A stretch of 64,000 nt of DNA from a virus: positions 62,001 through 126,000 of IMG/VR virus record IMGVR_UViG_3300020471_000004. One strand, written 5' to 3'. A program made the translations under genes and the position numbers. Every line of letters starts with the position of its first letter. Within the stretch, counting starts at the first letter, position 1. Shown piece by piece: positions 1-64,000 of the stretch. The notes under the pieces were generated by a model. The model had not been told where the DNA came from. It saw nothing but the letters and a program-made list of their open reading frames with translations, and searched no databases.

Positions 1-575
1 GCAGACACCATAAAAGAGCCGCTGCTTAGACCTCGATTAGAAATATCGATAGCTACGTTGTGCTCTGTCTCTACATAATGCTTGTGTAGATAAGGCTTTG
101 CTTGAGACAAACTGGTTGCCTTTTTTATCGCGTGTCCTATATCGAAGGGTTCATGTAAATAAGGATCCCAATCTGAATATTTTCTACGGTTAATCACTTC
201 GTAAAATCCGTATAGGCATGCGCTACGTCCGTACTCTGCATGTTTAATCAAAGCATTACTTGTGATAGCAGGGACCAAAGAATCGTCATCTACACTTATC
301 CAGTAATCTGCATCTGTACATTCCAGCATGTGGTGGTACATGTAAGCAAGAGACTTATCAGAAGAGTGTTTATGTACCACAAAGTCACTATCTCTACAAT
401 GTGCTAGTGCACCTAGAGTATTCAAATAGTGGTCTATCGTTTCTGTTTCAAGAAAGTTAAGATTCATAACAAACTCGATACCGCCTTGATTGGTAAGTAT
501 GTTGGTTGCAGCAGCATACACATCAATAAAACGGTCTACACTTGCACAAGAGGTGCTAAACATTATTCTGTTCAT
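1..575 (-). CDS. glycosyltransferase-like protein, C-terminus cut by window edge
   Basis: An open frame starts at the ATG at 573-575 and runs off the left edge (about 191 residues visible). The visible part reads as an alpha/beta protein with the segment WISVDDDSLVP near residue 95, which resembles the DxD-type metal and nucleotide-sugar binding motif of GT-A fold glycosyltransferases. The N-terminus (MNRIMFSTSCASVDRF) also fits a GT2-like first strand. A DNA- or surface-modifying sugar transferase would suit a phage, but the substrate cannot be read from the sequence. It lies 4 bases after the QueD-like gene in the same minus-strand operon. The family assignment is an inference from one motif. 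Confidence 0.6.
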   Translation of the reverse strand, partial: MNRIMFSTSCASVDRFIDVYAAATNILTNQGGIEFVMNLNFLETETIDHYLNTLGALAHCRDSDFVVHKHSSDKSLAYMYHHMLECTDADYWISVDDDSLVPAITSNALIKHAEYGRSACLYGFYEVINRRKYSDWDPYLHEPFDIGHAIKKATSLSQAKPYLHKHYVETEHNVAIDISNRGLSSGSFMVS

Positions 576-579
576 ATGG

Positions 580-939
580 TTATTCCCAAGTAAAGTCTAC
601 ACGCGAACCGCATTCGCCGTCTTCTGAAACATCAACATAGAAGTTTCTTCTAGGATACTTTTCAGAGATATAAAGACCTAGGTCTTTGCACAACATTTCA
701 CAGCTTTTGTGGTTTATGTCAATAGCGCCTGAGTCTAGTTGAGATTCTAGTTCTTCTTGGAACATGTGAAACTCTATCTCACGGTCATCGTGAAATACTT
801 CGATACCGATTTCAAACTTAAACAAGTGTCGGTGTCGGGACTTCAAATACTCTACTTGATCAGGAGCATCAGGGTAGAAGTGAAAACCTTTACGTTGAAA
901 GCGAACATAAATGGAAGTCTTTTGTTTTAAAATAGGCAT
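580..939 (-). CDS. QueD-like (6-carboxytetrahydropterin synthase family) protein
   Basis: This is a 119-residue protein. The start chosen is the ATG at 939, two bases after the stop of the upstream gene and preceded by GAGGA; a longer frame from 990 would overlap that gene. QueD enzymes convert dihydroneopterin triphosphate to 6-carboxytetrahydropterin, step two of 7-deazaguanine synthesis, using three zinc-binding histidines. Here H20 and an H-x-H pair (H36, H38 in SRHRHLF) fit those ligands, followed by an acidic HDDREIEF segment and a C-terminal SCEMLCKDL...EDGECGS stretch like the QueD catalytic end. FolE, QueE and a DpdA-like transglycosylase in the same window support the role. It is short for the family, so a divergent activity is possible. 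Confidence 0.6.
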   Translation of the reverse strand: MPILKQKTSIYVRFQRKGFHFYPDAPDQVEYLKSRHRHLFKFEIGIEVFHDDREIEFHMFQEELESQLDSGAIDINHKSCEMLCKDLGLYISEKYPRRNFYVDVSEDGECGSRVDFTWE

Positions 940-940
940 A

Positions 941-1747
941 CTATTCCTCGAATGTGAATTCATCACTGTCTGTAGGCGAAACAAAAACACCAGAACGGTG
1001 CATTTCTATTTTGCGTTTATATATTGCTATCTTTTCTTTACAGAATTCGATAGTGGCGTTGAGCATGTTAAGATAAAACACGCTAGCTACTCTAGACCCA
1101 TGCAAAGTATACATGGTCATAACAGGATAGAATTCATCCTTCTTTATGTCTTCTATCTGATATTCAATTTCTGAGATTTTTATTTCTAGTTGTTCTTTCT
1201 CTACTGCTCTTTGCTCAAAGTCAGGACGGTTCTTTAAGTCTTTAAGGTAATCGGCTCGTGCTTTCTTATCAAAGACCAGTTTATAGATAGCTTTTAATTC
1301 ATCTAGGTCAAGCAGTTCGTATGCTTCAACAGCACGATGGTAAAAGTCTACCTTGCCTGAATCCCCTACTTTATCTGGATGTGTTTCGTTAACTATCTTT
1401 CGGTAGATCTCTCTGCAAATAGACTGGTGTGCTTTTGATATATCCCTTTCGTCTGCTTTGAAATCGTTTCCTTCCTCGTTAAGGTAATCGTCTTCATCTT
1501 GGTCTAGATCAGAACGCATCTGGGCACTGGTAAGTCTATCGAACTCTTCGGATATATCACTAAGCTCTGCCATCAAGCGCTCTTTTTCGGCAGCTTCCTC
1601 AATATTAGCACTGTCTACAATATCTAAAACTTCTTCATGGAGAACATTTAAAGCTTTAAGCTCTTTTTGTGAAGAAGCCAATAACTTTTTAAGTTTCGAA
1701 ATTTCTGAAACACTGACTTTGTAGGGATCGTACAGTACAGGTAACAT
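941..1747 (-). CDS. J-domain (DnaJ-like) protein with coiled coils
   Basis: This 268-residue acidic protein has an N-terminal coiled-coil stretch (about residues 12-75) and then a segment matching a J domain: a basic helix (CREIYRKIVNE), the diagnostic HPD tripeptide at 123-125, and a following helix AVEAYELLDLDELKAIY. J domains stimulate the ATPase of Hsp70 (DnaK), and phages are known to recruit or redirect DnaK in replication and head assembly. The C-terminal part is predicted helical and not recognised. It is followed two bases later by the QueD-like gene. The J-domain call rests on HPD and flanking helices; the partner is unknown. Confidence 0.65.
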   Translation of the reverse strand: MLPVLYDPYKVSVSEISKLKKLLASSQKELKALNVLHEEVLDIVDSANIEEAAEKERLMAELSDISEEFDRLTSAQMRSDLDQDEDDYLNEEGNDFKADERDISKAHQSICREIYRKIVNETHPDKVGDSGKVDFYHRAVEAYELLDLDELKAIYKLVFDKKARADYLKDLKNRPDFEQRAVEKEQLEIKISEIEYQIEDIKKDEFYPVMTMYTLHGSRVASVFYLNMLNATIEFCKEKIAIYKRKIEMHRSGVFVSPTDSDEFTFEE

Positions 1748-1766
1748 GTTTAACGCCTTTTAGTAG

Positions 1767-1788
1767 AATAGGGGCATTTGCCCCTATT
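1767..1788 (-). terminator. perfect inverted repeat, possible terminator
   Basis: AATAGGGGC and GCCCCTATT form a 9-bp stem with a 4-base ATTT loop between the small gene at 1795 and the J-domain gene. On the minus strand there is no U-run after the stem, so it may attenuate or protect RNA rather than terminate fully. Similar gene-end hairpins recur at 22263, 35291, 38053 and 47556. Confidence 0.5.
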
Positions 1789-1794
1789 TATTAT

Positions 1795-1992
1795 TTAACA
1801 AGTTTCTTTAACTAAAGAACTAATGTCTTTTTGAATCAAATCTTTTATGTGGTCAGGCACAACATTGCGTGTACACAGATGCTTTCGCAACCAAAGTAGG
1901 TTACATCCATGTTTATCAACAACCCGTCTATTTTTAGGAAGGTCTAAAGATTTAGATTCTAAAAACTCATTTAGTTGGTCAAGCTTAGTCAC
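1795..1992 (-). CDS. small hypothetical protein (65 aa)
   Basis: The gene starts with GTG at 1992, preceded on the minus strand by AGAGGTG about 8 bases upstream, a good ribosome site. The product is a 65-residue, mainly helical protein with two cysteines and no domain I recognise. It lies 12 bases after the gene ending at 2005 and ends just before a perfect hairpin. Coding status is supported by tight spacing and the ribosome site; function is unknown. Confidence 0.75.
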   Translation of the reverse strand: MTKLDQLNEFLESKSLDLPKNRRVVDKHGCNLLWLRKHLCTRNVVPDHIKDLIQKDISSLVKETC

Positions 1993-2004
1993 AATTTTTC
2001 ACCT

Positions 2005-2925
2005 CTAACTTATATGTAGTTCTAATGTGCTAGTAGTTACAGAAACTGGGTAAGCATTTTCAATAGGTCTTGAATCAGCAAAACCTAATACAGCATTATT
2101 GCCCTCTAGTTCGCCAGCCGCAGCGTATACCGAAACAGGTAACTCACGGTTCTTTGCAATGCCTAGCCAATATGTAAGAAGTTTATAAATTTCTTTGCCT
2201 TCGTCTTGGCGAGAGTAGTCAATACAGATTACTCCTTTGCCTCGGTAAGAAGCAGGCTTAGAAGTCTCTATCTTTATTTGGCTAGGCCCGAACTTATCGG
2301 AAATGATTTTAGGCAAAGCAAGAGTAATAGTAACATTCTCACTAAGTTTGCTATTTGCTAGCTTGTCAGCCAGTCCGAAGAATTCTTCCATTGCATCGTC
2401 AGGGTCAAGATCAGGGTACTTTTTCCACATCAAGTTAACGTGGTCTTCCAGTCCTAATTTAGTGTGGGCTGCAATGTGTTTATATTCCTCAGAGTCTTGT
2501 CTGGGAGCAAGCCTGTCTATCAAACGCTTTTTCCACAAAGACTCACGAGTACCTAGATTTTCGTTACATGCGGTAGTAGGGTCAATACCTTTGGCACCGT
2601 AAGTTTCGTAAAGCTGTAGAGCATGATCGGCGGTTTCATCAATGTCTGTGTTACCGTATACGTCTCGGGTGTGAAGCTCTGTTATACACAAAGAAAGCCA
2701 GTCTGACTTATACTCACTTTCGCCTTTAATCATCAAAGTAGGTATAGGACTTCGCATACTGTAGGCGTACTGATAGAAGTACCGACTTAGAGGAGCAATA
2801 CGATTTTCTTTTACTACCTTTTCTTTTCCTGCGATAGTAAACGTGATAAAAGGTTTACCGAATAAACCTGCGCGGGCAGGAACCCAAGTGTTTACGCTAA
2901 CGGTTTTTACTAGCTTAGTTGCCAT
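2005..2925 (-). CDS. hypothetical protein (306 aa)
   Basis: The ATG at 2925 follows AAGGA and overlaps the end of folE by 11 bases, so translation is probably coupled. The protein has a beta-rich N-terminus, a helical middle (about 100-190) and a mixed C-terminal domain. I checked it for the missing 7-deazaguanine enzyme QueC because it follows folE, but it has no SGGxDS-type PP-loop motif. I do not recognise a family. Its place directly downstream of folE is the only hint of function. Confidence 0.85.
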   Translation of the reverse strand: MATKLVKTVSVNTWVPARAGLFGKPFITFTIAGKEKVVKENRIAPLSRYFYQYAYSMRSPIPTLMIKGESEYKSDWLSLCITELHTRDVYGNTDIDETADHALQLYETYGAKGIDPTTACNENLGTRESLWKKRLIDRLAPRQDSEEYKHIAAHTKLGLEDHVNLMWKKYPDLDPDDAMEEFFGLADKLANSKLSENVTITLALPKIISDKFGPSQIKIETSKPASYRGKGVICIDYSRQDEGKEIYKLLTYWLGIAKNRELPVSVYAAAGELEGNNAVLGFADSRPIENAYPVSVTTSTLELHIS

Positions 2926-3604
2926 TTGAGAATCCTTGTGCTTGAATTATGTTAAAGAACTCTTGTTTCAAGCTTGGATTATCGCGTATTGAACCGCGTA
3001 CCACAGAAGTAACCATGCTTGAATGCTCATGTGCGTGAACACCGCGAATCGTCATACAAAGGTGAGTGGCTTTTATAACTACAGCAATACCTTTAGGCTT
3101 GATTAGCTTTTCAATTTCATCAGCAAGCATTTCAACAGCCTCTTCTTGAATATGAGGACGACCCATAATCCAATTAGTAATGCGGTTAAACTTGCTAATA
3201 CCGATTACCTTTTCTCCAGGCACTACACCAATCCAAGCTTTACCGACGATAGGTACCATGTGGTGACTACACGTTGCTTTGATCTCGATAGGGCCTAGTG
3301 TGTAGACTTCATCATAGTTTTTAGCATTAGGGAACTCAGTAATTGTAGGCTTAGGCTCATAGCGACCGGCATACAGCTCTCGTAAATACATTTTAGCAAC
3401 ACGTTTTGCAGTTTCATTGGTGTTATGATCGTTGTCTGTATCTATAACAAGAGAACTTAGAACATCTTGCATCTTTTCTTGTACTTCTTGTTGAAGAAGT
3501 TCCATTTCGCCGTCTTTAATGAATTCACTAATGTTATCGTTGGCATGAAAAGGCTTATCAGCTTTACGGATGCGGTCACGGATGATTTCACTGATTTTTG
3601 ACAT
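2915..3604 (-). CDS. folE: GTP cyclohydrolase I
   Basis: A 229-residue type I GTP cyclohydrolase, converting GTP to 7,8-dihydroneopterin triphosphate, the first step of folate and 7-deazaguanine synthesis. The catalytic zinc site is intact: C112 and H115 in TCSHHMVP, and C183 in ATHLCMTIRGV. The core GKAWIGVVPGEKVIGISKFNR and the conserved GVHAHEHSSMVTS segment near the C-terminus are typical. Length matches bacterial enzymes. In phages that modify DNA with 7-deazaguanines, folE is usually present with queD and queE, as here. It overlaps the next gene by 11 bases. Confidence 0.96.
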   Translation of the reverse strand: MSKISEIIRDRIRKADKPFHANDNISEFIKDGEMELLQQEVQEKMQDVLSSLVIDTDNDHNTNETAKRVAKMYLRELYAGRYEPKPTITEFPNAKNYDEVYTLGPIEIKATCSHHMVPIVGKAWIGVVPGEKVIGISKFNRITNWIMGRPHIQEEAVEMLADEIEKLIKPKGIAVVIKATHLCMTIRGVHAHEHSSMVTSVVRGSIRDNPSLKQEFFNIIQAQGFSNGN

Positions 3605-3612
3605 GGGTATTC

Positions 3613-4245
3613 CTATAAAATATCTAACGGGGTAGCTACTCGATTCTCGGGTCCGATTCGTATAGCGTGGGTTATGCTTAAAAAGACTCTTCTGCTAAAG
3701 AACTTTACAGGATCGTCATCCCCTGTTTGAACAACTATTCTAGGAATGTTGTCGAAGTAATCCAGAATGTCCCTCAATTTCTCTAGCCTAGCAGGGGTAG
3801 AACCTGATGTAATGTTAGAAATGATAAGTAGTCCAGGCTTCTGGTCTTTTATCTTTTCAATGTATCCATAAGAAACATCAGAGTACAATCGTGCCCAATA
3901 AGGCAATCTAGCAGGCTTGCCAGCTTCTTTTCTGTCTAAGTATTCGAAGACAGCACTTTCCATTATGTTGGCAGCCAAGACTTTTGCTCTTAAGTCAGTA
4001 GGGTAGCTATTAATGCAAACAATAGGAGAACCGTGAAAAGGATTCTCTAACATTTGCTGCGCTACTTTTAGCTGCTTGGTTTGATTTACGTTTTTACTTT
4101 TTAGGTCTGAACCTAAGTCGGGTTTAAAGCTGACTATGCTTTCTTCTAAATCAAATTTGATTCTGCTGCCTTGAAGAACACTTCGGTCAAGTCCTCGAGT
4201 CTGCATTATCTTTAATATCTGATTATCAAATGAAAAATTTAACAT
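3613..4245 (-). CDS. hypothetical protein, faintly AAA-like
   Basis: This is a 210-residue protein. The C-terminal half (LLIISNITSGSTPARLEKLRDIL, then RIVVQTGDDD and FFSRRVF) resembles the strand-helix-strand pattern after the Walker B region of DnaC/IstB-type helicase loaders. There is no Walker A (GxxGxGKT), so nucleotide binding is doubtful. A copy of the AAACTGTAAA motif in this orientation sits 32 bases upstream, inside the end of the preceding gene, suggesting its own promoter. The loader idea is weak; treat it as unknown. Confidence 0.85.
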   Translation of the reverse strand: MLNFSFDNQILKIMQTRGLDRSVLQGSRIKFDLEESIVSFKPDLGSDLKSKNVNQTKQLKVAQQMLENPFHGSPIVCINSYPTDLRAKVLAANIMESAVFEYLDRKEAGKPARLPYWARLYSDVSYGYIEKIKDQKPGLLIISNITSGSTPARLEKLRDILDYFDNIPRIVVQTGDDDPVKFFSRRVFLSITHAIRIGPENRVATPLDIL

Positions 4246-4276
4246 TGTGCAGGTTTATCTATTGTCATACCGTATG

Positions 4277-4286
4277 TTTACAGTTT
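4277..4286 (-). promoter_or_regulatory. AAACTGTAAA promoter-like motif
   Basis: An exact minus-strand copy of the motif overlaps the last codons region of the gene ending at 4290 and lies 32 bases before the start at 4245. It belongs to a set of 13 near-identical sites in the window. Confidence 0.6.
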
Positions 4287-4289
4287 CGG

Positions 4290-4646
4290 TTAACCCATAG
4301 GATCTGGTTTCGAGTACACTTGGTCAGGAAATTCATCAGGCTTCCATAGGTCTTTAATGTACTCAAAGGAAACAAGTATTTGACCTGTAGCCGGACCGCT
4401 AAACGTAACAGTGAGCTGGTCTCTACGATAGTCAAACATAACATCACTCATGGTAAAGTACCCTTCAAAAGGAGTAGAGACTGTTTTATCTTTTATCTTG
4501 CTAAACCAGCGTGTAAGAGGCTTACCTCTGTCTAAAGCATGACCTTTGCACATACCGTAAAAGCTGGTCATTATGGAAACGTTAGGAGGCAAGTTAACGA
4601 CCCACTCTTTTTTAGGATCATTAACAGTCAAGACAGTTGAAGGCAT
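4290..4646 (-). CDS. hypothetical protein (118 aa)
   Basis: A small beta-rich protein (118 residues) whose start overlaps the stop of the helicase gene by one base, so the two are likely co-translated. The sequence alternates hydrophobic and polar residues (for example DQLTVTFSGPATGQILVSF), which suggests a beta-sandwich or barrel. No family recognised. Proximity to the helicase suggests, but does not show, a DNA-metabolism role. Confidence 0.85.
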   Translation of the reverse strand: MPSTVLTVNDPKKEWVVNLPPNVSIMTSFYGMCKGHALDRGKPLTRWFSKIKDKTVSTPFEGYFTMSDVMFDYRRDQLTVTFSGPATGQILVSFEYIKDLWKPDEFPDQVYSKPDPMG

Positions 4647-6319
4647 TACAATCTCCTTGAAGATAAGAGACTACGCTCTTGAGGTTTAGCTTTCTGTTTA
4701 CGCCCTTTCTTTTTACGAGCAATCGCTTCAAGTTCTCGAATTTCGCTTTCAGAGTACTCGGCATAATCTATCTTGTGTTTGCCGTATTCAGAATTGCTCA
4801 TACCTACATTATCTGCGTACCAGTCCATAGCTTGTTTACTAAACTGGTATTTCAAATTATTAGAAAAGCGCCATGTAGATTTGAAACAACCAAAAGACTG
4901 ACCTAATTCAGGGTCTACAAACATTCGGATAATAGGTTCTTTCTTAGGTACGTCCTCAGAAGCAGGGGTAAGTATACGACTTGACTCCTGTTCCCAATTA
5001 GGCTCGTTAGACATAGGCATTGCAAAGTAGTGAGTATCCCAACGAGGAACGTTAAGACCAACTTGTAACAACGAACGAGTACCGCATACCAGACGAATAT
5101 CACCAGAACGTGCATCATCTAGAATCTTTTCTCGAACGTCCTTTTGTTTTGCACCTGCACCGCCTATGAACTGTGCAGCGATAGTAGAGCCCCATTGCTT
5201 GTTAACAGTATCAACAATTTCTTTAGAGTGGTATACGGTATAAACAGGTAGAACTATACTGCGACCGGCTTTTAGGTCTTTGATGATCTGTTTTATAATC
5301 ATCTTGTTTCGACCTGCGTGTGTTGCCAAGAACTTCATTGCGCCTGTCCAAGCACTAGGGTGTTTAGACTGATAGGCACGTTTGTTTTTAGGAACAACGC
5401 CTTCTGTTTCGTGAACATATATAGTAGGTGTCATGGTGTCTATCTTGGCTTCTGCCACAGTAGGTCCCACTAACTCCCTTACAAGAAAATGTTTTTTATC
5501 TTTGCGCTTATCGGTAGCAGTACACCCGCCTTTAAATTTCTGACGAACAGTAGCAACAAGTTTAGCAAATTCATCAGCATTAGCTTTTTGAATTTCATCG
5601 ATCCATAGTGTACCGAAGTTTTCATTAAGCCACTTTTTACGCTTCTTACCGTTCTTGTCGCTAATCAAAGATTGATAAGTAAGGATGCCTATCTGAAACT
5701 CTTTGAAGTCTTGCTCTTTCTTCATAAAGCCATAAAGCCTACGACCGTGCTTTTCTTCCAGTTTAGGCAAGTTGGTATGTGCTTCGATTTCTTTTATGAA
5801 GTTGTTAAGGTAGTCAATCTGGTTAGCGATGATAACCATACGTTGACCCATAGCAATACCGATAGCTATTGACGTAACGGTTTTACCTGTACGAGGAGGT
5901 GCTTTGATAATACCGTGTTTAGAGTACTTCCAGTCTTCAACCAAAGGTATCTGCTTTTCGCGCAAGCTACCTGTGAATTTGACTTTAACATCGAAAGGTC
6001 TAGAAGTGCGCAAGTCTTTTATTTTGAACTGAGAAAACTCTATACCGAGTTTGTCTTCTATTTTAAGACGGTCACCTATAGGGAAAGAATAATAAGAAAC
6101 GCCTCTAATTACTTTGGTTCCCCAAGTTCGGATATTGCCTAAGTAGCCTCCTAGCTCGCAAGAACCGCATTCGTCACTGTACCGCATAGAGCGAAATTCA
6201 CACTCTCGGCACACGCTATCATCATAGCGGTGATGGTCATAATGTTTTAAAACATCATCTTCATCGATAGCATCAGCAGGGATATACATCTTAGCCCTGA
6301 GGTACATTGTATCAGACAT
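4646..6319 (-). CDS. SF2 DEAH-type helicase (UvsW-like) with N-terminal zinc site
   Basis: A 557-residue superfamily 2 helicase. The start chosen is ATG at 6319, which overlaps the preceding stop by 8 bases; a TTG at 6328 is also possible. An N-terminal pair of CxxC motifs (C37, C40, C51, C54) should bind zinc. Walker A is APPRTGKT (about 140-147), motif II is DEIQ near residue 240, motif III is TATD, and a C-terminal RecA-like lobe has VGLNVPRWDTH and QESSRIL. Phage relatives such as T4 UvsW remodel recombination and replication forks. A basic tail (KKKGRKQKAK) ends the protein. Confidence 0.9.
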   Translation of the reverse strand: MSDTMYLRAKMYIPADAIDEDDVLKHYDHHRYDDSVCRECEFRSMRYSDECGSCELGGYLGNIRTWGTKVIRGVSYYSFPIGDRLKIEDKLGIEFSQFKIKDLRTSRPFDVKVKFTGSLREKQIPLVEDWKYSKHGIIKAPPRTGKTVTSIAIGIAMGQRMVIIANQIDYLNNFIKEIEAHTNLPKLEEKHGRRLYGFMKKEQDFKEFQIGILTYQSLISDKNGKKRKKWLNENFGTLWIDEIQKANADEFAKLVATVRQKFKGGCTATDKRKDKKHFLVRELVGPTVAEAKIDTMTPTIYVHETEGVVPKNKRAYQSKHPSAWTGAMKFLATHAGRNKMIIKQIIKDLKAGRSIVLPVYTVYHSKEIVDTVNKQWGSTIAAQFIGGAGAKQKDVREKILDDARSGDIRLVCGTRSLLQVGLNVPRWDTHYFAMPMSNEPNWEQESSRILTPASEDVPKKEPIIRMFVDPELGQSFGCFKSTWRFSNNLKYQFSKQAMDWYADNVGMSNSEYGKHKIDYAEYSESEIRELEAIARKKKGRKQKAKPQERSLLSSRRL

Positions 6320-6641
6320 ATTTCTCAACCAAATAATATTCTACACAGGCTGCAATTAAAGATTTTGCAAAAGGAATACGGACATACTGACTAGGTCTGT
6401 AGATCTTTGTTCGATTAAGCTCTATAAGGAACTCAATGTATGCTTCTCGCTCTGTAATACTCATAGTTCTTTTCCTTAACATACTAAAAGAGTCTATAGT
6501 TAAAAAGTCAGCAGTCTCGCTTTCTGTGTTTAAAGTTTTTGCCAAGTTAGGCATTTCTAAGTGTGAAGCAAACGCTCTAGGTAGCGATAAAGAAGAAAGA
6601 ACAGCATAACGATCAAGCAAACCTACAGCAAGGTCCTTCAT
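6312..6641 (-). CDS. hypothetical protein (109 aa)
   Basis: A 109-residue helical protein whose ATG at 6641 follows AAGGATC, a clear ribosome site. Its stop overlaps the helicase start by 8 bases, and its start is two bases after the stop of a 44-residue gene, so this is a tightly packed operon. No recognisable domain. It could be a helicase accessory factor judging only by coupling. Confidence 0.8.
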   Translation of the reverse strand: MKDLAVGLLDRYAVLSSLSLPRAFASHLEMPNLAKTLNTESETADFLTIDSFSMLRKRTMSITEREAYIEFLIELNRTKIYRPSQYVRIPFAKSLIAACVEYYLVEKYV

Positions 6642-6642
6642 A

Positions 6643-6777
6643 TCAGATCCTTTTTAGGCACCAGTTTAGGTAACTTAATGCAAAGCGATTACGATTTCGG
6701 CATTCAAGAACGTACTGAAATTTGTATGTGCGGAAAAGAGGGTGTGTGAAATTGCCTTGGAATTCTAGTTTATTCAT
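6643..6777 (-). CDS. very small hypothetical protein (44 aa)
   Basis: A 44-residue frame (MNKLEFQGNF... ending CLKRI) fits exactly in the gap between the gene ending at 6781 and the one starting at 6641, with 3 bases before and 1 base after. The exact fit and absence of another explanation for the gap support it as a gene. Ribosome site is weak. It is aromatic and basic and has no recognised family. Confidence 0.6.
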   Translation of the reverse strand: MNKLEFQGNFTHPLFRTYKFQYVLECRNRNRFALSYLNWCLKRI

Positions 6778-6780
6778 TTT

Positions 6781-7320
6781 CTAACTTATGTTTGTGTAGT
6801 CGCGCTTGGCAATTAACGCGTATGCATCAACGAGGTTCTTTATAACATAGCCTGCCTTGTCTATGTCCTCAATATGGATTTTGGTGAACTTTATAAGGTT
6901 AGCAGTATCTTCCAGATAAGTGTTCATGGTATTCATAACTGCTTTTATAAAATTCTTTCTTTCTTCTTTGGTTCGCAGAGAAACTAACTCGTGAGAGTAC
7001 TTTATTAAAAAGTATGCCTCGAAAGATTCAAGTATATTGCTCAACGTGTGGTGAGCCTCACTTGCTATTGCAAGTATCTCGGTATACCTGTGTCTTAAGG
7101 TAGTATCTTTGATAGCGGCTTCACCAAGAGACTTAGCAAAAACAGGACTTGATATACTTAACTTGTGTATCAGTCGCATCTTGTGTAGATTGCGTATTTC
7201 TTGTTTGTACTCGTCAAAAGGTATCTGATAAAGGTCAGAGGTATCAAAAGAGTTTTTAAGTCTTTTGTACCTCTTGTCTTTACGTAGAACCGTTCTTAAA
7301 TGGTCTACTTTAGCTGACAT
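6781..7320 (-). CDS. hypothetical all-helical protein (179 aa)
   Basis: A 179-residue protein predicted to be nearly all alpha-helical, with a basic N-terminus (LRKDKRYKRLK). The start overlaps the stop of the preceding gene by one base (7320). It has no catalytic motif that I can see. It is in an operon with the putative sliding clamp and upstream of the helicase, so a replication-associated role is possible but unproved. Confidence 0.85.
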   Translation of the reverse strand: MSAKVDHLRTVLRKDKRYKRLKNSFDTSDLYQIPFDEYKQEIRNLHKMRLIHKLSISSPVFAKSLGEAAIKDTTLRHRYTEILAIASEAHHTLSNILESFEAYFLIKYSHELVSLRTKEERKNFIKAVMNTMNTYLEDTANLIKFTKIHIEDIDKAGYVIKNLVDAYALIAKRDYTNIS

Positions 7321-7745
7321 TATTTCACCACGTACTTGTTGGTATTAGGGTTTTCAGGGATTACTAGGAAGCTAGATTCCTGATCTGAAATTACTAAAAC
7401 CCCTCCGAAGCTGGAAGGCTCCAATGCAAAAGATTGCTCAAGGTCACTGTCGATTATAGCAAGAACATGAGGCTTAAACTCTAACTTCTTTTTGTTTGTC
7501 TCGAATAAACTGCCGCATACTTGACCGTCTTGACCTTTTATCAGGTACTGAACCAACTCCGCAGAGTAGGTCTTTCGGGTATCGACTAGAATTTCAAGAT
7601 CTTGATAGTCTATCAAAGAAGTGGTAAAGAACAGCAGGTGTTGCCGTCCCTTACCTGCATTACCAATGTCCACAAACTCGTTAATAGCATCAACAGGGTC
7701 TATAGAAAAGGGTTTATGCATAGACCTAATAGGGCTAGTTATCAT
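7320..7745 (-). CDS. hypothetical protein (141 aa)
   Basis: A 141-residue alpha/beta protein overlapping the putative clamp gene by 4 bases (ATGA-type coupling) and the next gene by one base. No motif recognised. The segments HLLFFTTSL and GGVLVISDQESSFLVI suggest buried beta strands. Function unknown. Confidence 0.85.
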   Translation of the reverse strand: MITSPIRSMHKPFSIDPVDAINEFVDIGNAGKGRQHLLFFTTSLIDYQDLEILVDTRKTYSAELVQYLIKGQDGQVCGSLFETNKKKLEFKPHVLAIIDSDLEQSFALEPSSFGGVLVISDQESSFLVIPENPNTNKYVVK

Positions 7746-9034
7746 GTACGCAAGCTAGCAATCTGTCGGATACGAACAGTGCCTAGTTCATCTTCAATAT
7801 AGCTGTCTGACAGCAGAGTGTTAGGGGTTGTATCTGAGGACTTATCTAATTCAAATCGAGTAAGACCTATAACCGAGGTAGTACCTTTCATGTTAAGAAG
7901 AACGTCACCAAAGATATGAGGATGAATATTTGCAGTAGCTTTCTTAGGAGCAGGTAGCTTCTTGAAAGGACTCTTCTTGCCAGGTTTCGCATAAACTACG
8001 CTGTCTTGTGCGTTACCGTTGTCGTTAGAGAAAGACAATGTTACGCCTTTAGCACCGAACTTCAAAGTCATGTAACCTGCGTTTCGGTCAGTAATAAGAG
8101 TACGAATATTTGAAATAGTATCTGATAACTCGTTTACAGAGAACAGGTATAAGCTTTTGCTTTTGCTTGCCCAGGTGCCGTCAAATATAACGTTAACGTT
8201 TTCAAGAGAGTCTTCTTCACTTGAAGAAAGCGGAGGTAGACCGATAATAAGGTTTTCAGAAAGAACTCTAAAGCCAGATTCTTCAACAAAGAAGCTTGCA
8301 CTATCTTCATCGCGCTCGTCTAGAACTTTAGAAACCAGAGTAAACACTTCATTGGATACTGTTAGTTCTATATCTCTAGGGCTTTCTACTTCGCACTCGA
8401 ATCGGTTAAAGCTCCAGCGGCTGAAACTAAGAATAACCAGCTTGCCGTCCTTAACGGTAATGTTCATAGGGCTAGTAACTTTGTCATCGTGGTGATCAAT
8501 AACACGAGTACGCTGGGAACCTAGTTTCAATCGAGAAAGAAGCTCAGCACCAATAGCATCGCTGTGTTTGATACCTTGTCCGAACAAATCGTTAATTGCA
8601 GGTATCTGGTCTACTGTTATTGGACTAGTTTTAAGACCTGCTTTGAATCGACCAGAGGAGATATTAAGCTCGCTGCCGTCGTATTCAAAGTTTAAATCCG
8701 ACTTGCCTTTAACTACACCTTTTAGAATATCGGCATCAAAGTTGAAAGACCCTGTTACCTTTGTAGTAATGCCTGTGTTGATAGCAATATGCGTATCAGA
8801 GCTATAACCTACCAAGTACAGAGTTTTGTTATAGCTAACAAACAGGTGTCGGCGATTGATTGCGTTAGAGTTAACGTGACTTGTTACAACAAGAAGTTTA
8901 TCGATATAAGATGCGAGAGTTTTACCTTCCATTTCAAAACTAAAACTGTTTTGATGTTTGTTAGATACTTGAATCTGAAACAATACTTTAGATGATTTAG
9001 TTTTAGAAGATTTCTTTTTACTACGGAGTGCCAT
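7742..9034 (-). CDS. putative DNA polymerase sliding clamp (DnaN-like fold)
   Basis: A 430-residue beta-rich protein. After a basic N-terminal tail it shows repeated strand-helix-strand units, including RHLFVSYNKTLYLVGYSSDTHIAI and ELNISSGRFKAGLK. These look like the repeated clamp subdomain of bacterial beta clamps. The protein contacts the family A polymerase operon (polymerase, queE, small gene, then this), and the window also encodes a DnaX-like clamp-loader subunit, which would need a clamp. A copy of AAACTGTAAA lies 33 bases before its start, inside the preceding gene. The fold assignment is an inference; no single invariant motif defines clamps. Confidence 0.5.
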   Translation of the reverse strand: MALRSKKKSSKTKSSKVLFQIQVSNKHQNSFSFEMEGKTLASYIDKLLVVTSHVNSNAINRRHLFVSYNKTLYLVGYSSDTHIAINTGITTKVTGSFNFDADILKGVVKGKSDLNFEYDGSELNISSGRFKAGLKTSPITVDQIPAINDLFGQGIKHSDAIGAELLSRLKLGSQRTRVIDHHDDKVTSPMNITVKDGKLVILSFSRWSFNRFECEVESPRDIELTVSNEVFTLVSKVLDERDEDSASFFVEESGFRVLSENLIIGLPPLSSSEEDSLENVNVIFDGTWASKSKSLYLFSVNELSDTISNIRTLITDRNAGYMTLKFGAKGVTLSFSNDNGNAQDSVVYAKPGKKSPFKKLPAPKKATANIHPHIFGDVLLNMKGTTSVIGLTRFELDKSSDTTPNTLLSDSYIEDELGTVRIRQIASLRT

Positions 9035-9357
9035 TAAATTTCCTTAGAATTTTGTGCATTCAATTCTTTACAGTTTACTACAGAAAAGCCCATTATACGG
9101 CTCTCTACATAAGTAATCTTTAAAGTGTATGTGTTTGTGTATAAAGGTAGAGCGCCTATAAGAACGCCTAACGGTGTAGTTGCCACTGTGTTGCTATCAA
9201 GCATAAAACATTCACACGTAGATGCAGCAAGTGTCCTAGAGCTTACAACAATAGGGCTAAATATTTTCTCTACAGTGATGTTGTCTGCCTCAAGCATGGC
9301 ATTAAGTCTGTTTGCTACTTCGGTAAGTAGGTTTAAATCTTTTTTATCAGAGGTCAT
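9034..9357 (-). CDS. hypothetical protein (107 aa)
   Basis: A 107-residue protein overlapping queE by 4 bases and the putative clamp gene by one base. It has an N-terminal helix and then beta strands (TYTLKITYVESRIMGFSV). Two cysteines are adjacent to each other in TCECF. No family recognised. Confidence 0.8.
   Translation of the reverse strand: MTSDKKDLNLLTEVANRLNAMLEADNITVEKIFSPIVVSSRTLAASTCECFMLDSNTVATTPLGVLIGALPLYTNTYTLKITYVESRIMGFSVVNCKELNAQNSKEI
9067..9076 (-). promoter_or_regulatory. AAACTGTAAA promoter-like motif
   Basis: An exact minus-strand copy lies inside the 3' end of the gene at 9034-9357 and 33 bases before the putative clamp gene. It would allow the clamp to be transcribed separately from the polymerase. 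Confidence 0.6.
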
Positions 9358-10193
9358 GTACCTAACTCATTTCCAAATGCGTATACATGAGCTCTCATGC
9401 TTAAACAGTAACCGTATTTCATACAAAGCTCTGCAATTTTAGGAAGGATTTGATTTTGTTGCTCGGCAGTAGCACCTACAGGCATAAGAAAAACAGTTGC
9501 AGTTTTAGGATCTACACCTACAGTCTCTAGGTATTCTTGAATTTCTTCAACGTCTTGCTCTGTCTCTACCACAAACTTATAGGTCTGAATGTGTAGACCT
9601 TTTTGTTGACTTTCAATAGCTGATTTGCGCCAAGCTCTTTTTCTAGGTTCACCGCTGGCGCGTAGCTTAGGGCTGTTAGAGTAATGCAGGGGAATATTTA
9701 GATTATCTGAGCACCAGTACGCCAATTCAGTAGGTACCTTGATAGATCCGTTTGTTTCGAAAGTTATAGGGTTACGGGTTAGCCATTCGCGCTTGTGCAT
9801 TTCTTGAATCATATCAAGCAACGCAATTGGGTTCATAAAAGGCTCGCCACCTGTGAAGATAATATCAACGTCTTCTACGGCAATGTTATCAGGAACTAGT
9901 TCTCTAACTCTGTCACAAACCTGTTCGCTAGTCATCTGCTTTGCTAGATGCTTGTAGCTAGGGTGCCAACTGTATCGGCTATCACACCCTTTGGTAAAGT
10001 CTTGATTAGAAAGCTCTTCGATGCTAGATACTTGGCGAATTTCAATATCACCTATATTACCTTGGTCATCTTGGTTGCTGAATCCGTTGCACTGAAAGTT
10101 ACAGCCGAATAAACGTATGAATACGCTAGGCTTGCCTACAAACAGACCTTCACCTTGAATAGAGTAAAACATCTCTACGATAGGTATTAACAT
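9354..10193 (-). CDS. queE: 7-carboxy-7-deazaguanine synthase-like radical SAM protein
   Basis: A 279-residue radical SAM protein. QueE converts 6-carboxytetrahydropterin to 7-carboxy-7-deazaguanine. The N-terminus MLIPIVEMFYSIQGEGLFVGKPSVFIRLFGCNFQC is typical, including the YSIQGEG signature (split here only for reading) and the GGEP motif (FTGGEPFMNP) that contacts SAM. The cluster-binding cysteines are unusual: C31 and C35 are present, but the next cysteine is C70 in KGCDSRYSW rather than the usual CxxC spacing. It starts at the stop of the polymerase gene with a one-base overlap. Role in a phage DNA modification pathway is inferred from folE and dpdA. Confidence 0.88.
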   Translation of the reverse strand: MLIPIVEMFYSIQGEGLFVGKPSVFIRLFGCNFQCNGFSNQDDQGNIGDIEIRQVSSIEELSNQDFTKGCDSRYSWHPSYKHLAKQMTSEQVCDRVRELVPDNIAVEDVDIIFTGGEPFMNPIALLDMIQEMHKREWLTRNPITFETNGSIKVPTELAYWCSDNLNIPLHYSNSPKLRASGEPRKRAWRKSAIESQQKGLHIQTYKFVVETEQDVEEIQEYLETVGVDPKTATVFLMPVGATAEQQNQILPKIAELCMKYGYCLSMRAHVYAFGNELGT

Positions 10194-13100
10194 TACTTAG
10201 TTTCCTCTAGGTACTTACGCAAAGCCTTGCGTTTCTTACGTGCTTTAAGAATAGCTTTCTTGAGAGACGTTTTACCAACACTTGCGGTATTAGCGCTCTT
10301 CTCTGCTTCTTCTGCCATTCTGCGTTCAAGCTCTTTAATATTACCAGGAAGTTCTTTAAGATACTTCGCTGCAATCTTTTTCTCTTTAAGAGTTCGAATA
10401 TCTTTACCGCGAGATTCGATTTTGATATTGTTAGACCATAGCTGCTTTTTCATCCAGTCAGGCATAGACTGATACTGGGTTTCCATTATAGTATGGTAAG
10501 CTTCGTCAATGTCTACATCGTAACCTAACTCGTTTACCTGCGTTTCTAAAGTAAGTTTGATTAGTTCTTTCATAGACTCGAAAGAAAAGTCCCAACCTTT
10601 TACGTGCTTCTCTGTTGCACCAATTTCATAATCGATTTCAGGTATTGACGTAAACTCGAACCCAGGTATGCGTTCCTTAACAAGTCGTGCAGCTTCGGTA
10701 GTAAGGCCCTTTTCGATAAAGTCTAGGGCTAACCAAACATCCTCGTAAGCAACTTCTACAGTCAAGGAGTCATGCACCGATACACTTAGATGCATATCAG
10801 GGTAATGACCAGTTTCTTCGTAGTGTTCGTACATAAGACGGTTAATAGCTCTTATGCCTATCATCATAAAGTCAGAACCGAATCCCTGAACAGGACTGTT
10901 TACTGAACGGCGTTCTTGACTCGATACAACAAAGCCTCGATGCGGATAATCTTTAGGTAGCATTAGTGCCCAAAGATGCCTACGTCTACCTAAAGGAGAC
11001 TCAACGAACAGATTCTTACGCGCAAAATTTTTGACTTTATCAAACCATTTCAAACCTACAGGGAATCTATCAAGGAACTTGGCTTTAAGATCAACAATCT
11101 CTTTAACAGTACGACCAGAGGTCTTAGCTAGACCATTATCGCCTTGCTGATAGATAAGTCCGAAGATTACAGTCTTAACCGAGTTACGTACTTCTGCGAT
11201 TTTCTCTCGCATAGTAATAGGAATACCAAAGAAGTAACTTGCATTAAGACGGTGAACGTCACCTTCGTCAACAATACGTCGAGCAATTAACGGATCAGGA
11301 ACAACTCTAAATCGGTTACGTAAATCAGTACCTGTCTGGAACAAGTCACTTACGCCTTGGTCACCTGAAATAATAGACCAGCCTCTAACTTCGTGCGCAG
11401 AGTAATCCACTTTGATAAGCAGTTTGCCTTCGCGTGAAGCAAACAGACGTTTGATTAACTTACCTAATACAGACCTTGAAGGAACTTGTTGTAGGTTAGG
11501 ATCAGAGGCACTAGTACGACCTGTAACAACGCCCAAGTAACTGTAGTTAGGACGAATACGTTGGTCATTCTTAAAGTCTTCGTTGGTTGCCCAAAGTTTA
11601 AGTAGGTTCTTAACATAGGCATTTCTAAGCTTACACGCTTTTTGCCAATCACTAAATAGCTTAACCAGCTCGTTATCACCATGTGTTTTTTGAAAGTCTT
11701 TATCTAACTTGTATTGAGGTTTACCGTTAGACCTTAGCTTCTTGCCTGGTTCGCCTACAGGTTCTAGCTCTAGTACATCAAAGAAGAGCATCTGTTTGTG
11801 TTCTTCTTTGTTTAGAGAAAAGTTGTCTTTTGCCTGTACCCTCATACCTCCTAGACCTACAGCAGGTACGTCACGGTCAGCCGAAATCATCTTGTTAACT
11901 TTTCTAACTGCGTCTGAGGTATATATCTGAGCCTCAATTTTTGCAATCTCTTGGTTAATAGGACTGTTAGGATGTTCAAGCTTAAACAAATACTCTACAT
12001 CAGTGTACGCACCTGTAGATTCAAGAATACTAAAAGTATTTACCTGGTCACTTATCAACTCGCCTGCGATAGAATGATAAAGCCTGTAATCAATATCGTT
12101 AGCCCTATCAATCTGCTTGAAGTATATTCTCCAAGGTATGATTACGTCCAGCGCACAATAGTCAAGTACGTCACCAGATAGGTCTACTTGGTGAATAGTA
12201 GCTCGTTCTTCTTTACCGAATGCGTTTGTTAAGTAACTATCGCACCCGTACTGCATAGACAAGTTACCTAGGTTGTAATAACCATGACCTGTCAAGTTTG
12301 CCAAGAACTTCATGTTTTCGTCAAGGGCAAATTCGCCTGCTTGAATATCCCAAACGTCACTTTTGTAATAACGCACACCGAAAGTACTACGCATAACGTT
12401 AAGGTCAAACTTAGCGTTTGTGTATATCTGCAACTTGTTTTTGTTTGTTTTCTCGAAGTAATCTCTAAAGAGTTTATTTACCAGTTTAAGCTCTTTAGAA
12501 GTAAAAGGAGTATCTTTATGTCCGATAGGTATGATGTAGGCCGTCTTACCGTCATCACACATTTGAACCGTTTGCAGTTTCGTACACACTCGATATAAGC
12601 TATCTGTTTCTGTATCGATAGCCACATAAGGCGATTTAGCCATGCGTTTAAGGCATTTCTTTACGCCTGCTACTGTCGTTACATACTCTATATCGTAGTA
12701 CTTTTTCTTACCTGTTTCAGGAGTAGTGACTTTAGAAATCTTATAACGGTGTTCACCTAGGTCTAGAGTAGTAACCATATTGCGAGCCATGTACCCCAAC
12801 AAGTTAGGAGTATTGGTCAAGTTACTTTTGTTCTCTAATACATCGTGAAAGCTAAGGCTAGCAACGTGTTTAAAAGAGTGTTTCTTTTTATCTACGGTTA
12901 TTGTAGTAGCAACAGGTACACCTAACCAGTTAGTGTCGTTGCCTTTAGATTCGACAATACGATCTCGGTTAAGTGCATAGTGAGGATCTCTACCAAACGT
13001 GTGTACTACATCAGGTTTATACTTAGCGATAATATGCTTTAAGCGGCGACCGAACTCTAACTTAGCTTCGTTTTTGAAATCTTCGGATTTACCATAGGTT

Positions 13101-13393
13101 TTAAAGCAGTTGAAGTTGACTACCATGTAGTCTAGCTCTTCGATAGAATACTCTGCTTGGTAGTAGTCATACGCTACATGACATAACTCGAAGAATACCG
13201 AGTCTAAGTATCCGCTAAGTAGCTTGCCCGAGGTAAGGTCTTCTGTAGGTATGTGGTCTATTACAAATAGCACTTTACCTACCGGATTCTTTGCTCTGTT
13301 TCTTAGTACTTTTACGTCCCCTCTGAACTCTGTTACAAGATCGTAAAAGCGTTCTCTAAAGGGAAACGTGTAATCTATATATGCTTGTGACAT
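10193..13393 (-). CDS. family A DNA polymerase with 3'-5' exonuclease and UDG-like N-terminal domain
   Basis: A 1066-residue replicative polymerase. Residues about 45-170 (KVLFVIDHIP, then DVVHTFGRDPHYALN) look like a uracil-DNA-glycosylase-fold domain, as described for the SPO1 polymerase. The exonuclease motif VAIDTETDSL is near 257. Polymerase motifs follow: A at about 662 (VDYSAHEVRGW), B at about 740 (NSVKTVIFGLIYQQ), and C at about 874 (SVSVHDSLTVEV). The C-terminus carries a helical, lysine-rich extension of about 100 residues. A promoter-like motif sits 35 bases upstream, so this probably leads its own operon with queE and the putative clamp. Confidence 0.95.
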   Translation of the reverse strand: MSQAYIDYTFPFRERFYDLVTEFRGDVKVLRNRAKNPVGKVLFVIDHIPTEDLTSGKLLSGYLDSVFFELCHVAYDYYQAEYSIEELDYMVVNFNCFKTYGKSEDFKNEAKLEFGRRLKHIIAKYKPDVVHTFGRDPHYALNRDRIVESKGNDTNWLGVPVATTITVDKKKHSFKHVASLSFHDVLENKSNLTNTPNLLGYMARNMVTTLDLGEHRYKISKVTTPETGKKKYYDIEYVTTVAGVKKCLKRMAKSPYVAIDTETDSLYRVCTKLQTVQMCDDGKTAYIIPIGHKDTPFTSKELKLVNKLFRDYFEKTNKNKLQIYTNAKFDLNVMRSTFGVRYYKSDVWDIQAGEFALDENMKFLANLTGHGYYNLGNLSMQYGCDSYLTNAFGKEERATIHQVDLSGDVLDYCALDVIIPWRIYFKQIDRANDIDYRLYHSIAGELISDQVNTFSILESTGAYTDVEYLFKLEHPNSPINQEIAKIEAQIYTSDAVRKVNKMISADRDVPAVGLGGMRVQAKDNFSLNKEEHKQMLFFDVLELEPVGEPGKKLRSNGKPQYKLDKDFQKTHGDNELVKLFSDWQKACKLRNAYVKNLLKLWATNEDFKNDQRIRPNYSYLGVVTGRTSASDPNLQQVPSRSVLGKLIKRLFASREGKLLIKVDYSAHEVRGWSIISGDQGVSDLFQTGTDLRNRFRVVPDPLIARRIVDEGDVHRLNASYFFGIPITMREKIAEVRNSVKTVIFGLIYQQGDNGLAKTSGRTVKEIVDLKAKFLDRFPVGLKWFDKVKNFARKNLFVESPLGRRRHLWALMLPKDYPHRGFVVSSQERRSVNSPVQGFGSDFMMIGIRAINRLMYEHYEETGHYPDMHLSVSVHDSLTVEVAYEDVWLALDFIEKGLTTEAARLVKERIPGFEFTSIPEIDYEIGATEKHVKGWDFSFESMKELIKLTLETQVNELGYDVDIDEAYHTIMETQYQSMPDWMKKQLWSNNIKIESRGKDIRTLKEKKIAAKYLKELPGNIKELERRMAEEAEKSANTASVGKTSLKKAILKARKKRKALRKYLEETK

Positions 13394-13427
13394 AAGACCT
13401 GTTCATGTTTTTTATATTCACTGTTTC

Positions 13428-13437
13428 TTTACAGTTT
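13428..13437 (-). promoter_or_regulatory. AAACTGTAAA promoter-like motif before polymerase
   Basis: An exact minus-strand copy lies 35 bases before the polymerase start, just downstream of the terminator of the preceding gene. Terminator then motif then gene is what a promoter would show. Confidence 0.65.
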
Positions 13438-13451
13438 TGTCTCAGATACGG

Positions 13452-13477
13452 AAAAAGGGAGCAATTAAGCCCCCTTT
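13452..13477 (-). terminator. intrinsic terminator
   Basis: On the minus strand AAAGGGGGC, a short AT loop and GCTCCCTTTTT form a GC-rich stem (one mismatch) followed by a U-run. It closes the peptidoglycan-binding gene at 13499. Confidence 0.7.
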
Positions 13478-13498
13478 CGGTTAGTAACAGATAGATTG

Positions 13499-13969
13499 TT
13501 AGCCCGGTAGTTTCTTTTTAGGGCTATTGGTACTAGACTGTGCAGACGGACTGGCCGTACTAGCATTTACTTTCTGGTCTTTACGGGTAGTTTCCTGCTC
13601 AACTACTTTGGGTTTCGAATCGTCAGGAGCCTCGACTTCTTTAGATTCTTTGGTCTTTATATTTTGTTCTCGATTGTCATACGGTTGAACAAAATCAGAT
13701 TCCCACTCTCTTACACGCTCTGGTGTAAGTTCTTCACAAGCGATTTTGCCACCACCAGTAAAGTACAAGCCTGCAGGAAGTTTATCTTGCGCACCAAGTT
13801 CAAAAGGCATTCCGTTATTAGGATAAGCAGGTTTAAACTTAGGCGTAGATTCAAAATCCTTTTTAGCTTTGATGGTTCGTGCTGACCAGATACCGTCACA
13901 CTTACCTGTATAGAAGCCTAATGCTTTCAGAACCATTTGCTGATTCTGAATTAGTCTTTTATTAACCAT
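13499..13969 (-). CDS. peptidoglycan-binding-domain protein
   Basis: A 156-residue protein. Residues 5-45 (IQNQQMVLKALGFYTGKCDG then IWSARTIKAKKDF) match the PG_binding_1 repeat, a small helical domain that binds cell-wall peptidoglycan and is common in endolysins and virion cell-wall proteins. No catalytic domain follows: the C-terminal half is low-complexity, rich in K, E, S and T. No signal peptide is visible. It may be a virion or lysis accessory protein, or a domain reused for another role. It lies alone between two terminators, next to the polymerase operon. Confidence 0.65.
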   Translation of the reverse strand: MVNKRLIQNQQMVLKALGFYTGKCDGIWSARTIKAKKDFESTPKFKPAYPNNGMPFELGAQDKLPAGLYFTGGGKIACEELTPERVREWESDFVQPYDNREQNIKTKESKEVEAPDDSKPKVVEQETTRKDQKVNASTASPSAQSSTNSPKKKLPG

Positions 13970-13986
13970 GGTTAACTCCTTAAAGG

Positions 13987-14004
13987 AGGGGTATTACTAC
14001 CCCT
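13987..14004 (-). terminator. hairpin overlapping stop codon of SNF2 gene
   Basis: AGGGGTA and TACCCCT form a 7-bp stem with a 4-base loop, covering the stop codon at 13997. The minus-strand sequence after the stem is CCTTTAAGG, so the U-run is short and termination may be partial. Confidence 0.5.
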
Positions 14005-17000
14005 TGAGTTGTCTTGTATGTTCAGCAGTACGGCGCACTTCCAAAGCCTGAAGAGCTTTTATAAGCTTATCAGAGTTTGTAATGGTGTACCCTTCTTTAG
14101 TAAGCTCACGTATCTTGGCTTTTGCCGTAGACTTGTTAACTGCAAAGAATATGCTCATACCAGGATGTGTTTTCCACTTACCACCTGGGCCTGCGCCTGG
14201 GATAGTTTTACCTAAGTGCTTACGAATAACAGGGTTAGTGGCTATATCAACAGTCAGTCTAATTCTGTCAGGTAAAACAGCAGGGTAAAGCTTAATCACC
14301 TTACGGTTACGACTTTCTCTATGGCGAGTCATAAAGAAGTTCGGTAGCTCTGCTTGAACTTTCATACCAAGCTTCAAGTCAAAGCCTGCAGGCATGCCGC
14401 GTTTTTCTTCAAACACATCCATGATAGCATTAAGGCGTTTAACACCATTAGCATCCAGTTCCATTCTGTCTTCAATGTAGTCAAGTGCTTTATCGAAGTG
14501 GTTGTAACGCTTGAACTCTAGGTAAGCGTATTCACCGAACTCTTTGAAGCCTAACTTTTTCAAGTTCTTGGCATCTGGGTCACTTGCGTTTACATGAAGT
14601 GCTAAGAAGCCGTTGTACACACTAGGGATAATCTCGATTGACATATCAGCACCGACAATATCAACAGTGTTATCTTTATGCTTAGGAACAGTTTTAGACT
14701 TATTACCAATTATAACGCCATCGTTAACTGGTTTGCCTTCTGCAATGTTCTTACGGCGTTTCTTACCTTTCTTAACAACGTTTTCTTCTTGCTTAGTACG
14801 CTTGCGTTCAGCCTGTTTACGTTGCTCCTCTTTCTTGGCTTTAGCTTGCTCTTGCTCTTCACGTTTCTTGGCTTCACGCTCGATAGCTCTGCGCTCACTT
14901 TCAGTAGACCAAGGTTTATTGGTACTGAAAAACTTATCAAGATCCGCAGGGGTTACCTTTGTAGCTATGTAAGTTTTCTTAGGTGAAATATTGCCAATTT
15001 CATCGTTAGAGTTAAAACGAACTTTAAAGTTAGAAATAGGATCGTCATGGTCGATTGTTTCAGTACCGTCTAAGTTTTTAACTTTACGTAACTTAGTCCA
15101 ACCTACAATGATACCAGTGCCGAATTCAGTACGAACAGGAAGCTTTCTAACCAAGTTAGAGAACTGTTCGTCAGTAACGCTTTTAAGTGCATCTGAATCG
15201 TTGTCGTAGTTCTTTTCTTTCCACTGACCGTACCAGTCTGGGAAAGGAACTAAACCATGTCCTTTAACATCAAGCATACGCTGGTTGCTAAGAACAGGTA
15301 AGAACTCGATAGCTTTAAAGTCTTCCGCAGGTTCCTCTACTGGCAAGTCTTGCATAGTTGCCTGGGTAGTCTTACGCATTTCGTGGAACTCTTGGCCCTC
15401 GATACTTGCAATCATACCTTTAACATAGAAGTGGTCTCTAAATCCGTCTAGACCTTCGGTTGCTGCCTTGATAAGAGTCTTTATGTCCATCTTAATCTTG
15501 GGCAGAGTTATTTCCATAACTTTGTCGTAACGAGGGTTACCTTTTTCGTCAAACTTGGTTTTCTCTACAGTCTTCCACATAAGACGAGCAACCTTGGCAA
15601 CTTCAAGAGAGCCTTGGCTAATTAACCAGTCAATGTAGATTACTTCGCGCTTCATATCGCCAGGTTTGCCGTCTACAATCTTTGCAGCAGCAGGGTCAGG
15701 TCGGAAGATACGAGCAGTAGACTGTTCATAATCACCTGGTGACCAAGGCGTTTCAACACGAATTATACGAGAAGCCATTTGTAAGTTATGACCTTCGGTA
15801 ATAGCCTGTTCGTTAGCGATAAGTACCTTAACGTCAGGGTCTTTCTTGAAGCTATCAATTTGTTCCCACGCGTTTTCTAACTTAGAGTGGAAGCGGCGTG
15901 TAATAGCTTTGTACTTAGGCGGTAGTGATTTATAGATAGTATCTACTGTTCTTACGTAACGGCAGAAAATCAAACACTTACCAAACGTTTCTGGTTTCCA
16001 GTTTTCAGGATCTTGGTCTGGAGGCGTACTTGAAGTAGGAACATCTCTACGTTTCAAAGATACTTCATCGTTCTCCAAACGACGGCGCATATAACGCTGA
16101 CCGTTATGCTCAACAACGTCTAGTTCTCTAAGCTTCATATCAGGTTCCCATCGGAATATATGGAGACCTTCAATATTAGGATCGTAGTCGTTTACTTCAA
16201 AGTGACGGTCAAGACGCTCTACAATTTTACGAACCTTAGGACTTACGTAGTTGCGAGACACACCTGCAGGGATAGCAACTTCCTTAAACGCATCATCACC
16301 CCAAGGGTCAATGATTAACTGTTCAAGCCTTTGCATATGGTAACCGAATACACTAGAACCGATAGCACCTAGTTCTTCGTCTTCGTCAAAGTCCACATCA
16401 CCCATCGCTGAGCCGTAGCCGTTTTCGTCTTCATCCTCTTCGTCTTCGTCGGTGTTGACTTTACGGCGTAGGTTCTTAGCAACCGTAGCTTCTAACTCCT
16501 CCATACTTTGATTCAATATGGCAGAATAAACCTGCGCAAAGATTTCATCGTCAGGATATTCAGGGTCAATTAGCTTAACTTCAACAAACGTATCAATCGG
16601 AGTAGGCAACATGAATGCCCATTCTTTACGTTTAACCGTAATAACAGAAGCATGTTGACCTAACTTAGAGCGTACACGTATAGCACCATCAGGGGCAGAT
16701 GCATCAATGTTAAAGTCATCAGGAGTTCGGAAAATATGCGAACTAAATAATGCCGATTGTCCGACCGCGTCTTCAAGAATACCGTGAATAAACGTACCAG
16801 TTAGTAGCCTGCTGTACTCGACCCCAGGCATGGTGAAGATTTGCTTACACGAATTGTGGAAAGCACTGGTGTTCTTACCTGGATCAAACTTCTTAGCTTT
16901 GTGGGATTCATCTAAAGCTATGTAGTTAAGACCAAGACTCTTGATGAACTCTACGCCACCATAAAGACGAAGCTTACGAGGACCATAACTAATATCTGTA

Positions 17001-19801
17001 CGCGAGCCTTTCAAGAAGTGAAGACCGATAAAGATAATGGTATTAGGCGGAGCGTTCGTAATCATTTCACGAAGACGCTCTTCACCCCAAGCTTTCATAC
17101 TTTCGTTGGTTACAGGAATCGCATTCCATTTACCTTTGGTAATCTTAGCTAAATCTTCGGCCCAGTTACCGCACAGTTTATCAGGTGCGATTACACCAGC
17201 TTTAATATCGCCGCGCTCTCTTTGGCTACAACCTATGTCAAGCAACAAGGTAATTGTTTTACCACCACCAGGCTGAATATCAAGCAACGCATATTTAGGA
17301 CGCTTACGCAAATACTTGTGTGCTTTAATCTGGTGAGGGAATACCTGAGACCCTTCTGCAATACCTTGCATCCGAATATCTGAAACGTCTACACTTTCAT
17401 CCATAGTGTATGACTCAGATTCAATCTCTGCTTGTTCAAAAATATCTACCGCATTAGGTACATAGTTAGAGAACATCTGCGCAAGAGGGTATACTTCACG
17501 AGACACCAAGTTATAAGGCATAGAGTAGCCGCCAATAACTGCATTTTCTTCTTCAAGAGGAATAAGCAAGTCACGCGGGTCAGATTTACATATCTCTTCA
17601 CAGACTTTCTTGAATACAAGACCGCCTAAATACGTATACACGTTGCCGAATTCGTGCATCTTGCTACGTTCTGGGTCAAAGAAGCTAGGATGATCAGGTA
17701 GCTCTGTATTGACGTTAGGTAAACCTACTTCTTCACCAACAATACGAACCAAGTTCGAACCGTAGTGACCAGAAGCATCTTCAAGAGCATAGGCAAGCAT
17801 ACCGTAGATAATAGAAACTTCACGGTCTTTGCCTTCACCTTGTATTTTACCTTTTTCGTCAATGTAATCCGTATACAGGTGCTTGTTCAAAGCATCTTGC
17901 TCAAGCGATTCGATACCTAGTTCTTGCATAGACTCTGTAATCAAAGTCTGTAGGTCACGTGCCTTGCTTTTCTGCAACAGGAACAAGTAAGTCTTTAGAA
18001 GGCTCTTGGTAGACTTGTTGTACAACCAAGCAAGGGCACGGCGGTTAGGTACACCTTTAGGTACGTCTTCGCCTTCGTATACACTAAAGCCTTTTTTCTC
18101 ACCTTGAGGTATCATGTAGTTCAAGCTGTCAACAAAGGTTTTAGCTTGTACACGTTCGCCTTCTTGTGAGAAATCGTAACCTAAGTAATCTGCAAGGGCA
18201 AGAGGACTAGGCTTAGTAGTACCGTTTAGGTCAACAGTTTGTTGTCCGAAGATAGTACTTGTGTTTGCTTCAAGTGCAACGTTATAGTCCCAGTTAAAAC
18301 TTAAAAGAGTACCTTTGTATCGATTAAGCTTATCCTTGGCGCCTGAAACCGCTTTCTCCATAGAAGGGTCTGCGCTTGCAGTAACAAAGGCACGGCTTAG
18401 TAGCGTACTGCTATTGGTCAAAGGACTATTGGTTCTGTAAGAAAGCTCTAGAGCCTTCTCCATGTCTGCTTCATAGTCTTTGGCGTTATCGAAATCAATA
18501 TCGTCAGCCTTAGGCATGAACGTAAGTAGACCACGAGGGTTAATACTCATGCGGTCATCATTAACACGACCAGCATCTACAGACATTCCTGACTCTTTAC
18601 GGTGCTTTAACAGAACCGAGTTTTTAGAAGCAGGGATAATGTAACGAGGCAAATGCTTAACAAAAGCACCACCACGAGCGCCGCCTTTAGGACGTAAGAA
18701 TACTCGACCCCATTGTGAGATCCAAGTATTTAAGGCATAAAGGTTGCCAGTACCATCAGTTGTTTGTGAAATGTAGTCTACAAACTTTTTAGGCAAACTG
18801 ATACTTATACTGGTTGCCATTTTACGAACCAAAGCGCTTTCAATTGTAAGAAGCTCTTGGTTGTTAGGCTGCTCTGGTTCAATTAAAGAATCAGGGTTAG
18901 ACTGCTTTAGTTCTAAGTTACGGTAATAATCTGCGTAACGGTTGACTAGAACAGGATGCGGAATAACTTGAACCAGAATATTAAAGTAAGGTTGCAGTGC
19001 CTGTACAAACTTACAATTACTGAATATGTTCAATTCAAAACCTAGTGTACGGCGAACAACATCATTCAATCTTTCGAAATCAAAGTCAAAAGGTAAAAGT
19101 GTTTGGTGCCACTCTTGGGCGGTGTCTACACTAAAAGACTTTTGAAAGATAGCTTGTTGTACTTGCTCTAAGGCAGCCTTGGCATTAATAGCAACCGTGC
19201 TTTCGTAATGGTTAACCTTATTACGATCATAGTTAGCATCAGGTGCGTCACTAATACCGTCTTCAAAGTTAGCAATAGAATGGACGTAGCCTGAGCTGGT
19301 TGAAGAACCGTCACCGTATGCAGGTATACCAGAAAAGATAATGTCTTTACCACCAGGGTAACGCGTACTATCTTTAACCACATGGTAATGATGGCTATTC
19401 CCACCAGCAGAGTTAAGTCTACCTAGGAAACCTTTAATTTGCTCTTCCATCATATCTTCACCGATGGCGTTCTGCATCAGTACCAGACGGTTACGCAAAT
19501 GTTCTTCAAGTTCTTGTGGCTCTTGATCTTCAAGAACGCCTCCGCGGGCGATCATGTAGGAGCATATCCGAACAAAGTTATTAAGCTGAGCGCTTATTTT
19601 AATTGATTCAACCACAAGTGCTGCAATGTCACTGGTCTTAACCGGCTTATCATTACTTTTAGCATAGAATATGTTTAGATATTCCTTGTTATCTTCCTTT
19701 GAAAGTTTTACAGGAGCCAAAGAGTCTTGCAAAGAATCAATTGCAGCACTTGAGCTCTCTAAACCTTCAGAAGATACTTGGCCATAGTTCTCTATGTTCA
19801 T
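13997..19801 (-). CDS. giant SNF2-type helicase/ATPase (1934 aa)
   Basis: A 1934-residue protein. The helicase core begins near 830 with FPHQIKAHKYLRKRPKYALL, followed by Walker A QPGGGKT (about 845), a DESH box (about 964), and a C-terminal lobe from about 1270 (GKCLIFCRYVRTVDTIY) with ANEQAITEGHNLQMAS and QSTARIFRP. This is the SNF2/RapA layout of DNA- or RNAP-remodelling ATPases. The first 800 residues have no recognised domain. A highly charged linker lies near 1640-1720, and the last 200 residues are a further unrecognised region. It is much larger than ordinary phage helicases. It precedes a terminator-like hairpin. Confidence 0.9.
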   Translation of the reverse strand: MNIENYGQVSSEGLESSSAAIDSLQDSLAPVKLSKEDNKEYLNIFYAKSNDKPVKTSDIAALVVESIKISAQLNNFVRICSYMIARGGVLEDQEPQELEEHLRNRLVLMQNAIGEDMMEEQIKGFLGRLNSAGGNSHHYHVVKDSTRYPGGKDIIFSGIPAYGDGSSTSSGYVHSIANFEDGISDAPDANYDRNKVNHYESTVAINAKAALEQVQQAIFQKSFSVDTAQEWHQTLLPFDFDFERLNDVVRRTLGFELNIFSNCKFVQALQPYFNILVQVIPHPVLVNRYADYYRNLELKQSNPDSLIEPEQPNNQELLTIESALVRKMATSISISLPKKFVDYISQTTDGTGNLYALNTWISQWGRVFLRPKGGARGGAFVKHLPRYIIPASKNSVLLKHRKESGMSVDAGRVNDDRMSINPRGLLTFMPKADDIDFDNAKDYEADMEKALELSYRTNSPLTNSSTLLSRAFVTASADPSMEKAVSGAKDKLNRYKGTLLSFNWDYNVALEANTSTIFGQQTVDLNGTTKPSPLALADYLGYDFSQEGERVQAKTFVDSLNYMIPQGEKKGFSVYEGEDVPKGVPNRRALAWLYNKSTKSLLKTYLFLLQKSKARDLQTLITESMQELGIESLEQDALNKHLYTDYIDEKGKIQGEGKDREVSIIYGMLAYALEDASGHYGSNLVRIVGEEVGLPNVNTELPDHPSFFDPERSKMHEFGNVYTYLGGLVFKKVCEEICKSDPRDLLIPLEEENAVIGGYSMPYNLVSREVYPLAQMFSNYVPNAVDIFEQAEIESESYTMDESVDVSDIRMQGIAEGSQVFPHQIKAHKYLRKRPKYALLDIQPGGGKTITLLLDIGCSQRERGDIKAGVIAPDKLCGNWAEDLAKITKGKWNAIPVTNESMKAWGEERLREMITNAPPNTIIFIGLHFLKGSRTDISYGPRKLRLYGGVEFIKSLGLNYIALDESHKAKKFDPGKNTSAFHNSCKQIFTMPGVEYSRLLTGTFIHGILEDAVGQSALFSSHIFRTPDDFNIDASAPDGAIRVRSKLGQHASVITVKRKEWAFMLPTPIDTFVEVKLIDPEYPDDEIFAQVYSAILNQSMEELEATVAKNLRRKVNTDEDEEDEDENGYGSAMGDVDFDEDEELGAIGSSVFGYHMQRLEQLIIDPWGDDAFKEVAIPAGVSRNYVSPKVRKIVERLDRHFEVNDYDPNIEGLHIFRWEPDMKLRELDVVEHNGQRYMRRRLENDEVSLKRRDVPTSSTPPDQDPENWKPETFGKCLIFCRYVRTVDTIYKSLPPKYKAITRRFHSKLENAWEQIDSFKKDPDVKVLIANEQAITEGHNLQMASRIIRVETPWSPGDYEQSTARIFRPDPAAAKIVDGKPGDMKREVIYIDWLISQGSLEVAKVARLMWKTVEKTKFDEKGNPRYDKVMEITLPKIKMDIKTLIKAATEGLDGFRDHFYVKGMIASIEGQEFHEMRKTTQATMQDLPVEEPAEDFKAIEFLPVLSNQRMLDVKGHGLVPFPDWYGQWKEKNYDNDSDALKSVTDEQFSNLVRKLPVRTEFGTGIIVGWTKLRKVKNLDGTETIDHDDPISNFKVRFNSNDEIGNISPKKTYIATKVTPADLDKFFSTNKPWSTESERRAIEREAKKREEQEQAKAKKEEQRKQAERKRTKQEENVVKKGKKRRKNIAEGKPVNDGVIIGNKSKTVPKHKDNTVDIVGADMSIEIIPSVYNGFLALHVNASDPDAKNLKKLGFKEFGEYAYLEFKRYNHFDKALDYIEDRMELDANGVKRLNAIMDVFEEKRGMPAGFDLKLGMKVQAELPNFFMTRHRESRNRKVIKLYPAVLPDRIRLTVDIATNPVIRKHLGKTIPGAGPGGKWKTHPGMSIFFAVNKSTAKAKIRELTKEGYTITNSDKLIKALQALEVRRTAEHTRQLKG

Positions 19802-19818
19802 GTAGCGTATCCTTTTTA

Positions 19819-20367
19819 TTAGATATAGTTAGACCAGAATTCTGGGTAATTAACGTTGTTGGCGTTAGCTTCATCTATCAACATAGAAGCATAGATTCGC
19901 CGATAAGTAGGCTTAAGAGCTTTCCATTGTTCTTCGTTGTCATAATGAGCTAAAATGTCGCTGAATTTGTTAGCAACTAAGTACCTTGCAAACTTACCTT
20001 TAATTTCAGAGGTACGCAAATCAATGTCTTGGGCTTCTCTATCCAAAAAGCTTTCGTCACCGTGGTCTGAGTCAGAAGGGCTTTCGAATATCCTATCAAT
20101 TAGGTTTGCTTGGTTGTTGTCCAAGTCAATGATAAGTTTAAGCAACACATTAATTAGTTTGTTTTTGTCTTCCGATTCGGTAGGAAGATTGAACTTGTGC
20201 TTTTCTGCAAGAGACCGCACCTCACTTAGAATATTGGAATTCTCAATATCTAAATCTTGTTCGGTACTACTGGTACTAAGCAACTTATTTGCTAAAGTTC
20301 GGGCAGCTTCGCCATATTGGGCACAGAAAGATATTGTCTTTCTGGCTTTGTTGTCTAGTTGATTCAT
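19819..20367 (-). CDS. hypothetical helical protein (182 aa)
   Basis: A 182-residue acidic helical protein. It overlaps the preceding gene by 4 bases (20364-20367) and precedes the SNF2 gene by 17 bases. No domain recognised. Its position suggests co-expression with the giant helicase. Confidence 0.8.
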   Translation of the reverse strand: MNQLDNKARKTISFCAQYGEAARTLANKLLSTSSTEQDLDIENSNILSEVRSLAEKHKFNLPTESEDKNKLINVLLKLIIDLDNNQANLIDRIFESPSDSDHGDESFLDREAQDIDLRTSEIKGKFARYLVANKFSDILAHYDNEEQWKALKPTYRRIYASMLIDEANANNVNYPEFWSNYI

Positions 20368-21164
20368 ATAAAGGCCCTTAGTGCTTTAGACATAACACGG
20401 TCAAAATTCTGTAATAAAAATGGGGATTTATCTAAAGGTAAAACACCTGGATAACTATAGTCGATCCTTATGCACAGGCGATTCCCACTGTTAAGAAACA
20501 AACAATCAGATTCTTTTTTATAGAACCAATGTTGACTACCTAAACTCATAAGTTGAGAAACATCAATAGGCTTTCTAGGAGCAAGTGCGCCTATTTTTCC
20601 TCTATACAAGTAACCTTGGCATTTACTTTCTAATAAGAAGTTTACGCTAGAGTTTTTAAATTTGGTAGTGTCTCTCAAATCTATTGTTTTTCTTTTTGTA
20701 GGCACATAAGAAAGAAGCACACGTATAGTAGGTTCTAGTATGCTATTCAAGTTTCGAGAGCTTGTTGTAGGAGTAGGTAATTCGATTCTATAGCTTAGGT
20801 CATCTAACTTAAAATTAGGTATTACCTTGTACAATCTTAAATTAGATATTACCTTGTGTATTCGTTCTCTTACGCACAAAGTCATATCAGAAGCAGCCGC
20901 ATCCAACACATCAAAAGGCGTAGATATTCCGTTAAACTCCAGAAAGTTTAACCACGTTATAAATAGTTTATAGTTGTAGTTTACACTATTAGCATCTTCT
21001 AGGTTTAACTCTTTTACGTAACCGCTTGTTATAAACTTGTCCCACAGTGTTTGCATTTCATCTGAATGCATTAAAGGGTAACTCGGAGTACTTAGCCTAG
21101 ACAGACGAGACTGGATAGGCACTTTGGCTGATTTAAGTAGTTTAACTCTTGTTTCTTGAATCAT
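20364..21164 (-). CDS. hypothetical protein (266 aa)
   Basis: I chose the ATG at 21164; a GTG at 21194 would add 10 residues but lacks a ribosome site. Either start lies inside the end of the HNH gene, so the reading frames overlap. The protein is mixed alpha/beta with a basic N-terminus (ETRVKLLKSAKVPIQSRLSRL). No domain recognised; function unknown. Confidence 0.8.
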   Translation of the reverse strand: MIQETRVKLLKSAKVPIQSRLSRLSTPSYPLMHSDEMQTLWDKFITSGYVKELNLEDANSVNYNYKLFITWLNFLEFNGISTPFDVLDAAASDMTLCVRERIHKVISNLRLYKVIPNFKLDDLSYRIELPTPTTSSRNLNSILEPTIRVLLSYVPTKRKTIDLRDTTKFKNSSVNFLLESKCQGYLYRGKIGALAPRKPIDVSQLMSLGSQHWFYKKESDCLFLNSGNRLCIRIDYSYPGVLPLDKSPFLLQNFDRVMSKALRAFI

Positions 21165-21549
21165 TTCGTAACCGTCTAGTATTGCGGGCTGCACTTAGTA
21201 TCAAGTTCTTGGCCCTTTTGTTTCGTTTACCAGGCTTGTTAGCATGACAATCACTACATAAAGTCTGTAAGTTATAGTCTACCGTTCGTCCGCCTTGAGC
21301 TACAGGTATCTTGTGGTCTACGTGTAGAACTACATCGTTATACTCACCAGGCTTTCTACTAGCACCGCACCTGCAGCAAGTATGGTTATCTCTTTGCAAA
21401 ATACGTTCTCGTATGACCGACCAATCAGAAGTATAGTGATTTATAGTAGTACCTGTAGATGCACGTAACCTATCAGAAGTTCTTTGGTATCCACCGCCGC
21501 CTGATTGACGTTTAGCAATACCGCCGCGCTGTCTCTTGGCTATACCCAT
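21142..21549 (-). CDS. HNH endonuclease
   Basis: A 135-residue HNH nuclease. The zinc-supporting cysteines are C58 and C61 (CCRCG) and C98 and C101 (CSDCH). The catalytic core is LHVDHKIPVAQGG (H76, D78, H79), followed by DYNLQTLCSDCHANKPGK. The N-terminus is a glycine- and arginine-rich repeat (GIAKRQ twice). HNH proteins in phages are either homing nucleases or parts of packaging and DNA degradation. It has no adjacent terminase, so a free-standing homing enzyme is plausible. Its stop lies within the next gene's 5' end. Confidence 0.9.
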   Translation of the reverse strand: MGIAKRQRGGIAKRQSGGGGYQRTSDRLRASTGTTINHYTSDWSVIRERILQRDNHTCCRCGASRKPGEYNDVVLHVDHKIPVAQGGRTVDYNLQTLCSDCHANKPGKRNKRAKNLILSAARNTRRLRNDSRNKS

Positions 21550-21551
21550 AG

Positions 21552-22253
21552 TTACTTACCTGTACTGAACATACTATCTGCCGCAGAGTTAGAACCGACT
21601 AAGGCTTCGTTTATCTTTATACCTGCCTCTTTTGCTTGGTTGTTAAGTTTATCTTTGATAATCCTAATCTGACCAGGGTCTAACACAGTTTGGAGGTAAC
21701 CGATAACACCTTTGTGGTATTCAATAAGTGCCGCTGCGCTTGACTGGGCTAAGGGCTCCAGCATTTCTTTTTTAATCTGGTCACTGTATTGTGAAAAGTC
21801 TGCCATTGCTCTCATATCGGCAATGATTTCTCTCATTTCTGCATAAGCTTTTAAGGCAGCATACATATCTTTACTTTGGTTAGTGTCAAGATACTTTTCT
21901 TCTGCAATACGTGCCATTCGGCTAAGAGTATTAAACATTTGTCCGTACTCTTTAACCTGTTGAATTTCGTTTTCCATAACACTAGGAATCTTTTCAAGAA
22001 TTTCTTGTTCTTGGTTTTTAAATTCTTCGACTAGCGCTAAAGACTCACCTTTTCTGACATTAGACTTGGATTTAGTCCTGCTCTTTCGAGTAGTTGTCCG
22101 GGGCTTGGCTGTTTCCTCAGATTTAGGCTTAGTACGTTTACGCACTGTAGGCTTATCTGCTTTATCCTTGCTTCTCTTTTTTATTTTGAGTTTACGTCTA
22201 GGTTTTTCCTCTACGTAATCTCCTAATTCGATTTCACGATATTTTGATGACAT
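21552..22253 (-). CDS. hypothetical protein with basic N-terminus and helical body
   Basis: The start chosen is the ATG at 22253, because the longer frame from 22271 would run through a terminator hairpin. About 233 residues: residues 1-70 are lysine- and arginine-rich and repetitive (RKSRTKSKSN), and the remainder is alpha-helical. No family recognised. The basic tail suggests nucleic-acid binding. It ends two bases before the HNH gene. Confidence 0.8.
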   Translation of the reverse strand: MSSKYREIELGDYVEEKPRRKLKIKKRSKDKADKPTVRKRTKPKSEETAKPRTTTRKSRTKSKSNVRKGESLALVEEFKNQEQEILEKIPSVMENEIQQVKEYGQMFNTLSRMARIAEEKYLDTNQSKDMYAALKAYAEMREIIADMRAMADFSQYSDQIKKEMLEPLAQSSAAALIEYHKGVIGYLQTVLDPGQIRIIKDKLNNQAKEAGIKINEALVGSNSAADSMFSTGK

Positions 22254-22257
22254 AACG

Positions 22258-22281
22258 AAAAATAGGGGCACGAAGCCCCTA
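22258..22281 (-). terminator. intrinsic terminator
   Basis: On the minus strand TAGGGGC, loop TTCGT, GCCCCTA is followed by TTTTT. This is a 7-bp stem with U-run directly after the gene ending at 22304, separating the virion-protein-like group from the HNH region. Confidence 0.8.
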
Positions 22282-22303
22282 CTCTGTTAACCACATTTCG
22301 GGT

Positions 22304-23122
22304 TTATGCGAAAACGTGTTGACGAATGCGTTTTTGTAACTCAGCAAAGTATTGAGGAGCATGACCAAATACTTTCTGGTAATAGTCTACCAGTTGTTGT
22401 TTTTGGCTAACACCTACATTACCTGATGCCGCAGTTTCTAGGTCAGGCTCTGGGTAGTCTAGCTGACCAACGTTTGCAACAATTTGCTTTTCGCTGATTT
22501 GAAGAGGCTCTTTAACGCCTTCTGCAACTACCAGAACATCACCAGTGTAGCTTGATGAACTTTCAGAAGCGAATACGCTAGAAAGAACAAAGCCGAACTT
22601 GGTTTTAGCATCGTGAACAAAGCTTACATACGCACCTGACTCAGGAGCATCTGGAACACTTGATGCAACTGCTTCGAAGTATGCAGGATCTGTACCAGAA
22701 ACTTGCTTAACGCAACACTTGGCTAATAGACCTTGAAGTTCATCAGGGTTATCAATAGTGTTAGAGCGTACAGCAACTTTGCCGTCTTCTGTCTCTTCTA
22801 CGTTCCAAATGTTTTCATCTTTATCCATAAAGATATTAGAGCTAAGTGAACGGAAGCCGTGCTTTTCCATATCGCCTGTAACAGGAAGAACCGCATGGCT
22901 CAAGGTCATAATGCCTTGAATAAGAGTACGAATAGGTTCGTCATTAATGGTAACAAAAGAATTTGCTACAGCACTAAGTTTGCCTTCTGTCTCTGCGTGT
23001 AAGTCAACCATGACTTGTTTAGGATCAACTGACTGCCCACGACCGTGGTGAACACTAGCTGTAACGAAAACGTGATTTCCGTCAATAACGGCGAAGTCAC
23101 GGATTTTAGTAGTATGACTCAT
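22304..23122 (-). CDS. hypothetical, possibly virion protein (272 aa)
   Basis: A 272-residue acidic protein with few charged clusters and many small residues. The sequence has good strand potential (AVIDGNHVFVTASVHHG), and VSQKQQLVDYYQKVFGHAP near the C-terminus is a likely helix. I do not recognise a family. Its strong terminator, ribosome site (GGAGATTAGAT before ATG) and place beside two large non-enzymatic genes suggest a structural protein. This is inference only. Confidence 0.8.
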   Translation of the reverse strand: MSHTTKIRDFAVIDGNHVFVTASVHHGRGQSVDPKQVMVDLHAETEGKLSAVANSFVTINDEPIRTLIQGIMTLSHAVLPVTGDMEKHGFRSLSSNIFMDKDENIWNVEETEDGKVAVRSNTIDNPDELQGLLAKCCVKQVSGTDPAYFEAVASSVPDAPESGAYVSFVHDAKTKFGFVLSSVFASESSSSYTGDVLVVAEGVKEPLQISEKQIVANVGQLDYPEPDLETAASGNVGVSQKQQLVDYYQKVFGHAPQYFAELQKRIRQHVFA

Positions 23123-23157
23123 ATCTAATCTCCAAATTAATGATACGTTATAAATTA

Positions 23158-24360
23158 CTAACGCCGTGGACTAAATGTCCAACCATTCAATGATGCACCA
23201 CCGCGAACTCCATTCAGTCTCGTAGTAGGTGAATTAGTAACAAACACTTTACCAAAGGCTTTACCATAACTAAGTGCACCAGATCCTTGCGACCCGTCAC
23301 CACCTGTTACGCCTGCTTTGATAAGCATTTTCTTGTAAGGACGAATGTGAGATTCAATGTAGCTTTCAATACGACCTAAAGCACCTTCAATACTTGGCGT
23401 ACGGTCTACATTAAGACTAACAGTTTGTCCTGAGAAATCGAATGCAAGAGCACCTTCTGCTTGAAGCTGAGCTCCTAAAGCATAGTAACCTGCACACTGC
23501 ACCCAATTTTCTAACAGGTGTCCTTGCATGTTCATACCAGTAAACCCTGTTATGTGAGGAGGTAACTGGTTTAACATGTTTAGTCCTCTATACAAGTAAG
23601 TAACAAGGTCACCTATTGTATATTCAAGACTAGGAATTACATTTTGTACTCGCGCTTTGTTTATGTATGCCTCAAGCTGGTTCGCTGCCATGATAACCTG
23701 AGGCGTTACTACCCAAACACTTTGACTGGTCATCTTAGGCATACTGCCACCTGCGCGTTCAAGTCTAGCCATAAAAGTATAAGGTTCTAGCTTTTTAGGC
23801 TGAAACAAATCTTTTATCTGCAAGTTACAAGAACTGTTAGTAGAGGTAAACTTAAACGGAGCACCTGCATAGTCTCTAACTTCTACTTCTTCAAACTCGG
23901 CTACGTTATTAAGATAACAGGAAACATATAACTTGTCACCTGTAGCAGGAAAGAAACTAAAAGGTAAGTTAATATCTAGGTAAGAACCGTCTGCGTTTCT
24001 TTTTACATAAACAGTGTCAGATTCTCTATTGTCAGCAGCAGGCTCTATAACAATAAAGTCTTTTACTGTGTGAGTAGCACCGTCTTCGTCAACGATAGTC
24101 CAAACTGTTTGAAACTTTGCGCTTTCTTTTAGGTCTAAGTAAGGGATAGTTAAGTTTATTTGCCAGCTACCTGGGTCTAAATCAGGAGTAGCAATACCGT
24201 TATCTATAATAGACCGTTCGGTATCATTGTCGTAAAGAAAAACTTCTACACCTGTTGTTGTTTCGTGAGGTATAATAGGTTCTTCAAAATCATCAATGAT
24301 TGTTTGTTTTAAATTGAGGGTTTGCCCTTCGACCACTGTAGCTATACTAGGAGTCTGCAT
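23158..24360 (-). CDS. probable virion structural protein with Ig-like N-terminus
   Basis: A 400-residue protein. The N-terminal ~110 residues alternate strands in a pattern like an immunoglobulin-like or BppU-type fold (VEGQTLNLKQTIIDD, then PGSWQINLTIPYLDLK). Phage tail and fibre proteins often have such domains. The middle contains QLEAYINKARVQNV and the C-terminus is glycine-rich. It overlaps the next upstream gene by one base, so the set is an operon. Virion role is inferred. Confidence 0.65.
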   Translation of the reverse strand: MQTPSIATVVEGQTLNLKQTIIDDFEEPIIPHETTTGVEVFLYDNDTERSIIDNGIATPDLDPGSWQINLTIPYLDLKESAKFQTVWTIVDEDGATHTVKDFIVIEPAADNRESDTVYVKRNADGSYLDINLPFSFFPATGDKLYVSCYLNNVAEFEEVEVRDYAGAPFKFTSTNSSCNLQIKDLFQPKKLEPYTFMARLERAGGSMPKMTSQSVWVVTPQVIMAANQLEAYINKARVQNVIPSLEYTIGDLVTYLYRGLNMLNQLPPHITGFTGMNMQGHLLENWVQCAGYYALGAQLQAEGALAFDFSGQTVSLNVDRTPSIEGALGRIESYIESHIRPYKKMLIKAGVTGGDGSQGSGALSYGKAFGKVFVTNSPTTRLNGVRGGASLNGWTFSPRR

Positions 24361-25496
24361 CAGAGGATATTCTCCATTAAGCGCCTTAGGCGAATGTCTT
24401 GTTGGACAAGGCTTACATAAGCTTTTTTACCAGTACTCATGTAAGTGTAGAATTCGCCTTGAAGCTGGTTGTCATTCTTGAAGGCATTACGAAGCAGACC
24501 TACTCTGACCGCAGCTTCTTGTTTGTCTACAACAGGCCCTATTCCCCCAGGGTAAACTAAATTCTCTAACAAGTGAATTATCGCATAGCAGTTGTCAGAT
24601 ATAGGCGTAACAGGATTAGCAAGACTTACGTTTAGGTCTTGAATACCCTGTTGTATATAATCGTAAATGCCTCCTACCTCAGAGTGTAGCTCTTTATAAA
24701 GAGTACTAGCAGGTGAACTTTCTGCAAACTCCGTTAGGTACATAAGGTAGTAGAGACCGAACGTATCGATGTGCAAAAAGTTTTTGGATAAAACATTACT
24801 ACACATTGTCCAAACATCACTGTTATATATCCAAGCATTCATAGGAGCATTGTTCATTAGGGAACGTAAGCCTAATTTAAAATACTTGGTGTACAAAGAG
24901 TACTCGTTAACATCACCTGTATTAATATCAGAGTGCTGACCAGAATCTTGATACCAACTAGGGTCTTGTACGAAATTCTTGGTAAGCATCCCAATACAGT
25001 TGTAGATATAAGTCATGTCCTGGTCTGTGTTGTAGCTAAGACCTAACTTGGCAACAAGTGCGCGACTAAAACTTATAGTAACGTATTCAGAGCCTACTCG
25101 ATTGCTAGACCAGTAGGTTACAGTTTCGTACCCTTCTTGTCCTACAGCGGAGTTATTGACTGGGGGAGGTGTCTTCTTGTAGGGACGTCCTGTTAATGCG
25201 AAAGTAAATGCAAGAGCATAACTTTTACCCAAAACGCCTGAGGGAGGAGATACTGAATAACCGACACTGCGGTTTTGAATAGCGTTAGTGATGTTAACTA
25301 ACGAAAAAGTAACAGGGTAACTGAATGCTACCCTATCTTCTTTTAACTCACTAGCAATAACTTCAAATAACTCACCGATAGGTTGTCCCAGTTTTTCTAA
25401 CTTAAAGGTACGAGAAAGATTTCCCAGAAAGCCTGTTCTAGGGTTATTCTTAAAAGTCGTATTTACTGGGCGGTGAGTTACTATATTAGTCGCCAT
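24360..25496 (-). CDS. probable virion structural protein
   Basis: The ATG at 25496 is used; a TTG at 25505 is also in frame. The 378-residue protein has many aromatic residues, is neutral, and lacks enzymatic motifs. It overlaps the preceding gene's end by 11 bases and the next gene by one base. Composition and neighbours suggest a structural protein; no family recognised. Confidence 0.65.
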   Translation of the reverse strand: MATNIVTHRPVNTTFKNNPRTGFLGNLSRTFKLEKLGQPIGELFEVIASELKEDRVAFSYPVTFSLVNITNAIQNRSVGYSVSPPSGVLGKSYALAFTFALTGRPYKKTPPPVNNSAVGQEGYETVTYWSSNRVGSEYVTISFSRALVAKLGLSYNTDQDMTYIYNCIGMLTKNFVQDPSWYQDSGQHSDINTGDVNEYSLYTKYFKLGLRSLMNNAPMNAWIYNSDVWTMCSNVLSKNFLHIDTFGLYYLMYLTEFAESSPASTLYKELHSEVGGIYDYIQQGIQDLNVSLANPVTPISDNCYAIIHLLENLVYPGGIGPVVDKQEAAVRVGLLRNAFKNDNQLQGEFYTYMSTGKKAYVSLVQQDIRLRRLMENIL

Positions 25497-26757
25497 ATTG
25501 TTCAACCATGTCCCGAATAACTTCGCGAGAAAGTCTCGGTCCTAGTTTAAGTGTTTTAACAAGGCGGTCCACGTTGTCAATGAAGTCTTTAGACCGAGTA
25601 TCTATATTTCGGCTAATTGCAAAAACCAAGAACGTATTAGGTGATTTACCTCCTACGCTACGTTTACCTCGGATTTCTCTAACACCAATACTACGGTTCT
25701 TGGATTTAGGTATAAAGATTTGTCTAATCAAGGCGCGCAGTGTAGCTGTAAGATCTTTTTTCTGACGGTCGCTTAGACCTGGATCGATTTTAACAAACAG
25801 TTCAGAATCTCTAACACGTAGACCTTTAACATTCTTGGTACCTTTTAGAATACTTAATTCTTCGGTCTTGCGAATAGAAGAAAGCTTTTGTCTGCCTACC
25901 TGTACATGAAGGCTGTCGATATGCGCCAAAGACTGTAAGGTCTGCTTTAAATGAGGAACGCTTTTGATTTCTTTACCTATAGGAAACGAGCCAGGTATTC
26001 TTGGATCTTTCAAACTAGTAATGTGAGGAACTAACTCGTAATTGGTTTGGTCTAGTACACTAGTGATAACGTATGAGTATTGCTCATAATTAAAACCTTC
26101 GGAATTGATAAGGTTCTTTACCAAAACAAAAGTCTGAAAATAAATAGTGTTAGGCGCAGGGTTCAAGATATAACTCTTGATAGCGAAGCCAGAATAAGTT
26201 GCGCTGTCTAGGCTTGCTTTTAGGATATCACGAGTAGCCTTAATGATGCTCTTATGATTCTTAGGAATATAGTTCTTGCTGATACGGTCAAGCGCATCTA
26301 ACTGGGTCTTTCGATGATCTTCTGCTTGTAAAATAATAGCTTTGATCATTTTGATTGTTTGTTTACTTTCTTCTAGGCGAGAGAACTGCTTAGAACTAAG
26401 CACTCGAATAGCTACCTCTAGTTCACCAATAGAATCACTAAGCTCTTGTACCGCAGTGGTATTGGTAGCCATTTCTTTTTTGGTTGGCGTTTTGAAGTTT
26501 TTATCAAGAACGCTACGAAGTGAACCTTTTGCTTTTTTACCAACGTTAGAATTAGGTTTCTTTATAAAGTCACTTAATTCCCGTTCATCGGCGGACACCG
26601 CAGAAAGGTTAATAGTTATTTTAGACGAACTGATACTTTGAATAAACTTGGCAGTTTGCTTGCCTAGAGTGTCTATACGTTTTTGTATAACATCGACAAT
26701 GCTCATTACCTCGTTTAAAGATCGTGCGCCTTGCAACTTTTCTACAGATGATTTCAT
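25486..26757 (-). CDS. hypothetical protein with helical N-terminus, probable virion protein
   Basis: A 423-residue basic protein. The N-terminal half is helical with coiled-coil character (residues about 10-170), and the C-terminal half has strands (ELFVKIDPGLSDRQKKDLTATL). It heads the group with 24360 and 23158. It is preceded by a strong terminator at 26787-26820, so expression must start nearby, although no AAACTGTAAA copy is seen there. Function unknown. Confidence 0.75.
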   Translation of the reverse strand: MKSSVEKLQGARSLNEVMSIVDVIQKRIDTLGKQTAKFIQSISSSKITINLSAVSADERELSDFIKKPNSNVGKKAKGSLRSVLDKNFKTPTKKEMATNTTAVQELSDSIGELEVAIRVLSSKQFSRLEESKQTIKMIKAIILQAEDHRKTQLDALDRISKNYIPKNHKSIIKATRDILKASLDSATYSGFAIKSYILNPAPNTIYFQTFVLVKNLINSEGFNYEQYSYVITSVLDQTNYELVPHITSLKDPRIPGSFPIGKEIKSVPHLKQTLQSLAHIDSLHVQVGRQKLSSIRKTEELSILKGTKNVKGLRVRDSELFVKIDPGLSDRQKKDLTATLRALIRQIFIPKSKNRSIGVREIRGKRSVGGKSPNTFLVFAISRNIDTRSKDFIDNVDRLVKTLKLGPRLSREVIRDMVEQYGD

Positions 26758-26786
26758 GCTAAGTCCTATCTACAGATTTTACGCAA

Positions 26787-26820
26787 AAAAGGAGTGAACC
26801 CACTAAGGGCCACTCCTTTT
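26787..26820 (-). terminator. intrinsic terminator (10-bp perfect stem)
   Basis: AAAAGGAGTG and CACTCCTTTT pair perfectly around a 14-base loop. On the minus strand a U-run (TTTTTT) follows the second arm. It terminates the H1-like basic protein gene. Confidence 0.85.
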
Positions 26821-26847
26821 GTATTAAAGTAACTTAAAAATTTAAGA

Positions 26848-27531
26848 TTACTTAGAGCGAGGCGAGCGAGGCTTACGAGTAGTAGCTGGCTTACGACCAC
26901 TTGATGGCTTACGAGTAGTAGCTGGCTTACGACCACTTGATGGCTTACGACCACTTGCTGGCTTACGACCACTTGCTGGCTTACGACCACTTGCTGGCTT
27001 ACGACCACTTGCTGGCTTGGCTGCTGGTGCACCGCCTGGCTTACGAGCTGCGTGTTTTTCACGTGCCGCTTTGTGTGAAGCTTTGCGCTTTTCTAAGGTC
27101 GCTTTTTGTCTAGCGCGAAGGTCGGCGATTTGCTGCTTTTGTTTAGCTCGCATATCTTTACCTTTTTGACGCCAGTTTTGAAGTTTGATCTTCATCTTCT
27201 CTTTGGCTGCCTTAGCCTTTGCACGCTCTTTCTGAGCAGGAGTCATAGGCTTAGTACCTGCGTTAGATCCGCCTTTTTGCTTACGACGGTCAGCAGTTAC
27301 TTTGTTACGAGCTGCGCGATCTTTCTTCTCCTTAGGAGTCATCGAGCGCTCACGTTTTTCACGAGCTTTTTTATCTTTTGCCTTTTCAGCAGCAGTCTTA
27401 CGATTCGCAGGAGAACCTGAACGAGTTTTGCGCTTCTGAGTAGGTGCATTAACAGAACCTACGCGAGAAAGAGTACCACCGCGGCGGCTAGTTGCAGGCT
27501 TACGTGCCTTTGGTTTACGGGGTGTTGCCAT
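26848..27531 (-). CDS. H1-like lysine/arginine-rich DNA-binding protein with PASGRK repeats
   Basis: A 227-residue, very basic protein made of K, R, A, P, S and G. Residues about 170-225 are tandem hexapeptide repeats of the PASGRK/PSSGRK/PATTRK type, giving 18-base direct repeats in DNA (26880-27015). This resembles the C-terminal tails of histone H1 and of bacterial H1-like proteins, which condense DNA. The middle is helical and lysine-rich. It has a strong ribosome site (TTGGAGAA), a TATGTAAATA element upstream and a strong terminator, so it is a single-gene unit probably expressed at high level. A role in DNA packaging or nucleoid binding is likely but inferred. Confidence 0.85.
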   Translation of the reverse strand: MATPRKPKARKPATSRRGGTLSRVGSVNAPTQKRKTRSGSPANRKTAAEKAKDKKAREKRERSMTPKEKKDRAARNKVTADRRKQKGGSNAGTKPMTPAQKERAKAKAAKEKMKIKLQNWRQKGKDMRAKQKQQIADLRARQKATLEKRKASHKAAREKHAARKPGGAPAAKPASGRKPASGRKPASGRKPASGRKPSSGRKPATTRKPSSGRKPATTRKPRSPRSK

Positions 27532-27725
27532 AATATTTCTCCAACATATTTACATAACGTTAGTGCAGCGATGTTACTGCGTTTCTAACAACTTTAAACT
27601 AAGTTTTTGACGCGCCAAGAACAAATGATTTTTATTCTTGCTACTATAAAATTAATATTGTTGGAGAAAAATTTTAAAAAATTGCCTACTTTTTGGAAAA
27701 AAAATTTCAAAAAGTTTTTTAACAG
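27532..27725 (-). promoter_or_regulatory. AT-rich intergenic control region of the H1-like gene
   Basis: This gap is AT-rich, with long A- and T-runs at 27660-27720 that may include a weak terminator for sbcD (ACTTTTTG and CAAAAAGT arms). Towards the gene there is a small inverted repeat (GTTAGTGCAG with CTGCGTTTCTAAC, 27559-27591) and a minus-strand TATGTAAATA variant (27549-27558), 18 bases before the ATG. No small gene is visible. Confidence 0.5.
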
Positions 27726-28790
27726 TTAATCATGCTCGATCTGAATGTTTAATTCAGAAAGTGCCTCTTTTACTAAACTTACTCCTTTTTGCCAATCACG
27801 CTTGGTTTGACCGCTTGCTTTGAACTGCTTAGATAAGCCTAGTAACGGATTAGTCTTGGGTATATTAGTAGTTTGATTGACGAAGTTCTCTAGTTCGTTA
27901 CCTACCTCTACTTTCTTTTTAGACCCTGACTGCCAAAGCTGAACGATATTAGGATTACGAAGCATCATATCGCTAGGTACAATAACTCCTTCATCAACAT
28001 AAAGTCTGTATCGAATACCAGGTTCAGTACTGAGCTTACCTAATTCACTTGCAGACTCTATATGCTCGGTCAACAGACGAAACCCAGGTTTGTTATCTAC
28101 AAACTTGTGTTTGATTTGTATCTTGCCTTTAGATTCTCTTACTTTTAAATCTACGAAACCTTTCGGTAGCTTCTCACCGAAATTGGTCTGATAAGGACTT
28201 CCGCAATAAAGAACTCTGCGTTTCTCCATGTGCTGGTACTGATGGATATGTCCGCTTATGTTGTAGTCTCGTCTAGGACTTTTGAATTCTTTAGAGCTTT
28301 TTAAAGTTCTGCCGTTATCGCCGATAGCACCAGTGTACTCTACGTGAACCATGTTCAAGCAAGGTCTTTTATTAGGCAAGGCTTCCATAACGGGGTGATT
28401 CATCATGTTGACAACGATACCGTCAATCTCTACTTGCTCGGGACTTATGTACAACTGGAAGTTTTCAAAGAATCCGTTATCGGTAATAAGCTTGATAAGA
28501 TCCATACTTGTTTTGGTTATGTCACTAAAATCGTGATTACCGCCAATATACTTTATGTGCAGGTACGGATCATACTTTTTAAGAAGGGAGAGAAGTTGCA
28601 TTTGAGTGTCAGCAGACATTTTATGCGTATCAGAAATATCGCCAGGTATGATAACATGGCGAATACCATTTTCAATAGCATACTTGAATATCTTTTCAAC
28701 ATCCTTTAGCTGACGAGATACGTGGTCATGAGGAAACAACTTGGCAAGTTTATCTAAATGCCAGTCGCTTGTAACTATAGTGTGGAGCAT
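27726..28790 (-). CDS. SbcD/Mre11-type nuclease subunit
   Basis: A 354-residue calcineurin-like phosphoesterase of the Mre11/SbcD/T4 gp47 family. All metal motifs are visible: SDWHL (8-12), PGDISD (49-54), GGNHDF (83-88), HVEYTG (149-154) and SGHIHQ (179-184). With SbcC/gp46 it forms a DNA-end-processing nuclease that supplies 3' ends for recombination-dependent replication. The partner SbcC gene is at 31639, four genes upstream in the same operon. Length matches phage homologues. Confidence 0.95.
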   Translation of the reverse strand: MLHTIVTSDWHLDKLAKLFPHDHVSRQLKDVEKIFKYAIENGIRHVIIPGDISDTHKMSADTQMQLLSLLKKYDPYLHIKYIGGNHDFSDITKTSMDLIKLITDNGFFENFQLYISPEQVEIDGIVVNMMNHPVMEALPNKRPCLNMVHVEYTGAIGDNGRTLKSSKEFKSPRRDYNISGHIHQYQHMEKRRVLYCGSPYQTNFGEKLPKGFVDLKVRESKGKIQIKHKFVDNKPGFRLLTEHIESASELGKLSTEPGIRYRLYVDEGVIVPSDMMLRNPNIVQLWQSGSKKKVEVGNELENFVNQTTNIPKTNPLLGLSKQFKASGQTKRDWQKGVSLVKEALSELNIQIEHD

Positions 28791-29086
28791 TAATTTTCCT
28801 TTCTAACAACCAGACTCAAACTGTCTTTGAACTTCTCTAAAGCTTTAGCTTGAATTTTATCACTAGGCTTTGCTTGTTCCCATTTACAATTTTTGTTTAA
28901 GCTGTTATCACAAGTATCCCAGGCTCTTAGAATTTTACCTTTAGCATCCTGTTCAGTATAACCGCTAAAGACAAGTTGGTTATTAGCCTGTTTTATATCG
29001 AAGCTAGTGTGGTCAGGTTTAAAATAAAATCTCCAGCAACGGCGATTACCGTTTACTTTATTGGTCTGGGATACTCTGATAATCAT
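28790..29086 (-). CDS. hypothetical protein (98 aa)
   Basis: A 98-residue basic protein that overlaps both neighbours by one base, so it is translated as part of the SbcCD operon. There are three cysteines (CWRF, TCDN, NCKW). No family recognised. It may be a small nucleic-acid-binding factor, judging from its charge and context. Confidence 0.8.
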   Translation of the reverse strand: MIIRVSQTNKVNGNRRCWRFYFKPDHTSFDIKQANNQLVFSGYTEQDAKGKILRAWDTCDNSLNKNCKWEQAKPSDKIQAKALEKFKDSLSLVVRKEN

Positions 29087-29760
29087 TAGGCTGTCTCTTG
29101 CTTTGTTACCGCCTGAGGCTCGCTGGTGAATTCATCAGGTGCAGGTGTTTCTGTCAAAGAACTAAAGTCCAACGGGTTAAGCAATGCAAGTAAGTAACAA
29201 GAACGGTCTATTGCAAAGCGACCCTTGCTTGTAGGGCTTTTCTTAAACCAACCCCAGGTAACAAGCTGTTCGCACACACGCTTAACCGTAGTAGGAGAGT
29301 TTTTGTAACGAAACAGTTTCTTCATAAGTTTGTGAATATCACCGTAATGGGTCCAAGAACTCTCTTGAGTAATATCTTGGTTCATAAAGTCTACCATTTC
29401 GGCATACTCAGGAGTCTTGAGATCGATAGGTGTTTCAGGAGTATGCTCTGCAGCAGCGTGGTTAAAGAACTCGCCTATAGAACTAACGCCTTCAAGAATA
29501 GGAATTTCATCGTCCCAGTTTAAGGCAAACATTGCAAGGGTAATAAGTTCAAAAGACTCTTTACCTACGCTATCAGCAAACGTGTATTCTTCAAGCAAGA
29601 GATTATACTCAAGTACCTTAAAAAAGTACTCGGTGTTCTTGATTGTTTCTGGCGTCCAGCTACACAATTGGGTTAACATTGTTGTACCCAAAAGCATATT
29701 GATAACAGGATCTTTCTGAGCTTCTTGGGTTATATCACGGTCAATTGTTTGTTCAGTCAT
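29086..29760 (-). CDS. hypothetical protein, possible winged-helix C-terminus
   Basis: A 224-residue acidic protein. The segment GDIHKLMKKLFRYKNSPTTV then RVCEQLVTWGWFKK near residues 140-180 resembles a helix-turn-helix with a wing, but this is weak. The N-terminus is helical. It overlaps the preceding gene by 8 bases. Function unknown; regulatory or helicase-loading roles are both possible. Confidence 0.8.
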   Translation of the reverse strand: MTEQTIDRDITQEAQKDPVINMLLGTTMLTQLCSWTPETIKNTEYFFKVLEYNLLLEEYTFADSVGKESFELITLAMFALNWDDEIPILEGVSSIGEFFNHAAAEHTPETPIDLKTPEYAEMVDFMNQDITQESSWTHYGDIHKLMKKLFRYKNSPTTVKRVCEQLVTWGWFKKSPTSKGRFAIDRSCYLLALLNPLDFSSLTETPAPDEFTSEPQAVTKQETA

Positions 29761-30694
29761 TTGTTTTTCTCACTTTACGGCGTATTTTGCGTTTGGTCTT
29801 TTTAGGCTTTTCTTGCTGCGCTTCTTTTACCACTTCGTCTACTTCGGTAGCAGGGTCAGAAGCTTTAAGTTGCCTTTTTTGAATGGTTTTAACTGTAGCG
29901 TTCTCTTGGTCAGCATACAGCTCAGTGTTTTTAACAACTCGGTTAATATAACGCAAGTCATAAGGTTGAATGCTATATTTCTTACCAATAGCATCGGCAT
30001 TAGGGCTACCGCCTTTTTCATAGGCTTCTCTAAATTCGCCTAAAGCTTTCTGTACTCTTTCACCAACTTCACTTTCAAGAAGTGCCTTAAACTTGTTACG
30101 TTTAGCCTGTGTGACTGATACGTCAGTGCTTAGTGCATCGAACATTCGGTCTAGAGTATCTGTATCTTGACCTTCATACATCCAGGTACATAACGCATGT
30201 GTGACTCTCTTTTGCATAATAGAGTTAGGCAACGTATAGATAAGAGTCATCATAGGCGTAAGTATTGTACCAACCTCTTTTATTTTATCAATAACCTTGG
30301 CTTTGTAGTCTATTTTGCTTCGGGTTATTTCTTTGGTCTCGACATAACGATCAGAAATAAAATCGTGAAGACGGTATTGGATACCCGGACACTCAGGATC
30401 ATCTGTAAAGTCTAGATAGTTTGCACCTTCGAATTCACTACCTCTAAAAGGAGGAACAAACAAAACGAATTCTTTATTCTTGAACTTGGCATGTGTAAGA
30501 AACTGCAAGTTATTCAAAACGCATCTATATGTAATAAGGAATATAACCTTACCATACTTGCGAACACTTTTTGCCGAAAGCTTTTTGCCGAAAGGTACGA
30601 TAGTTATATCTTCTACGTCAGATACACCTGTGCGTTTTAACCAAAGCGCCGCTTGCTCTGGACTATGGTTAGCTACTATTGAAACTTTACTCAT
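29753..30694 (-). CDS. hypothetical protein with basic C-terminal tail
   Basis: A 313-residue protein with an alpha/beta N-terminus, a helical middle (about 150-260) and a basic end (KPKKTKRKIRRKVRKTND). It overlaps the DHH gene by 8 bases. The tail suggests nucleic-acid contact, and similar basic tails occur on dnaX, the SF2 helicase and the Cas4-like protein in this window. No family recognised. Confidence 0.8.
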   Translation of the reverse strand: MSKVSIVANHSPEQAALWLKRTGVSDVEDITIVPFGKKLSAKSVRKYGKVIFLITYRCVLNNLQFLTHAKFKNKEFVLFVPPFRGSEFEGANYLDFTDDPECPGIQYRLHDFISDRYVETKEITRSKIDYKAKVIDKIKEVGTILTPMMTLIYTLPNSIMQKRVTHALCTWMYEGQDTDTLDRMFDALSTDVSVTQAKRNKFKALLESEVGERVQKALGEFREAYEKGGSPNADAIGKKYSIQPYDLRYINRVVKNTELYADQENATVKTIQKRQLKASDPATEVDEVVKEAQQEKPKKTKRKIRRKVRKTND

Positions 30695-31652
30695 TTGTTT
30701 CCTCTGGAATTCTTAAATCGTTACCTATATTTACACTTTTGGACATTCGATTTTTTATTATACTGTTAAGGTCGTCTGGCACTACTTTAGTAGTGGTGGT
30801 AAATCCTCCTACGTTCAAGCTACCGCCGCCTTCCATTAGCATAGAGATCTTACCTGCATCTAGACGGCTTCTGCGGCTGGTGCGGACCGACCAGAATCTT
30901 TTCTGACCGCTATCCACATAGCTTATTGCCATTCCTGCTTTTTCACACAGAGGCTCTAAACAACTGTCTGCAAAAGTCTTGGGTATATTAAGCACAGGAA
31001 CCTGCATGTCTAACAGCTCGAAATAATCGCATCGAGATATATAGCTTTTCACCAAACTTTCCATAAACTTAAAGTAGTGATGACCCTCTGATATTAGCTT
31101 GGCTACACTTTCAGAGTTTTTGCTTCTTGCCAAGTTAGTTTGGAAAAAGCTAGTCATACTTATAAAATCTCCGTATACCGAAAGACCCATACAAATATAA
31201 TTGGAATTAGGCACACGACCTGCTGAACCTTTGTTCATGGTAACGTCTTCTATTGCCAGGAACAATTGCGGAACAGGTTCATCCCCTACAAAATGTGACC
31301 ATGCTAAACAACAGCTTGCACGTTCAGTGCTGTAGATCAAAGTCACGTTCTCTCTGTCTTTCTTGGAAAGATTATCACACAGGTGTTTGGTACTAGGATG
31401 GTGATCTATAAAGACTAGCTTTTCAGCGCTGTAGATTACAGTATCAATATGCTTTCGAGCAATGCTTAATCCTATAACGTAGACCGTTTTACCAGTTAAA
31501 TCAAATTCGTGGAAACGATCTAGGTTTGCGTAGTCAATGCCTTCATAATGAGCAGCGTGTTGGTGAACCTTGCACGCCGCATAAGCCCCTGCCTTACCAT
31601 TAAGTGTACCATCATGGAAGAATACTACAATTTCTTTATTAAGCTTTTTCAT
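30687..31652 (-). CDS. DHH-family phosphoesterase with altered metal motifs
   Basis: A 321-residue member of the DHH superfamily (oligonucleotide or RecJ-type phosphoesterases). The DHH motif is present at 83-85 (FIDHHPS), and an N-terminal FFHDGTLNGKAGA corresponds to motif I. Two other positions differ from active enzymes: motif II, usually VDxS, reads VIGLSI (59-64), with no aspartate, and the C-terminal GGGHxxAAG-type DHHA1 loop reads GGGSLNVGG. It may have a changed or lost activity. It overlaps sbcC by 14 bases, so it probably works in the same end-processing pathway. Confidence 0.85.
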   Translation of the reverse strand: MKKLNKEIVVFFHDGTLNGKAGAYAACKVHQHAAHYEGIDYANLDRFHEFDLTGKTVYVIGLSIARKHIDTVIYSAEKLVFIDHHPSTKHLCDNLSKKDRENVTLIYSTERASCCLAWSHFVGDEPVPQLFLAIEDVTMNKGSAGRVPNSNYICMGLSVYGDFISMTSFFQTNLARSKNSESVAKLISEGHHYFKFMESLVKSYISRCDYFELLDMQVPVLNIPKTFADSCLEPLCEKAGMAISYVDSGQKRFWSVRTSRRSRLDAGKISMLMEGGGSLNVGGFTTTTKVVPDDLNSIIKNRMSKSVNIGNDLRIPEETNE

Positions 31653-34074
31653 AGTCTACCTTTAGTGTACTTACACCGTTTTGTTTTTCTACTGTCCATA
31701 TCTCGCACTCGCTAAATATGTCTGTAGGTTTAGGAGTTATCCAAAAGATATGAGGCACTAAAGTACGGAGTTTAGGAATAAACTCTTTAGCTAGGTGCTC
31801 TCTTACTGCTTCACCACACGCACTATCAGGTTCATCTAGTATCAAGAAATTTGTTCTTCGGGATGCAGGTACCAGAGGTAACACGCTTATGGCAAAAAGC
31901 AATCTAAAGCAATTGGTTTCTGCACCACTAAGTTTAGACACATCACTGGCAATGCCGTTCTTGCGAGTAACAATAGCGTTAATGCCTGTAGTGCCTGCTT
32001 CTAATTGAAAATGCATAGTCTCTGGGAATACCATGTGACTAAACTGGTTAAGGTTATTTTCAATAAGTTTAAGAATCTTTATAGCCTGTTGAAGTTTCAG
32101 ATTGTTGTTAGAGTACGCTTTATATAAAGTCTCTACAATCTTCTTTTCTTCGATAAGAGGCTTAGACTTTTCCATCTTGGCTTCTGCTTCCATTTTTAAG
32201 TCTTGAAGCACTGACCAATTGGACTTGGCATTCTCTAGTTGCAAGTATTCCTTTTCTTGCTCTTGAATACTGTCCTGTAGCTCTTGAATTTCTTCATCAA
32301 GTGCATCTGTTTCACTTAGAACAGAGGTGTAGCTGTCTCTACTAAAGGTTGCAGCAGGTTTGTATTTAGATTTAGAAATAAGTTTAAGCAATTTCTTTTT
32401 AGCTAAACTAGGCAAACTTTCTATCTGAGTATCAAGTCTGGTCAAGTGCTTATCAAACTGCTCTATGTTATCTAGGTGTTCATCTAAATCATCTATATCT
32501 AGGTCTTTCCAGTATATCTTACCTTTAGGCTTAGTAGGTTCTTTTAACTTAGATAAGTCTTCGTGAACGTCCTGCATATCTAGATTCAGATCTCGGAGTT
32601 CATTAGCAAGAGACACTTTTTGTTTTGCTTTTTTAAGCAGCTTGCTTACCTTAGATAGGCGCTTTTCCAGCTTGGAAATATCTGCACCTTCAGATAGTTT
32701 ACCGAAAGCAATAGCGTGTCTCTGTGCTTCAATGCTATCTTTTAATTCAGGTATTCTCTTGCGAGCATTTTTGGCATTCCGCGCCATCTTCTTTACATCA
32801 ATCTTTTGCAAACAGGTAGGACAATCAGAGTGACCCTCAAGGTCTTGGGCAAGTTCTACAATAGCTTCTAAGGCGTGTAGCTCTGTTTTCCAATCTTGTT
32901 CGGTGTCTACCGCAGCAATGCTATCGTAACCCAGCTCATTTACTTTGCCTATAAGCTCTTCTTTTTCTTCTTCAATGTCCTTAGCATCTTCAATATCTCT
33001 AGCAAGAGCGTCTGCCTCAGATTCAAGGTCACGAACTTTTGATTGAAGCTTATCTATTGTTTTGTTCAGCTCTTTAGGTACCAGTGCTTTTAGTTCATCA
33101 GGGACTTTTAATTTTCTGATAGCAGACAAGATAGAGTCCAGTTCTGATTTGTATTTCTTAGAGCGCTTTTCATACTTGGCTAAATCTTCTTGGTAATCTG
33201 CCAAGTCTTCTTGATATTCGATTTGATCCTTAATCTTTTCTTTCAAGGCAACAGGATTTTTGCCTAGTTTTTTAATCTTGTCATACAGGTTGTAGATAGA
33301 TACCAAAGAGTCTGCAATCTTTTTAAACAAAGACTGACTAGATAAAAGGTCATTTCTTTTATCATAAAGCTCTTGCATAGATTCCCGTACGGTTTCTACC
33401 TGGGCTTTTAATTTCTTGAGGCGCTTGTTGCTAGCCTTATCCCATTCGGTTTTACCTAGCTTAGACTCTATGTCGGCAAGCTGTATACTAAGAGTTTCAA
33501 ACTCTATTTCCTTGTCTTTGATAGCGGTACGTTTCTTGGCAAAGTGTGCCCTAAGCTGATCGTAAACATGTAGGTCAAATAGGTCTGTGATAAAGTTTAG
33601 ACGTTCACTAGGTTTAGCTTTCTGAAAACTACAAGGACGCTGAGATTGAATGTAAGCAGTAGAGTAAAACTCGTCTTCTGTCAAAGTCCAGTGCTGACTA
33701 AACAGGTCTCGGGCTATCGTGCCTTTCTGAGCCTTTTGGTCTTCACCATCTATGTAGTATTTGTATTTGCTCCCTGCTTGTTCTAGCTTTATCTGTTTAC
33801 CTTGGGACAGAACAGTCGCAGAGATACAACTGCCTTTTACGGTATGTAGATCCTTTTTATTACGCTTGGTCAAAGCAAGAGGGTCCGACTCGTATGCAAG
33901 AGTAGGTAAAGCACTAAACAGCAAGCTTTTGCCTGCACCATTAGGGTTGTCTGCCAAGTTGCTGTCTAGATTGTGGCCCCGTATAACTACGAAGCCATTA
34001 TTTTCTTCTATTGGTATCGTTACGTCTTTGAAGCTAACGACATTCTTTAAATCAAATGAAAGTAATCGGTTCAT
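31639..34074 (-). CDS. SbcC/Rad50-type ATPase subunit
   Basis: An 811-residue SMC-like ATPase. Walker A NPNGAGKS is at 43-50. Two long coiled coils flank a zinc hook, CPTC, at about 415. The ABC signature is LSGAE at about 713, and Walker B with catalytic acid is FLILDEPDS at about 745. This is the layout of SbcC, Rad50 and T4 gp46. With SbcD it processes DNA ends. The N-terminal lobe and hook are complete, so it is probably functional. The gene is in the same operon as the DHH protein and sbcD. Confidence 0.95.
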   Translation of the reverse strand: MNRLLSFDLKNVVSFKDVTIPIEENNGFVVIRGHNLDSNLADNPNGAGKSLLFSALPTLAYESDPLALTKRNKKDLHTVKGSCISATVLSQGKQIKLEQAGSKYKYYIDGEDQKAQKGTIARDLFSQHWTLTEDEFYSTAYIQSQRPCSFQKAKPSERLNFITDLFDLHVYDQLRAHFAKKRTAIKDKEIEFETLSIQLADIESKLGKTEWDKASNKRLKKLKAQVETVRESMQELYDKRNDLLSSQSLFKKIADSLVSIYNLYDKIKKLGKNPVALKEKIKDQIEYQEDLADYQEDLAKYEKRSKKYKSELDSILSAIRKLKVPDELKALVPKELNKTIDKLQSKVRDLESEADALARDIEDAKDIEEEKEELIGKVNELGYDSIAAVDTEQDWKTELHALEAIVELAQDLEGHSDCPTCLQKIDVKKMARNAKNARKRIPELKDSIEAQRHAIAFGKLSEGADISKLEKRLSKVSKLLKKAKQKVSLANELRDLNLDMQDVHEDLSKLKEPTKPKGKIYWKDLDIDDLDEHLDNIEQFDKHLTRLDTQIESLPSLAKKKLLKLISKSKYKPAATFSRDSYTSVLSETDALDEEIQELQDSIQEQEKEYLQLENAKSNWSVLQDLKMEAEAKMEKSKPLIEEKKIVETLYKAYSNNNLKLQQAIKILKLIENNLNQFSHMVFPETMHFQLEAGTTGINAIVTRKNGIASDVSKLSGAETNCFRLLFAISVLPLVPASRRTNFLILDEPDSACGEAVREHLAKEFIPKLRTLVPHIFWITPKPTDIFSECEIWTVEKQNGVSTLKVDYEKA

Positions 34075-34793
34075 TAAATGGTTTGTTGCTCGTAGTCCGC
34101 AGGTTGAAGGTTATAAATAGGAGCAAGGTAATTATCATAGGTAGCTTGCATAAGCTTTGCCATGCTAGAACTTAGTTCAAACCTATGTTTACAGATTTGA
34201 AGGCTATTTTCAAACGAACCATCAGCAGTGCGCAAAGAAGAAGCTGTCCAGTCGCATACCATTTCTATAACATCGATCAAAGTCATTCCAAAAATGCCGT
34301 CTTTGTAGAACTCAGGGTGATGCCTGTTTTTAGCGTAATGATTTTCTAACGCAGGTTTTAGACCTTTAAGAAATACTTTGTACTCGTCAGAACCGAACTT
34401 AACTTTGCCTAGTCTAGGAGTATACTCGGTAAACAGTTTTACTTCTACTTCGCCTAACTTGGACTGGTCATGGGTTATCATACGGCGAACCAGAGTATTA
34501 ACAACAAAGTTTTCTCTTTCTTTTTGAAGGTGCTGAGGAGTGTCTCCAAAAAGATTGTAGGTATTGGTGATTACTTTCAACAACTGAGGGTCTTGTGTGG
34601 GCCAAAGCCTTTCTAAATGACCTGGTCGAGTGATAGTGCAAACACTACTTAGTAAGTCTACCAGGTCTACTTGTTCACCTGTACCTAAGTCAGTGAATAA
34701 CCCTTCAATGCACACAGCCAGCATTCTTTGTACATGCCAAATATGGCGATAAGTTTCAAAACCTACTTCTCTTTCATCATTGGTATATTCCAT
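34074..34793 (-). CDS. DUF5662-like HD-type protein
   Basis: A 239-residue protein using the ATG at 34793, whose first base is the last base of the preceding stop. The region RMITHDQSKLGEVEVKLF (about 108-125), then NHYAKNRHHPEF (about 151-162) and MTLIDVIEMVCDW (about 170-182) matches the pattern of the phage-encoded DUF5662 family, with HD, N-x-HH and D-x-EM-x-DW residues arranged like a metal-binding HD fold. Function of the family is not established. It overlaps sbcC by one base. Confidence 0.75.
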   Translation of the reverse strand: MEYTNDEREVGFETYRHIWHVQRMLAVCIEGLFTDLGTGEQVDLVDLLSSVCTITRPGHLERLWPTQDPQLLKVITNTYNLFGDTPQHLQKERENFVVNTLVRRMITHDQSKLGEVEVKLFTEYTPRLGKVKFGSDEYKVFLKGLKPALENHYAKNRHHPEFYKDGIFGMTLIDVIEMVCDWTASSLRTADGSFENSLQICKHRFELSSSMAKLMQATYDNYLAPIYNLQPADYEQQTI

Positions 34794-35269
34794 CACACAG
34801 GCTCCTGTTTAACAATACGTTCTAAAAGGTTTCTAATACCAGTACACACACCTTGCGCAGTACTCTGGTCTACAGGTTCAAGTCTAAAGCCAGGTAAGTC
34901 ATGTTCATTGAACTCTTTTTTGACAAAATACCTAGAAGTAGATTGATACATTTGAATAACAAAGTGTTTGTCTATCTCTAGACCGGGGTCACTACCTACT
35001 ACTATACCTTTACTCATTAGTATGTGAAAAGTACCTACACAAATAAAGTAATCGATAGAGGTTACTTTGAGTTGTTTTATTTCAAACATACACTTGGTAA
35101 GCAAGTCCATTCTCTGTGAAAACACATGGTCTAAGTCACCGTCAGGTACATGCTTGGCATCTAAGCCAGGAGGTAAGTCGTAATTAAGATTAAAAAACTT
35201 TATATCCTCTGCTAGGTAGTTAAATCTTTTTTGGACTTCTGTTAGCTCTTTACGTAATGCCGGAGTCAT
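34793..35269 (-). CDS. hypothetical protein (158 aa)
   Basis: A 158-residue protein with helical N-terminus and a hydrophobic middle (IDYFICVGTFHILMSKGIVV). Not predicted as a membrane protein with confidence. It is placed after the terminator at 35291 and heads the sbcC operon. No family recognised. Confidence 0.8.
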   Translation of the reverse strand: MTPALRKELTEVQKRFNYLAEDIKFFNLNYDLPPGLDAKHVPDGDLDHVFSQRMDLLTKCMFEIKQLKVTSIDYFICVGTFHILMSKGIVVGSDPGLEIDKHFVIQMYQSTSRYFVKKEFNEHDLPGFRLEPVDQSTAQGVCTGIRNLLERIVKQEPV

Positions 35270-35285
35270 CAGATTTCCTTAAACA

Positions 35286-35308
35286 AAAATAGGGAGCATT
35301 TGCTCCCT
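35286..35308 (-). terminator. intrinsic terminator
   Basis: AGGGAGC, a 4-base loop and GCTCCCT form a 7-bp stem; on the minus strand ATTTTTG follows. It ends the pyrophosphohydrolase gene. Confidence 0.8.
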
Positions 35309-35328
35309 TTGGGTTTACTTGGCGCTAA

Positions 35329-35931
35329 TTATAGGTCAGACCAGTTGAAAGTAAAACCTTCAAAAGTTTGTCCTGAGATAGCTTCAAGGACGCCGTCCAT
35401 ATCAGGAGCAGGATGACCTTCAGGCTTAACTAACTTACCATCTTGTCTGATAGTATGACCTGGACCGAATTTAGCAATATTGTTGTAGTCAATCGCAGCG
35501 TAAAAAGGCGCTAGCGGAATACCGAACATGCTTGCAGTACCGTTTGCAATAACAGAACTGTCTACTGCACCGTCAATTATTTCTTTTAAATTAAATTGAC
35601 CAGTCGCGGCAAACTCAAAAGCTTCGTCAGCTTTCGCTACTGATAAGTTCTCACCTACGTAATCAGGATGTACTTTAACAGAGACACCTAAACCACGGAT
35701 CATTTCTAAACACTCTTCAAGTTGAAGAACGGCACGTAGTACCGCGTGTTCTTTGGTAATACCTACGTCAACGGTATGGGATACCTTTTGTTTATCAGTA
35801 TGTACAGCACACTCTTCACAAAACGCAGTAACGCGGCGTTGATGTTCATCGGCAAAATTACCAATAAGACTTGATTTAGGAACACTTGATTCCCAGCCTG
35901 CCATAAATTCAAGTATCTGTGAATTATCCAT
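35329..35931 (-). CDS. HisE/MazG-like nucleotide pyrophosphohydrolase
   Basis: A 200-residue all-alpha NTP-pyrophosphatase-like protein. The helix VLQLEECLEMIRGL carries the EExxE-like acid set, and GAVDSSVIANGTASMFGIPLA (read in two parts) matches the second metal-binding helix with D and N. The ending GKLVKPEGHPAPDM is typical of phage and phosphoribosyl-ATP pyrophosphohydrolase-like proteins of the MazG superfamily. Such proteins hydrolyse (d)NTPs or signalling nucleotides. It has a good ribosome site and its own terminator. Confidence 0.8.
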   Translation of the reverse strand: MDNSQILEFMAGWESSVPKSSLIGNFADEHQRRVTAFCEECAVHTDKQKVSHTVDVGITKEHAVLRAVLQLEECLEMIRGLGVSVKVHPDYVGENLSVAKADEAFEFAATGQFNLKEIIDGAVDSSVIANGTASMFGIPLAPFYAAIDYNNIAKFGPGHTIRQDGKLVKPEGHPAPDMDGVLEAISGQTFEGFTFNWSDL

Positions 35932-35940
35932 TTTATTTCC

Positions 35941-36150
35941 TTAAGGTTTTTGCCTTCTTGCTAACATAGCATCGGCAATTGAATAAGAGCGGTCTGCTAT
36001 TTGGCTTTCCGACTCTGTTGAAATAAGAGAGCGCATTGCTTCTATAGCAATTTTATCTCTTAGGTTTACTAAGTTTACGGGACTTTCTTGACTTAGAGCG
36101 TAGTTTACTTGATCTTGACTTAGACTTTTTGGGTCGTTCTTCGTTGTCAT
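35941..36150 (-). CDS. small hypothetical protein (69 aa) overlapping dnaX
   Basis: Starting at the ATG at 36150 (ACGAGG about 9 bases upstream), this 69-residue protein overlaps the last 98 bases of dnaX in another frame. The C-terminus (AIEAMRSLISTES then IADAMLARRQKP) resembles small phage proteins of the kind found near structural genes, which supports it as real. The overlapping part encodes the basic tail of dnaX. Function unknown. Confidence 0.7.
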   Translation of the reverse strand: MTTKNDPKSLSQDQVNYALSQESPVNLVNLRDKIAIEAMRSLISTESESQIADRSYSIADAMLARRQKP

Positions 36151-37450
36151 CTTGAATAGCCTCGTCATTTGCACTCATTGGTCTGTTACCAGCGCGTGAA
36201 GATATTTCTTGGAACAAAACGTCTTCGATAATCAAAGAACTAAACTTCATCATGGTAAACTGCTGTGAACGAATAGCAGGTACCGTCAGAATAGTATGCT
36301 CAATGTCATTAGCTAGACTGCCGATTTTTAGAACCAGGCTTAGAGAAATATTTAACTTCTCTTTGTACTTTTGTTCCAGCTGTTTCTTGGCAGTATAGTA
36401 GGTCTTACCGATAGGAGGTGTGTACTTTGCAGAACCTGCAATGCTGGTCACATACCAACTGATAAACCAATTAAGCTTACGCAGGACTTCTAATACGTTT
36501 TGAGTACTGTCCAAAATCCTAACCACAGACTCTAGGTCTTGCGCTATAGTATAAAGGAATAAACTTACCGCAAGTTTATCTGACTCTGCACCTGCGCTGT
36601 TTTCATAAAGTGAGACAACACCTTCATCAGAGAAAGAAGCTTCGCCAGATTCAACTGCACTAATAAGTCCATCTAGTTGCGAGATAGCTTCGCGTACTTG
36701 ACCTTCAGAGTACTCAGCTAGAGTTTGTAATGCGCTTTCGAGTTCTTTTTCACTATCGTACTCAATACCTTCTGCATCAACAATGTGTCGCAAACGACCT
36801 GCAATCAAATCAGGGTCAACAGGTTTAAGCGCAAGAGGCGCACAACGATTTCGAATAGTATCTTTTATCTTTTCGATTTCAGTTGTACAAAGAATCCAAA
36901 TGTTTTTAGGGCCAGGTTCTTCAATAGGGATAAGTAACGTTTCTAAGGCTTTACCGCTAAGAAGATGCACTTCATCAATAATAAAGAAACGTCGGCGATA
37001 ACGCGGAGCATATTCGGCGTTAGTAAGAAGTTTTCGAATATCATCTACGCCAGAAAGCTGACCAGAATTAATGTAGTGAACATCAGGTAAGTCTTTTTCA
37101 AATCTACAATAACTACACTTACCGCAGCTAGATTGTGTTTCGCAGTTTATATACCTAGCAAGAATACGAGCTAGAGTAGTTTTACCTGCACCTGTCTTAC
37201 CGTGAATCAAAATAGTTTGAGGGAACTTACCAGTCTTTAACCAACCTTTAACTTTCTTAACAGCATCAGTTTGTCCAATGTAGTGGTCTAGAGTTTTAGG
37301 TCGATACTTAGCAGCCAAGTTACGTGTTTCTAACTCAGGAACTACAGTTGACTTAGTGGATGTCTTTTTGGCTTTCGAGGTCTTGGTGGACTTGACTCGC
37401 GTTTTGCTTTTCGTTCCACTCTTTGATACTCTTTTCTCGGTCTTTGCCAT
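36053..37450 (-). CDS. dnaX: DnaX-like clamp-loader ATPase
   Basis: A 465-residue AAA+ protein. Walker A is GKTGAGKT (84-91), then a zinc site C103, C109, C112, C115 (CETQSSCGKCSYC), Walker B FFIIDEVH (155-162) with LLSGKALETLL, and the sensor/arginine-finger region IRNRCAPLALKPV. This is the bacterial tau/gamma type. It should load the putative clamp at 7742. The N-terminus (first 35 residues) and C-terminus (last 30) are lysine-rich tails, and both overlap neighbouring genes by about 98 bases. A delta subunit was not recognised. Confidence 0.93.
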   Translation of the reverse strand: MAKTEKRVSKSGTKSKTRVKSTKTSKAKKTSTKSTVVPELETRNLAAKYRPKTLDHYIGQTDAVKKVKGWLKTGKFPQTILIHGKTGAGKTTLARILARYINCETQSSCGKCSYCRFEKDLPDVHYINSGQLSGVDDIRKLLTNAEYAPRYRRRFFIIDEVHLLSGKALETLLIPIEEPGPKNIWILCTTEIEKIKDTIRNRCAPLALKPVDPDLIAGRLRHIVDAEGIEYDSEKELESALQTLAEYSEGQVREAISQLDGLISAVESGEASFSDEGVVSLYENSAGAESDKLAVSLFLYTIAQDLESVVRILDSTQNVLEVLRKLNWFISWYVTSIAGSAKYTPPIGKTYYTAKKQLEQKYKEKLNISLSLVLKIGSLANDIEHTILTVPAIRSQQFTMMKFSSLIIEDVLFQEISSRAGNRPMSANDEAIQDDNEERPKKSKSRSSKLRSKSRKSRKLSKPKR

Positions 37451-38003
37451 TCTCAGCTACTCTCTTAAATTTTTCAGTTAATTTCAAAAACAAGGCGTGT
37501 GTTTGTTCACTAGGTTGAATATGTTTGAACAATCTTTCTAGGTATAAAAGTCGAGAAGACAAATAAAGATTATTCATTTGCATAATAGTAGAGCTTTGGT
37601 CAACAAGCTCTCGGGTAACAGTTACATCAGTTATGTGCCAACCGTCTAGATTAAGAGCAACAAAATTACTTTCTTGCAATCGTGCCAGCATACCTAGTAA
37701 GTCACGGTAACGGCGTTTACGGCTCAGTGTTTCATATTCGTATACCAGGGACTTGCTGAATAACCGTATAAGTTCAGAGTCTTTGGCTCCTATTTCAGAT
37801 AGAAAACCAGGTAAAGATGCGTCACGTACAAAAGCATTGTACCCTTCACGGTGCTTTTCTTCCCACAAGTCAGGAGGCATTACTCCTACAGGCGGTTTCA
37901 CATGCTCAGAAGTAAGGTGATTGCTGTTACAAGGATCCATTTTTTTAGAAACCTCTTCCACACATAGGTGCAGGAGATCTTTTATATCTAAATTCATTCG
38001 CAT
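37353..38003 (-). CDS. hypothetical protein (216 aa), first gene of dnaX operon
   Basis: A 216-residue helical protein whose last 98 bases overlap the start of dnaX. An AAACTGTAAA copy lies 25 bases upstream of the ATG at 38003, just after a terminator, so this gene likely starts a transcription unit. The segment MLARLQESNFVALNLDGWHIT is mixed. No family recognised. Confidence 0.8.
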   Translation of the reverse strand: MRMNLDIKDLLHLCVEEVSKKMDPCNSNHLTSEHVKPPVGVMPPDLWEEKHREGYNAFVRDASLPGFLSEIGAKDSELIRLFSKSLVYEYETLSRKRRYRDLLGMLARLQESNFVALNLDGWHITDVTVTRELVDQSSTIMQMNNLYLSSRLLYLERLFKHIQPSEQTHALFLKLTEKFKRVAENGKDREKSIKEWNEKQNASQVHQDLESQKDIH

Positions 38004-38027
38004 ACCTGTTGTCCTAGTTTCATATTA

Positions 38028-38037
38028 TTTACAGTTT
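38028..38037 (-). promoter_or_regulatory. AAACTGTAAA promoter-like motif for the dnaX operon
   Basis: Exact minus-strand copy, 25 bases before the start at 38003 and 16 bases after the preceding terminator stem. The arrangement is the clearest terminator-promoter pair in the left arm. Confidence 0.65.
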
Positions 38038-38048
38038 TTGACCACAAA

Positions 38049-38076
38049 CAAAAAGAGGAAGCATGTGCTTCCTCTT
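38049..38076 (-). terminator. intrinsic terminator (10-11 bp stem)
   Basis: AAGAGGAAGC and GCTTCCTCTT pair perfectly around ATGT; on the minus strand TTTTTG follows. Ends the DUF1353-like gene. Confidence 0.85.
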
Positions 38077-38082
38077 GGTAAG

Positions 38083-38730
38083 TTACTGGTTGTAAGAATG
38101 CTGTCCAAACAACCTTAGTGCCCAGTGCATCAACTTGCTTTTTATCTTGCCTACTTTTCGCAGACCTAGACTTAGGTAAAACACATCGTCAGCAATTTTG
38201 CGAGAAACACTGACTTCACGATCTTCAACAGTGCCGTAAAGCTTGTGCTTATAGAACATAGGTATGTCTATAATGTTGCGGTAAAAGAAGTCATGCAACA
38301 CACTTGGCTTAGCTGCCTTGCCTAAAGGTCCTACTAGTGACCAAAGTAAAGGCGGACTAGAAACAAAGTCTGTGGAAAAACCTTGACCAATATGAATGTG
38401 AATGTAATTCTCTACAACATCTGGTCCATAAGAGCCAGGTTCTTTGCGCCGGACAGTGACTTCTTTTCGCATGTTTGCATCGACGTATACCCAAAAGTAA
38501 AAGTCTACAGGTTTATGCAAAAGAAAGTCTTTACCATTGTCTTGTATTTCAACAACAGGGTTTTGTTGAAAGTTCTTGGAGTAAGGTACAAAACGATCAG
38601 CAAGTATAGGGGCTACCACTCTAACCAAAGCGGTAGTACCAGGCCCTTCAATAACAATGAGCCTTTCTTTAGGATAATTCGGCACCAGACGTGACGGGTT
38701 TAGGTTTTCTGATTCGGCAGTAAATTCCAT
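38083..38730 (-). CDS. DUF1353-like protein
   Basis: A 215-residue protein using the ATG at 38730 (AGGAA upstream). Its middle, GFSTDFVSSPPLLW then GKAAKPSVLHDFFYR, matches the DUF1353 family of phage proteins (T/S-D-x-x-S-x-P and HDxxYR). The family is found in tail and assembly regions and its activity is not established; a histidine and aspartate pair suggests a metal site. It overlaps the small membrane protein gene by 62 bases. Confidence 0.8.
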   Translation of the reverse strand: MEFTAESENLNPSRLVPNYPKERLIVIEGPGTTALVRVVAPILADRFVPYSKNFQQNPVVEIQDNGKDFLLHKPVDFYFWVYVDANMRKEVTVRRKEPGSYGPDVVENYIHIHIGQGFSTDFVSSPPLLWSLVGPLGKAAKPSVLHDFFYRNIIDIPMFYKHKLYGTVEDREVSVSRKIADDVFYLSLGLRKVGKIKSKLMHWALRLFGQHSYNQ

Positions 38731-38953
38731 ACAGCGCAATTCCTATCCAAAATATTTCAATGTAGAGTGATCCGAAGTTCATGTTGACTAGCAAACTAAT
38801 GGTTAGCAGTATTGCGCCTAATAAGTTTGTTAAGTCGGCTTTAATATCGTTTGAACCCCAGCTACCCAGGCGAGTTTTGAAATAGGCAAAGACTATAAGG
38901 TTAGCGCCAACAGTTCCGATAATGTCGAAAAAGGTAATGTCATGTATTGACAT
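38669..38953 (-). CDS. small integral membrane protein (CBU_0592-like)
   Basis: A 94-residue hydrophobic protein with about three transmembrane segments: IIGTVGANLIVFAYF, LLGAILLTISLLVNM and IEIFWIGIALYGIYC. This pattern matches the CBU_0592-type family. The role is unknown; membrane placement could point to lysis control or superinfection functions, but neither is shown. It overlaps the HAD gene by 14 bases. Confidence 0.75.
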   Translation of the reverse strand: MSIHDITFFDIIGTVGANLIVFAYFKTRLGSWGSNDIKADLTNLLGAILLTISLLVNMNFGSLYIEIFWIGIALYGIYCRIRKPKPVTSGAELS

Positions 38954-39620
38954 AAGTGTCCTCTAAAACTCGGTCTAAGACACCGTCTACTTCGTCCAGC
39001 ACAGAACAGGTATCCATATCAGGCTCGATCGTACCGTGTGTAACCAAATGTGAATTCCAGGCACGTTTTGTTTTTATAACAAAAGCATCTGATTCTAAAG
39101 ATTCATCAATAACTTGTGCGTTATCATCTATAACCAAATGAATATCACTGGAAATGTGGTCATATACAAAATCGATTTTACTGGAGCCCATTCCAACTGT
39201 AGCTAACGAGTCAAAAGGTAACGAGTATTTTTTAAAATAGTTAAAAGTATTGCGATAGCCTTCAGGGTGAAAACCTCTGCTGGAAACAATCGCTATGTAA
39301 AAGCCCCTAGACCGCAACAGGTCTAGAACAGGCTTGGCGTAATCGTAAACACCAGGTACATTCATGTAGTCATGACCTGATATAAGATAGGCAATTAGAT
39401 CTTGGAAATCTTTTCCAATTTCAGGAAAATGACTAAGGACATGGAAGCCTTTCAAATCATCTAAGCTTACCTGCTTGTTGTGTTCTTGATTTAGTTTGTT
39501 TAGGATGATTTGAGTACAAGGAAAAAGTACATCATCTACATCTACGACCGCTACGCGCTGGTCGGGTTTGCGAGATACCTTCTGATAGAGCTTGGTGCCC
39601 GCGCTTATTTGTTTTAACAT
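38940..39620 (-). CDS. HAD-family phosphatase (5'-nucleotidase-like)
   Basis: A 226-residue HAD-fold hydrolase. Motif I is VVDVDDVLF (nucleophile D27, acid/base D29), motif II is IVSSRGF, and motif IV is VIDDNAQ (about 175). The cap insert after motif I suits a 5'(3')-deoxyribonucleotidase or polynucleotide phosphatase. A -10-like TATAAT lies 20-30 bases upstream on the minus strand but no good -35. It may adjust nucleotide pools with the MazG-like protein. Confidence 0.8.
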   Translation of the reverse strand: MLKQISAGTKLYQKVSRKPDQRVAVVDVDDVLFPCTQIILNKLNQEHNKQVSLDDLKGFHVLSHFPEIGKDFQDLIAYLISGHDYMNVPGVYDYAKPVLDLLRSRGFYIAIVSSRGFHPEGYRNTFNYFKKYSLPFDSLATVGMGSSKIDFVYDHISSDIHLVIDDNAQVIDESLESDAFVIKTKRAWNSHLVTHGTIEPDMDTCSVLDEVDGVLDRVLEDTYVNT

Positions 39621-39677
39621 GCCTGGTCTCCAGTTTAGAATTATAGCGCATGTTTAAATTACAACGCAGGAGCCAAT

Positions 39678-40013
39678 CTAAGCTAGTTGTATACCTGAAG
39701 TTTGCTCTAGATAATGCTTTTCAAGATCTAAAGGCACCTCAAAAGCGGCGTATATGTCAGTGTATCGAAACTCAAGTTCAGCATCAGGATCAAGAGTAAC
39801 AAAAGGCTTAGCAATACTGATAGACATACTGACCTGTTGACCCGGCGTACCTGGCTGCGGAGCATTAGGTACAACGTGAAGCTCTCGAAGCTTGGCAGCA
39901 GTAAAGGTATTTTCATCCGAGTACAAGAGTGTACCTACTATTTCTATACCTGCTTTAGTCTTTATTAAAAAAGGAGTATTTGAATTCTGAGTTTTTAGAT
40001 CTAGGAGTTTCAT
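39678..40013 (-). CDS. hypothetical protein with LSm-like N-terminus
   Basis: A 111-residue protein. Residues about 12-45 (PFLIKTKAGIEIVGTLLYSD) resemble the first strands of an Sm/LSm barrel, but the conserved second Sm motif is not evident. It overlaps the gene before by 4 bases. Function unknown. Confidence 0.75.
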   Translation of the reverse strand: MKLLDLKTQNSNTPFLIKTKAGIEIVGTLLYSDENTFTAAKLRELHVVPNAPQPGTPGQQVSMSISIAKPFVTLDPDAELEFRYTDIYAAFEVPLDLEKHYLEQTSGIQLA

Positions 40014-40444
40014 ACGTGTCCTTGTTTACGTTTTTGGAGTTTAGCAATAAGAAGCCCTGCTGCGGCAGAGGCAATAGGTTTTATTTTTACCATCAGACTT
40101 CGGCTTACCCCGTAAGGTTCTACCCTGGCATCAATCAAACTGTTTATTTCAAATAGGTTGATTCGCCATTGATCGCCTACTTTGTCTATTTCTATTCTAG
40201 CAGGGTGAAACAGAGTAATATTAGCAGTGCTGCGCATTATGTAGAACTTATCAATCAAGTCTGCGTCCGCACACGCAAGCCAGTTCTGACCGTTCGCCAT
40301 AACAATGGTATACAAAGCTAGGTGTCTACCGCCTGAAGAGTAGGTATAACTCGGACCCGAAGTAACAAACTCATTAATAGGAAAGTTTTTAGGGTAAGAG
40401 TAAGGCACTTCTAGGTAATCAAACACCAATAAAGGACTATTCAT
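40010..40444 (-). CDS. hypothetical protein (144 aa)
   Basis: A 144-residue alpha/beta protein that overlaps both neighbours (4 and 8 bases). The end KLQKRKQGHV is basic. No recognised family. Part of a string of tightly coupled unknown genes running from 39678 to 41811. Confidence 0.8.
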   Translation of the reverse strand: MNSPLLVFDYLEVPYSYPKNFPINEFVTSGPSYTYSSGGRHLALYTIVMANGQNWLACADADLIDKFYIMRSTANITLFHPARIEIDKVGDQWRINLFEINSLIDARVEPYGVSRSLMVKIKPIASAAAGLLIAKLQKRKQGHV

Positions 40445-41435
40445 AATGACGTACCAGATTCTTCAAAGTTGCCTTACAGCCTTTGGTAACATCTTTAGGC
40501 AATTTACGGTCTGTTAAAAAATAGCTCATAGACTCTGCAAAGAACTCTTTAACGTTGGTCATTGCGTATTCGGTAACATCAGGTTTAAACTGAGGACTAT
40601 CAGTAACAATAGGCCAAAGGTTTGCAAACTTGTCAGGCTTGGCTATTGCAAGAGCTTCGAATTCTTCTTTGTCTATGTGGTGAACCTTTTTAACATAGGC
40701 AATAGCATCACGGAAAGCATCATGCTCTTCTGGACTCTCAGAGCTGAGCTCTTTTAGAACTTCTTTGAACGACATACCGTTACGGCAGAATTCAGAAATT
40801 ATACGCGCAAGCTCTTCTAGCTCTTCATGCTCAGTACGTTGAATCTCGTTACGTTTGTTAAACATGCTAGACCACTGAGCTTTAATGTCACGCGGAACCT
40901 GACGTGCCCAGATACCGTGAGAAGCTTCGTGCAAGATAAGCTGAACTAATTCTTTAGAGTTAGTAAGGTCAAGTGCCGAAATACACAACTGGTCAAGTCC
41001 GCGTTCTGTCTTGGAAGACTTGGTCTTGTAGAAACCTTGCATTTTGCCTTTGTTAGGTTTCAATTGTAGGTAGCGCAAATAAGCTGTCCAACCGTCTGCG
41101 TTGTTTTGTTTAAGAATGTCGATAGCTTGACCAAAGGCTTTGACCACTATTTTCTTTTCGCGTTTTTCAATAGTGCGCCAAACATTAAGCTTGATAGGCC
41201 AACCTACTTGTAAATCATTTTCGTAGCGCTCTATGTCTACACCGAAAACTTTATTACCGCGCTTGGGATCTTTGCCTAGGTTTGCCAGAATTTCACCTGA
41301 CTTAAACTCTATAGTAGGCATATCATCTGCTTCAAGACCGTCTTCGGAAATAAGCTTACCTTTGGCAAATGCCATGCCGAAATATTTCTTGTTGTTTACC
41401 TCTACAACAAGGTAATCGTCTTTACCGTACTTCAT
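40437..41435 (-). CDS. putative zinc metallopeptidase-like protein
   Basis: A 332-residue protein with the zinc motif HEASH at 169-173 (ILHEASHGIWA) and a downstream EFFAES near residue 305, the usual place for a third zinc ligand in gluzincin-type peptidases. N-terminal residues 1-60 are strand-rich. No signal peptide is visible, so it should act in the cytoplasm or virion. Possible roles are prohead maturation or host protein cleavage, neither shown. It overlaps the preceding gene by 14 bases. Confidence 0.65.
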   Translation of the reverse strand: MKYGKDDYLVVEVNNKKYFGMAFAKGKLISEDGLEADDMPTIEFKSGEILANLGKDPKRGNKVFGVDIERYENDLQVGWPIKLNVWRTIEKREKKIVVKAFGQAIDILKQNNADGWTAYLRYLQLKPNKGKMQGFYKTKSSKTERGLDQLCISALDLTNSKELVQLILHEASHGIWARQVPRDIKAQWSSMFNKRNEIQRTEHEELEELARIISEFCRNGMSFKEVLKELSSESPEEHDAFRDAIAYVKKVHHIDKEEFEALAIAKPDKFANLWPIVTDSPQFKPDVTEYAMTNVKEFFAESMSYFLTDRKLPKDVTKGCKATLKNLVRHYE

Positions 41436-41811
41436 TAGAGGTACTCCCGTCTTTGTATTTACAATGTGTTATTCTTAATTCTACTATCATGCTTTCTACC
41501 CAAGTTTTGACATCCATCATAACAGGGCATGCCAGCCTTTTGCGTCCAGCAAATGCTACGTCACTATCAAAGTTTAAGGTATTGCGGTTATCTTCAATTC
41601 GCTCTACCAAGGCAGACACTGATGCTTCCATCAAGTAAAGACCTGTAAGAGAAGTCTCTAGTGTGATAACAGTCTCGTAGCTGAAAGTACACAACTTGGG
41701 CCTGCTAGGGTCACTTGAAACATGTTGGTCAGATACCTGTAGCTTTATATAAACCGATTGCGATTCGATACCGCTAGGATTTGCTTCAAAAGGGTCATAG
41801 TGAGTAAGCAT
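41422..41811 (-). CDS. hypothetical protein (129 aa)
   Basis: A 129-residue protein of mixed structure, start at 41811. A one-mismatch motif (TAACTGTAAA) lies 30 bases upstream and overlaps the stop of the gene before. No family recognised. Confidence 0.8.
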   Translation of the reverse strand: MLTHYDPFEANPSGIESQSVYIKLQVSDQHVSSDPSRPKLCTFSYETVITLETSLTGLYLMEASVSALVERIEDNRNTLNFDSDVAFAGRKRLACPVMMDVKTWVESMIVELRITHCKYKDGSTSNEVR

Positions 41812-41840
41812 ACGTAAGCCTGTTGGTTTTGATATTCCTA

Positions 41841-41850
41841 TTTACAGTTA
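41841..41850 (-). promoter_or_regulatory. promoter-like motif (TAACTGTAAA)
   Basis: One-mismatch minus-strand copy, 30 bases before the start at 41811, overlapping the stop codon of the preceding gene. Confidence 0.5.
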
Positions 41851-42828
41851 TTCAAACTTTTCAACAAAGTCTACAACGTCTTGTGAAGTCACACCTCTGG
41901 TAGCCATAATAGATTCGTAACAGTAGATATAACTTGCTAACCATAAATCGCTTTTAGCATGGTCTAGAGATTTTTGTGCAAGACCTATGCTCTTTGAGAA
42001 CCCAGCAAGAGGTTCTACCTGCTGTAGCTGACCTGCTTTGTACAGGCCCTTGAGGCGAAGAAACTCGTTGTAGCAGTCTAGGTAAACAGATACCAGGTCT
42101 TGTGCGTCTCCCCACGCATATCCTATTTCGTGTCGCTGAAAGCCTTTGTTGCTTTGCAAACACCAATAATGTGCGTGGAGCTCAGCCAATTGGTGTTTAT
42201 GCAGAGTGTCTTCTGAATAGTGAAAGTACTCAAGAATATCTACCCAGCTGTATATCTCATGGGTCAAAATTTGGTACAAAAGGTCTGCGTGTCGAAAAGG
42301 TTCTCTAGAACGAATGCGAAACCAGCGCGGGGCATAGCCTTTATCTTTAGATACCTTTTCGAACTGTTCTTTTACTTTAAGGTTAGAAAAAATAAGTAAC
42401 TTATTTAAAGATAGGTCTCTTTCATTCTCTACCAATAGGTACTGTTTCTGAGAATCTACTGAGTTAGAGAACAATTTCCTATCCTGAACACCGGATAGGA
42501 TTTTCCCTATATGAGAAAGCTTTTCTTTTTGTTTCTCTAACTCTTGGATTTTATCCTGGTTTTCTTTCTGTTCTCTATCCTTTTGAATCTGGAGCTTGGA
42601 AAGCTCTTGGGCAAAACCTGTGATAGCCAGTGCTTGCTGCGGCGCAGCTTGTCGGGCTCTGTTAGAGATAACGTTAGCTATTCTACTAGGCTTTCCGAAC
42701 TCTTCTTTAATAGATTGGATAGATACCTTTCCATTAGAAATACTCTTGTTATTTAGAGATTTTTGCTCTAACTCAAGTAGGATACCTCTAAATTTACTCT
42801 CAGGCTCTTTAATTAGACTCTCATTCAT
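41848..42828 (-). CDS. hypothetical coiled-coil protein (326 aa)
   Basis: A 326-residue protein with an N-terminal disordered part, a coiled coil at about 75-110 (QKDREQKENQDKIQELEKQ) and a helical C-terminal half rich in aromatic residues. It lies directly downstream of the 758-base non-coding gap and a motif at 43239. No family recognised. Context makes an origin-binding or DNA-structural role an idea to test. Confidence 0.8.
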   Translation of the reverse strand: MNESLIKEPESKFRGILLELEQKSLNNKSISNGKVSIQSIKEEFGKPSRIANVISNRARQAAPQQALAITGFAQELSKLQIQKDREQKENQDKIQELEKQKEKLSHIGKILSGVQDRKLFSNSVDSQKQYLLVENERDLSLNKLLIFSNLKVKEQFEKVSKDKGYAPRWFRIRSREPFRHADLLYQILTHEIYSWVDILEYFHYSEDTLHKHQLAELHAHYWCLQSNKGFQRHEIGYAWGDAQDLVSVYLDCYNEFLRLKGLYKAGQLQQVEPLAGFSKSIGLAQKSLDHAKSDLWLASYIYCYESIMATRGVTSQDVVDFVEKFE

Positions 42829-43586
42829 TAGGGATCTCTCATAGGCTCTTTATACGGTTTCGGGCGGTCCGGAGGAATAGCATAGAAACAAATTTTAACC
42901 AGATCTAAAGCATTTAGGACCTAAAGGCATTTTTAATTCTTTGAATTTTTCCTAATTAATTGTTGGCTGTGGGGGTAGGGGGTATTTCCTTTACAACTAA
43001 AAATTAATTAATAAACTAAACAGAATCTCGTAAACTCGATTCTGTTACTCTTATTGAGTAACTTGATCGCATATTGAGCTCTTTCTATTAGATCTAATTC
43101 ATTGCTAATTGATTAATACGTATCTCCGATACTTACAAATCTAAAGGCAATCTTTTTAATTCTAAGGAATTTTTAATTTGCCTTAATTTATTTTTCTATG
43201 GGAAGAGATTTATCTCTTAGTTTAGTTCTAAAGAACTATTTACAGTTTTTAGACTAGTAACCGTACCCCGAGAGTTACCAATTTTAGAGGGCAAAAACGC
43301 TAGAATTTAACCTACGTAATATCTAGGAGCAGGCGAGCTAAAGAGATTTGTACCTCTGTACCAAATTGACCAAAATAAAAAACTTTTGAAATTTATTGTA
43401 AGTCATTGATTTATAAGAAAAGAAAGTTTATTTAGTATATTTTTTGAACGAAAATGACAGAATTAGCTGTAGGCAGGCTCTAGGTACGCAGCCCATTAAT
43501 AGCCACGCGCCTAGAGTGAAAATGAGGTTTTAGAAAAATTTAACTTTTTTCCAGTTTTGGCAAAAATAATTCAGTGCTAGGCACAA
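42829..43586. other. 758-base AT-rich non-coding region, candidate origin or control region
   Basis: No credible gene is seen. It contains several stem-loops: 43019-43046 (9-bp, AACAGAATC with GATTCTGTT), 43044-43062 (7-bp, overlapping the first by three bases), 43203-43218 (AAGAGAT with ATCTCTT), 43223-43238 (TAGTTCT with AGAACTA), and 43478-43516 (CTCTAGG with CCTAGAG). A G-rich tract GTGGGGGTAGGGGG lies near 42969. Two related AT-rich stretches beginning TCTAAAGGCA near 42905 and 43139 form an imperfect direct repeat. One exact AAACTGTAAA copy faces leftwards at 43239. It is the largest gap in the left arm. Confidence 0.6.
43239..43248 (-). promoter_or_regulatory. AAACTGTAAA promoter-like motif inside the non-coding gap
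   Basis: Exact minus-strand copy adjoining the TAGTTCT/AGAACTA palindrome. The next gene start is 411 bases away, so it may drive an untranslated RNA or long leader. Confidence 0.5.
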
Positions 43587-43814
43587 TTACTTTTTAGCAG
43601 TTTGTAGCTTTTTGGCAAGCTTGTTAGAAATTTTATCCATAGCAGCTTTGGCTTTCTTACTATCGTTTTCTTCAATTGCGGTAGCAAGCTGTTCGCCTTC
43701 AAAGTCACTAAGCATCGGCATAATCATTTTGAGCATCAGGCTTCTTTTTGACTTTGCTTTTTTCTTACGCGATACAGACTCTAGTTCTGTACAGGAGTTT
43801 AAATCAATATTCAT
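43587..43814 (-). CDS. small basic hypothetical protein (75 aa)
   Basis: A 75-residue basic helical protein (KKAKSKRSLMLKMIMPML near the middle). It starts 2 bases after the stop of the preceding gene. No family recognised; the composition suggests nucleic-acid binding or peripheral association. Confidence 0.7.
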   Translation of the reverse strand: MNIDLNSCTELESVSRKKKAKSKRSLMLKMIMPMLSDFEGEQLATAIEENDSKKAKAAMDKISNKLAKKLQTAKK

Positions 43815-43816
43815 AG

Positions 43817-44266
43817 TTATACCTTGGTTAATTCTACAGGGACATACAAAGAACCTTCCTGCTTTCGGATGCGGATAGTTCCTTCAATTTTTTCTTCCTC
43901 CCAGCGCGTGGTACTGCATACTATTCTTACAGGCATTAGCCCTGGGTTACGCAACTGGGACAAAACAGCAGACCTGTGCCTGCCTTCATGACCTACACAC
44001 TCAAAAGTGGTTAAGCCGCCTACGTCTATAGGACTTCTTATTACTCTTAGGTAAGGAACGTCATCTAATGGACGTTTGTTTAGTATAGCCTGGGCAATAG
44101 ATTCAGCTCGGTCTCTATCAGGCTTGCCGGTGTCAAACGCTTTAGCTATATCAAGAAATCTTTGAGGTTTCATGTAAGCAAAGGCAGTTCTGCTCTTGAA
44201 GGCCCCTGCTTCATTCTTGGCGTTTCTTAGAGCAACAGGGTTAAAATATTTATCTAGTGTTTTCAA
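43817..44266 (-). CDS. ParB-like fold protein (putative)
   Basis: A 149-residue protein. The segment ECVGHEGRHRSAVLSQL near residue 90 matches the GxxRxxA-type core of ParB-N/sulfiredoxin-like domains, and VPYLRVI comes before it as an expected strand. Such domains occur in plasmid partition, DNA modification and CTP-binding proteins. No HTH is attached. It overlaps the preceding gene by 4 bases. The family call is tentative. Confidence 0.55.
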   Translation of the reverse strand: MKTLDKYFNPVALRNAKNEAGAFKSRTAFAYMKPQRFLDIAKAFDTGKPDRDRAESIAQAILNKRPLDDVPYLRVIRSPIDVGGLTTFECVGHEGRHRSAVLSQLRNPGLMPVRIVCSTTRWEEEKIEGTIRIRKQEGSLYVPVELTKV

Positions 44267-45423
44267 TATACTTTCCTTCCTTCAAATATTCCTGAAAGGG
44301 CTTCGCTGCCTTGTAGGGCTCTGCAAGTTAATTCCCATTCGATTACAGTTCTTCGGCTAGTTGTTTTTCTAGGCGCATCATTTACTTTCAGCACCAAGTG
44401 ACGTTCAGGTAATACAAGTATGTCACTATTACGTACCATACCTATTCGGGCAGGTGCAATAACGTTAAGTTGCCCTATTGTACTAGACCTGGTGTAATCA
44501 AGTGATTCATTTTCTTGGGATACGTTTACTCTTAACGGGTCAGAGTCTTGCTGGAAGTAAATAGAAACATGTGTGAACTCTTCTTCAACCACGTATACCT
44601 CTATCGTTTTTCCTCTTACTGAATTCAATATACCTTTGTTTAGAGGAATTTTACCTGCAGGGTCTACATAAAGAGTAGCACCTGAGATTACAGTTAGATT
44701 ATCTCTAACACTGTACTTACACTCGCTAAAGTATTTAGGAACGTTGATTGCAAATTTAATCCAACAGCCTTCAGATTGCGGCATCATCTTAAAAGGTTTA
44801 AAACTTTGGTCTACATTGTAGCTGCTGGTTTCAATAATGTTGTAGTTGGTTAGTGTGACCCAAGTATAGCCTGTTGGGTTAAATGCAGGTACTATACCTC
44901 TGCTATAGCATATACCGCAGTTTATGCTGCTACCACTAAACAGTCCGTCATCAAAGGCACTAATTACAGGATCATTTCCTTCTGCTTGGTCTCGGTGCAT
45001 ACCATCGCTAAGAATAAGGTCGCCTGCTTCTATTTCTTTTGCTTTTCTTTCTGACCAAGCCATGTCTGGCATATTAGGTCTTGCTTGTTGTCCTGGTTCT
45101 CCGAAAATATCATCGTTATCAACCATTTCAAAAGACATACCGTTAGAATCAGATCTTTCAGACACTAACGTAGGGCCTTCGCCTTGATTAGATCCTGACT
45201 GGTCTACTTCGTCCGATACAGGGTCGTGTGAACACGTACACGGTCTACCTGTTTCGCATTTGTGGAATATTACCGCAAGGTTACTGTCTACATATAGAGC
45301 ATTTTCAACCTGTTCGTGAAAGGGAGCAATAGTTTCATCTAGTCTCCTTTGAGCAAATTTTTGCGTATAGTTCCGTGCCCTTCTAGGTTGGGAACTTCTA
45401 GCATGTTTAAGCCAATTAGCCAT
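44263..45423 (-). CDS. probable virion protein with cysteine motifs (386 aa)
   Basis: A 386-residue protein that heads the left arm. Cysteine groupings CETGRPCTC (about 55-63) and NCGICYSRG (about 168-176) look like metal sites, and the rest is beta-rich with few charged patches, as in tail or baseplate proteins. A good ribosome site (AAGGAGAATTAT before ATG) lies in the divergent region. Structural role is inferred from composition only. Confidence 0.7.
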   Translation of the reverse strand: MANWLKHARSSQPRRARNYTQKFAQRRLDETIAPFHEQVENALYVDSNLAVIFHKCETGRPCTCSHDPVSDEVDQSGSNQGEGPTLVSERSDSNGMSFEMVDNDDIFGEPGQQARPNMPDMAWSERKAKEIEAGDLILSDGMHRDQAEGNDPVISAFDDGLFSGSSINCGICYSRGIVPAFNPTGYTWVTLTNYNIIETSSYNVDQSFKPFKMMPQSEGCWIKFAINVPKYFSECKYSVRDNLTVISGATLYVDPAGKIPLNKGILNSVRGKTIEVYVVEEEFTHVSIYFQQDSDPLRVNVSQENESLDYTRSSTIGQLNVIAPARIGMVRNSDILVLPERHLVLKVNDAPRKTTSRRTVIEWELTCRALQGSEALSGIFEGRKVY

Positions 45424-45495
45424 ATAATTCTCCTTTTCATGCTAATAAATTAACATACAAGTAATTTAATCGTATGTAAATAAGAAGGTATATTT
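45424..45495. promoter_or_regulatory. divergent promoter region between the two arms
   Basis: These 72 AT-rich bases separate the leftward arm (45423) from the rightward arm (45496). A plus-strand TATGTAAATA element lies at 45474-45483. Ribosome sites are AAGGAG on the minus strand and AAGAAGG on the plus strand. No repeat or operator is evident. Confidence 0.6.
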
Positions 45496-46083
45496 ATGTC
45501 TAAGCCTTATACGGTCCTTAGTTGTGACCCAGGAACAAAAAACTTTGCAGTATCTCTATTGACTGCCCGAAAAGTAGAAGAAAAATTAAGGTTTAAGATT
45601 CATGGTACTTTAATCCTAGACAGTACTGTTACTCAGCTAAAGCAGGATGTAGGCAGAGAACTCCGAAACTTTACCAACGACTTTGATACTATAGCAGGTA
45701 ATCACAATGTTGTACCAGATGCTTTGTTTATGGAGCGATTCCAAGCCAGGGGCCTAGGTGGAACCACTATTGAGTGCATCAACTTTATGTTAGGTGCAAT
45801 GATATACAAGTACCACGAAACCACAGACATTCGGTTACCTACCGCTGCTACTTGGAAAAACAGAGTCAACAAGCACGTAGATTTAAAAAACGCTTACAAG
45901 AAATATAACTTGCACAGAGTTATAACCAACAAAACACCTCACGAACTAGATGCGGTGTTGATTGGTATGTACGCATGTTACCAACATTTTGGTCTTCCTG
46001 ACTTTGAATGTTTCTCTAAAGGTGAAGAATCTTTAGAGAAATTTATTGGCTATTTCGAGCAAATTCCAACCTTAAAACTGTAA
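45496..46083 (+). CDS. RuvC-like Holliday junction resolvase
   Basis: A 195-residue RNase H-fold nuclease. The acidic residues are D11 (CDPGTKNFAVS), E80 (MERFQARG) and D152 (HELDAVLIGMYA), the RuvC/poxvirus A22 pattern. It should resolve branched DNA before packaging. It is the first gene of the right arm. A promoter-like motif for the next gene overlaps its last codons. Confidence 0.85.
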   Translation: MSKPYTVLSCDPGTKNFAVSLLTARKVEEKLRFKIHGTLILDSTVTQLKQDVGRELRNFTNDFDTIAGNHNVVPDALFMERFQARGLGGTTIECINFMLGAMIYKYHETTDIRLPTAATWKNRVNKHVDLKNAYKKYNLHRVITNKTPHELDAVLIGMYACYQHFGLPDFECFSKGEESLEKFIGYFEQIPTLKL

Positions 46084-46084
46084 A
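46075..46084 (+). promoter_or_regulatory. AAACTGTAAA promoter-like motif
   Basis: Exact plus-strand copy overlapping the resolvase stop codon, 31 bases before the start at 46115. Confidence 0.65.
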
Positions 46085-46114
46085 TAAACTTTATGTTCTA
46101 TAGTAAAGGTACGT

Positions 46115-46885
46115 ATGCGAAAGAAACCTACCTCTCTCAAAAAAGGTCGTAATAAGGCCCCTATCAAAAAACGCCGAAAAGGTCTAAGAGCTACTTCGGT
46201 ATCCAAAGCTCCCTCAAAAGATTTATCTATTCCTATTAAACAATTACAGGCTGCGATTTCCAGTTGCCCTATTGTTTCTAAAGAAAACGGATATTCTTTT
46301 GATTACCACTTTTTAGGAAAATGCGAGACACGTTCTTGTCAGTTTTATAGTGACCGAACAGATCGTAGGTGTCTAAAACTTGATGTTACCTTACCTAGTA
46401 AAGATTTTACAGACGATGAAATCTACTATTGGAAAATTTCACGTAATCCTGATTTTGCACAGGACATGCCTAAGGCCCGCACTGTCAACTCTATAAGAAA
46501 AAAGGCAGCCACTGCGGTAAAAAGTAATATCGTTTTTTATTACTTTGTTAGTTACGTCCTAGAAACATACAGCCCTGAGGACACAGAGTTTGTATACAGA
46601 AAAGGATTCAATTCTAACTTGGATCTTTTGTTGGAGTCATTACCTTTTAAACAAAAAGGCATAGACGTTTTCAAGCCTTGGCAACTGCCTCATTTATTTA
46701 ATAAGGCAGTATTTAAAGAGTTCTGCTTTAAGCAAGAAAATCTGCTAATAGATTCCTTCGATGTTAATTTGAACTTACACAATGTATTGGGCTTGACGCC
46801 TGTTAAGTTTGTTAAACTACAGAGAGTAATTCAGAATATGTCTAGTTCTGAATACCAAAACATGCTTTCTGATTCACTGCTCTAA
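46115..46885 (+). CDS. hypothetical protein with basic N-terminus (256 aa)
   Basis: A 256-residue protein. The first 40 residues are very basic (KKGRNKAPIKKRRKGLRA). A cysteine set (CPIV, CETRSCQFY, RRCLKL) between about 50 and 92 may bind zinc. The C-terminal half is helical. No family recognised. A promoter-like motif lies 31 bases upstream. Confidence 0.8.
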   Translation: MRKKPTSLKKGRNKAPIKKRRKGLRATSVSKAPSKDLSIPIKQLQAAISSCPIVSKENGYSFDYHFLGKCETRSCQFYSDRTDRRCLKLDVTLPSKDFTDDEIYYWKISRNPDFAQDMPKARTVNSIRKKAATAVKSNIVFYYFVSYVLETYSPEDTEFVYRKGFNSNLDLLLESLPFKQKGIDVFKPWQLPHLFNKAVFKEFCFKQENLLIDSFDVNLNLHNVLGLTPVKFVKLQRVIQNMSSSEYQNMLSDSLL

Positions 46886-46896
46886 TGGAGAAAGAT

Positions 46897-47532
46897 ATGC
46901 AAGACGTAAAAACAACAACGCTACAAAACTACAGCAAAAAGTACGGCAGCGACAAAGCGGCAGCTCTTTATGTAGTTAACCAATCAGATGGACGAATCTG
47001 CTTCAACAACAAAGACAGCCAAGGTATCTCGACTGTTATTGTTCCTGTTTCATTTGCGCCTCTTGACCTTACGTCAATCTGTGAGCGTGATAGCTTGATC
47101 GTTAACCCTCACTTCCGCCGTATGCTTTCAAACCGTCACCTTGTTATTATTGACAACGAAGACCTTGAACGCGTTCTTAAAGAAGACGATGAACTACGCG
47201 AAGAGTTTAATCAGATCAACAATACTCTTAACGATGAAGAGTCAACTGTTTCTATTGATATGGGTCGTGATAAAGCTGCCGAAAACCGTGAGTCTCAGGT
47301 TGCTGACAACGAAGACCCTTGTTCTAATCCTGCACTTAGCTCTATCATCAAAGAGTGTGAATTGTTGGATAACGATTCGGATGGTGAGAAGCTTAAAAGC
47401 CTCAAGCAGACCTTGCGTAACAAGATGCGTCAGTTCAGTAAAGAAGAACTGGAAGAGTTTATCAAAGTTTGTCCTAACCAGTCGCTACGCGATATGGCAA
47501 CTAGCCGTGTAAACCAGCTTGAAGAAAAATAA
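46897..47532 (+). CDS. hypothetical acidic protein (211 aa)
   Basis: The start chosen is ATG at 46897 because GGAGAAAGAT lies directly before it; the in-frame ATG at 46885 would put that ribosome site inside the gene. The N-terminus has strands (GISTVIVPVSFAPLDLT), and the C-terminal two thirds are acidic and helical. No family recognised. Ends at a bidirectional terminator. Confidence 0.8.
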   Translation: MQDVKTTTLQNYSKKYGSDKAAALYVVNQSDGRICFNNKDSQGISTVIVPVSFAPLDLTSICERDSLIVNPHFRRMLSNRHLVIIDNEDLERVLKEDDELREEFNQINNTLNDEESTVSIDMGRDKAAENRESQVADNEDPCSNPALSSIIKECELLDNDSDGEKLKSLKQTLRNKMRQFSKEELEEFIKVCPNQSLRDMATSRVNQLEEK

Positions 47533-47549
47533 ACAATTAGTTTAGCCAC

Positions 47550-47578
47550 AAAAAAGGGAGCATTGCGCTCCCTTTTTT
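47550..47578. terminator. bidirectional terminator
   Basis: AAAAAAGGGAGC and GCTCCCTTTTTT pair around a 5-base loop, with A-run and T-run on both sides. It lies between the convergent genes ending at 47532 and 47580 and can serve both strands. Confidence 0.9.
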
Positions 47579-47579
47579 A

Positions 47580-48635
47580 TTATTCAAATTCTGGTGCAAA
47601 CTTATACCTGAACTCGTCTTCTATTATATCCATATATTCGAATATGATTTCTTCATCTACTTCGTCAGGGTCAAGCTTTATTAACTTTCCTTTCTTGTTG
47701 TACTCTTTAGGTAGAGGTAAGTTATTAAACCTAATCTTCATAGGACTTGTTGAAGTATACTCTGCGATAACTTCTTTTACGGTGTTCTTCATTTTAGTCC
47801 CACCGCTATCGTTATCAGGCATCGTGAATATATGTTTAACACCTGTCTTTATGATGAAGCGTAGTTTCTCCTTTGTAAACTGCTTTGCTCCTAATATAGC
47901 CATTGCAGGTATGCCCATCATCAAAAGCCTTAGCGCGTCCCTAGCTCCCTCTACGATAACAACAAATTTTAGTTTGTGTTTCTTTATAAGGTCATGCGTA
48001 TAATTGTAGGGGAATAGACCGTAGTCATGTGCCCAGTCACCTGATGTTCCTAAATAACTGGGCCTACCTTTTACTTTATTTATATAAGCCTTTTGACCTC
48101 CGTAATACCGTTTTCCTATCTTGTTAGGAAAGAAGCAAACCAATTCTTTTCTCGATTGGTGAGGTTCACTTAGATAAAGTCCGCCTACTTGTTTTATAAG
48201 CTTGCCAGGGTAGCCTCTCCAGTCTATATCCTCTGACCAAGGGTAGTAAGCAGGGTTACCTATACTTTGCATAAGTTTTTCTAAGCTGTTAGTAGAGTCA
48301 ATCTGCTCTAGCTTTCTTTGCAGCTTACTTACTTTAGAGTTTACTTCCTCTTTGTCTTTTATCTTACCGTTGACGGCAGAAATTTTAGTTAAGTTAAGTT
48401 TCTCAGCAAGTTTATTCCAGTGTCCTTTTTCTCCACAACCGAAGCAGTGAAAGAAACCTAACGGTATATCCATTCCAATGCCCATGAATACACCTAAAGA
48501 AGGATCTGTGTCGTGGTGAAACGGACAAACTATCTGAATAGCATCTGCTGTACTTCCTTTAGGCCCTTCTACTTTCCCAAGTTCTTCGAATATAATAGAG
48601 TAGCTAGACCTTAGCTTGTCAATCTTATCTGACAT
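47580..48635 (-). CDS. DnaG-type primase
   Basis: A 351-residue primase. A CHC2 zinc finger is visible: C37, H40, C64, C67 (CPFH and FHCFGCG). The TOPRIM glutamate and aspartates are VVIVEGARDAL at about 225 and FTMPDNDSGG at about 270. It makes RNA primers at forks. It is the only minus-strand gene in the right arm. A one-mismatch motif lies 41 bases before its start. No fused helicase domain is present. Confidence 0.9.
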   Translation of the reverse strand: MSDKIDKLRSSYSIIFEELGKVEGPKGSTADAIQIVCPFHHDTDPSLGVFMGIGMDIPLGFFHCFGCGEKGHWNKLAEKLNLTKISAVNGKIKDKEEVNSKVSKLQRKLEQIDSTNSLEKLMQSIGNPAYYPWSEDIDWRGYPGKLIKQVGGLYLSEPHQSRKELVCFFPNKIGKRYYGGQKAYINKVKGRPSYLGTSGDWAHDYGLFPYNYTHDLIKKHKLKFVVIVEGARDALRLLMMGIPAMAILGAKQFTKEKLRFIIKTGVKHIFTMPDNDSGGTKMKNTVKEVIAEYTSTSPMKIRFNNLPLPKEYNKKGKLIKLDPDEVDEEIIFEYMDIIEDEFRYKFAPEFE

Positions 48636-48675
48636 AGGCGTTCTCTTGTTGCTAATTTATAATAACTTATAAAAC

Positions 48676-48685
48676 TTTACAGTAT
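48676..48685 (-). promoter_or_regulatory. promoter-like motif (ATACTGTAAA) before primase
   Basis: One-mismatch minus-strand copy 41 bases before the primase ATG, in the short divergent gap with the next plus-strand gene. Confidence 0.5.
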
Positions 48686-48693
48686 TTGTTATT

Positions 48694-49239
48694 ATGCAGT
48701 TAATTATTAGTGTATCAAGCCCTATCAAAGGCTTTGTTAGTACAATGGAAATGTTAAAGCGGCAAAATCCAGATACCCGTGTAAGCCTAATGCGTCTTTC
48801 GGCTCGATTTGCTGATACCTTTTTAGGTAAAAAACTCAAAAAACTGGCAGCTCAAGATAGGCTTTTGGATAAAAACACAATGCTTATGGATCTAAACTGG
48901 GGAATAGACCTCGGTGCTAATAGCGTTAGTGTAAATACTTTAGTAGAACAAAAACATATAGAGATTGTTCAAAAGGTCGGCGACCTAAATAAACCTTTAG
49001 GTAGATTAGTTGTGGTACATGTTAATCGAAGTCGGTCTTTGAAGCTTATGGCATCTGACGTTGACAACAGGTTGCTGGCAATAGTTAGACCTACTAACTT
49101 GAGATATAGACCTGAACTAGTTAGTGTGGAAGTATACGGGATGTTCTTGTTGAACTTATTTAGAGATATTGCTTTATCTCACGACCTGCACTCAAGTACT
49201 CCTAAAAGATTTGTTGAATTAAGCGAGAGAAGAAAATGA
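48694..49239 (+). CDS. hypothetical protein (181 aa)
   Basis: A 181-residue alpha/beta protein starting MQLIISVSSPI, transcribed divergently from primase. There is no strong ribosome site, so a later start is possible. A glutamine- and lysine-rich middle is followed by strands (RLVVVHVNRSRSLKLMA). It overlaps the next gene by 4 bases. Not recognised. Confidence 0.75.
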   Translation: MQLIISVSSPIKGFVSTMEMLKRQNPDTRVSLMRLSARFADTFLGKKLKKLAAQDRLLDKNTMLMDLNWGIDLGANSVSVNTLVEQKHIEIVQKVGDLNKPLGRLVVVHVNRSRSLKLMASDVDNRLLAIVRPTNLRYRPELVSVEVYGMFLLNLFRDIALSHDLHSSTPKRFVELSERRK

Positions 49240-49574
49240 CCGTAAAGCTAACTGCGTCTGTGAGTAATCTACGCATATACCCAAAGAACTTCGAAATAGT
49301 TAAACGACTGTTAGACCCTACTGGTTTAGATCTAGACGAGTACGAACTTATCTTGGACAACAAAAGAGTTGTAGGTTACATCTTTAAAGAGCCTCAATTT
49401 GAACCTGTTCTAGAGGTACTGAATCGACTAGTTCCTAAGGTCACCTTCTCTAATGAAGAATATGAACAACGTACTTACCAAGTTGAAGGACTTGATGTAA
49501 ACTTTGTTCTATTCGCGCACAGTAAAAACCCTTACTGCGTAATACAGTTTGAGGATGCTTATGCGGGGTCTTGA
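49236..49574 (+). CDS. hypothetical protein (112 aa)
   Basis: A 112-residue alpha/beta protein, start ATG overlapping the previous stop by 4 bases. No family recognised. Its 3' end contains the ribosome site of the nuclease gene. Confidence 0.8.
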   Translation: MTVKLTASVSNLRIYPKNFEIVKRLLDPTGLDLDEYELILDNKRVVGYIFKEPQFEPVLEVLNRLVPKVTFSNEEYEQRTYQVEGLDVNFVLFAHSKNPYCVIQFEDAYAGS

Positions 49575-50697
49575 TGACATATCGCCTTATATACCTAAAG
49601 GTAATATGAATCCCAACTACCATAGTCCTGTCAGCAGTGCAATGCGTGAGGCTCAAGAAACAAAATATATAATCCCTAGCCAACGCGTGCCTAAGCTAAG
49701 GCCATCTAGCTTTCCAAAGTGTTCTATCTTGGACTATTTGAAAATGTATCGCCACAAAAAGCTAGGGTACCTTGAAGAAACTAAAGATTTCGGTTCAAGT
49801 TATTTTACAGGTGTAGGGACAGTAGTTCACGAAATAATACAGCACTATATAGGGCAAACCAAGCAAGTATACGGTGATTGGAAATGCATAAACCTAAAGT
49901 GCGAACAAGGACAAGCTGCTTGTACTATAAGGGACGCCACAGGTAAAGTCGTACAAGAAGGCAAACTTACTAGCACAGGTACAACAGACAACTTGTGTCC
50001 TAGCTGCAAGCGTCCTATGTTTTATGAAGAACTAGAGATTTCTGCTCTAGATTCTGTAGGTCACGTTGACTGTGTTTTTGTCATACGTGAAGGTAGGTGG
50101 TGGGTTGTAGATTACAAAACTACCCTAAAGCGCAAAATAGATGAACACAAACTTCCCGAAGCTAATCACTTGTATCAGCTTAGGGCATACGCCTATATTT
50201 TAAAGTTCTATTACGACTTACCGATTCAGGGTTTTAGTTTGGTGTATATGCCTAGAGATAATCCTTTTAAGTTTTATGAATACTCTCATGATTTCGATAC
50301 TCCTGAAGAGCATAAAATTGCCGAAGAAGTCCTTAAAGGTGAGCGTAGAAAATATAAAGCTTCTGAGCGTAGTTGCAAAACAGGTAATCCTAAGTATGCA
50401 ATAGAAGCCAAACCTTGTAGTTGTGAAGAAGACTACCACGAAAAAATAAACTTCTATAACGAATGCCCTCTTTTAGGTATATGCTTTAAGCCTGATAAGT
50501 TAGAAGCGTTTTTGGACAAGTATACTCGATTACATAAGGAAAAAGCAGTACCCGAAATGATAACATTTACGGACCTATTGCAGGTAATATCAGAAAATGA
50601 ATATAGGGATCTTAAAGAAAAATACGGCAAACCCGTATCAACCAAAAAACGTTCTAGACGAAAACGTAAAGCTTCTCTGGTACAGAAAAAGCTTTAA
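49561..50697 (+). CDS. PD-(D/E)XK nuclease, Cas4/RecB-like with Fe-S cysteines
   Basis: The start chosen is ATG at 49561, preceded by GAGG. This 378-residue exonuclease-like protein has VVHEII (H90), GHVDCVFV (D170) and VVDYKTT (D185, K187), the Cas4/RecB nuclease core. One N-terminal cysteine (C54) and three in the C-terminal part (CSC, NECPLLGIC) fit a 4Fe-4S cluster as in AddB, Cas4 and Dna2. A CxxC pair within an insertion (C115 to C149 region) may be a second zinc site. The C-terminal tail is basic and overlaps the next gene by 101 bases. Confidence 0.88.
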   Translation: MRGLDDISPYIPKGNMNPNYHSPVSSAMREAQETKYIIPSQRVPKLRPSSFPKCSILDYLKMYRHKKLGYLEETKDFGSSYFTGVGTVVHEIIQHYIGQTKQVYGDWKCINLKCEQGQAACTIRDATGKVVQEGKLTSTGTTDNLCPSCKRPMFYEELEISALDSVGHVDCVFVIREGRWWVVDYKTTLKRKIDEHKLPEANHLYQLRAYAYILKFYYDLPIQGFSLVYMPRDNPFKFYEYSHDFDTPEEHKIAEEVLKGERRKYKASERSCKTGNPKYAIEAKPCSCEEDYHEKINFYNECPLLGICFKPDKLEAFLDKYTRLHKEKAVPEMITFTDLLQVISENEYRDLKEKYGKPVSTKKRSRRKRKASLVQKKL

Positions 50698-51127
50698 GTT
50701 CTACCAAGCTGTTAGCAAAAGTCTGGAATACGTTTATAACTCTAGGTATGCCTTGAAAGACACAGAGCGCGAAAAGCAAATTGAAGCAGTGTACAACGTA
50801 CTGGTCTATTGCGACTTATATGTTTTGCAAAGACCTTTCGATTATAAAAAGGTGCGTTATTGCTCTGCTCACTTGCGTTATTTAGAAACCTATATTCGTA
50901 AATATAGTGAAGTGGTCATAGCGATCCAAACTTTAGTAAATGAGATACAGCAGTACAGAGTGAAGCCTACTAGTTTCTATGCCAGTATTACTTATCAGAA
51001 ACGATTAGAGCGACTGGTCGAACTCAAGATACAATATTTAAACGAAATAATGGCTCGGTGTGACGCACTGGTTGAATCTATTGAGCCTATTAGGAGTAAT
51101 TACGATGCAAATGATTATATCTCTTAG
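50597..51127 (+). CDS. hypothetical helical protein (176 aa)
   Basis: A 176-residue helical, tyrosine-rich protein beginning inside the nuclease tail. There is no later in-frame start that would shorten the overlap, so the 101-base overlap appears real. No recognised family. The following gene starts within its end. Confidence 0.7.
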   Translation: MNIGILKKNTANPYQPKNVLDENVKLLWYRKSFKFYQAVSKSLEYVYNSRYALKDTEREKQIEAVYNVLVYCDLYVLQRPFDYKKVRYCSAHLRYLETYIRKYSEVVIAIQTLVNEIQQYRVKPTSFYASITYQKRLERLVELKIQYLNEIMARCDALVESIEPIRSNYDANDYIS

Positions 51128-51509
51128 CTCTCCTTTTTATGCCCTTGCTGCGAATCAAGGTGACAAAATGTCCTATAAAATTGGCGATACTTTAAGCGAC
51201 CAACCTAGTTCTACTAATCCTGAGTTAGTGGATAAAATGTCTAAAATGTTCGAGCTTAGTGATGAAAAGGCTCTAGAAGACGTAGACAAACTAATTAAAG
51301 ATTCCAAACAAGAGCTAGACGACCTCAAGAAAGAAAACGGCAAAGACAAGAAAAAGAAGAAAGAAGACCAAGAACCTGATGCAGATCCTGAAGCAAGCGA
51401 TACAGATGCAGACGGAGATTCTGATGCTACAGGGGACGATGAAGACGATCCTATTGAAGGCGAAGAAGATGAAGATGCCGAAGATGACGAAGAGGATGAA
51501 GAAATTTAA
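51105..51509 (+). CDS. acidic protein (134 aa) with low-complexity tail
   Basis: Start ATG at 51105 (AGGAG 8 bases upstream), inside the end of the previous gene. The N-terminus MQMIISLSSPFYALAANQ resembles a short hydrophobic leader and the start of the 48694 protein. The C-terminal half is a lysine stretch followed by a run of D and E. Such tails bind basic partners, for example SSB-type interactors. No family recognised. Confidence 0.7.
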   Translation: MQMIISLSSPFYALAANQGDKMSYKIGDTLSDQPSSTNPELVDKMSKMFELSDEKALEDVDKLIKDSKQELDDLKKENGKDKKKKKEDQEPDADPEASDTDADGDSDATGDDEDDPIEGEEDEDAEDDEEDEEI

Positions 51510-51519
51510 AAACTGTAAA
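51510..51519 (+). promoter_or_regulatory. AAACTGTAAA promoter-like motif before dpdA-like gene
   Basis: Exact plus-strand copy immediately after the stop of the acidic-protein gene, 32 bases before the dpdA-like ATG. Confidence 0.65.
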
Positions 51520-51550
51520 TGTGCTGTATAACTTTAACTTCGAGTAGTAT

Positions 51551-53128
51551 ATGAAAACAGCACTGAAACATGAAACTCCTTTTTACGACAGTTACCGATA
51601 CATTCCTGCCGCTTTATGTATGGACCAATATTGTGTAACGGTATATGTTCGTTACCGCCGCAGCAAAACCCCTAACGACATTGTTGTGAAGCAGAAAGAT
51701 GCCAGTATGTGTTGGCTTGTTTGTCCTGACCGCGAACTGGTTATCACTACGCACAGCTTTGACGTCCTAGGTTTCTATCCTAATGACTTCGATATGTGCC
51801 TGCATCTGGATATGTTTAACCAACAGATTTACGACAGCATGGGTATCAACTATGTTATGAACAACTTTGTTCACGATAAAGGTTACCGTAGTAGCGCAGA
51901 CAGCAGAGCTAAAGGTAATATGTATCCTTTAGGTCATGAAAAGCGCGTAAGTGTTGTTGGGGATTCTGGAGGCTTTCAGTATGTCTCAGGCGCAATCGAT
52001 TACGTTAATCCTCAAGAGCTAGGCAAGTGGTACAGCTCCAATGTCGATTCAGGTATGCAACTTGATATACCGATCACTGTACCTCTTGAAGACAAAGTTT
52101 TAAAAGACTTTGCCAAGTTTCAAATCCGCAACAACCGAATGGTTACAGAGCATCTTGCAGATCACGTAGACCTCTTTAATGTTATACACGGTAAGACTAT
52201 TAACCAACGTCTTATGTTCAAAGACATTATAGAAAAGGCTTTCCCTGATGCCAAATGTATGGGTCTAGGGGGAATGCGTAGCTTCGGTAGTTTAGGTACT
52301 GCTAACCTTATGGCTAACATAGTGGGAGAAGGCAAACGTTATGCCCAGTATCACTTGTTAGGTATTACTTCTAGTAACTTGTTCCCTGTTCTTATTTGCA
52401 TGGCTGGTCTTAACCCGCATAGTCCGCATATAACTTCCGATAGTGCAAGCCATAAACTGGCAGCTAAATCGCGTAAAATGTATGTTCAGTCTGAGCCAGG
52501 CAAGTTGCGCATGATAGATATTGGTAACAAAAACTATCAAATTCAGGCACCAGGTGTTTCACGTAGACCTAGAGAACGTCAATATTATACAGGCGTTACC
52601 AACAACTTATTAAAATCTAATAACATAATCTGCAACACTATCAAATACGCAGACGTTCTTGGAATTCTTACAGGTCAGTTTAGTACTACCTTATTGAGCA
52701 TTCACAACCTTTTGGAAACCAACAGCTATGTGAATGTGGTAAAAGAAGTGTTTGCTTCTGAAAAACTTGAAGACTTCATGAGCTTTATCAAAAAGACCCA
52801 TGCTACAAATAGTCCTGCCGACAGTGCTGACTTGGCGCAAGCTCTAGATTTTATGAGAGACGTTAAGGATGTAGGTTATGCAAAAGCTTACAAGAAATAC
52901 GCCGGCATGATTAATAAAGAAAAGGAAGTTTATACTGACCAGCCTCAAGGCTTGTTAGGCAATATAGACACTGGTAACCCTACTACTGTATCTAAGAAAG
53001 AGGAAACAGAGCGTTTGCTTAAACTTAAAGAAACAGCAGAGCGTAACCTTAAACTTTTAGAAAAAGGAAAGCCGATTCCTAAATCTAAGAAAGAATCGAC
53101 TTCCGAGGTACAATTAAAAGGTTGGTAA
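51551..53128 (+). CDS. DpdA-like DNA 7-deazaguanine transglycosylase
   Basis: A 525-residue TGT-fold protein. The substrate-binding motif DSGGFQ is at 138-143. LDIPIT (171-176) and NVIHGK (210-215) hold the expected aspartate and the HG loop, and GLGGM and HLLGITSS correspond to the later barrel strands. Phage and bacterial DpdA proteins exchange guanine in DNA for a 7-deazaguanine, protecting DNA from restriction. FolE, a QueD-like protein and QueE in the window would supply the base. The C-terminal ~100 residues are lysine-rich and helical. The base inserted cannot be told from sequence. Confidence 0.85.
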   Translation: MKTALKHETPFYDSYRYIPAALCMDQYCVTVYVRYRRSKTPNDIVVKQKDASMCWLVCPDRELVITTHSFDVLGFYPNDFDMCLHLDMFNQQIYDSMGINYVMNNFVHDKGYRSSADSRAKGNMYPLGHEKRVSVVGDSGGFQYVSGAIDYVNPQELGKWYSSNVDSGMQLDIPITVPLEDKVLKDFAKFQIRNNRMVTEHLADHVDLFNVIHGKTINQRLMFKDIIEKAFPDAKCMGLGGMRSFGSLGTANLMANIVGEGKRYAQYHLLGITSSNLFPVLICMAGLNPHSPHITSDSASHKLAAKSRKMYVQSEPGKLRMIDIGNKNYQIQAPGVSRRPRERQYYTGVTNNLLKSNNIICNTIKYADVLGILTGQFSTTLLSIHNLLETNSYVNVVKEVFASEKLEDFMSFIKKTHATNSPADSADLAQALDFMRDVKDVGYAKAYKKYAGMINKEKEVYTDQPQGLLGNIDTGNPTTVSKKEETERLLKLKETAERNLKLLEKGKPIPKSKKESTSEVQLKGW

Positions 53129-53132
53129 ACAA

Positions 53133-53687
53133 ATGGCTAAAACACCTACCCGTAGAAGTTCAAGACTTACTACGCGAAAGTCTCCTAAGAAGAAAAATTT
53201 CCGTGTAGTAACTCTAAAGGCAAATATTGTTGAGCAGCCTCCTGAAACGGCGCTTACTCGAAAAGGTCTTAGTTTAAAACAGCTTCTACGCACAACAGAC
53301 CGAGTTCGTAGAGATAAAGGTCAATACGAGGTTACTATAACCAAGTTCAAAAAGACCAAGACCAAAACTAGCTTACCTGCAATGACTGCAATAGCTAGGC
53401 ACAAAGACCCTTTTATGCCTAACAAAACCGTCAAAGACCGTAACGTTTATATAATAGGTTTAGATAGTCAAACAAAGCCTGTTACGAAACAAAAGCGTGT
53501 TATGGTAAGCTGTGATTGCGAAGACTTTGTTTATCACGGTGGTGAATATGCGTGTACCCTTCACGGTGCTGCTCGTATTATTTACGGTAACGGTGAGCCG
53601 CCTACTTTTACTAACCCAGGTAATGTGCCTTATCTTTGTAAGCACCTTGTTGGATTCGCTCACTATTGCATGGATAAAGGTCTTTGA
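53133..53687 (+). CDS. SWIM-type zinc-finger protein
   Basis: A 184-residue protein. The N-terminal 40 residues are basic (RRSSRLTTRKSPKKKNF). The C-terminal part has SCDCEDF, then ACTLHG, and CKHLVGFAHYC, the CxC...CxH pattern of SWIM zinc domains, which bind DNA or protein. It begins 5 bases after the dpdA-like gene, so it may be part of the DNA modification unit. Confidence 0.7.
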   Translation: MAKTPTRRSSRLTTRKSPKKKNFRVVTLKANIVEQPPETALTRKGLSLKQLLRTTDRVRRDKGQYEVTITKFKKTKTKTSLPAMTAIARHKDPFMPNKTVKDRNVYIIGLDSQTKPVTKQKRVMVSCDCEDFVYHGGEYACTLHGAARIIYGNGEPPTFTNPGNVPYLCKHLVGFAHYCMDKGL

Positions 53688-53761
53688 TGGAAACTGTAAA
53701 TAGACACTTGAAGGTCGTAGTCGATCCCTCTAGCTTTGACATATCTAGTTTAAATAGGTGA
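53687..53761 (+). CDS. possible tiny gene (24 aa)
   Basis: The stop of the SWIM gene overlaps an ATG (TGATG) that opens a 24-residue frame (METVNRHLKVVVD...), ending 3 bases before the next start. The exact fit suggests translational coupling, but the stretch also contains an AAACTGTAAA copy, so it may simply be a leader. Confidence 0.35.
   Translation: METVNRHLKVVVDPSSFDISSLNR
53691..53700 (+). promoter_or_regulatory. AAACTGTAAA promoter-like motif
   Basis: Exact plus-strand copy just after the SWIM gene, 65 bases before the zinc-ribbon gene start. Confidence 0.55.
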
Positions 53762-53764
53762 TTT

Positions 53765-54016
53765 ATGGCTTGCTCAGGGTGTAAGCGTAGACAGCAAAAT
53801 TTACTAAAGCAACTTGACCAGGGTATGCGAACCACTAGTGAAGTAATGCGAAGAATAAAAAGGTCTTTGGGTTCTGGTGAACAAAACAAAGACCTTATCC
53901 ATTTAACGGCTGACGGCGTTATCAAGAAATGTAGGTTGTGCCAGAAACAATCTGATCCTTATCCTACTGCCGGTCAAGTCCCTCCTTTAACGTGTGATCA
54001 ATGTAACAAAGGTTAA
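53765..54016 (+). CDS. small multi-cysteine zinc-binding protein (83 aa)
   Basis: An 83-residue protein with CSGC, CRLC and CDQC motifs, so probably two zinc sites. The helical centre is basic (MRRIKRSLG). Could be a transcription or recombination accessory factor. It ends 2 bases before the coiled-coil gene. Confidence 0.75.
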   Translation: MACSGCKRRQQNLLKQLDQGMRTTSEVMRRIKRSLGSGEQNKDLIHLTADGVIKKCRLCQKQSDPYPTAGQVPPLTCDQCNKG

Positions 54017-54018
54017 GT

Positions 54019-54696
54019 ATGTCCAATCCAGATACACAAGCCCCTAACACCGCAGGTAATGTGCAAACAGTTTTAACTAACCTTCAGTACACTATTGAAG
54101 TGTTGCGCGAAGAACTAACCCGCTGCCAGGAAGAAAAGCTTTCTGCAAAAGTGGCTTTGCGTAAAGCACAGGTTACCAACAAGCAACTTCAAGATAAACT
54201 TGAACAGCTCTCAGACTTGAATCAAGACCAATCTCATTCAATCCTTGAGATAGAAAACCATCTTTCTGAAACTGATGACCAACTTCAAAGTGTCGTATGG
54301 CACCTTTCCTGCCTAAGCGGTAAAGAAATTACGCCTGAATACTTGGAAGAAGTTCAAGAAATGTGGCGCGGTAATAAAGATGCCAAGAAGCGCCGCGAAA
54401 ACCAAGAAAAGGTTCGTGACGCAGTTAAAGAGCAGCAAGGTCGTGACATAGACTTGCCTGAAACAGTTGCAGAGATAGACCACACTATTAATGCCTCTGA
54501 ACGTGCTTTGAAAAAGTATCGCGATCCTCAAGATGAAAAACCTACACCTGCAGATGAAATGCCTGCAATAGAACCTGTGGACGAGGTTGTCGAAGCCGAG
54601 ACCGAAGAAGTGCCTGCTGCCCGAGAGCCGAGCAACCCGAAGGCTATTCATGCAGGAAAACACAAGCACAAGAAAACCAAACAAGCTAGCTCTTAA
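54019..54696 (+). CDS. coiled-coil protein (225 aa)
   Basis: A 225-residue acidic protein with a coiled coil at about 20-95 (EELTRCQEEKLSAKVALRKA), a helical middle, and a disordered tail rich in P and E. It overlaps the sigma-like gene by one base (TAATG). Its coupling to that gene raises the possibility of an accessory or anti-sigma role, but nothing in the sequence shows it. Confidence 0.75.
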   Translation: MSNPDTQAPNTAGNVQTVLTNLQYTIEVLREELTRCQEEKLSAKVALRKAQVTNKQLQDKLEQLSDLNQDQSHSILEIENHLSETDDQLQSVVWHLSCLSGKEITPEYLEEVQEMWRGNKDAKKRRENQEKVRDAVKEQQGRDIDLPETVAEIDHTINASERALKKYRDPQDEKPTPADEMPAIEPVDEVVEAETEEVPAAREPSNPKAIHAGKHKHKKTKQASS

Positions 54697-55748
54697 TGGC
54701 TTTAGTAACTAACCCAGACGAAAACCTCACTGGAGGCCAAATAGAAAAGATATTGGATACTCTGTTGTATGAAGTTCTTCGACCGTTAGTTATGCACAGT
54801 AAGGTATTCGATGCTCAGATTGTTTACGCACTTAGTTTTATTATAAAGAACAAGAAGCGGAAAATATCTACGTCTAACAGCCGAGAGGATGTGGTCGATT
54901 ATCTAAGTAGGGCACTTCTTACCGATGACCCTGTTGAAAAGTTTGAATACATAAAACTTTCTAAGCTTGAGCGAACTATGGTTTTCATATTCGCCAAGAG
55001 AGTTCTTGATGAACATTACAAGAGTTTTATTTCTCAGTATTCAAACTTTCTAGACGTAAAGAGCGAAACTCGTGGTTATGCCAAAAACAAAATTCGAGTT
55101 ATTGAAAGGGTGTTGCGTACCGAAAGCCGTAGCGATTTGTTTTGTATGCTTAGTGAGCTCAAAGAAGCTTATGACCAATACAGAGATTACGTAGGCACTA
55201 TAGTTGCACAGTATCTAAAGCTTTGTAGCCAACAAGCCAAGTTCTTTGTAGAAACAAATCCCTACAACAACTACGACATTCACGATGTTAGGCAAAACTT
55301 CTTGAACAATGTTGTTACCGCTATTAGCAAATACAACAGCGACCAGGGCGCCCTGACTAGTTATGTTAAGTTCTGGTTGCTTAATGCTCAGACTTGTAGC
55401 ACCAGCGACCATGAGTACGGTATTGCGTATCGTATACCTCCCCAATACAAAAAGAAATTGGCTACTAGCGATAACTCTCTAGAGTCCAACTTTAGTATTT
55501 CTCTTGATTCAAGCGTTATGAATGATGACGGAGAAGAAGTTACGCTACACAACAAAATAGAAAGTAACGAGACTGTAGACCAACAACTAGAGCATGCCAA
55601 GTTCAGCAAGCTTTTTGCAGACCTCGCACGTAATGTAGACCCCCACGGAATAGGGCGTCTGACCTTGGATATAGATGAACACATATCCAAGGAAGACCAA
55701 CAAAAGATGCGTAGACGCATGAAGAAGCAGCATTTACTAAAAGTGTAA
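54696..55748 (+). CDS. sigma-70-like factor, probable late sigma (gp55-like)
   Basis: A 350-residue protein. Residues about 173-232 (QYLKLCSQQAKFFV, then HDVRQNFLNNVVTAISKYN and YVKFWLL) match sigma region 2 and its -10-recognising helices. YRIPPQYKKKL afterwards resembles region 3. Region 4, needed for -35 contacts, is not recognised, as in T4 gp55. Such factors direct host RNA polymerase to single-element phage promoters. The AAACTGTAAA sites in the window are the obvious candidates. The N-terminal 170 residues are not assigned. Confidence 0.7.
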   Translation: MALVTNPDENLTGGQIEKILDTLLYEVLRPLVMHSKVFDAQIVYALSFIIKNKKRKISTSNSREDVVDYLSRALLTDDPVEKFEYIKLSKLERTMVFIFAKRVLDEHYKSFISQYSNFLDVKSETRGYAKNKIRVIERVLRTESRSDLFCMLSELKEAYDQYRDYVGTIVAQYLKLCSQQAKFFVETNPYNNYDIHDVRQNFLNNVVTAISKYNSDQGALTSYVKFWLLNAQTCSTSDHEYGIAYRIPPQYKKKLATSDNSLESNFSISLDSSVMNDDGEEVTLHNKIESNETVDQQLEHAKFSKLFADLARNVDPHGIGRLTLDIDEHISKEDQQKMRRRMKKQHLLKV

Positions 55749-55750
55749 AT
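55741..55750 (+). promoter_or_regulatory. promoter-like motif (AAAGTGTAAA) before SSB
   Basis: One-mismatch plus-strand copy overlapping the stop of the sigma-like gene, 35 bases before the SSB-like start. Confidence 0.5.
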
Positions 55751-55784
55751 ACATACTTGCCCAATAAACTTATAGGAGAAAAAG

Positions 55785-57026
55785 ATGGCAAGAGGATTTG
55801 ATAACATTGATCCTAATGCAAATCAGAAAGGTGATAATCTTAAACCGGAAGAGATATTTGATATTTTCAAATTGACAGAGTGTACAAGTTATACTTCTTT
55901 CCGATTATTGCCTGGCGATATGCTACCTGTAAAAATGCATTGGATTAAAATCCGTGCTGGTAAGGATAAACGCGAAACTAAGATTCCTAAGTTGTGTGTT
56001 AGTTTTGACCCTGACAACGAGCGCGTTCCTTTAGAGGGTACAGATTGTCCTTACTGTAAGCTTTCAAGTGGTCAAGATGGCAGTCAGCAAACTAACCTTG
56101 CGTATTATGCAAATGCTATTGTTCGTGACATTCAAGAAGATGAACCGCGCAAGAAGGCTAAGCTTACAAAAGAAGAAAAGAAAACTGGTCACAAAGACGT
56201 TAAATCTAAAAGCTGGACACCTGTTCGAGTAATTCGTTTACCTAGCGGTCTTGCTGGTAAGATTAAAGAAATGAAAGAGCGTAATGGCGGTTATGCAGTT
56301 ACAGATCCTGATAACGGTATTGACGTAGACATTAAGTTCGATGACTCTCGTTCTGGTGCAGACAAATATCAGATTGACCGTGGTGAAAAGTCTCCTTTGG
56401 AAGATGACGAGTTAGAATATCTAACTTATGACCTAGGTGACCACTGCTTTGATTTGTTAGGTCGTGAAACACAAGAGCAGGCTGAAAAAGAGTTTGCTCG
56501 CATGGACATTATCGGTCATGATCAAATTGATGATGACGAAGAAGACGATGATGACGAAGACGATTTACCTCGCAAGTCTAAATCTAAAGGTAAAAAATCA
56601 CGCAAACGCGGACGTGACGAAGAAGATGACGATGGTGACGAAGACGAGGACGAGGACGAGGACGAAGAAGATTCACGTTCACGCCGCCGCAAGTCTGGTT
56701 CTAAGCGCTCTCGCCGTAGCTCTATTGATGACGATGATGACGAAGACGAGGAAGATGATGAAGACGATTCACCACGCTCTCGCCGTAAGTCTAAAAAGAA
56801 AACTAGTTCACGCCGACGCAGTTCGGTAGATGAGGACGATGATGACGATGACGAGGACGAAGAAGATTCTCGCTCTAGTCGCCGCAAAAAGTCTAAAAAG
56901 AAAACTAGTTCTCGTAAACGTAGCCGTGACGATGATGACGATGATGACGATGATGACGATGACGTTCCTCGCCGCCGTAAGTCAGGTGCTAAAAAGAAAA
57001 CTAGTTCACGTAGACGCCGCGGTTAA
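55785..57026 (+). CDS. ssDNA-binding protein (gp32-like) with alternating acidic/basic tail
   Basis: A 413-residue protein. The N-terminal domain has SFRLLPGDMLPVKMHWIKIR (read in parts) and a cysteine set (C71, C88, C91) like the zinc-containing OB fold of T4 gp32. From about 245 to the end the tail alternates long runs of D/E with SRRRKSKK-type basic blocks. Acidic tails of SSBs recruit partners; the basic blocks are unusual. It overlaps uvsX by one base and has a strong ribosome site (GGAGAAAAAG). Probably the coating protein of replication and recombination. Confidence 0.8.
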   Translation: MARGFDNIDPNANQKGDNLKPEEIFDIFKLTECTSYTSFRLLPGDMLPVKMHWIKIRAGKDKRETKIPKLCVSFDPDNERVPLEGTDCPYCKLSSGQDGSQQTNLAYYANAIVRDIQEDEPRKKAKLTKEEKKTGHKDVKSKSWTPVRVIRLPSGLAGKIKEMKERNGGYAVTDPDNGIDVDIKFDDSRSGADKYQIDRGEKSPLEDDELEYLTYDLGDHCFDLLGRETQEQAEKEFARMDIIGHDQIDDDEEDDDDEDDLPRKSKSKGKKSRKRGRDEEDDDGDEDEDEDEDEEDSRSRRRKSGSKRSRRSSIDDDDDEDEEDDEDDSPRSRRKSKKKTSSRRRSSVDEDDDDDDEDEEDSRSSRRKKSKKKTSSRKRSRDDDDDDDDDDDDVPRRRKSGAKKKTSSRRRRG

Positions 57027-58534
57027 TGCCTGCACTTAAAACAAAGGGGAAGCGCACAGCCTCCCCTAAAGCAAAGGCAACTAAGCCTTCAACTAAAGCA
57101 AAACGTTCTAAAAAGTCTGATACCGAAATTGCTCCGGTAGAAGACCAAAAGGACTTTTTTGACATTGGTGAACTTCTTGATGACCTTCAAGATGAAACGG
57201 ATAAAAAGTACGGTCTGGTATCAAGTGCGCTAGAGCGCTCTAGTGACCGAATGAGTACAGGTATTCTTTCTCTAGACCTACTGCTTTACGGCGGCATTCA
57301 ACCAGGCGGTTGGTACACTATCTACGGACCTGAACAGTCTGCTAAGTCAACACTGGCAATGACTATTTTGGCGCAAGCACTTCATGTCCGAATGACTAAA
57401 GGCTCTAAATTTGCCTGCGGTGTGTTTGACTTCGAAGGCTCGGTAGATGAAGAATACACAGGCAACATTATAAAATCTTTAGGTATTAAAGGTAATGCTG
57501 CTCAAGTATTCGGTGTACGTAACGATGAAGGCGGTTGGGAAATTCCTCCTTTAGCTCGTTATTACTCACATGACGTAGGTGATGACTTCTTTAAAGCACT
57601 TGGTAAAGTCAAACGTGGTCTTCCTGATAAGCAGACTATTAACGGTGAACCTTGCTATTTGTTCGAGCATACCAAAGCTAACAAGTCTAAGTTTGCAGGC
57701 ATGTACGATACCAAGTACTTGTCTAAGAACAACAAGATTAAAGTTCCTGCACAAGATGGTTTTATGCAAGGTCTTTACTTGTGTGACTCTTACCCTGCTA
57801 TGTTACCTGACGGTCTTGATGACGATGACCGTAATAGTGGTATGGCAGAGCAGGCACGTATGTTCTCGGAAGGTATCAAAAAAGTTAAAGGCGGGATGCG
57901 TAAAAAGGCAATGACTGTAATCGGTATCAATCAGTTACGTCTACGTCCTGCTACTATGTTTGGTAATCCTGAATACGAACCTTGCGGTGAAGCACTTAAA
58001 TTCTTTAGTGATGTTAGAATCAAGTCTACTCCGCGTAGCAGTGGCCCTAGCGGTTTCGTTGTTAACAAAGGCATCGTAGAAGAACCTAGCGTTACAGGTC
58101 GAGGTAAAGACACTTACCGTTTCTTGCGTCTAAAGACTACCAAGAACAAGCTGGGTGGTATGCCTCAACAAGAATGTTGGGCACGTATCTGGATTGCAGA
58201 CGGTTCTGGTGTTGCACGTGGTCTTGATCCTGCGTTTGATACTTTTGAATATCTTTCACTTCTTGGAATGGTTAGCGGAAACAAAAACAATTACAAGTTC
58301 AGTGAAGATTGTCCACTACACGGTGCTAAGAAGATTGACTGGCAAACCTTTAAACGCCTGGTGCTTTGTCCTCCTAAAGAGATAAAGCAGATATGCGAAG
58401 AACAAGGTATTAAACCAGTTAAGATTCGTGAGTGGTGTCAAAAGCGTTGTGCTAACGGCACACACCCTAAGTTGTTCAAAGAAATCTTGGTTTCTGCTAC
58501 TACTGGTAAGAAATCAGACGATGACGATGAATAA
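57026..58534 (+). CDS. RecA/UvsX-like recombinase
   Basis: A 502-residue strand-exchange ATPase. The core starts MSTGILSLDLLLYGGIQPGG, then Walker A GPEQSAKST (101-109), and FDFEGSVDEE and IGINQLRL give later catalytic and L1-like regions. A in place of G in Walker A (SAK for SGK) is unusual. The first 35 residues are lysine-rich and residues 190-250 hold an insert. The C-terminus contains a cysteine set (CPLHG, LCPPKEIKQIC, WCQKRC). It should work with SSB and SbcCD. Confidence 0.88.
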   Translation: MPALKTKGKRTASPKAKATKPSTKAKRSKKSDTEIAPVEDQKDFFDIGELLDDLQDETDKKYGLVSSALERSSDRMSTGILSLDLLLYGGIQPGGWYTIYGPEQSAKSTLAMTILAQALHVRMTKGSKFACGVFDFEGSVDEEYTGNIIKSLGIKGNAAQVFGVRNDEGGWEIPPLARYYSHDVGDDFFKALGKVKRGLPDKQTINGEPCYLFEHTKANKSKFAGMYDTKYLSKNNKIKVPAQDGFMQGLYLCDSYPAMLPDGLDDDDRNSGMAEQARMFSEGIKKVKGGMRKKAMTVIGINQLRLRPATMFGNPEYEPCGEALKFFSDVRIKSTPRSSGPSGFVVNKGIVEEPSVTGRGKDTYRFLRLKTTKNKLGGMPQQECWARIWIADGSGVARGLDPAFDTFEYLSLLGMVSGNKNNYKFSEDCPLHGAKKIDWQTFKRLVLCPPKEIKQICEEQGIKPVKIREWCQKRCANGTHPKLFKEILVSATTGKKSDDDDE

Positions 58535-58537
58535 TCA

Positions 58538-58547
58538 AAAACTGTAA
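58538..58547 (+). promoter_or_regulatory. AAACTGTAAA promoter-like motif before RNA region
   Basis: Exact plus-strand copy right after the uvsX stop. No protein gene starts until 59023, so it would drive the structured RNA and tRNA-like region. Confidence 0.6.
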
Positions 58548-58556
58548 ACATAATAC

Positions 58557-58617
58557 AGGCAGTAGTTCAGTTTTTATTTGCTCATGCAGTTAAAATCTTT
58601 TCTACCTGAACTACTGC
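58557..58617 (+). ncRNA. 13-bp perfect stem-loop
   Basis: GGCAGTAGTTCAG and CTGAACTACTGCC pair perfectly across a 35-base loop. There is no U-run afterwards, so this is not a typical terminator. It begins 10 bases after the promoter-like motif. Confidence 0.6.
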
Positions 58618-58630
58618 CGTATTCTACAAT

Positions 58631-58858
58631 CAACATAGCGATACTTTCTTGAAAGTCTAAGATAACGACACACGTAACCTCATCTACGTTGAGTATTAAA
58701 GACTAGAAACTAGGAACGTGCTGAGGAGCAAGATAGAGGGGCTTCCAATATGCAGACCGAAAGTGAGCGGGGATTCTCACAATGACTTACCTAACGTGAG
58801 CGAGTTGATCACGCAAACTAATAAGTAGGTTGTTTCGTTAGAAAGTATCGCTATGTTG
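58631..58858 (+). ncRNA. 228-base structured RNA closed by 19-bp perfect stem
   Basis: CAACATAGCGATACTTTCT (58631-58649) is exactly complementary to 58840-58858. Inside are further hairpins, for example ACTAG and CTAGT-like arms near 58700 and GTGAG with CTCAC near 58775-58793. A competing 6-bp hairpin (ACTTTC with GAAAGT, 58643-58656) overlaps the 5' arm of the main stem. There is no open frame with a ribosome site. It does not match tmRNA, RNase P or group I intron features that I know. Confidence 0.55.
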
Positions 58859-58867
58859 TTTTTCAAT

Positions 58868-59000
58868 GCAGAGAATCACGGTAACAGATTAGCTGGTCTA
58901 AATCCGTAGGTGCAATAACTAGTGTGCATCAGGAATACAGGACATGTGTTGCAGCATTGCTGGCGCAAAGCCTGTGTTGGTTCGATTCCAACTCTCTGCT
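58868..59000 (+). tRNA. tRNA-like element, no assignable anticodon
   Basis: GCAGAGA (58868-58874) pairs perfectly with TCTCTGC (58993-58999), and a good T arm (GTTGG, loop TTCGATT, CCAAC; 58976-58992) directly precedes the 3' strand. However the 5' and 3' halves are 101 bases apart, so there is no standard cloverleaf. Inside lie CAGC/GCTG and GGC/GCC hairpins, and GATTAG/CTAATC-like arms near 58887. CCA is not encoded. It could be a tRNA carrying an insertion, or a tRNA-like domain of a larger RNA. Confidence 0.45.
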
Positions 59001-59022
59001 CCCTATTATTAAAAAGGTTTGT

Positions 59023-59553
59023 ATGGATACTAACGATATAATCAATGGTTTAAACTCTAAAGTAAACTCTCTTACTGAGCTTGTTGAATCCTTACAGTCC
59101 CATAATGGTTCACTACAAGACCAGATTCATAAAATGGTAACTGATTACGGTGATGCTTGGTATGACGGTTACCGTGCTGCGCAAAAAGACCAGAAAGAGC
59201 TTATTGAAAACTTTGTTTCTGAACGGCGCGAAGAAGGTGTAGACTCCGACCTTCCCTCTACTATATCAGAACTTTACTCTGAACAAGACGTTAGAGAAAT
59301 GAGTGAGGCAGCCGAGTCTCTTTACGAAGCTAAATCTGTCGGTCGCAAGTTCGTTATGGAGTCTAGCGGTTACTACGGAATCGTTCGACTACCTGAAGAG
59401 TTATTCGTTGATCTTGATCCTGAATTTGTGTTAAGTAAATCTACCGACACTACCAAGTTCATGTGCGCTAATTCTAAAGAAAAAGAGTACCTAGAGAGCT
59501 TAGGTGTTCAGGTCGTTGAAGTTTGTGATTGGTACAAGCTAGTAAAAGATTAA
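59023..59553 (+). CDS. hypothetical protein with coiled coil (176 aa)
   Basis: The start chosen is ATG at 59023 (AAGG upstream); the longer frame from 58924 runs through the tRNA-like element. A coiled coil covers about residues 8-40, and acidic sections follow. No family recognised. It sits between RNA elements. Confidence 0.75.
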   Translation: MDTNDIINGLNSKVNSLTELVESLQSHNGSLQDQIHKMVTDYGDAWYDGYRAAQKDQKELIENFVSERREEGVDSDLPSTISELYSEQDVREMSEAAESLYEAKSVGRKFVMESSGYYGIVRLPEELFVDLDPEFVLSKSTDTTKFMCANSKEKEYLESLGVQVVEVCDWYKLVKD

Positions 59554-59556
59554 ACA

Positions 59557-59627
59557 GGAGACAAACGGTTAGCTAGAGGATTTCAACCCTTGATTGCTGG
59601 TGGGTTCGAGTCCCCCTGTCTTCACCA
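59557..59627 (+). tRNA. tRNA gene, unusual; possible tRNA-Glu (TTC)
   Basis: Acceptor arms GGAGACA and TGTCTTC pair (one G-U) and CCA is encoded, giving 71 bases in total. The T arm is GTGGG, loop TTCGAGT, CCCCC, with one mismatch. Only 34 bases remain for the D arm, anticodon arm and variable loop. The best anticodon arm has TTC at 59582-59584, with T33 and A37 in place, but the stem has a mismatch and a wobble pair. A D arm would be almost absent. It may be degenerate or unconventional. Confidence 0.55.
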
Positions 59628-59630
59628 CAT

Positions 59631-59706
59631 GCCCCTATAGCTCAGTTGGTAGAGCAAACGACTCATAATCGTCAGGTCCCTGGTTCAAGCCCAGGTAGGG
59701 GCACCA
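59631..59706 (+). tRNA. tRNA with CAT anticodon (Met or Ile-lysidine type)
   Basis: A 76-base tRNA with GCCCCTA paired to TAGGGGC, D arm GCTCAGTTGGTAGAGC, anticodon CAT at 59664-59666 (position 34-36), T arm CCTGG, TTCAAGC, CCAGG and encoded CCA. The G1-C72 pair argues against initiator tRNA; elongator Met or Ile2 are both possible. Confidence 0.95.
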
Positions 59707-59725
59707 CTTTAACCCAGGTATTATA

Positions 59726-60055
59726 ATGCAAATAGAAGACACTTTTCCTAACTACAAGCATGAAATGTTTTCAGCCTTGTCTGATTGGGGATTTACCCTA
59801 GTACCTATGCGTGACAGTTCTCCTAATATAACTATTTACAACGGAGACTCCTTAACGTACCCTAATATGTATGTCTGTGAGTTCGATACTATAGAAGAGC
59901 TTCACGCTAGCCTTAGATATGCCGCTAAAGAGTTTACAGACCTTCAAGACAAAAACTATTCGGGTAATTTTTATAAGTTCTTTATGTTTAGCCGACCTGA
60001 GTACTCAGAAGGCACCTGGCACTTTTCGTTTACGTTTGTTCAAGTTTGTATTTAA
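59726..60055 (+). CDS. hypothetical protein (109 aa)
   Basis: A 109-residue protein starting 19 bases after the tRNA. Rich in aromatic residues (FYKFFMFSRPEYSEGTWHFSF). No family recognised. Confidence 0.7.
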   Translation: MQIEDTFPNYKHEMFSALSDWGFTLVPMRDSSPNITIYNGDSLTYPNMYVCEFDTIEELHASLRYAAKEFTDLQDKNYSGNFYKFFMFSRPEYSEGTWHFSFTFVQVCI

Positions 60056-60266
60056 TCTACAGATACTAAACTAATTTAAAGCTATACGAATCTGAGGTAA
60101 AATAGCGCCACCTCAGAGGCTCTTGCGATAAAGGCAGGAGTTTACAAACAGGCGCACCTACTAAGGAGCAAGTTATGTTGAATAACTGAATTTGTTAGAG
60201 GACCACCTGATTGCTTTTATTTGCTTTGTTTAATCCGATTTACAAACCATTTAAAAGGTAATCATT
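60056..60266 (+). other. 211-base non-coding gap with hairpins
   Basis: No convincing gene is visible. A perfect 7-bp hairpin (CTGAGGT with ACCTCAG) is at about 60092-60116, and AGTTAT with ATAACT pair near 60172-60188. The remainder is AT-rich and leads to the next ribosome site (AAAGGTAATCATT). It may be a leader or another structured RNA. Confidence 0.45.
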
Positions 60267-60602
60267 ATGTCTAAATTTCTTAAAGTTAAACTTAAATCGC
60301 TTGCAGAAGAACAACGCGTTATCAAAAAAGAAGAGTCTAAGTACAAAGGCCCGCGATGGGGCTCTAACTGGACTCGCATACTTTTAATGACGCATCGATT
60401 GTATGCTGTACGCCCAGAGATACGGGCGACTCATTTAGCATACGGGTATCTTCAAGGAAAGCCGCTTTGCTGTATTGAATCATCGCAATCTCGTACTGAA
60501 CCTGATTGGGATAGGGTATTCGCAATGGTAAAGAAATACGGTACTTACCAACAAGCAAAAGACTTTGAGCAATGGAAACAACCTCTATCTAAAGCTGCTT
60601 AA
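60267..60602 (+). CDS. small phage protein (111 aa)
   Basis: A 111-residue basic protein. The pattern EEQRVIKKEESKYKGP, then VRPEIRATHLAYGYL and PDWDRVFAMVKKYG, recurs in small proteins of other tailed phages as far as I recall, but no function is established. Good ribosome site. It ends directly at the first stem-loop of the RNA region. Confidence 0.75.
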   Translation: MSKFLKVKLKSLAEEQRVIKKEESKYKGPRWGSNWTRILLMTHRLYAVRPEIRATHLAYGYLQGKPLCCIESSQSRTEPDWDRVFAMVKKYGTYQQAKDFEQWKQPLSKAA

Positions 60603-60647
60603 AAAAGGCGGCGGTCTAGAGTTATCTAGGCTGCTGCCGACCCTTTC

Positions 60648-60706
60648 TGCCAGTTCGTTTATTCTCCTTAATTGTGGCAAGGTATCTTCTTGTAAACGAA
60701 CTGGCA
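60648..60706 (+). ncRNA. 14-bp stem-loop of the RNA array
   Basis: TGCCAGTTCGTTTA pairs perfectly with TAAACGAACTGGCA over a 31-base loop; CCTCTTTTAG follows. It is one of two very long perfect stems of the array and could be a free small RNA or a processing site. Confidence 0.6.
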
Positions 60707-60715
60707 CCTCTTTTA

Positions 60716-60781
60716 GCTGACAAGGCTCCCCAGGTTAGACTGAGTGTTTCATGCCTGTTGCTTTCAGTCTGCCTTGTCGGC
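60716..60781 (+). ncRNA. two-tier stem-loop of the RNA array
   Basis: GCTGACAAGGC pairs with GCCTTGTCGGC (11 bp, one G-U), and within it AGACTGA pairs with TCAGTCT (7 bp). ACCTTTATT follows, a short U-rich tail. Confidence 0.6.
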
Positions 60782-60826
60782 ACCTTTATTCAAACAGCTT
60801 CTTACTGATCATAGGCTAGCTGTTTC

Positions 60827-60842
60827 GCTCTTTAACAATTTA
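60827..60842 (+). promoter_or_regulatory. boxA antitermination element
   Basis: GCTCTTTAACAATTTA matches the boxA core of gammaproteobacterial rRNA leaders, the RNA site bound by NusB and ribosomal protein S10 (NusE), which makes RNA polymerase resist Rho termination. In the middle of a region of hairpins it could let transcription continue to the genes further right, or bind the Nus proteins as a decoy. Confidence 0.65.
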
Positions 60843-61240
60843 GAATCTTGCACCTTGCTGCCTAACACAACGACTCGGAAGGTTACGTGTTAGAACCAGG
60901 GTGCCGATACACTGTAGGTAACTTAACAAGGCAAGAGGCAAACCTCATGCTCTGTACCGATGCTTTGTTCTACAGTGTTTTTATTAGGTGCAGATAGACC
61001 AATGTCTTTATTCGTCAAAGGATATTGGTTGAACAACTTACATTAAACCTATGCACTTTTGCAAGCATTAAACTATATGTACTGGCGAACGATTCTGTAG
61101 GGCACAGAGGGATCAAATATATACTGCTCCAATGCTCAGGATGCAGACACGCATTGATACTTTCAAATCCTTTATAATCAATAGTGTATAAGATAACAGC
61201 CGTGCGCCTTAAAAACAGGAACGCCTGTAATCAAAGGATA

Positions 61241-61300
61241 GGCACCTAGGTAAAGCCTAAGTTAAGCACTTCCCTTTACCTAGGTGCCGACCGTATTTTT
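61241..61300 (+). terminator. 15-bp perfect stem with U-run, last element of the array
   Basis: GGCACCTAGGTAAAG pairs perfectly with CTTTACCTAGGTGCC across an 18-base loop, followed by GACCGTATTTTTT. It reads as a strong terminator at the end of the RNA array, ahead of the gene at 61409. Confidence 0.7.
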
Positions 61301-61408
61301 TGAGTGGCAGATAAATACAAATTGTCGTCAGACACAGGGTGTCCTTAACCTGTAGATTCGGTTAGAACCTAACTGACCTTTCTGTCTCTTTTTATTCTGG
61401 AGAACTTT

Positions 61409-61684
61409 ATGGCTTTCGGCTTTCTTGTACCAGAAGGTACTTATGTAAACTACGGACTTAATGATTCTAGTAGTTCGCTTTTTGTAAATGTTCCTTTGAA
61501 CTACTCTGCTGTTATCTTTACTATGCTCAAGTCGCGTAATACCCAAGGTAACCGCAGAGGCTACGATTGGTCTATTGAGTTCTATGTAGGACCTGATGAA
61601 ATTGGCGCAGTGTGGGTTTATAGTTCTGAAAAAGCTCGCGATGACGATTACGAAAGAATGCTTTCTACTACTTTCGTAGGCTAA
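61409..61684 (+). CDS. small hypothetical protein (91 aa)
   Basis: A 91-residue protein with good ribosome site (TGGAGAACTTT). Beta-rich (YVNYGLNDSSSSLFVNVPLNY). No family recognised. An exact promoter-like motif overlaps its stop codon. Confidence 0.75.
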   Translation: MAFGFLVPEGTYVNYGLNDSSSSLFVNVPLNYSAVIFTMLKSRNTQGNRRGYDWSIEFYVGPDEIGAVWVYSSEKARDDDYERMLSTTFVG

Positions 61685-61693
61685 AACTGTAAA
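61684..61693 (+). promoter_or_regulatory. AAACTGTAAA promoter-like motif
   Basis: Exact plus-strand copy overlapping the stop of the gene at 61409, 31 bases before the start at 61724. Confidence 0.65.
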
Positions 61694-61723
61694 CACTTAT
61701 AGCCCACTTAACAGGAGAATGTA

Positions 61724-62044
61724 ATGGATAACGCTGAGTTTAATTCAAATACCCTTAACGCTAACATCAATAAAGTTATTGAACAGATTAAAGATCTAGT
61801 GGAGCTAGGTAACAAGTTTACAGAGTTCCCTAATCCGATTGGTTCGCAGTTCTTGAGTGAAAAGCGTCCTGTCCGTTACTTCGAGTTAGCTAATATGTTG
61901 CGCGAACTGGTTCAGATTCGCAAGGATACTAAATCGACTATTCTTCAATACATAGAAGAGATAAATCGAATTCAAGCCGATGCAGAGTCTGCTATTTCGG
62001 CTTTCGAAAAACCTAAACTTGCTCAGGCAGTTTCTAAGAAATAA
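61724..62044 (+). CDS. small helical protein (106 aa)
   Basis: A 106-residue acidic helical protein with good ribosome site (AGGAGAATGTA). Heptad-like spacing (LANMLRELVQIRKDTKS). Unknown function. A strong terminator follows it. Confidence 0.8.
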   Translation: MDNAEFNSNTLNANINKVIEQIKDLVELGNKFTEFPNPIGSQFLSEKRPVRYFELANMLRELVQIRKDTKSTILQYIEEINRIQADAESAISAFEKPKLAQAVSKK

Positions 62045-62052
62045 GTTTTACC

Positions 62053-62131
62053 CCGCCTAGCTAGGTGGCGCTGTACGCTACTTGCGCCCCAACAATAGCG
62101 CCTTACTCTGAACCTAGCTAGGTGGTTTTTT
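62053..62131 (+). terminator. long-stem terminator
   Basis: CCGCCTAGCTAGGT pairs with ACCTAGCTAGGTGG (14 bp, one G-U) and continues inwards as GGCGCT with AGCGCC. TTTTTT follows. The arms contain the palindrome CCTAGCTAGG, so each can also pair with itself. Confidence 0.75.
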
Positions 62132-62133
62132 GA

Positions 62134-62239
62134 GTATATCAAGATACTGCTTACTTCCCAGTATCGGCGGCAACTTACCGCATTATACTGCCTAAAGCTT
62201 TGACCCCTTTAGGCAGTATCTTGATATGCTTCTCATATC
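62134..62239 (+). ncRNA. competing hairpins, possible RNA switch
   Basis: TATCAAGATACTGC (62137-62150) pairs perfectly with 62213-62226. ATACTGCCTAAAG (62185-62197) pairs perfectly with 62207-62219, and GATATG (62223-62228) pairs with CATATC (62234-62239). The three stems share bases, so they exclude each other. ATACTGC occurs in both 5' arms. Confidence 0.6.
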
Positions 62240-62287
62240 ACCTCGATGATTGTTGTAGTAATGTTCCATGCGCTCACATGGATCTTT

Positions 62288-62321
62288 AGCCCAGATGCTT
62301 ACCCTAGCTCTGGGCTTTTTT
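62288..62321 (+). terminator. intrinsic terminator
   Basis: AGCCCAGA and TCTGGGCT form an 8-bp stem with a 13-base loop, followed directly by TTTTT. It is downstream of the competing hairpins and could be the output of that element. Confidence 0.8.
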
Positions 62322-62423
62322 CGTTCTATACACTATTCGGTTCACTAATTTAAAGTATGCTCCTTGCTTGGCTCACGTTAATTTTCCCGTTAATACGTGG
62401 GTCCTTTTTATTCAGGAATTAGA

Positions 62424-62963
62424 ATGGAATTAGAAACTAAAATCCTCTACACGCCTCTTGCGTGGCCTGTTTTATACAGGATGTTTTCCCTTCTTTTTAT
62501 AAATCAAAAACAAATCAAGAAAAATTCTATATACATAGAAAGCAGATATATTATAGGTAACCAGTTTAAGAAAGGTATGGCATACACAGATGTACCGTTA
62601 GTAGACCGAAGTTTTCTTTTGCTTTCTCGCCGTACTGAGGACATTCTTGCATTCTGTAAATCAAACAAGTTACCTCGTACTGCAAGCGTAGTAAAGGCAT
62701 ACCTACAGTCTAAACCTAAAGGAACTCCTATTGCAGTACGCGAATACTATTCAAGCGCCAACCTTGCTGCCACTATAGCTGAGGTACTACAAGAAGGTCT
62801 TACTCGGCAATATCCTAGCTTTAGTTGGCGTGTCGATATTGATGATCAAAACTCTTGGGTTATGTATGTACGCCGAGATAAAAATATCAAATCAATAAAG
62901 CTAACCAGAAACCTCAGGTGGACGGACTATAAGAAATTCTCTAAGGAGTTAGCAAATGGCTGA
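62424..62963 (+). CDS. hypothetical protein (179 aa)
   Basis: Start ATG at 62424 with AGGA upstream, rather than the in-frame GTG/ATG earlier. The 179-residue protein has a hydrophobic N-terminal segment (LAWPVLYRMFSLLFI), then a helical and strand-rich basic region. Overlaps the next gene by 8 bases. No family recognised. Confidence 0.75.
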   Translation: MELETKILYTPLAWPVLYRMFSLLFINQKQIKKNSIYIESRYIIGNQFKKGMAYTDVPLVDRSFLLLSRRTEDILAFCKSNKLPRTASVVKAYLQSKPKGTPIAVREYYSSANLAATIAEVLQEGLTRQYPSFSWRVDIDDQNSWVMYVRRDKNIKSIKLTRNLRWTDYKKFSKELANG

Positions 62964-63552
62964 GTTCGGAAAGAAAGTAAAAGAAATGGACATAACCCTA
63001 GCCACTATATACCGTGCGTTTTATCTGGCTGCTCCTTTTCATACCAATCTAGTCAGAAACCCTATTATCAACCTTTACGAGCAAACAACGTATAGCGGTC
63101 GCACTGTCCGTAACAGCAGAGCGTATCGCCGTCACGGTGGGGAGTCTAACGTAACAGAGCGTTACCTTATGGACTTCGAAAAAGCTTGGTACTCTATCTA
63201 TATCCGTTCTGGTGATATAAGTAAAGTTCTGTATTCGTTTGAAAGAACTAAAGTTGCTGCAAAATCTCTATACGCTATGACAAAGCAAGCAGAGGCTGGT
63301 AAAGGCAAATACGCTTGCATTACTTTCCTAAAGAAAAGCTTTTATAGTACTTTAGGTGCAGTGTGTTGTCAGTTGATAAAGCAGAGACTGCAACTGGACA
63401 TTAAAGTTACAGTAGGGCCAAGTACTATTACGTTTGAAGGCCCTGACAGAAAGTCCTTTCTTATAGAGTATGCCTCACAGACAGGCAAAAATGATCCCTA
63501 CTCTAACCCTTCTAACATGCTTAAAGCAGTGTACAAAGCTTTTACTGAGTAG
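62956..63552 (+). CDS. hypothetical protein (198 aa)
   Basis: A 198-residue basic protein with helical segments (DFEKAWYSIYIRSG, AAKSLYAMTKQAEAG). GAVCCQLIKQRLQLDIKV suggests a helix-strand unit. Overlaps the preceding gene by 8 bases. Not recognised. Confidence 0.75.
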   Translation: MAEFGKKVKEMDITLATIYRAFYLAAPFHTNLVRNPIINLYEQTTYSGRTVRNSRAYRRHGGESNVTERYLMDFEKAWYSIYIRSGDISKVLYSFERTKVAAKSLYAMTKQAEAGKGKYACITFLKKSFYSTLGAVCCQLIKQRLQLDIKVTVGPSTITFEGPDRKSFLIEYASQTGKNDPYSNPSNMLKAVYKAFTE

Positions 63553-63558
63553 ACAGTT

Positions 63559-64000
63559 ATGCTTATATCTTTATCTAAAGAACAAGAAATAAAAAGGCTT
63601 ACGAGGGAAAAGTTCGACAAACTTTCTCGCAGTGACCAAAAGAAATACTTAGAAGCTTTTCCTTCAAGCAGTTTTCGATCTAATATGAAGCTTCCGCCTT
63701 CTATGAAAAAGGTGTCAGATAGTTTAGGTGTCACAGGCGAGAACTTAAAGATATTCTATCTTGAACCTGCTGTACGCGATTTGACACATGCTTTAGGTAA
63801 AGGGTTTAAAAACCTATACGATACCATTGATAAAGTTATAAAGTTGCCTAATAAAGCTATGCGTAAAGGCTTTGAAAAGCTGCACAAGACCAAAGCTTTT
63901 CAAGCACTGCACAAAGGTACAATCAAAGTAGACGAATTCTTAGAGAAGAATCCTGTACTTAAAAAGATGGGTGGCCCTGTGGTTGCAGGCGCTTTAGCTT
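63559..64000 (+). CDS. hypothetical protein, cut by right edge
   Basis: An open frame starts at the ATG at 63559 and runs off the right edge (147 residues visible). It is basic and helical, and the visible end (KKMGGPVVAGALA) begins a small-residue, hydrophobic segment typical of a membrane or virion core protein. No family recognised. Confidence 0.65.
   Translation, partial: MLISLSKEQEIKRLTREKFDKLSRSDQKKYLEAFPSSSFRSNMKLPPSMKKVSDSLGVTGENLKIFYLEPAVRDLTHALGKGFKNLYDTIDKVIKLPNKAMRKGFEKLHKTKAFQALHKGTIKVDEFLEKNPVLKKMGGPVVAGALA

Follow-up and report, generated by a model that had tools for sequence, protein, structure and literature searches.

What fills the 806 bases that a giant phage keeps between two small genes? 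The window (the whole stretch of DNA analysed, 64,000 nucleotides) corresponds to positions 62001-126000 in a virus record of 232,692 bases. Near its end the upstream ORF (60267-60602, hereafter ORF 60267) stops at 60602 and the downstream ORF (61409-61684, hereafter ORF 61409) begins at 61409; neither of these small flanking ORFs has a match above cut-off in PHROGs or Pfam. No convincing ORF was found in the gap itself (60603-61408), where the longest ATG-initiated frame has 28 amino acids. What direct pairing and folding do find there is a row of about nine successive stem-loops (Table 1), in agreement with the original prediction of at least eight, whose coordinates are correct. The two perfect stems of 14 and 15 bp that it described are those of W2 and W10. 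The part of the gap around 61030-61240 is weakly structured. The hexamers said to be common to the arms are present (GGCACC three times, GGTGCC twice; none of the other arrays compared has either), but with p-values of only 0.055 and 0.235, respectively, they are weak evidence.

Table 1. Positions in the window of the predicted RNA elements in and around the gap at 60603-61408 (z, folding z-score)
Feature	Position	Strand	Description
Promoter-like motif	58541-58555	+	ACTGTAAACATAATA; just past recA, upstream of the RNA-rich region
Stem-loop	58558-58618	+	13 bp perfect, loop 35
ncRNA-A	58630-58858	+	conserved structured RNA of approximately 230 nt; long, nearly invariant outer stem; same cluster
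tRNA-Met	59631-59706		ARAGORN
Leader element	60156-60209	+	CAAGTTATGTTGAATAACTGAAT...TAGAGGACC; nearly invariant in NCTB L008:9023-9077
W1 stem-loop	60607-60638	+	14 pairs, 3 G-U, loop 4; begins 4 nt past the ORF 60267 stop codon
W2 stem-loop	60648-60706	+	14 bp perfect, loop 31 with TTCTCCTTAATTGT; z -6.3
W3 stem-loop	60716-60781	+	11 pairs (1 G-U), loop 44, hairpin inside loop
W4 stem-loop	60792-60825	+	8 bp, loop 18 with CTTACTGATCAT
W5 stem-loop	60850-60903	+	imperfect outer stem of approximately 8 pairs; inner 7-bp hairpin CTAACAC/GTGTTAG
W6 stem-loop	60909-60978	+	9 bp perfect, loop 52 with inner hairpin, then TTTTATT
W7 stem-loop	60998-61029	+	12 pairs (2 G-U), loop 8
W10 stem-loop	61241-61288	+	15 bp perfect, loop 18; z -6.4
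W11 branched stem-loop	61306-61386	+	unpaired AAATACAAATTG and hairpin GGTTAG/CTAAC
Promoter-like motif, second copy	61686-61700	+	ACTGTAAACACTTAT; motif match
W12 stem-loop, next gap downstream	62053-62125	+	14 pairs, then TTTTTT; z -5.7
W13 stem-loop, next gap downstream	62133-62230	+	21 pairs (2 G-U), branched interior; z -7.4

Does the gap fold better than expected by chance, and on which strand? Perfect stems of at least 9 bp number 3 in the gap versus 0.20 in dinucleotide shuffles (a count reached by 0 of 200), and those of at least 12 bp number 2 versus 0.01. Perfect stems of at least 9 bp are equally dense at a few other genomic sites, so the signal lies in the overall stability of the fold and in the run of units rather than in perfect stems alone. 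The whole gap folds with a z of -8.5 on the + strand and -5.1 on the - strand. Over the 811-nt region the excess stability relative to shuffles is 25% and 16%, respectively, while among 64 random 811-nt segments of this genome the median is 5% and the highest value 12%. When the region is scanned in sliding segments of 130 nt, the mean z is -2.4 on the + strand and -1.1 on the - strand, compared with -0.3 to -0.7 in coding controls. The long stems of the gap contain six G-U pairs and no A-C mismatch (nine and none when the next gap downstream is included); applied alone to NCTB, L001 and other relatives, this test is not decisive. The stability bias toward the + strand and the preference for G-U over A-C point to an RNA made from the + strand, and the gap is probably selected as + strand RNA and not as DNA.

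Is the structure kept in a related phage? A search with recA (57026-58534) identifies NCTB (LT598654; coordinates given as L008) as the nearest relative whose genome is known, with a protein identity of 78-81%. NCTB belongs to the Lu11/PaBG/Dickeya/Erwinia “Lupandier” group of jumbo phages (PMC7412058; the same paper on PaBG gives the contigs CENZ01040713 and CEPA01131689 as near to NCTB). Its syntenic gap (L008:9473-10500; 1,028 nt) is flanked by homologues of ORF 60267 (67%) and ORF 61409 (29%), and the record has no RNA feature there; the only annotation is a reverse-strand ORF overlapping the 3' end of the gap. Loss of pairing in relatives had been named as one finding that would speak against the original prediction, and it is not seen in NCTB: the gap there is also an array of long-loop hairpins, with five perfect stems of at least 9 bp (0.28 in shuffles) and an excess stability of 18-21%. 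The two loci are alike in gene context, array architecture and two to three loops; they differ in that the NCTB stems are largely changed, one unit has moved, and a 58-amino-acid ORF and a promoter-like motif are inserted within the NCTB array.

Sequence similarity between the two arrays as a whole is weak (best local score, p-value 0.05-0.09; sum of the top eight, p-value 0.015). A loop-by-loop comparison covers 72 pairs, with shuffled controls. The W11 loop resembles that of NCTB hairpin N3 (L008:9846-9932; AAATACAAATTG and GGTTAG/CTAAC), a match equaled by 0 of 3000 shuffles. The W2 loop matches that of N2 (TTCTCCTTRATTGT; p-value 0.002), and the two hairpins hold the second position in both arrays. 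W3 matches N1 with a p-value of 0.0003, but over 11 nt in a short loop, and the match of W4 to N4 is weak (p-value 0.036). A tentative counterpart of W10 (L008:10407-10464) resembles it chiefly in where it stands, at or one before the end of the array, and in a GACC tail; the match between the two loops is not significant. The stems have drifted, and of the 10 aligned pairs of W2, five are the same, five are compensatory and none is broken, while the six of W11 comprise one the same, one one-sided, four compensatory and none broken (two sequences in each case). Since the stems are well paired in both phages, the lack of broken pairs means that pairing is maintained; it does not by itself prove homology. 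The last unit here, W11, is third in NCTB; therefore, the order of units has changed. Unit-by-unit homology is firm for W11 alone and fair for W2. Two hairpin loops are common to both phages at a level above chance: one keeps its position, the other has moved.

The strand-specific stability, the G-U bias, the lack of an ORF, the structured NCTB gap and, on two sequences per hairpin, the apparently compensatory changes in the stems support the idea of a structured non-coding RNA. On these comparisons the hairpin RNAs of the gap are probably real and useful. But are they one RNA or many? The whole gap might be a single large ornate RNA, forming one particle with the hairpins as its arms, as in the GOLLD and ROOL families (PMC12286853). 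Like these large structured phage RNAs, the gap lies near tRNA genes (tRNA-Met and tRNA-like pieces) and has a similar total length of approximately 800 nt; the z of -8.5 for the gap as a whole agrees with a single molecule. GOLLD and ROOL have one conserved global fold, in contrast to the local hairpins in shuffled order found here, where the predicted fold is a row of such hairpins with little long-range pairing. The displacement of W11 is hard to reconcile with a single fold, as is the 58-amino-acid ORF within the NCTB stretch. Of the attributes of the two families, the location by tRNA genes is found and a covariance-model match is not: cmscan against Rfam gives no GOLLD or ROOL match at the gathering score or up to an E-value of 10 over 58500-62300, and none in the relatives L001, L002 and L011 up to an E-value of 2. 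The array matches no other Rfam family either. A second precedent is phage ICP1, which has an abundant orf-less transcript of approximately 800 nt (PMC7567579). By its description, that too is a gene-free stretch of approximately 1 kb in a lytic phage with a suspected non-coding RNA. ICP1 lacks tRNAs, and its transcript is documented by RNA-seq, whereas the RNAs of the array here are predicted from sequence. We consider a single large RNA unlikely; separate units are favored because the loops are constant while the stems drift and the order changes.

Equally doubtful is the view that the hairpins are simply part of mRNA architecture, i.e., 3' or 5' untranslated structure of the flanking genes serving stability, RNase barriers or attenuation, with no role in trans. 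The surrounding genes are all on the + strand, W1 follows the stop codon of ORF 60267 almost at once, and the last hairpin is terminator-like and stands ahead of ORF 61409. Yet nine units in 800 nt far exceed what such a role needs, homologues of ORF 60267 occur in other phages without the array, and shared loops on changed stems point to a function of the loops. As to a series of intrinsic terminators, U-rich tails do occur in places, as described, but most are not terminators: by the criteria of a GC-rich stem, a short loop and a T run, the last hairpin alone qualifies. The constancy of the loops, the drift of the stems and the reordering also argue against plain terminators.

The neighborhood of the gap contains further RNA elements (Table 1). 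The promoter-like motif belongs to a type, AAAACTGTAAAYA, that is annotated as a putative middle/late promoter in Lu11; it has 10 matches in the genome (reversed control, 0). In NCTB it stands directly before the conserved RNA (L008:5822), and in L001 and L002 before tRNA genes. The placement of these sites ahead of the RNA region here, the conserved RNA and the tRNA genes suggests that the cluster may be a middle- or late-phase product. The conserved RNA, ncRNA-A, aligns with NCTB L008:5834-6075 with a local score of 86.5 (25.3 +/- 3.9 in shuffles). Its 42 consensus pairs include seven compensatory changes and no broken pair (two sequences), the fold has a z of -2.7 and -4.1, and it contains the hairpin GTGAG-CRGGGATY-CTCAC. 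It is seen only in this virus and NCTB and has no match in Rfam. A search of IMG/VR for its 3' arm returns two matches, which we regard as chance because both lie inside ORFs and lack the partner arm. The leader element scores 71.5 against NCTB (20.8 +/- 3.8 in shuffles) and lies approximately 57-60 nt ahead of ORF 60267 in both phages, a position in which it might be a cis-regulator; an exact search of IMG/VR for it found no match.

Two tRNA-like pieces accompany the tRNA-Met gene. The first (59557-59627) has a 7-bp acceptor GGAGACA/TGTCTTC followed by CCA and an odd D arm; it is missed by ARAGORN and weakly matches the tmRNA model (E-value 0.01). The second (58869-59003) is a possible tRNA-like RNA of approximately 133 nt with ends GCAGAGA/TCTCTGC, a T arm GTTGGTTCGATTCCAAC and a long insert. 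Elsewhere in the window, positions 42845-43611 (767 nt) form the longest ORF-free gap among the genome pieces scanned, with two perfect 9-bp stems, approximately 2-3 kb before the switch in gene direction at 45.4 kb.

How far does the arrangement extend among more distant relatives? L001 (261 kb), L011 (287 kb), L002 (262 kb) and L017/L018 all carry tRNA genes (types including tRNA-Met, -Lys and -Gly) at the same site, together with a structured and mostly non-coding stretch of 1-1.4 kb downstream of recA. Its excess stability is 17-23% in L001, L011 and L002 and 8% in L017. In L001, L011 and L017 the stretch stops short of a gene that resembles a dTMP kinase in sequence. One loop family (CATATTAC) recurs in L001, L011 and L017, each time in the final hairpin, and another (GGGGTTCC) in L011, L017 and L002; over all arrays, nine loop pairs reach a p-value < 0.003 where 3.1 are expected. 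Small ORFs occupy part of the stretch in L001, L011 and L017. A conserved frame of 64-66 amino acids with the C-terminus ...HKPAHYKxSL lies inside the structured stretch at approximately L011:15318-15512 and L017:16911-17108; because it is coding, we set it aside. No comparable gap follows recA in Dickeya JA29 or Erwinia SNUABM_5, phages other than these that encode relatives of ORF 60267 have no array, and a recA search of GTDB genomes did not find relatives.

Several other features of these genomes deserve mention. At L011:14680-14970 a perfect 23-bp outer stem closes off approximately 245 nt, with a T run behind it; this is likely a large structured RNA, and its sequence is unlike that of the approximately 230-nt RNA at 58630. 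The recA frames of L017 (9857-12739), L018 (9857-12088), L032 (9848-12250) and L010 (9875-12436) are far longer than 502 amino acids, and their homology is split near residue 327-332, with an in-frame insertion such as an intein probable. In L003 recA is split into three pieces. ARAGORN predicts a tRNA at L065:3045-3117 with the anticodon TTA, which would read a stop codon; it adjoins a homologue of ORF 60267.

Given the tRNA-Met at 59631, the tRNA-like pieces nearby and the tRNA genes that relatives have at this site, the array might consist of remnants of tRNA or other RNA genes undergoing slow loss only. We think this very unlikely. Neither ARAGORN nor Rfam finds a tRNA cloverleaf in 60603-61408, decay would erase perfect stems of 14-15 bp, and compensatory change in the stems, together with constant loops and reordering, speaks against it. 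An element acting as DNA (an origin, packaging or recombination site) is the least probable of all: inverted repeats exist in DNA too and the - strand also folds better than shuffled sequence, but stability and the excess of G-U over A-C are biased to one strand, and the cumulative GC-skew minimum lies near 46-48 kb rather than at the gap.

What might the loops bind? We examined several candidate targets and rejected them. Anti-Shine-Dalgarno loops are not supported: CTCCTT is enriched on the + strand over all arrays (nine versus two) but ranks third among hexamers and is not significant after correction. Pairing of the loops with the regions where the phage's genes start is no better than for shuffled loops; the W4 loop reaches 1/25, which is not significant over nine loops. 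The suggestion of a sponge or protein-binding array found no signal for the CsrA/RsmA type, as GGA occurs 65 times over all arrays (73.5 +/- 6.8 in shuffles). The sponge RNAs CsrB and RsmZ are also arrays of stem-loops in one RNA; the array here differs in having no GGA excess and in loops that vary between units, with no single repeated motif. Among its tRNA genes phage T4 likewise has stable, small structured RNAs that are not tRNAs, with far fewer units than here. A literature search on non-coding RNA arrays of jumbo phages found nothing for this phage group.

Taken together, we favor, at about an even chance, a modular cluster of small structured + strand non-coding RNAs set in an island of non-coding RNA and tRNA genes in NCTB-like jumbo phages. 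Read-through transcription from AAAACTGTAAAYA-type phage promoters would probably produce the array midway through or late in infection. In each unit a long clamp stem, free to change in sequence as long as it stays paired, would hold an asymmetric and partly unpaired loop. The clamp stems may protect the units or guide processing of the RNase III or RNase E type, and the loops may be the part that acts in trans, with RNA or protein as the binding partner. The likeliest mechanism would be processed RNAs that work by way of their loops. A more far-reaching picture, which we consider unlikely, is a trans-acting hairpin array in which fixed loops sit on drifting clamps and units are gained, lost and reordered like genes, as swappable RNA effectors against host factors.

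The original prediction of a possible new class of RNA is too strong, because firm homology is limited to one or two units in two phages and phage non-coding RNAs by tRNA genes are already known; a clamp-stem hairpin array whose units change order would be a fresh variant of these. These giant phages devote approximately 0.8-1.4 kb of scarce genome to this site without coding any large protein. If the units are separate and act in trans, the site would be a phage RNA-effector island overlooked by standard annotation, with loops that can be tested. The hypothesis can be tested directly, starting from the NCTB locus, the promoter motif and the approximately 230-nt conserved RNA upstream.

Follow-up and report, generated by a model that had tools for sequence, protein, structure and literature searches.

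An extended rRNA-type boxA within an untranslated hairpin array of a phage genome, and boxA elements ahead of phage tRNA arrays

The 64,000-nt stretch of DNA analyzed here (the window; bases 62001-126000 of the 232,692-bp phage record G000) carries an extended rRNA-type boxA at 60827..60842 on the + strand (GCTCTTTAACAATTTA), which is identical to the E. coli rRNA leader at 16 of 16 bases. A preliminary description of this DNA had placed a host-type boxA there, within a hairpin array, and the exact 16-mer on the + strand and its rRNA-leader identity bear this out. As a sequence element the boxA is genuine, and it represents a putative binding site for NusB-S10. We consider it probable that this is a working rRNA-type boxA, through which the phage borrows host NusB-S10 antitermination for the production of a long, untranslated and folded RNA.

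The boxA core (GCTCTTTAACA, 60827-60837) fits GYTCTTTAANA, which is the gammaproteobacterial consensus (PMC5725501). A count over the whole genome, as the preliminary description had suggested, recovered the 16-mer once in 232,692 bp with both strands searched, compared to an expectation of 0.0005 copies per record under a third-order Markov model. The same model gives 0.021 copies per record for YTCTTTAACAATTT and about 1.0 per genome for the core GYTCTTTAACA, of which the record holds two further exact copies, both within genes. The core alone, expected about once per genome, is therefore weak evidence, and it is the extended match, the intergenic place and the setting that carry weight. In E. 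coli, a 41-nt rRNA-leader sequence starting with the same 16 nt is present in 5,375 of 5,426 complete genomes (median 7 places per genome, as many as there are rrn operons); similarity of the window site to the rRNA leader does not extend beyond the 16 nt. The window boxA is intergenic and is unpaired in predicted folds.

The site resides in an untranslated hairpin array of 806 nt (60603..61408, +) with no convincing gene, bounded by a 111-aa ORF on its 5' side (60267..60602, +) and a 91-aa ORF on its 3' side (61409..61684, +). The nearest named phage is NCTB (LT598654; RecA 81% identical), in which these ORFs have counterparts with 66% and 29% identity, respectively; no relatives of the 111-aa protein were found in IMG/VR. 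Seven hairpins of the array were measured, with z-scores from −2.7 to −6.4 relative to dinucleotide shuffles. Two of these flank boxA and are described below; the others, all on the + strand, are at 60607..60638 (14-bp stem, then GACC; z −6.2), 60648..60706 (perfect 14-bp stem with a 31-nt loop, ending in GGCA and then CC; z −6.0), 60716..60781 (11-bp stem with an inner stem, then ACC; z −3.8), 60909..60978 (perfect 9-bp outer stem, then TTTTATT; z −2.9) and 61241..61288 (perfect 15-bp stem, then GACC; z −6.4).

The hairpins had been described as terminator-like. While they fold far better than shuffled sequences, an array of intrinsic terminators was rejected: hairpin loops are long or the T-tract is missing, and a terminator scan found no intrinsic terminator between 60603 and 61300. 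The nearest approach to one is the hairpin at 60909-60978, which is followed by TTTTATT but has a 52-nt interior. Array hairpins are thus mostly not intrinsic terminators, and the obstacles expected in the array are Rho and the misfolding of a long untranslated RNA. Rfam detects no known RNA families in the window except a tRNA-Met (59631-59706), which is the only tRNA and lies upstream of boxA; NCTB has no tRNA-Met.

Several other features of the region were observed. Four of the seven measured hairpins (60607-61292) end in or precede ACC (GACC, GGCACC, GGCACC, GACC), tails that resemble the 3' ends of tRNAs or minimal substrates of RNase P, and the last hairpin of the NCTB array is also followed by GACC. 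With respect to these tails, only the longest two stems of the array are conspicuous when perfect stems are scanned across the genome, and as a meaningful feature of the array the ACC tails are suggestive. Strong inverted repeats lie between genes at 62053-62243 (CCGCCTAGCTAGGT/ACCTAGCTAGGTGG), where there is also a 34-nt paired stem with arms at 62120-62153 and 62210-62243. A tRNA-like element at 59557-59626, called by neither ARAGORN nor Rfam, has a 7-bp acceptor stem, a TTCGAGT T-loop, CCA and an anticodon-loop-like AUUUCAA. It is 90% identical to NCTB 18499-18569, with a compensatory change in one acceptor pair (A-U to G-C), was found in no INPHARED record besides NCTB, and is possibly a D-arm-reduced tRNA-Glu.

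In the predicted structure, boxA lies between two hairpins. On its 5' side, a boxB-like hairpin (60792..60825, +; 8-bp stem AAACAGCT/AGCTGTTT, −7.0 kcal/mol, z −2.7) ends 1 nt before boxA, yielding a boxB-boxA order. On its 3' side is a tRNA-sized folded element (60850..60904, +; z −2.9) with an 8-bp outer stem (GCACCTTG/CAGGGTGC), which opens 23 nt past the first base (G) of boxA, and a 7-bp inner stem (CTAACAC/GTGTTAG); neither ARAGORN nor Rfam calls it as a tRNA. The order in rrn leaders is boxB, boxA, boxC, and there boxA is both required for the recruitment of factors and sufficient for it (PMC10250234). The window shares with rRNA operon leaders the 16-nt boxA identity, a hairpin directly 5' of boxA and a long untranslated structured RNA 3' of it. 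It is unlike them in having no rRNA (none in the window by Rfam), no boxC (UCUGUGUGGG; absent 3' of boxA in 60843-60910) and hairpins also 5' of boxA, and in being part of a phage genome. What it shares with lambdoid nut sites is a phage boxA, the element to which NusB-S10 binds. In lambda nut sites boxA comes before boxB, the hairpin for the phage N protein, whereas in the window the abutting hairpin is 5' of boxA, and in place of a short, nut-type boxB hairpin close after boxA the next stem begins at +23 nt and spans 55 nt. Hairpins abutting the 5' side of boxA are more frequent at 114 distinct phage sites than in shuffles, both at ≤ −4 kcal/mol (24% vs. 7%) and at −6 kcal/mol (14% vs. 3%), with the window hairpin ranking among the better ones.

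The preliminary description had regarded a perfect boxA as unusual in such a setting, a view that does not hold for viruses at large: at least 119 contigs in IMG/VR contain the exact 16-mer, compared with 29 for its reversed form, and boxA precedes a tRNA T-arm in 166 viral contigs. Among the IMG/VR matches listed, the 16-mer sites are mostly intergenic; carriers include temperate phages (APSE relatives), and a few matches, although on contigs assigned to viruses, are rrn leaders of bacteria (e.g., L058, L064). Several of the 16-mer sites begin a tRNA array. IMG/VR was searched for a boxA core followed by a T-arm at tRNA spacing, a pattern present in 63 contigs for GCTCTTTAACA, 103 for GTTCTTTAACA and one for the reversed core. 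At 54 of 63 and 81 of 104 sites, respectively (135 of 167 overall), the distance from the boxA G to the start of the tRNA is 14-37 nt, with a sharp mode at 26 nt, and the 60-nt downstream sequences comprise 42 distinct forms for GCTCTTTAACA sites and 76 for GTTCTTTAACA sites. At most sites the 500 nt upstream are free of tRNAs, indicating that boxA heads the tRNA array (loci with boxA 14-37 nt before the first tRNA: L032, L083, L108, L129, L142, L151-L208, L288-L390). A tRNA array headed by boxA is therefore likely to be a widespread phage arrangement.

A point-mutant core, GCTCATTAACA (one U to A), was meant as a control and was found in 12 contigs (L391-L402), 10 of which have the same tRNA spacing. 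It consequently looks like a boxA variant, suggesting that variant forms exist in these viral contigs, and the reversed core serves as the clean control. In 257 Gb of bacterial and archaeal genomes the GCTCTTTAACA-then-T-arm pattern has 26 scattered matches, which is about the level we estimate for chance, and bacterial tRNA operons with boxA were set aside as a candidate class. The habit is common but not general among phages, since boxA was not seen in the stretches read of the tRNA-array phages Moby, Sugarland, PAU, pEa_SNUABM_43 and D484. In the window, a tRNA-sized folded element stands at nearly the same distance from boxA as the tRNA does in these arrays (23 nt, compared to the mode of 26); the arrays have a true tRNA there, while by ARAGORN and Rfam the window has none 14-37 nt after boxA. 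We found no paper linking boxA to phage tRNA arrays or jumbo phages in the open-access literature, a scope that makes this weak evidence of novelty. The element is of a known kind; what appears to be new is its use in this array and, commonly, at the head of phage tRNA arrays.

Conservation among relatives, a point raised in the preliminary description, is in kind rather than in place. NCTB keeps both flanking genes and a noncoding hairpin stretch between them, but there is no boxA in that stretch orthologous to the window site. Its one intergenic extended boxA (CGTTCTTTAACAATTTGG, core at 26515) is ~5 kb downstream, between a stop codon and an intrinsic terminator. Defining as intergenic a core with no gene-sized ORF over it (a 52-codon frame on the reverse strand covers the NCTB site but is unannotated as a gene), the only intergenic exact cores among 8 related genomes are the window site and NCTB 26515, and both are extended to ACAATTT. 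No intergenic boxA is present in more distant relatives. An exact core is absent from Erwinia Y3 and Dickeya JA29, and a core in pEa_SNUABM_5 was set aside because a long ORF on the other strand covers it.

These observations are consistent with the following series of events. Transcription of the + strand by host RNA polymerase would run through both the 111-aa gene and the array; families for RNAP beta (PF00562) and NusB (PF01029) have no match in the record, making host polymerase and host Nus factors the natural assumption. boxA would then emerge single-stranded between its two hairpins, the upstream one supplying the boxB-boxA order of rrn leaders, and host NusB-S10 could bind it and recruit the rest of the Nus complex; sequence and predicted structure point to this step. 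The modified polymerase would resist Rho on the untranslated RNA downstream and may also aid RNA folding, as it does in rRNA. Both the hairpin RNAs and the genes beyond them would be produced as a result. Phage tRNA arrays, which are also long untranslated structured RNAs, would face the same problem and use the same device. There is a precedent in bacterial CRISPR arrays, which are preceded by boxA (Stringer et al. 2020, as cited in PMC7862264) and appear to counter Rho with it; adding boxA to a synthetic noncoding array in Legionella raised pre-crRNA ~10-fold (PMC7862264). In both cases boxA is placed ahead of a long noncoding array, although CRISPR arrays consist of repeats and spacers and the window array of unrelated hairpins. 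Given this precedent and the exposure of untranslated RNA to Rho, our reading is that the window boxA would load NusB-S10 and hold the polymerase in a processive state across the hairpin array and into the genes that follow, possibly with a role in folding like that in rRNA (PMC5725501).

Of the earlier proposal that host antitermination carries transcription past terminator hairpins, the terminators as obstacle are unsupported, while host antitermination is the best of the readings that remain. It gains strength from a hairpin-boxA order like that of rrn, the record's lack of RNAP beta and NusB matches, and the occurrence of boxA before phage tRNA arrays. Several findings count against a working antitermination boxA in the window. 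The element is not kept in place in NCTB, whose array is without it, and more distant relatives have no intergenic copy; there is no boxC, and with several hairpins 5' of it boxA does not head the window array; some tRNA-array phages are without boxA in the stretches read; and the effect of Nus factors can also be repressive, as at suhB (PMC5725501).

The strongest rival, which we nonetheless regard as unlikely, is a pure role in folding and processing, in which the Nus complex keeps hold of the nascent transcript at its 5' end for correct folding and cutting of the array and has little effect on termination. The array is highly structured, boxA lies directly before tRNAs in other phages, and rRNA provides a precedent, being intrinsically Rho-resistant, with folding as the main role of Nus factors there (PMC5725501). 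However, self-contained hairpins in a stem-loop array need little folding help, and the work on CRISPR arrays favors processivity (PMC7862264).

A repressive leader, with boxA and Nus factors controlling translation or termination of the 91-aa gene, is a still less probable explanation. It has a precedent in suhB (PMC5725501) and in a second arrangement, consisting of boxA, a terminator-like hairpin and an ORF, which is found in the Pseudomonas jumbo phages Psa21, D6 and RVTF4 and in three IMG/VR contigs, and NCTB 26515 likewise shows boxA, a terminator-like hairpin and a gene. In these small-gene leaders of jumbo phages and relatives (L281 in D6, L282 in Psa21, L284 in RVTF4; L069, L074, L080) the hairpin is UUCG terminator-like, its stem covaries on both sides and the boxA core is invariant. 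In the window, by contrast, the next gene starts 567 nt 3' of boxA with several hairpins between, and the array has no clear terminator.

We give as little credence to the site being functionless, either a chance AT-rich 16-mer that resembles an rRNA leader or a leftover of host DNA. The site was picked after a scan of 64 kb, it is not kept in place in NCTB, and the reversed 16-mer also turns up in viral contigs (29). Against a functionless site stand the low expected number of copies per genome, the intergenic place and the abutting hairpin, as well as the independent extended boxA in NCTB and the fact that boxA is strongly enriched at the noncoding RNA arrays of phages; rRNA-leader similarity also stops at 16 nt. 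Titration of Nus factors, a further proposal of the preliminary description in which phage RNA soaks up NusB-S10 and weakens host rRNA synthesis, is very improbable, for although the site is a perfect rRNA-type one and a phage may reach high copy number, its single copy per genome, with no boxA repeats, would compete with several strong rrn operons in a typical host.

More tentatively, and with considerably less confidence than in antitermination itself, the array could be a phage counterpart of the rRNA operon: a polycistronic noncoding RNA driven by boxB-boxA, which would yield its hairpins as small, stable RNAs whose 3' ends resemble those of tRNAs, as one case of boxA-led noncoding transcription that would be widespread in phages. 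If the antitermination reading is true, many phages, large ones included, would borrow host rRNA antitermination to express untranslated RNA operons, with a layout that appears to be that of rrn and not of nut. One could then predict that phages with tRNA arrays use NusB as a host factor, a search for the extended boxA would be a simple way to find noncoding RNA operons in phages, and phages would provide a natural test of boxA action outside rRNA.
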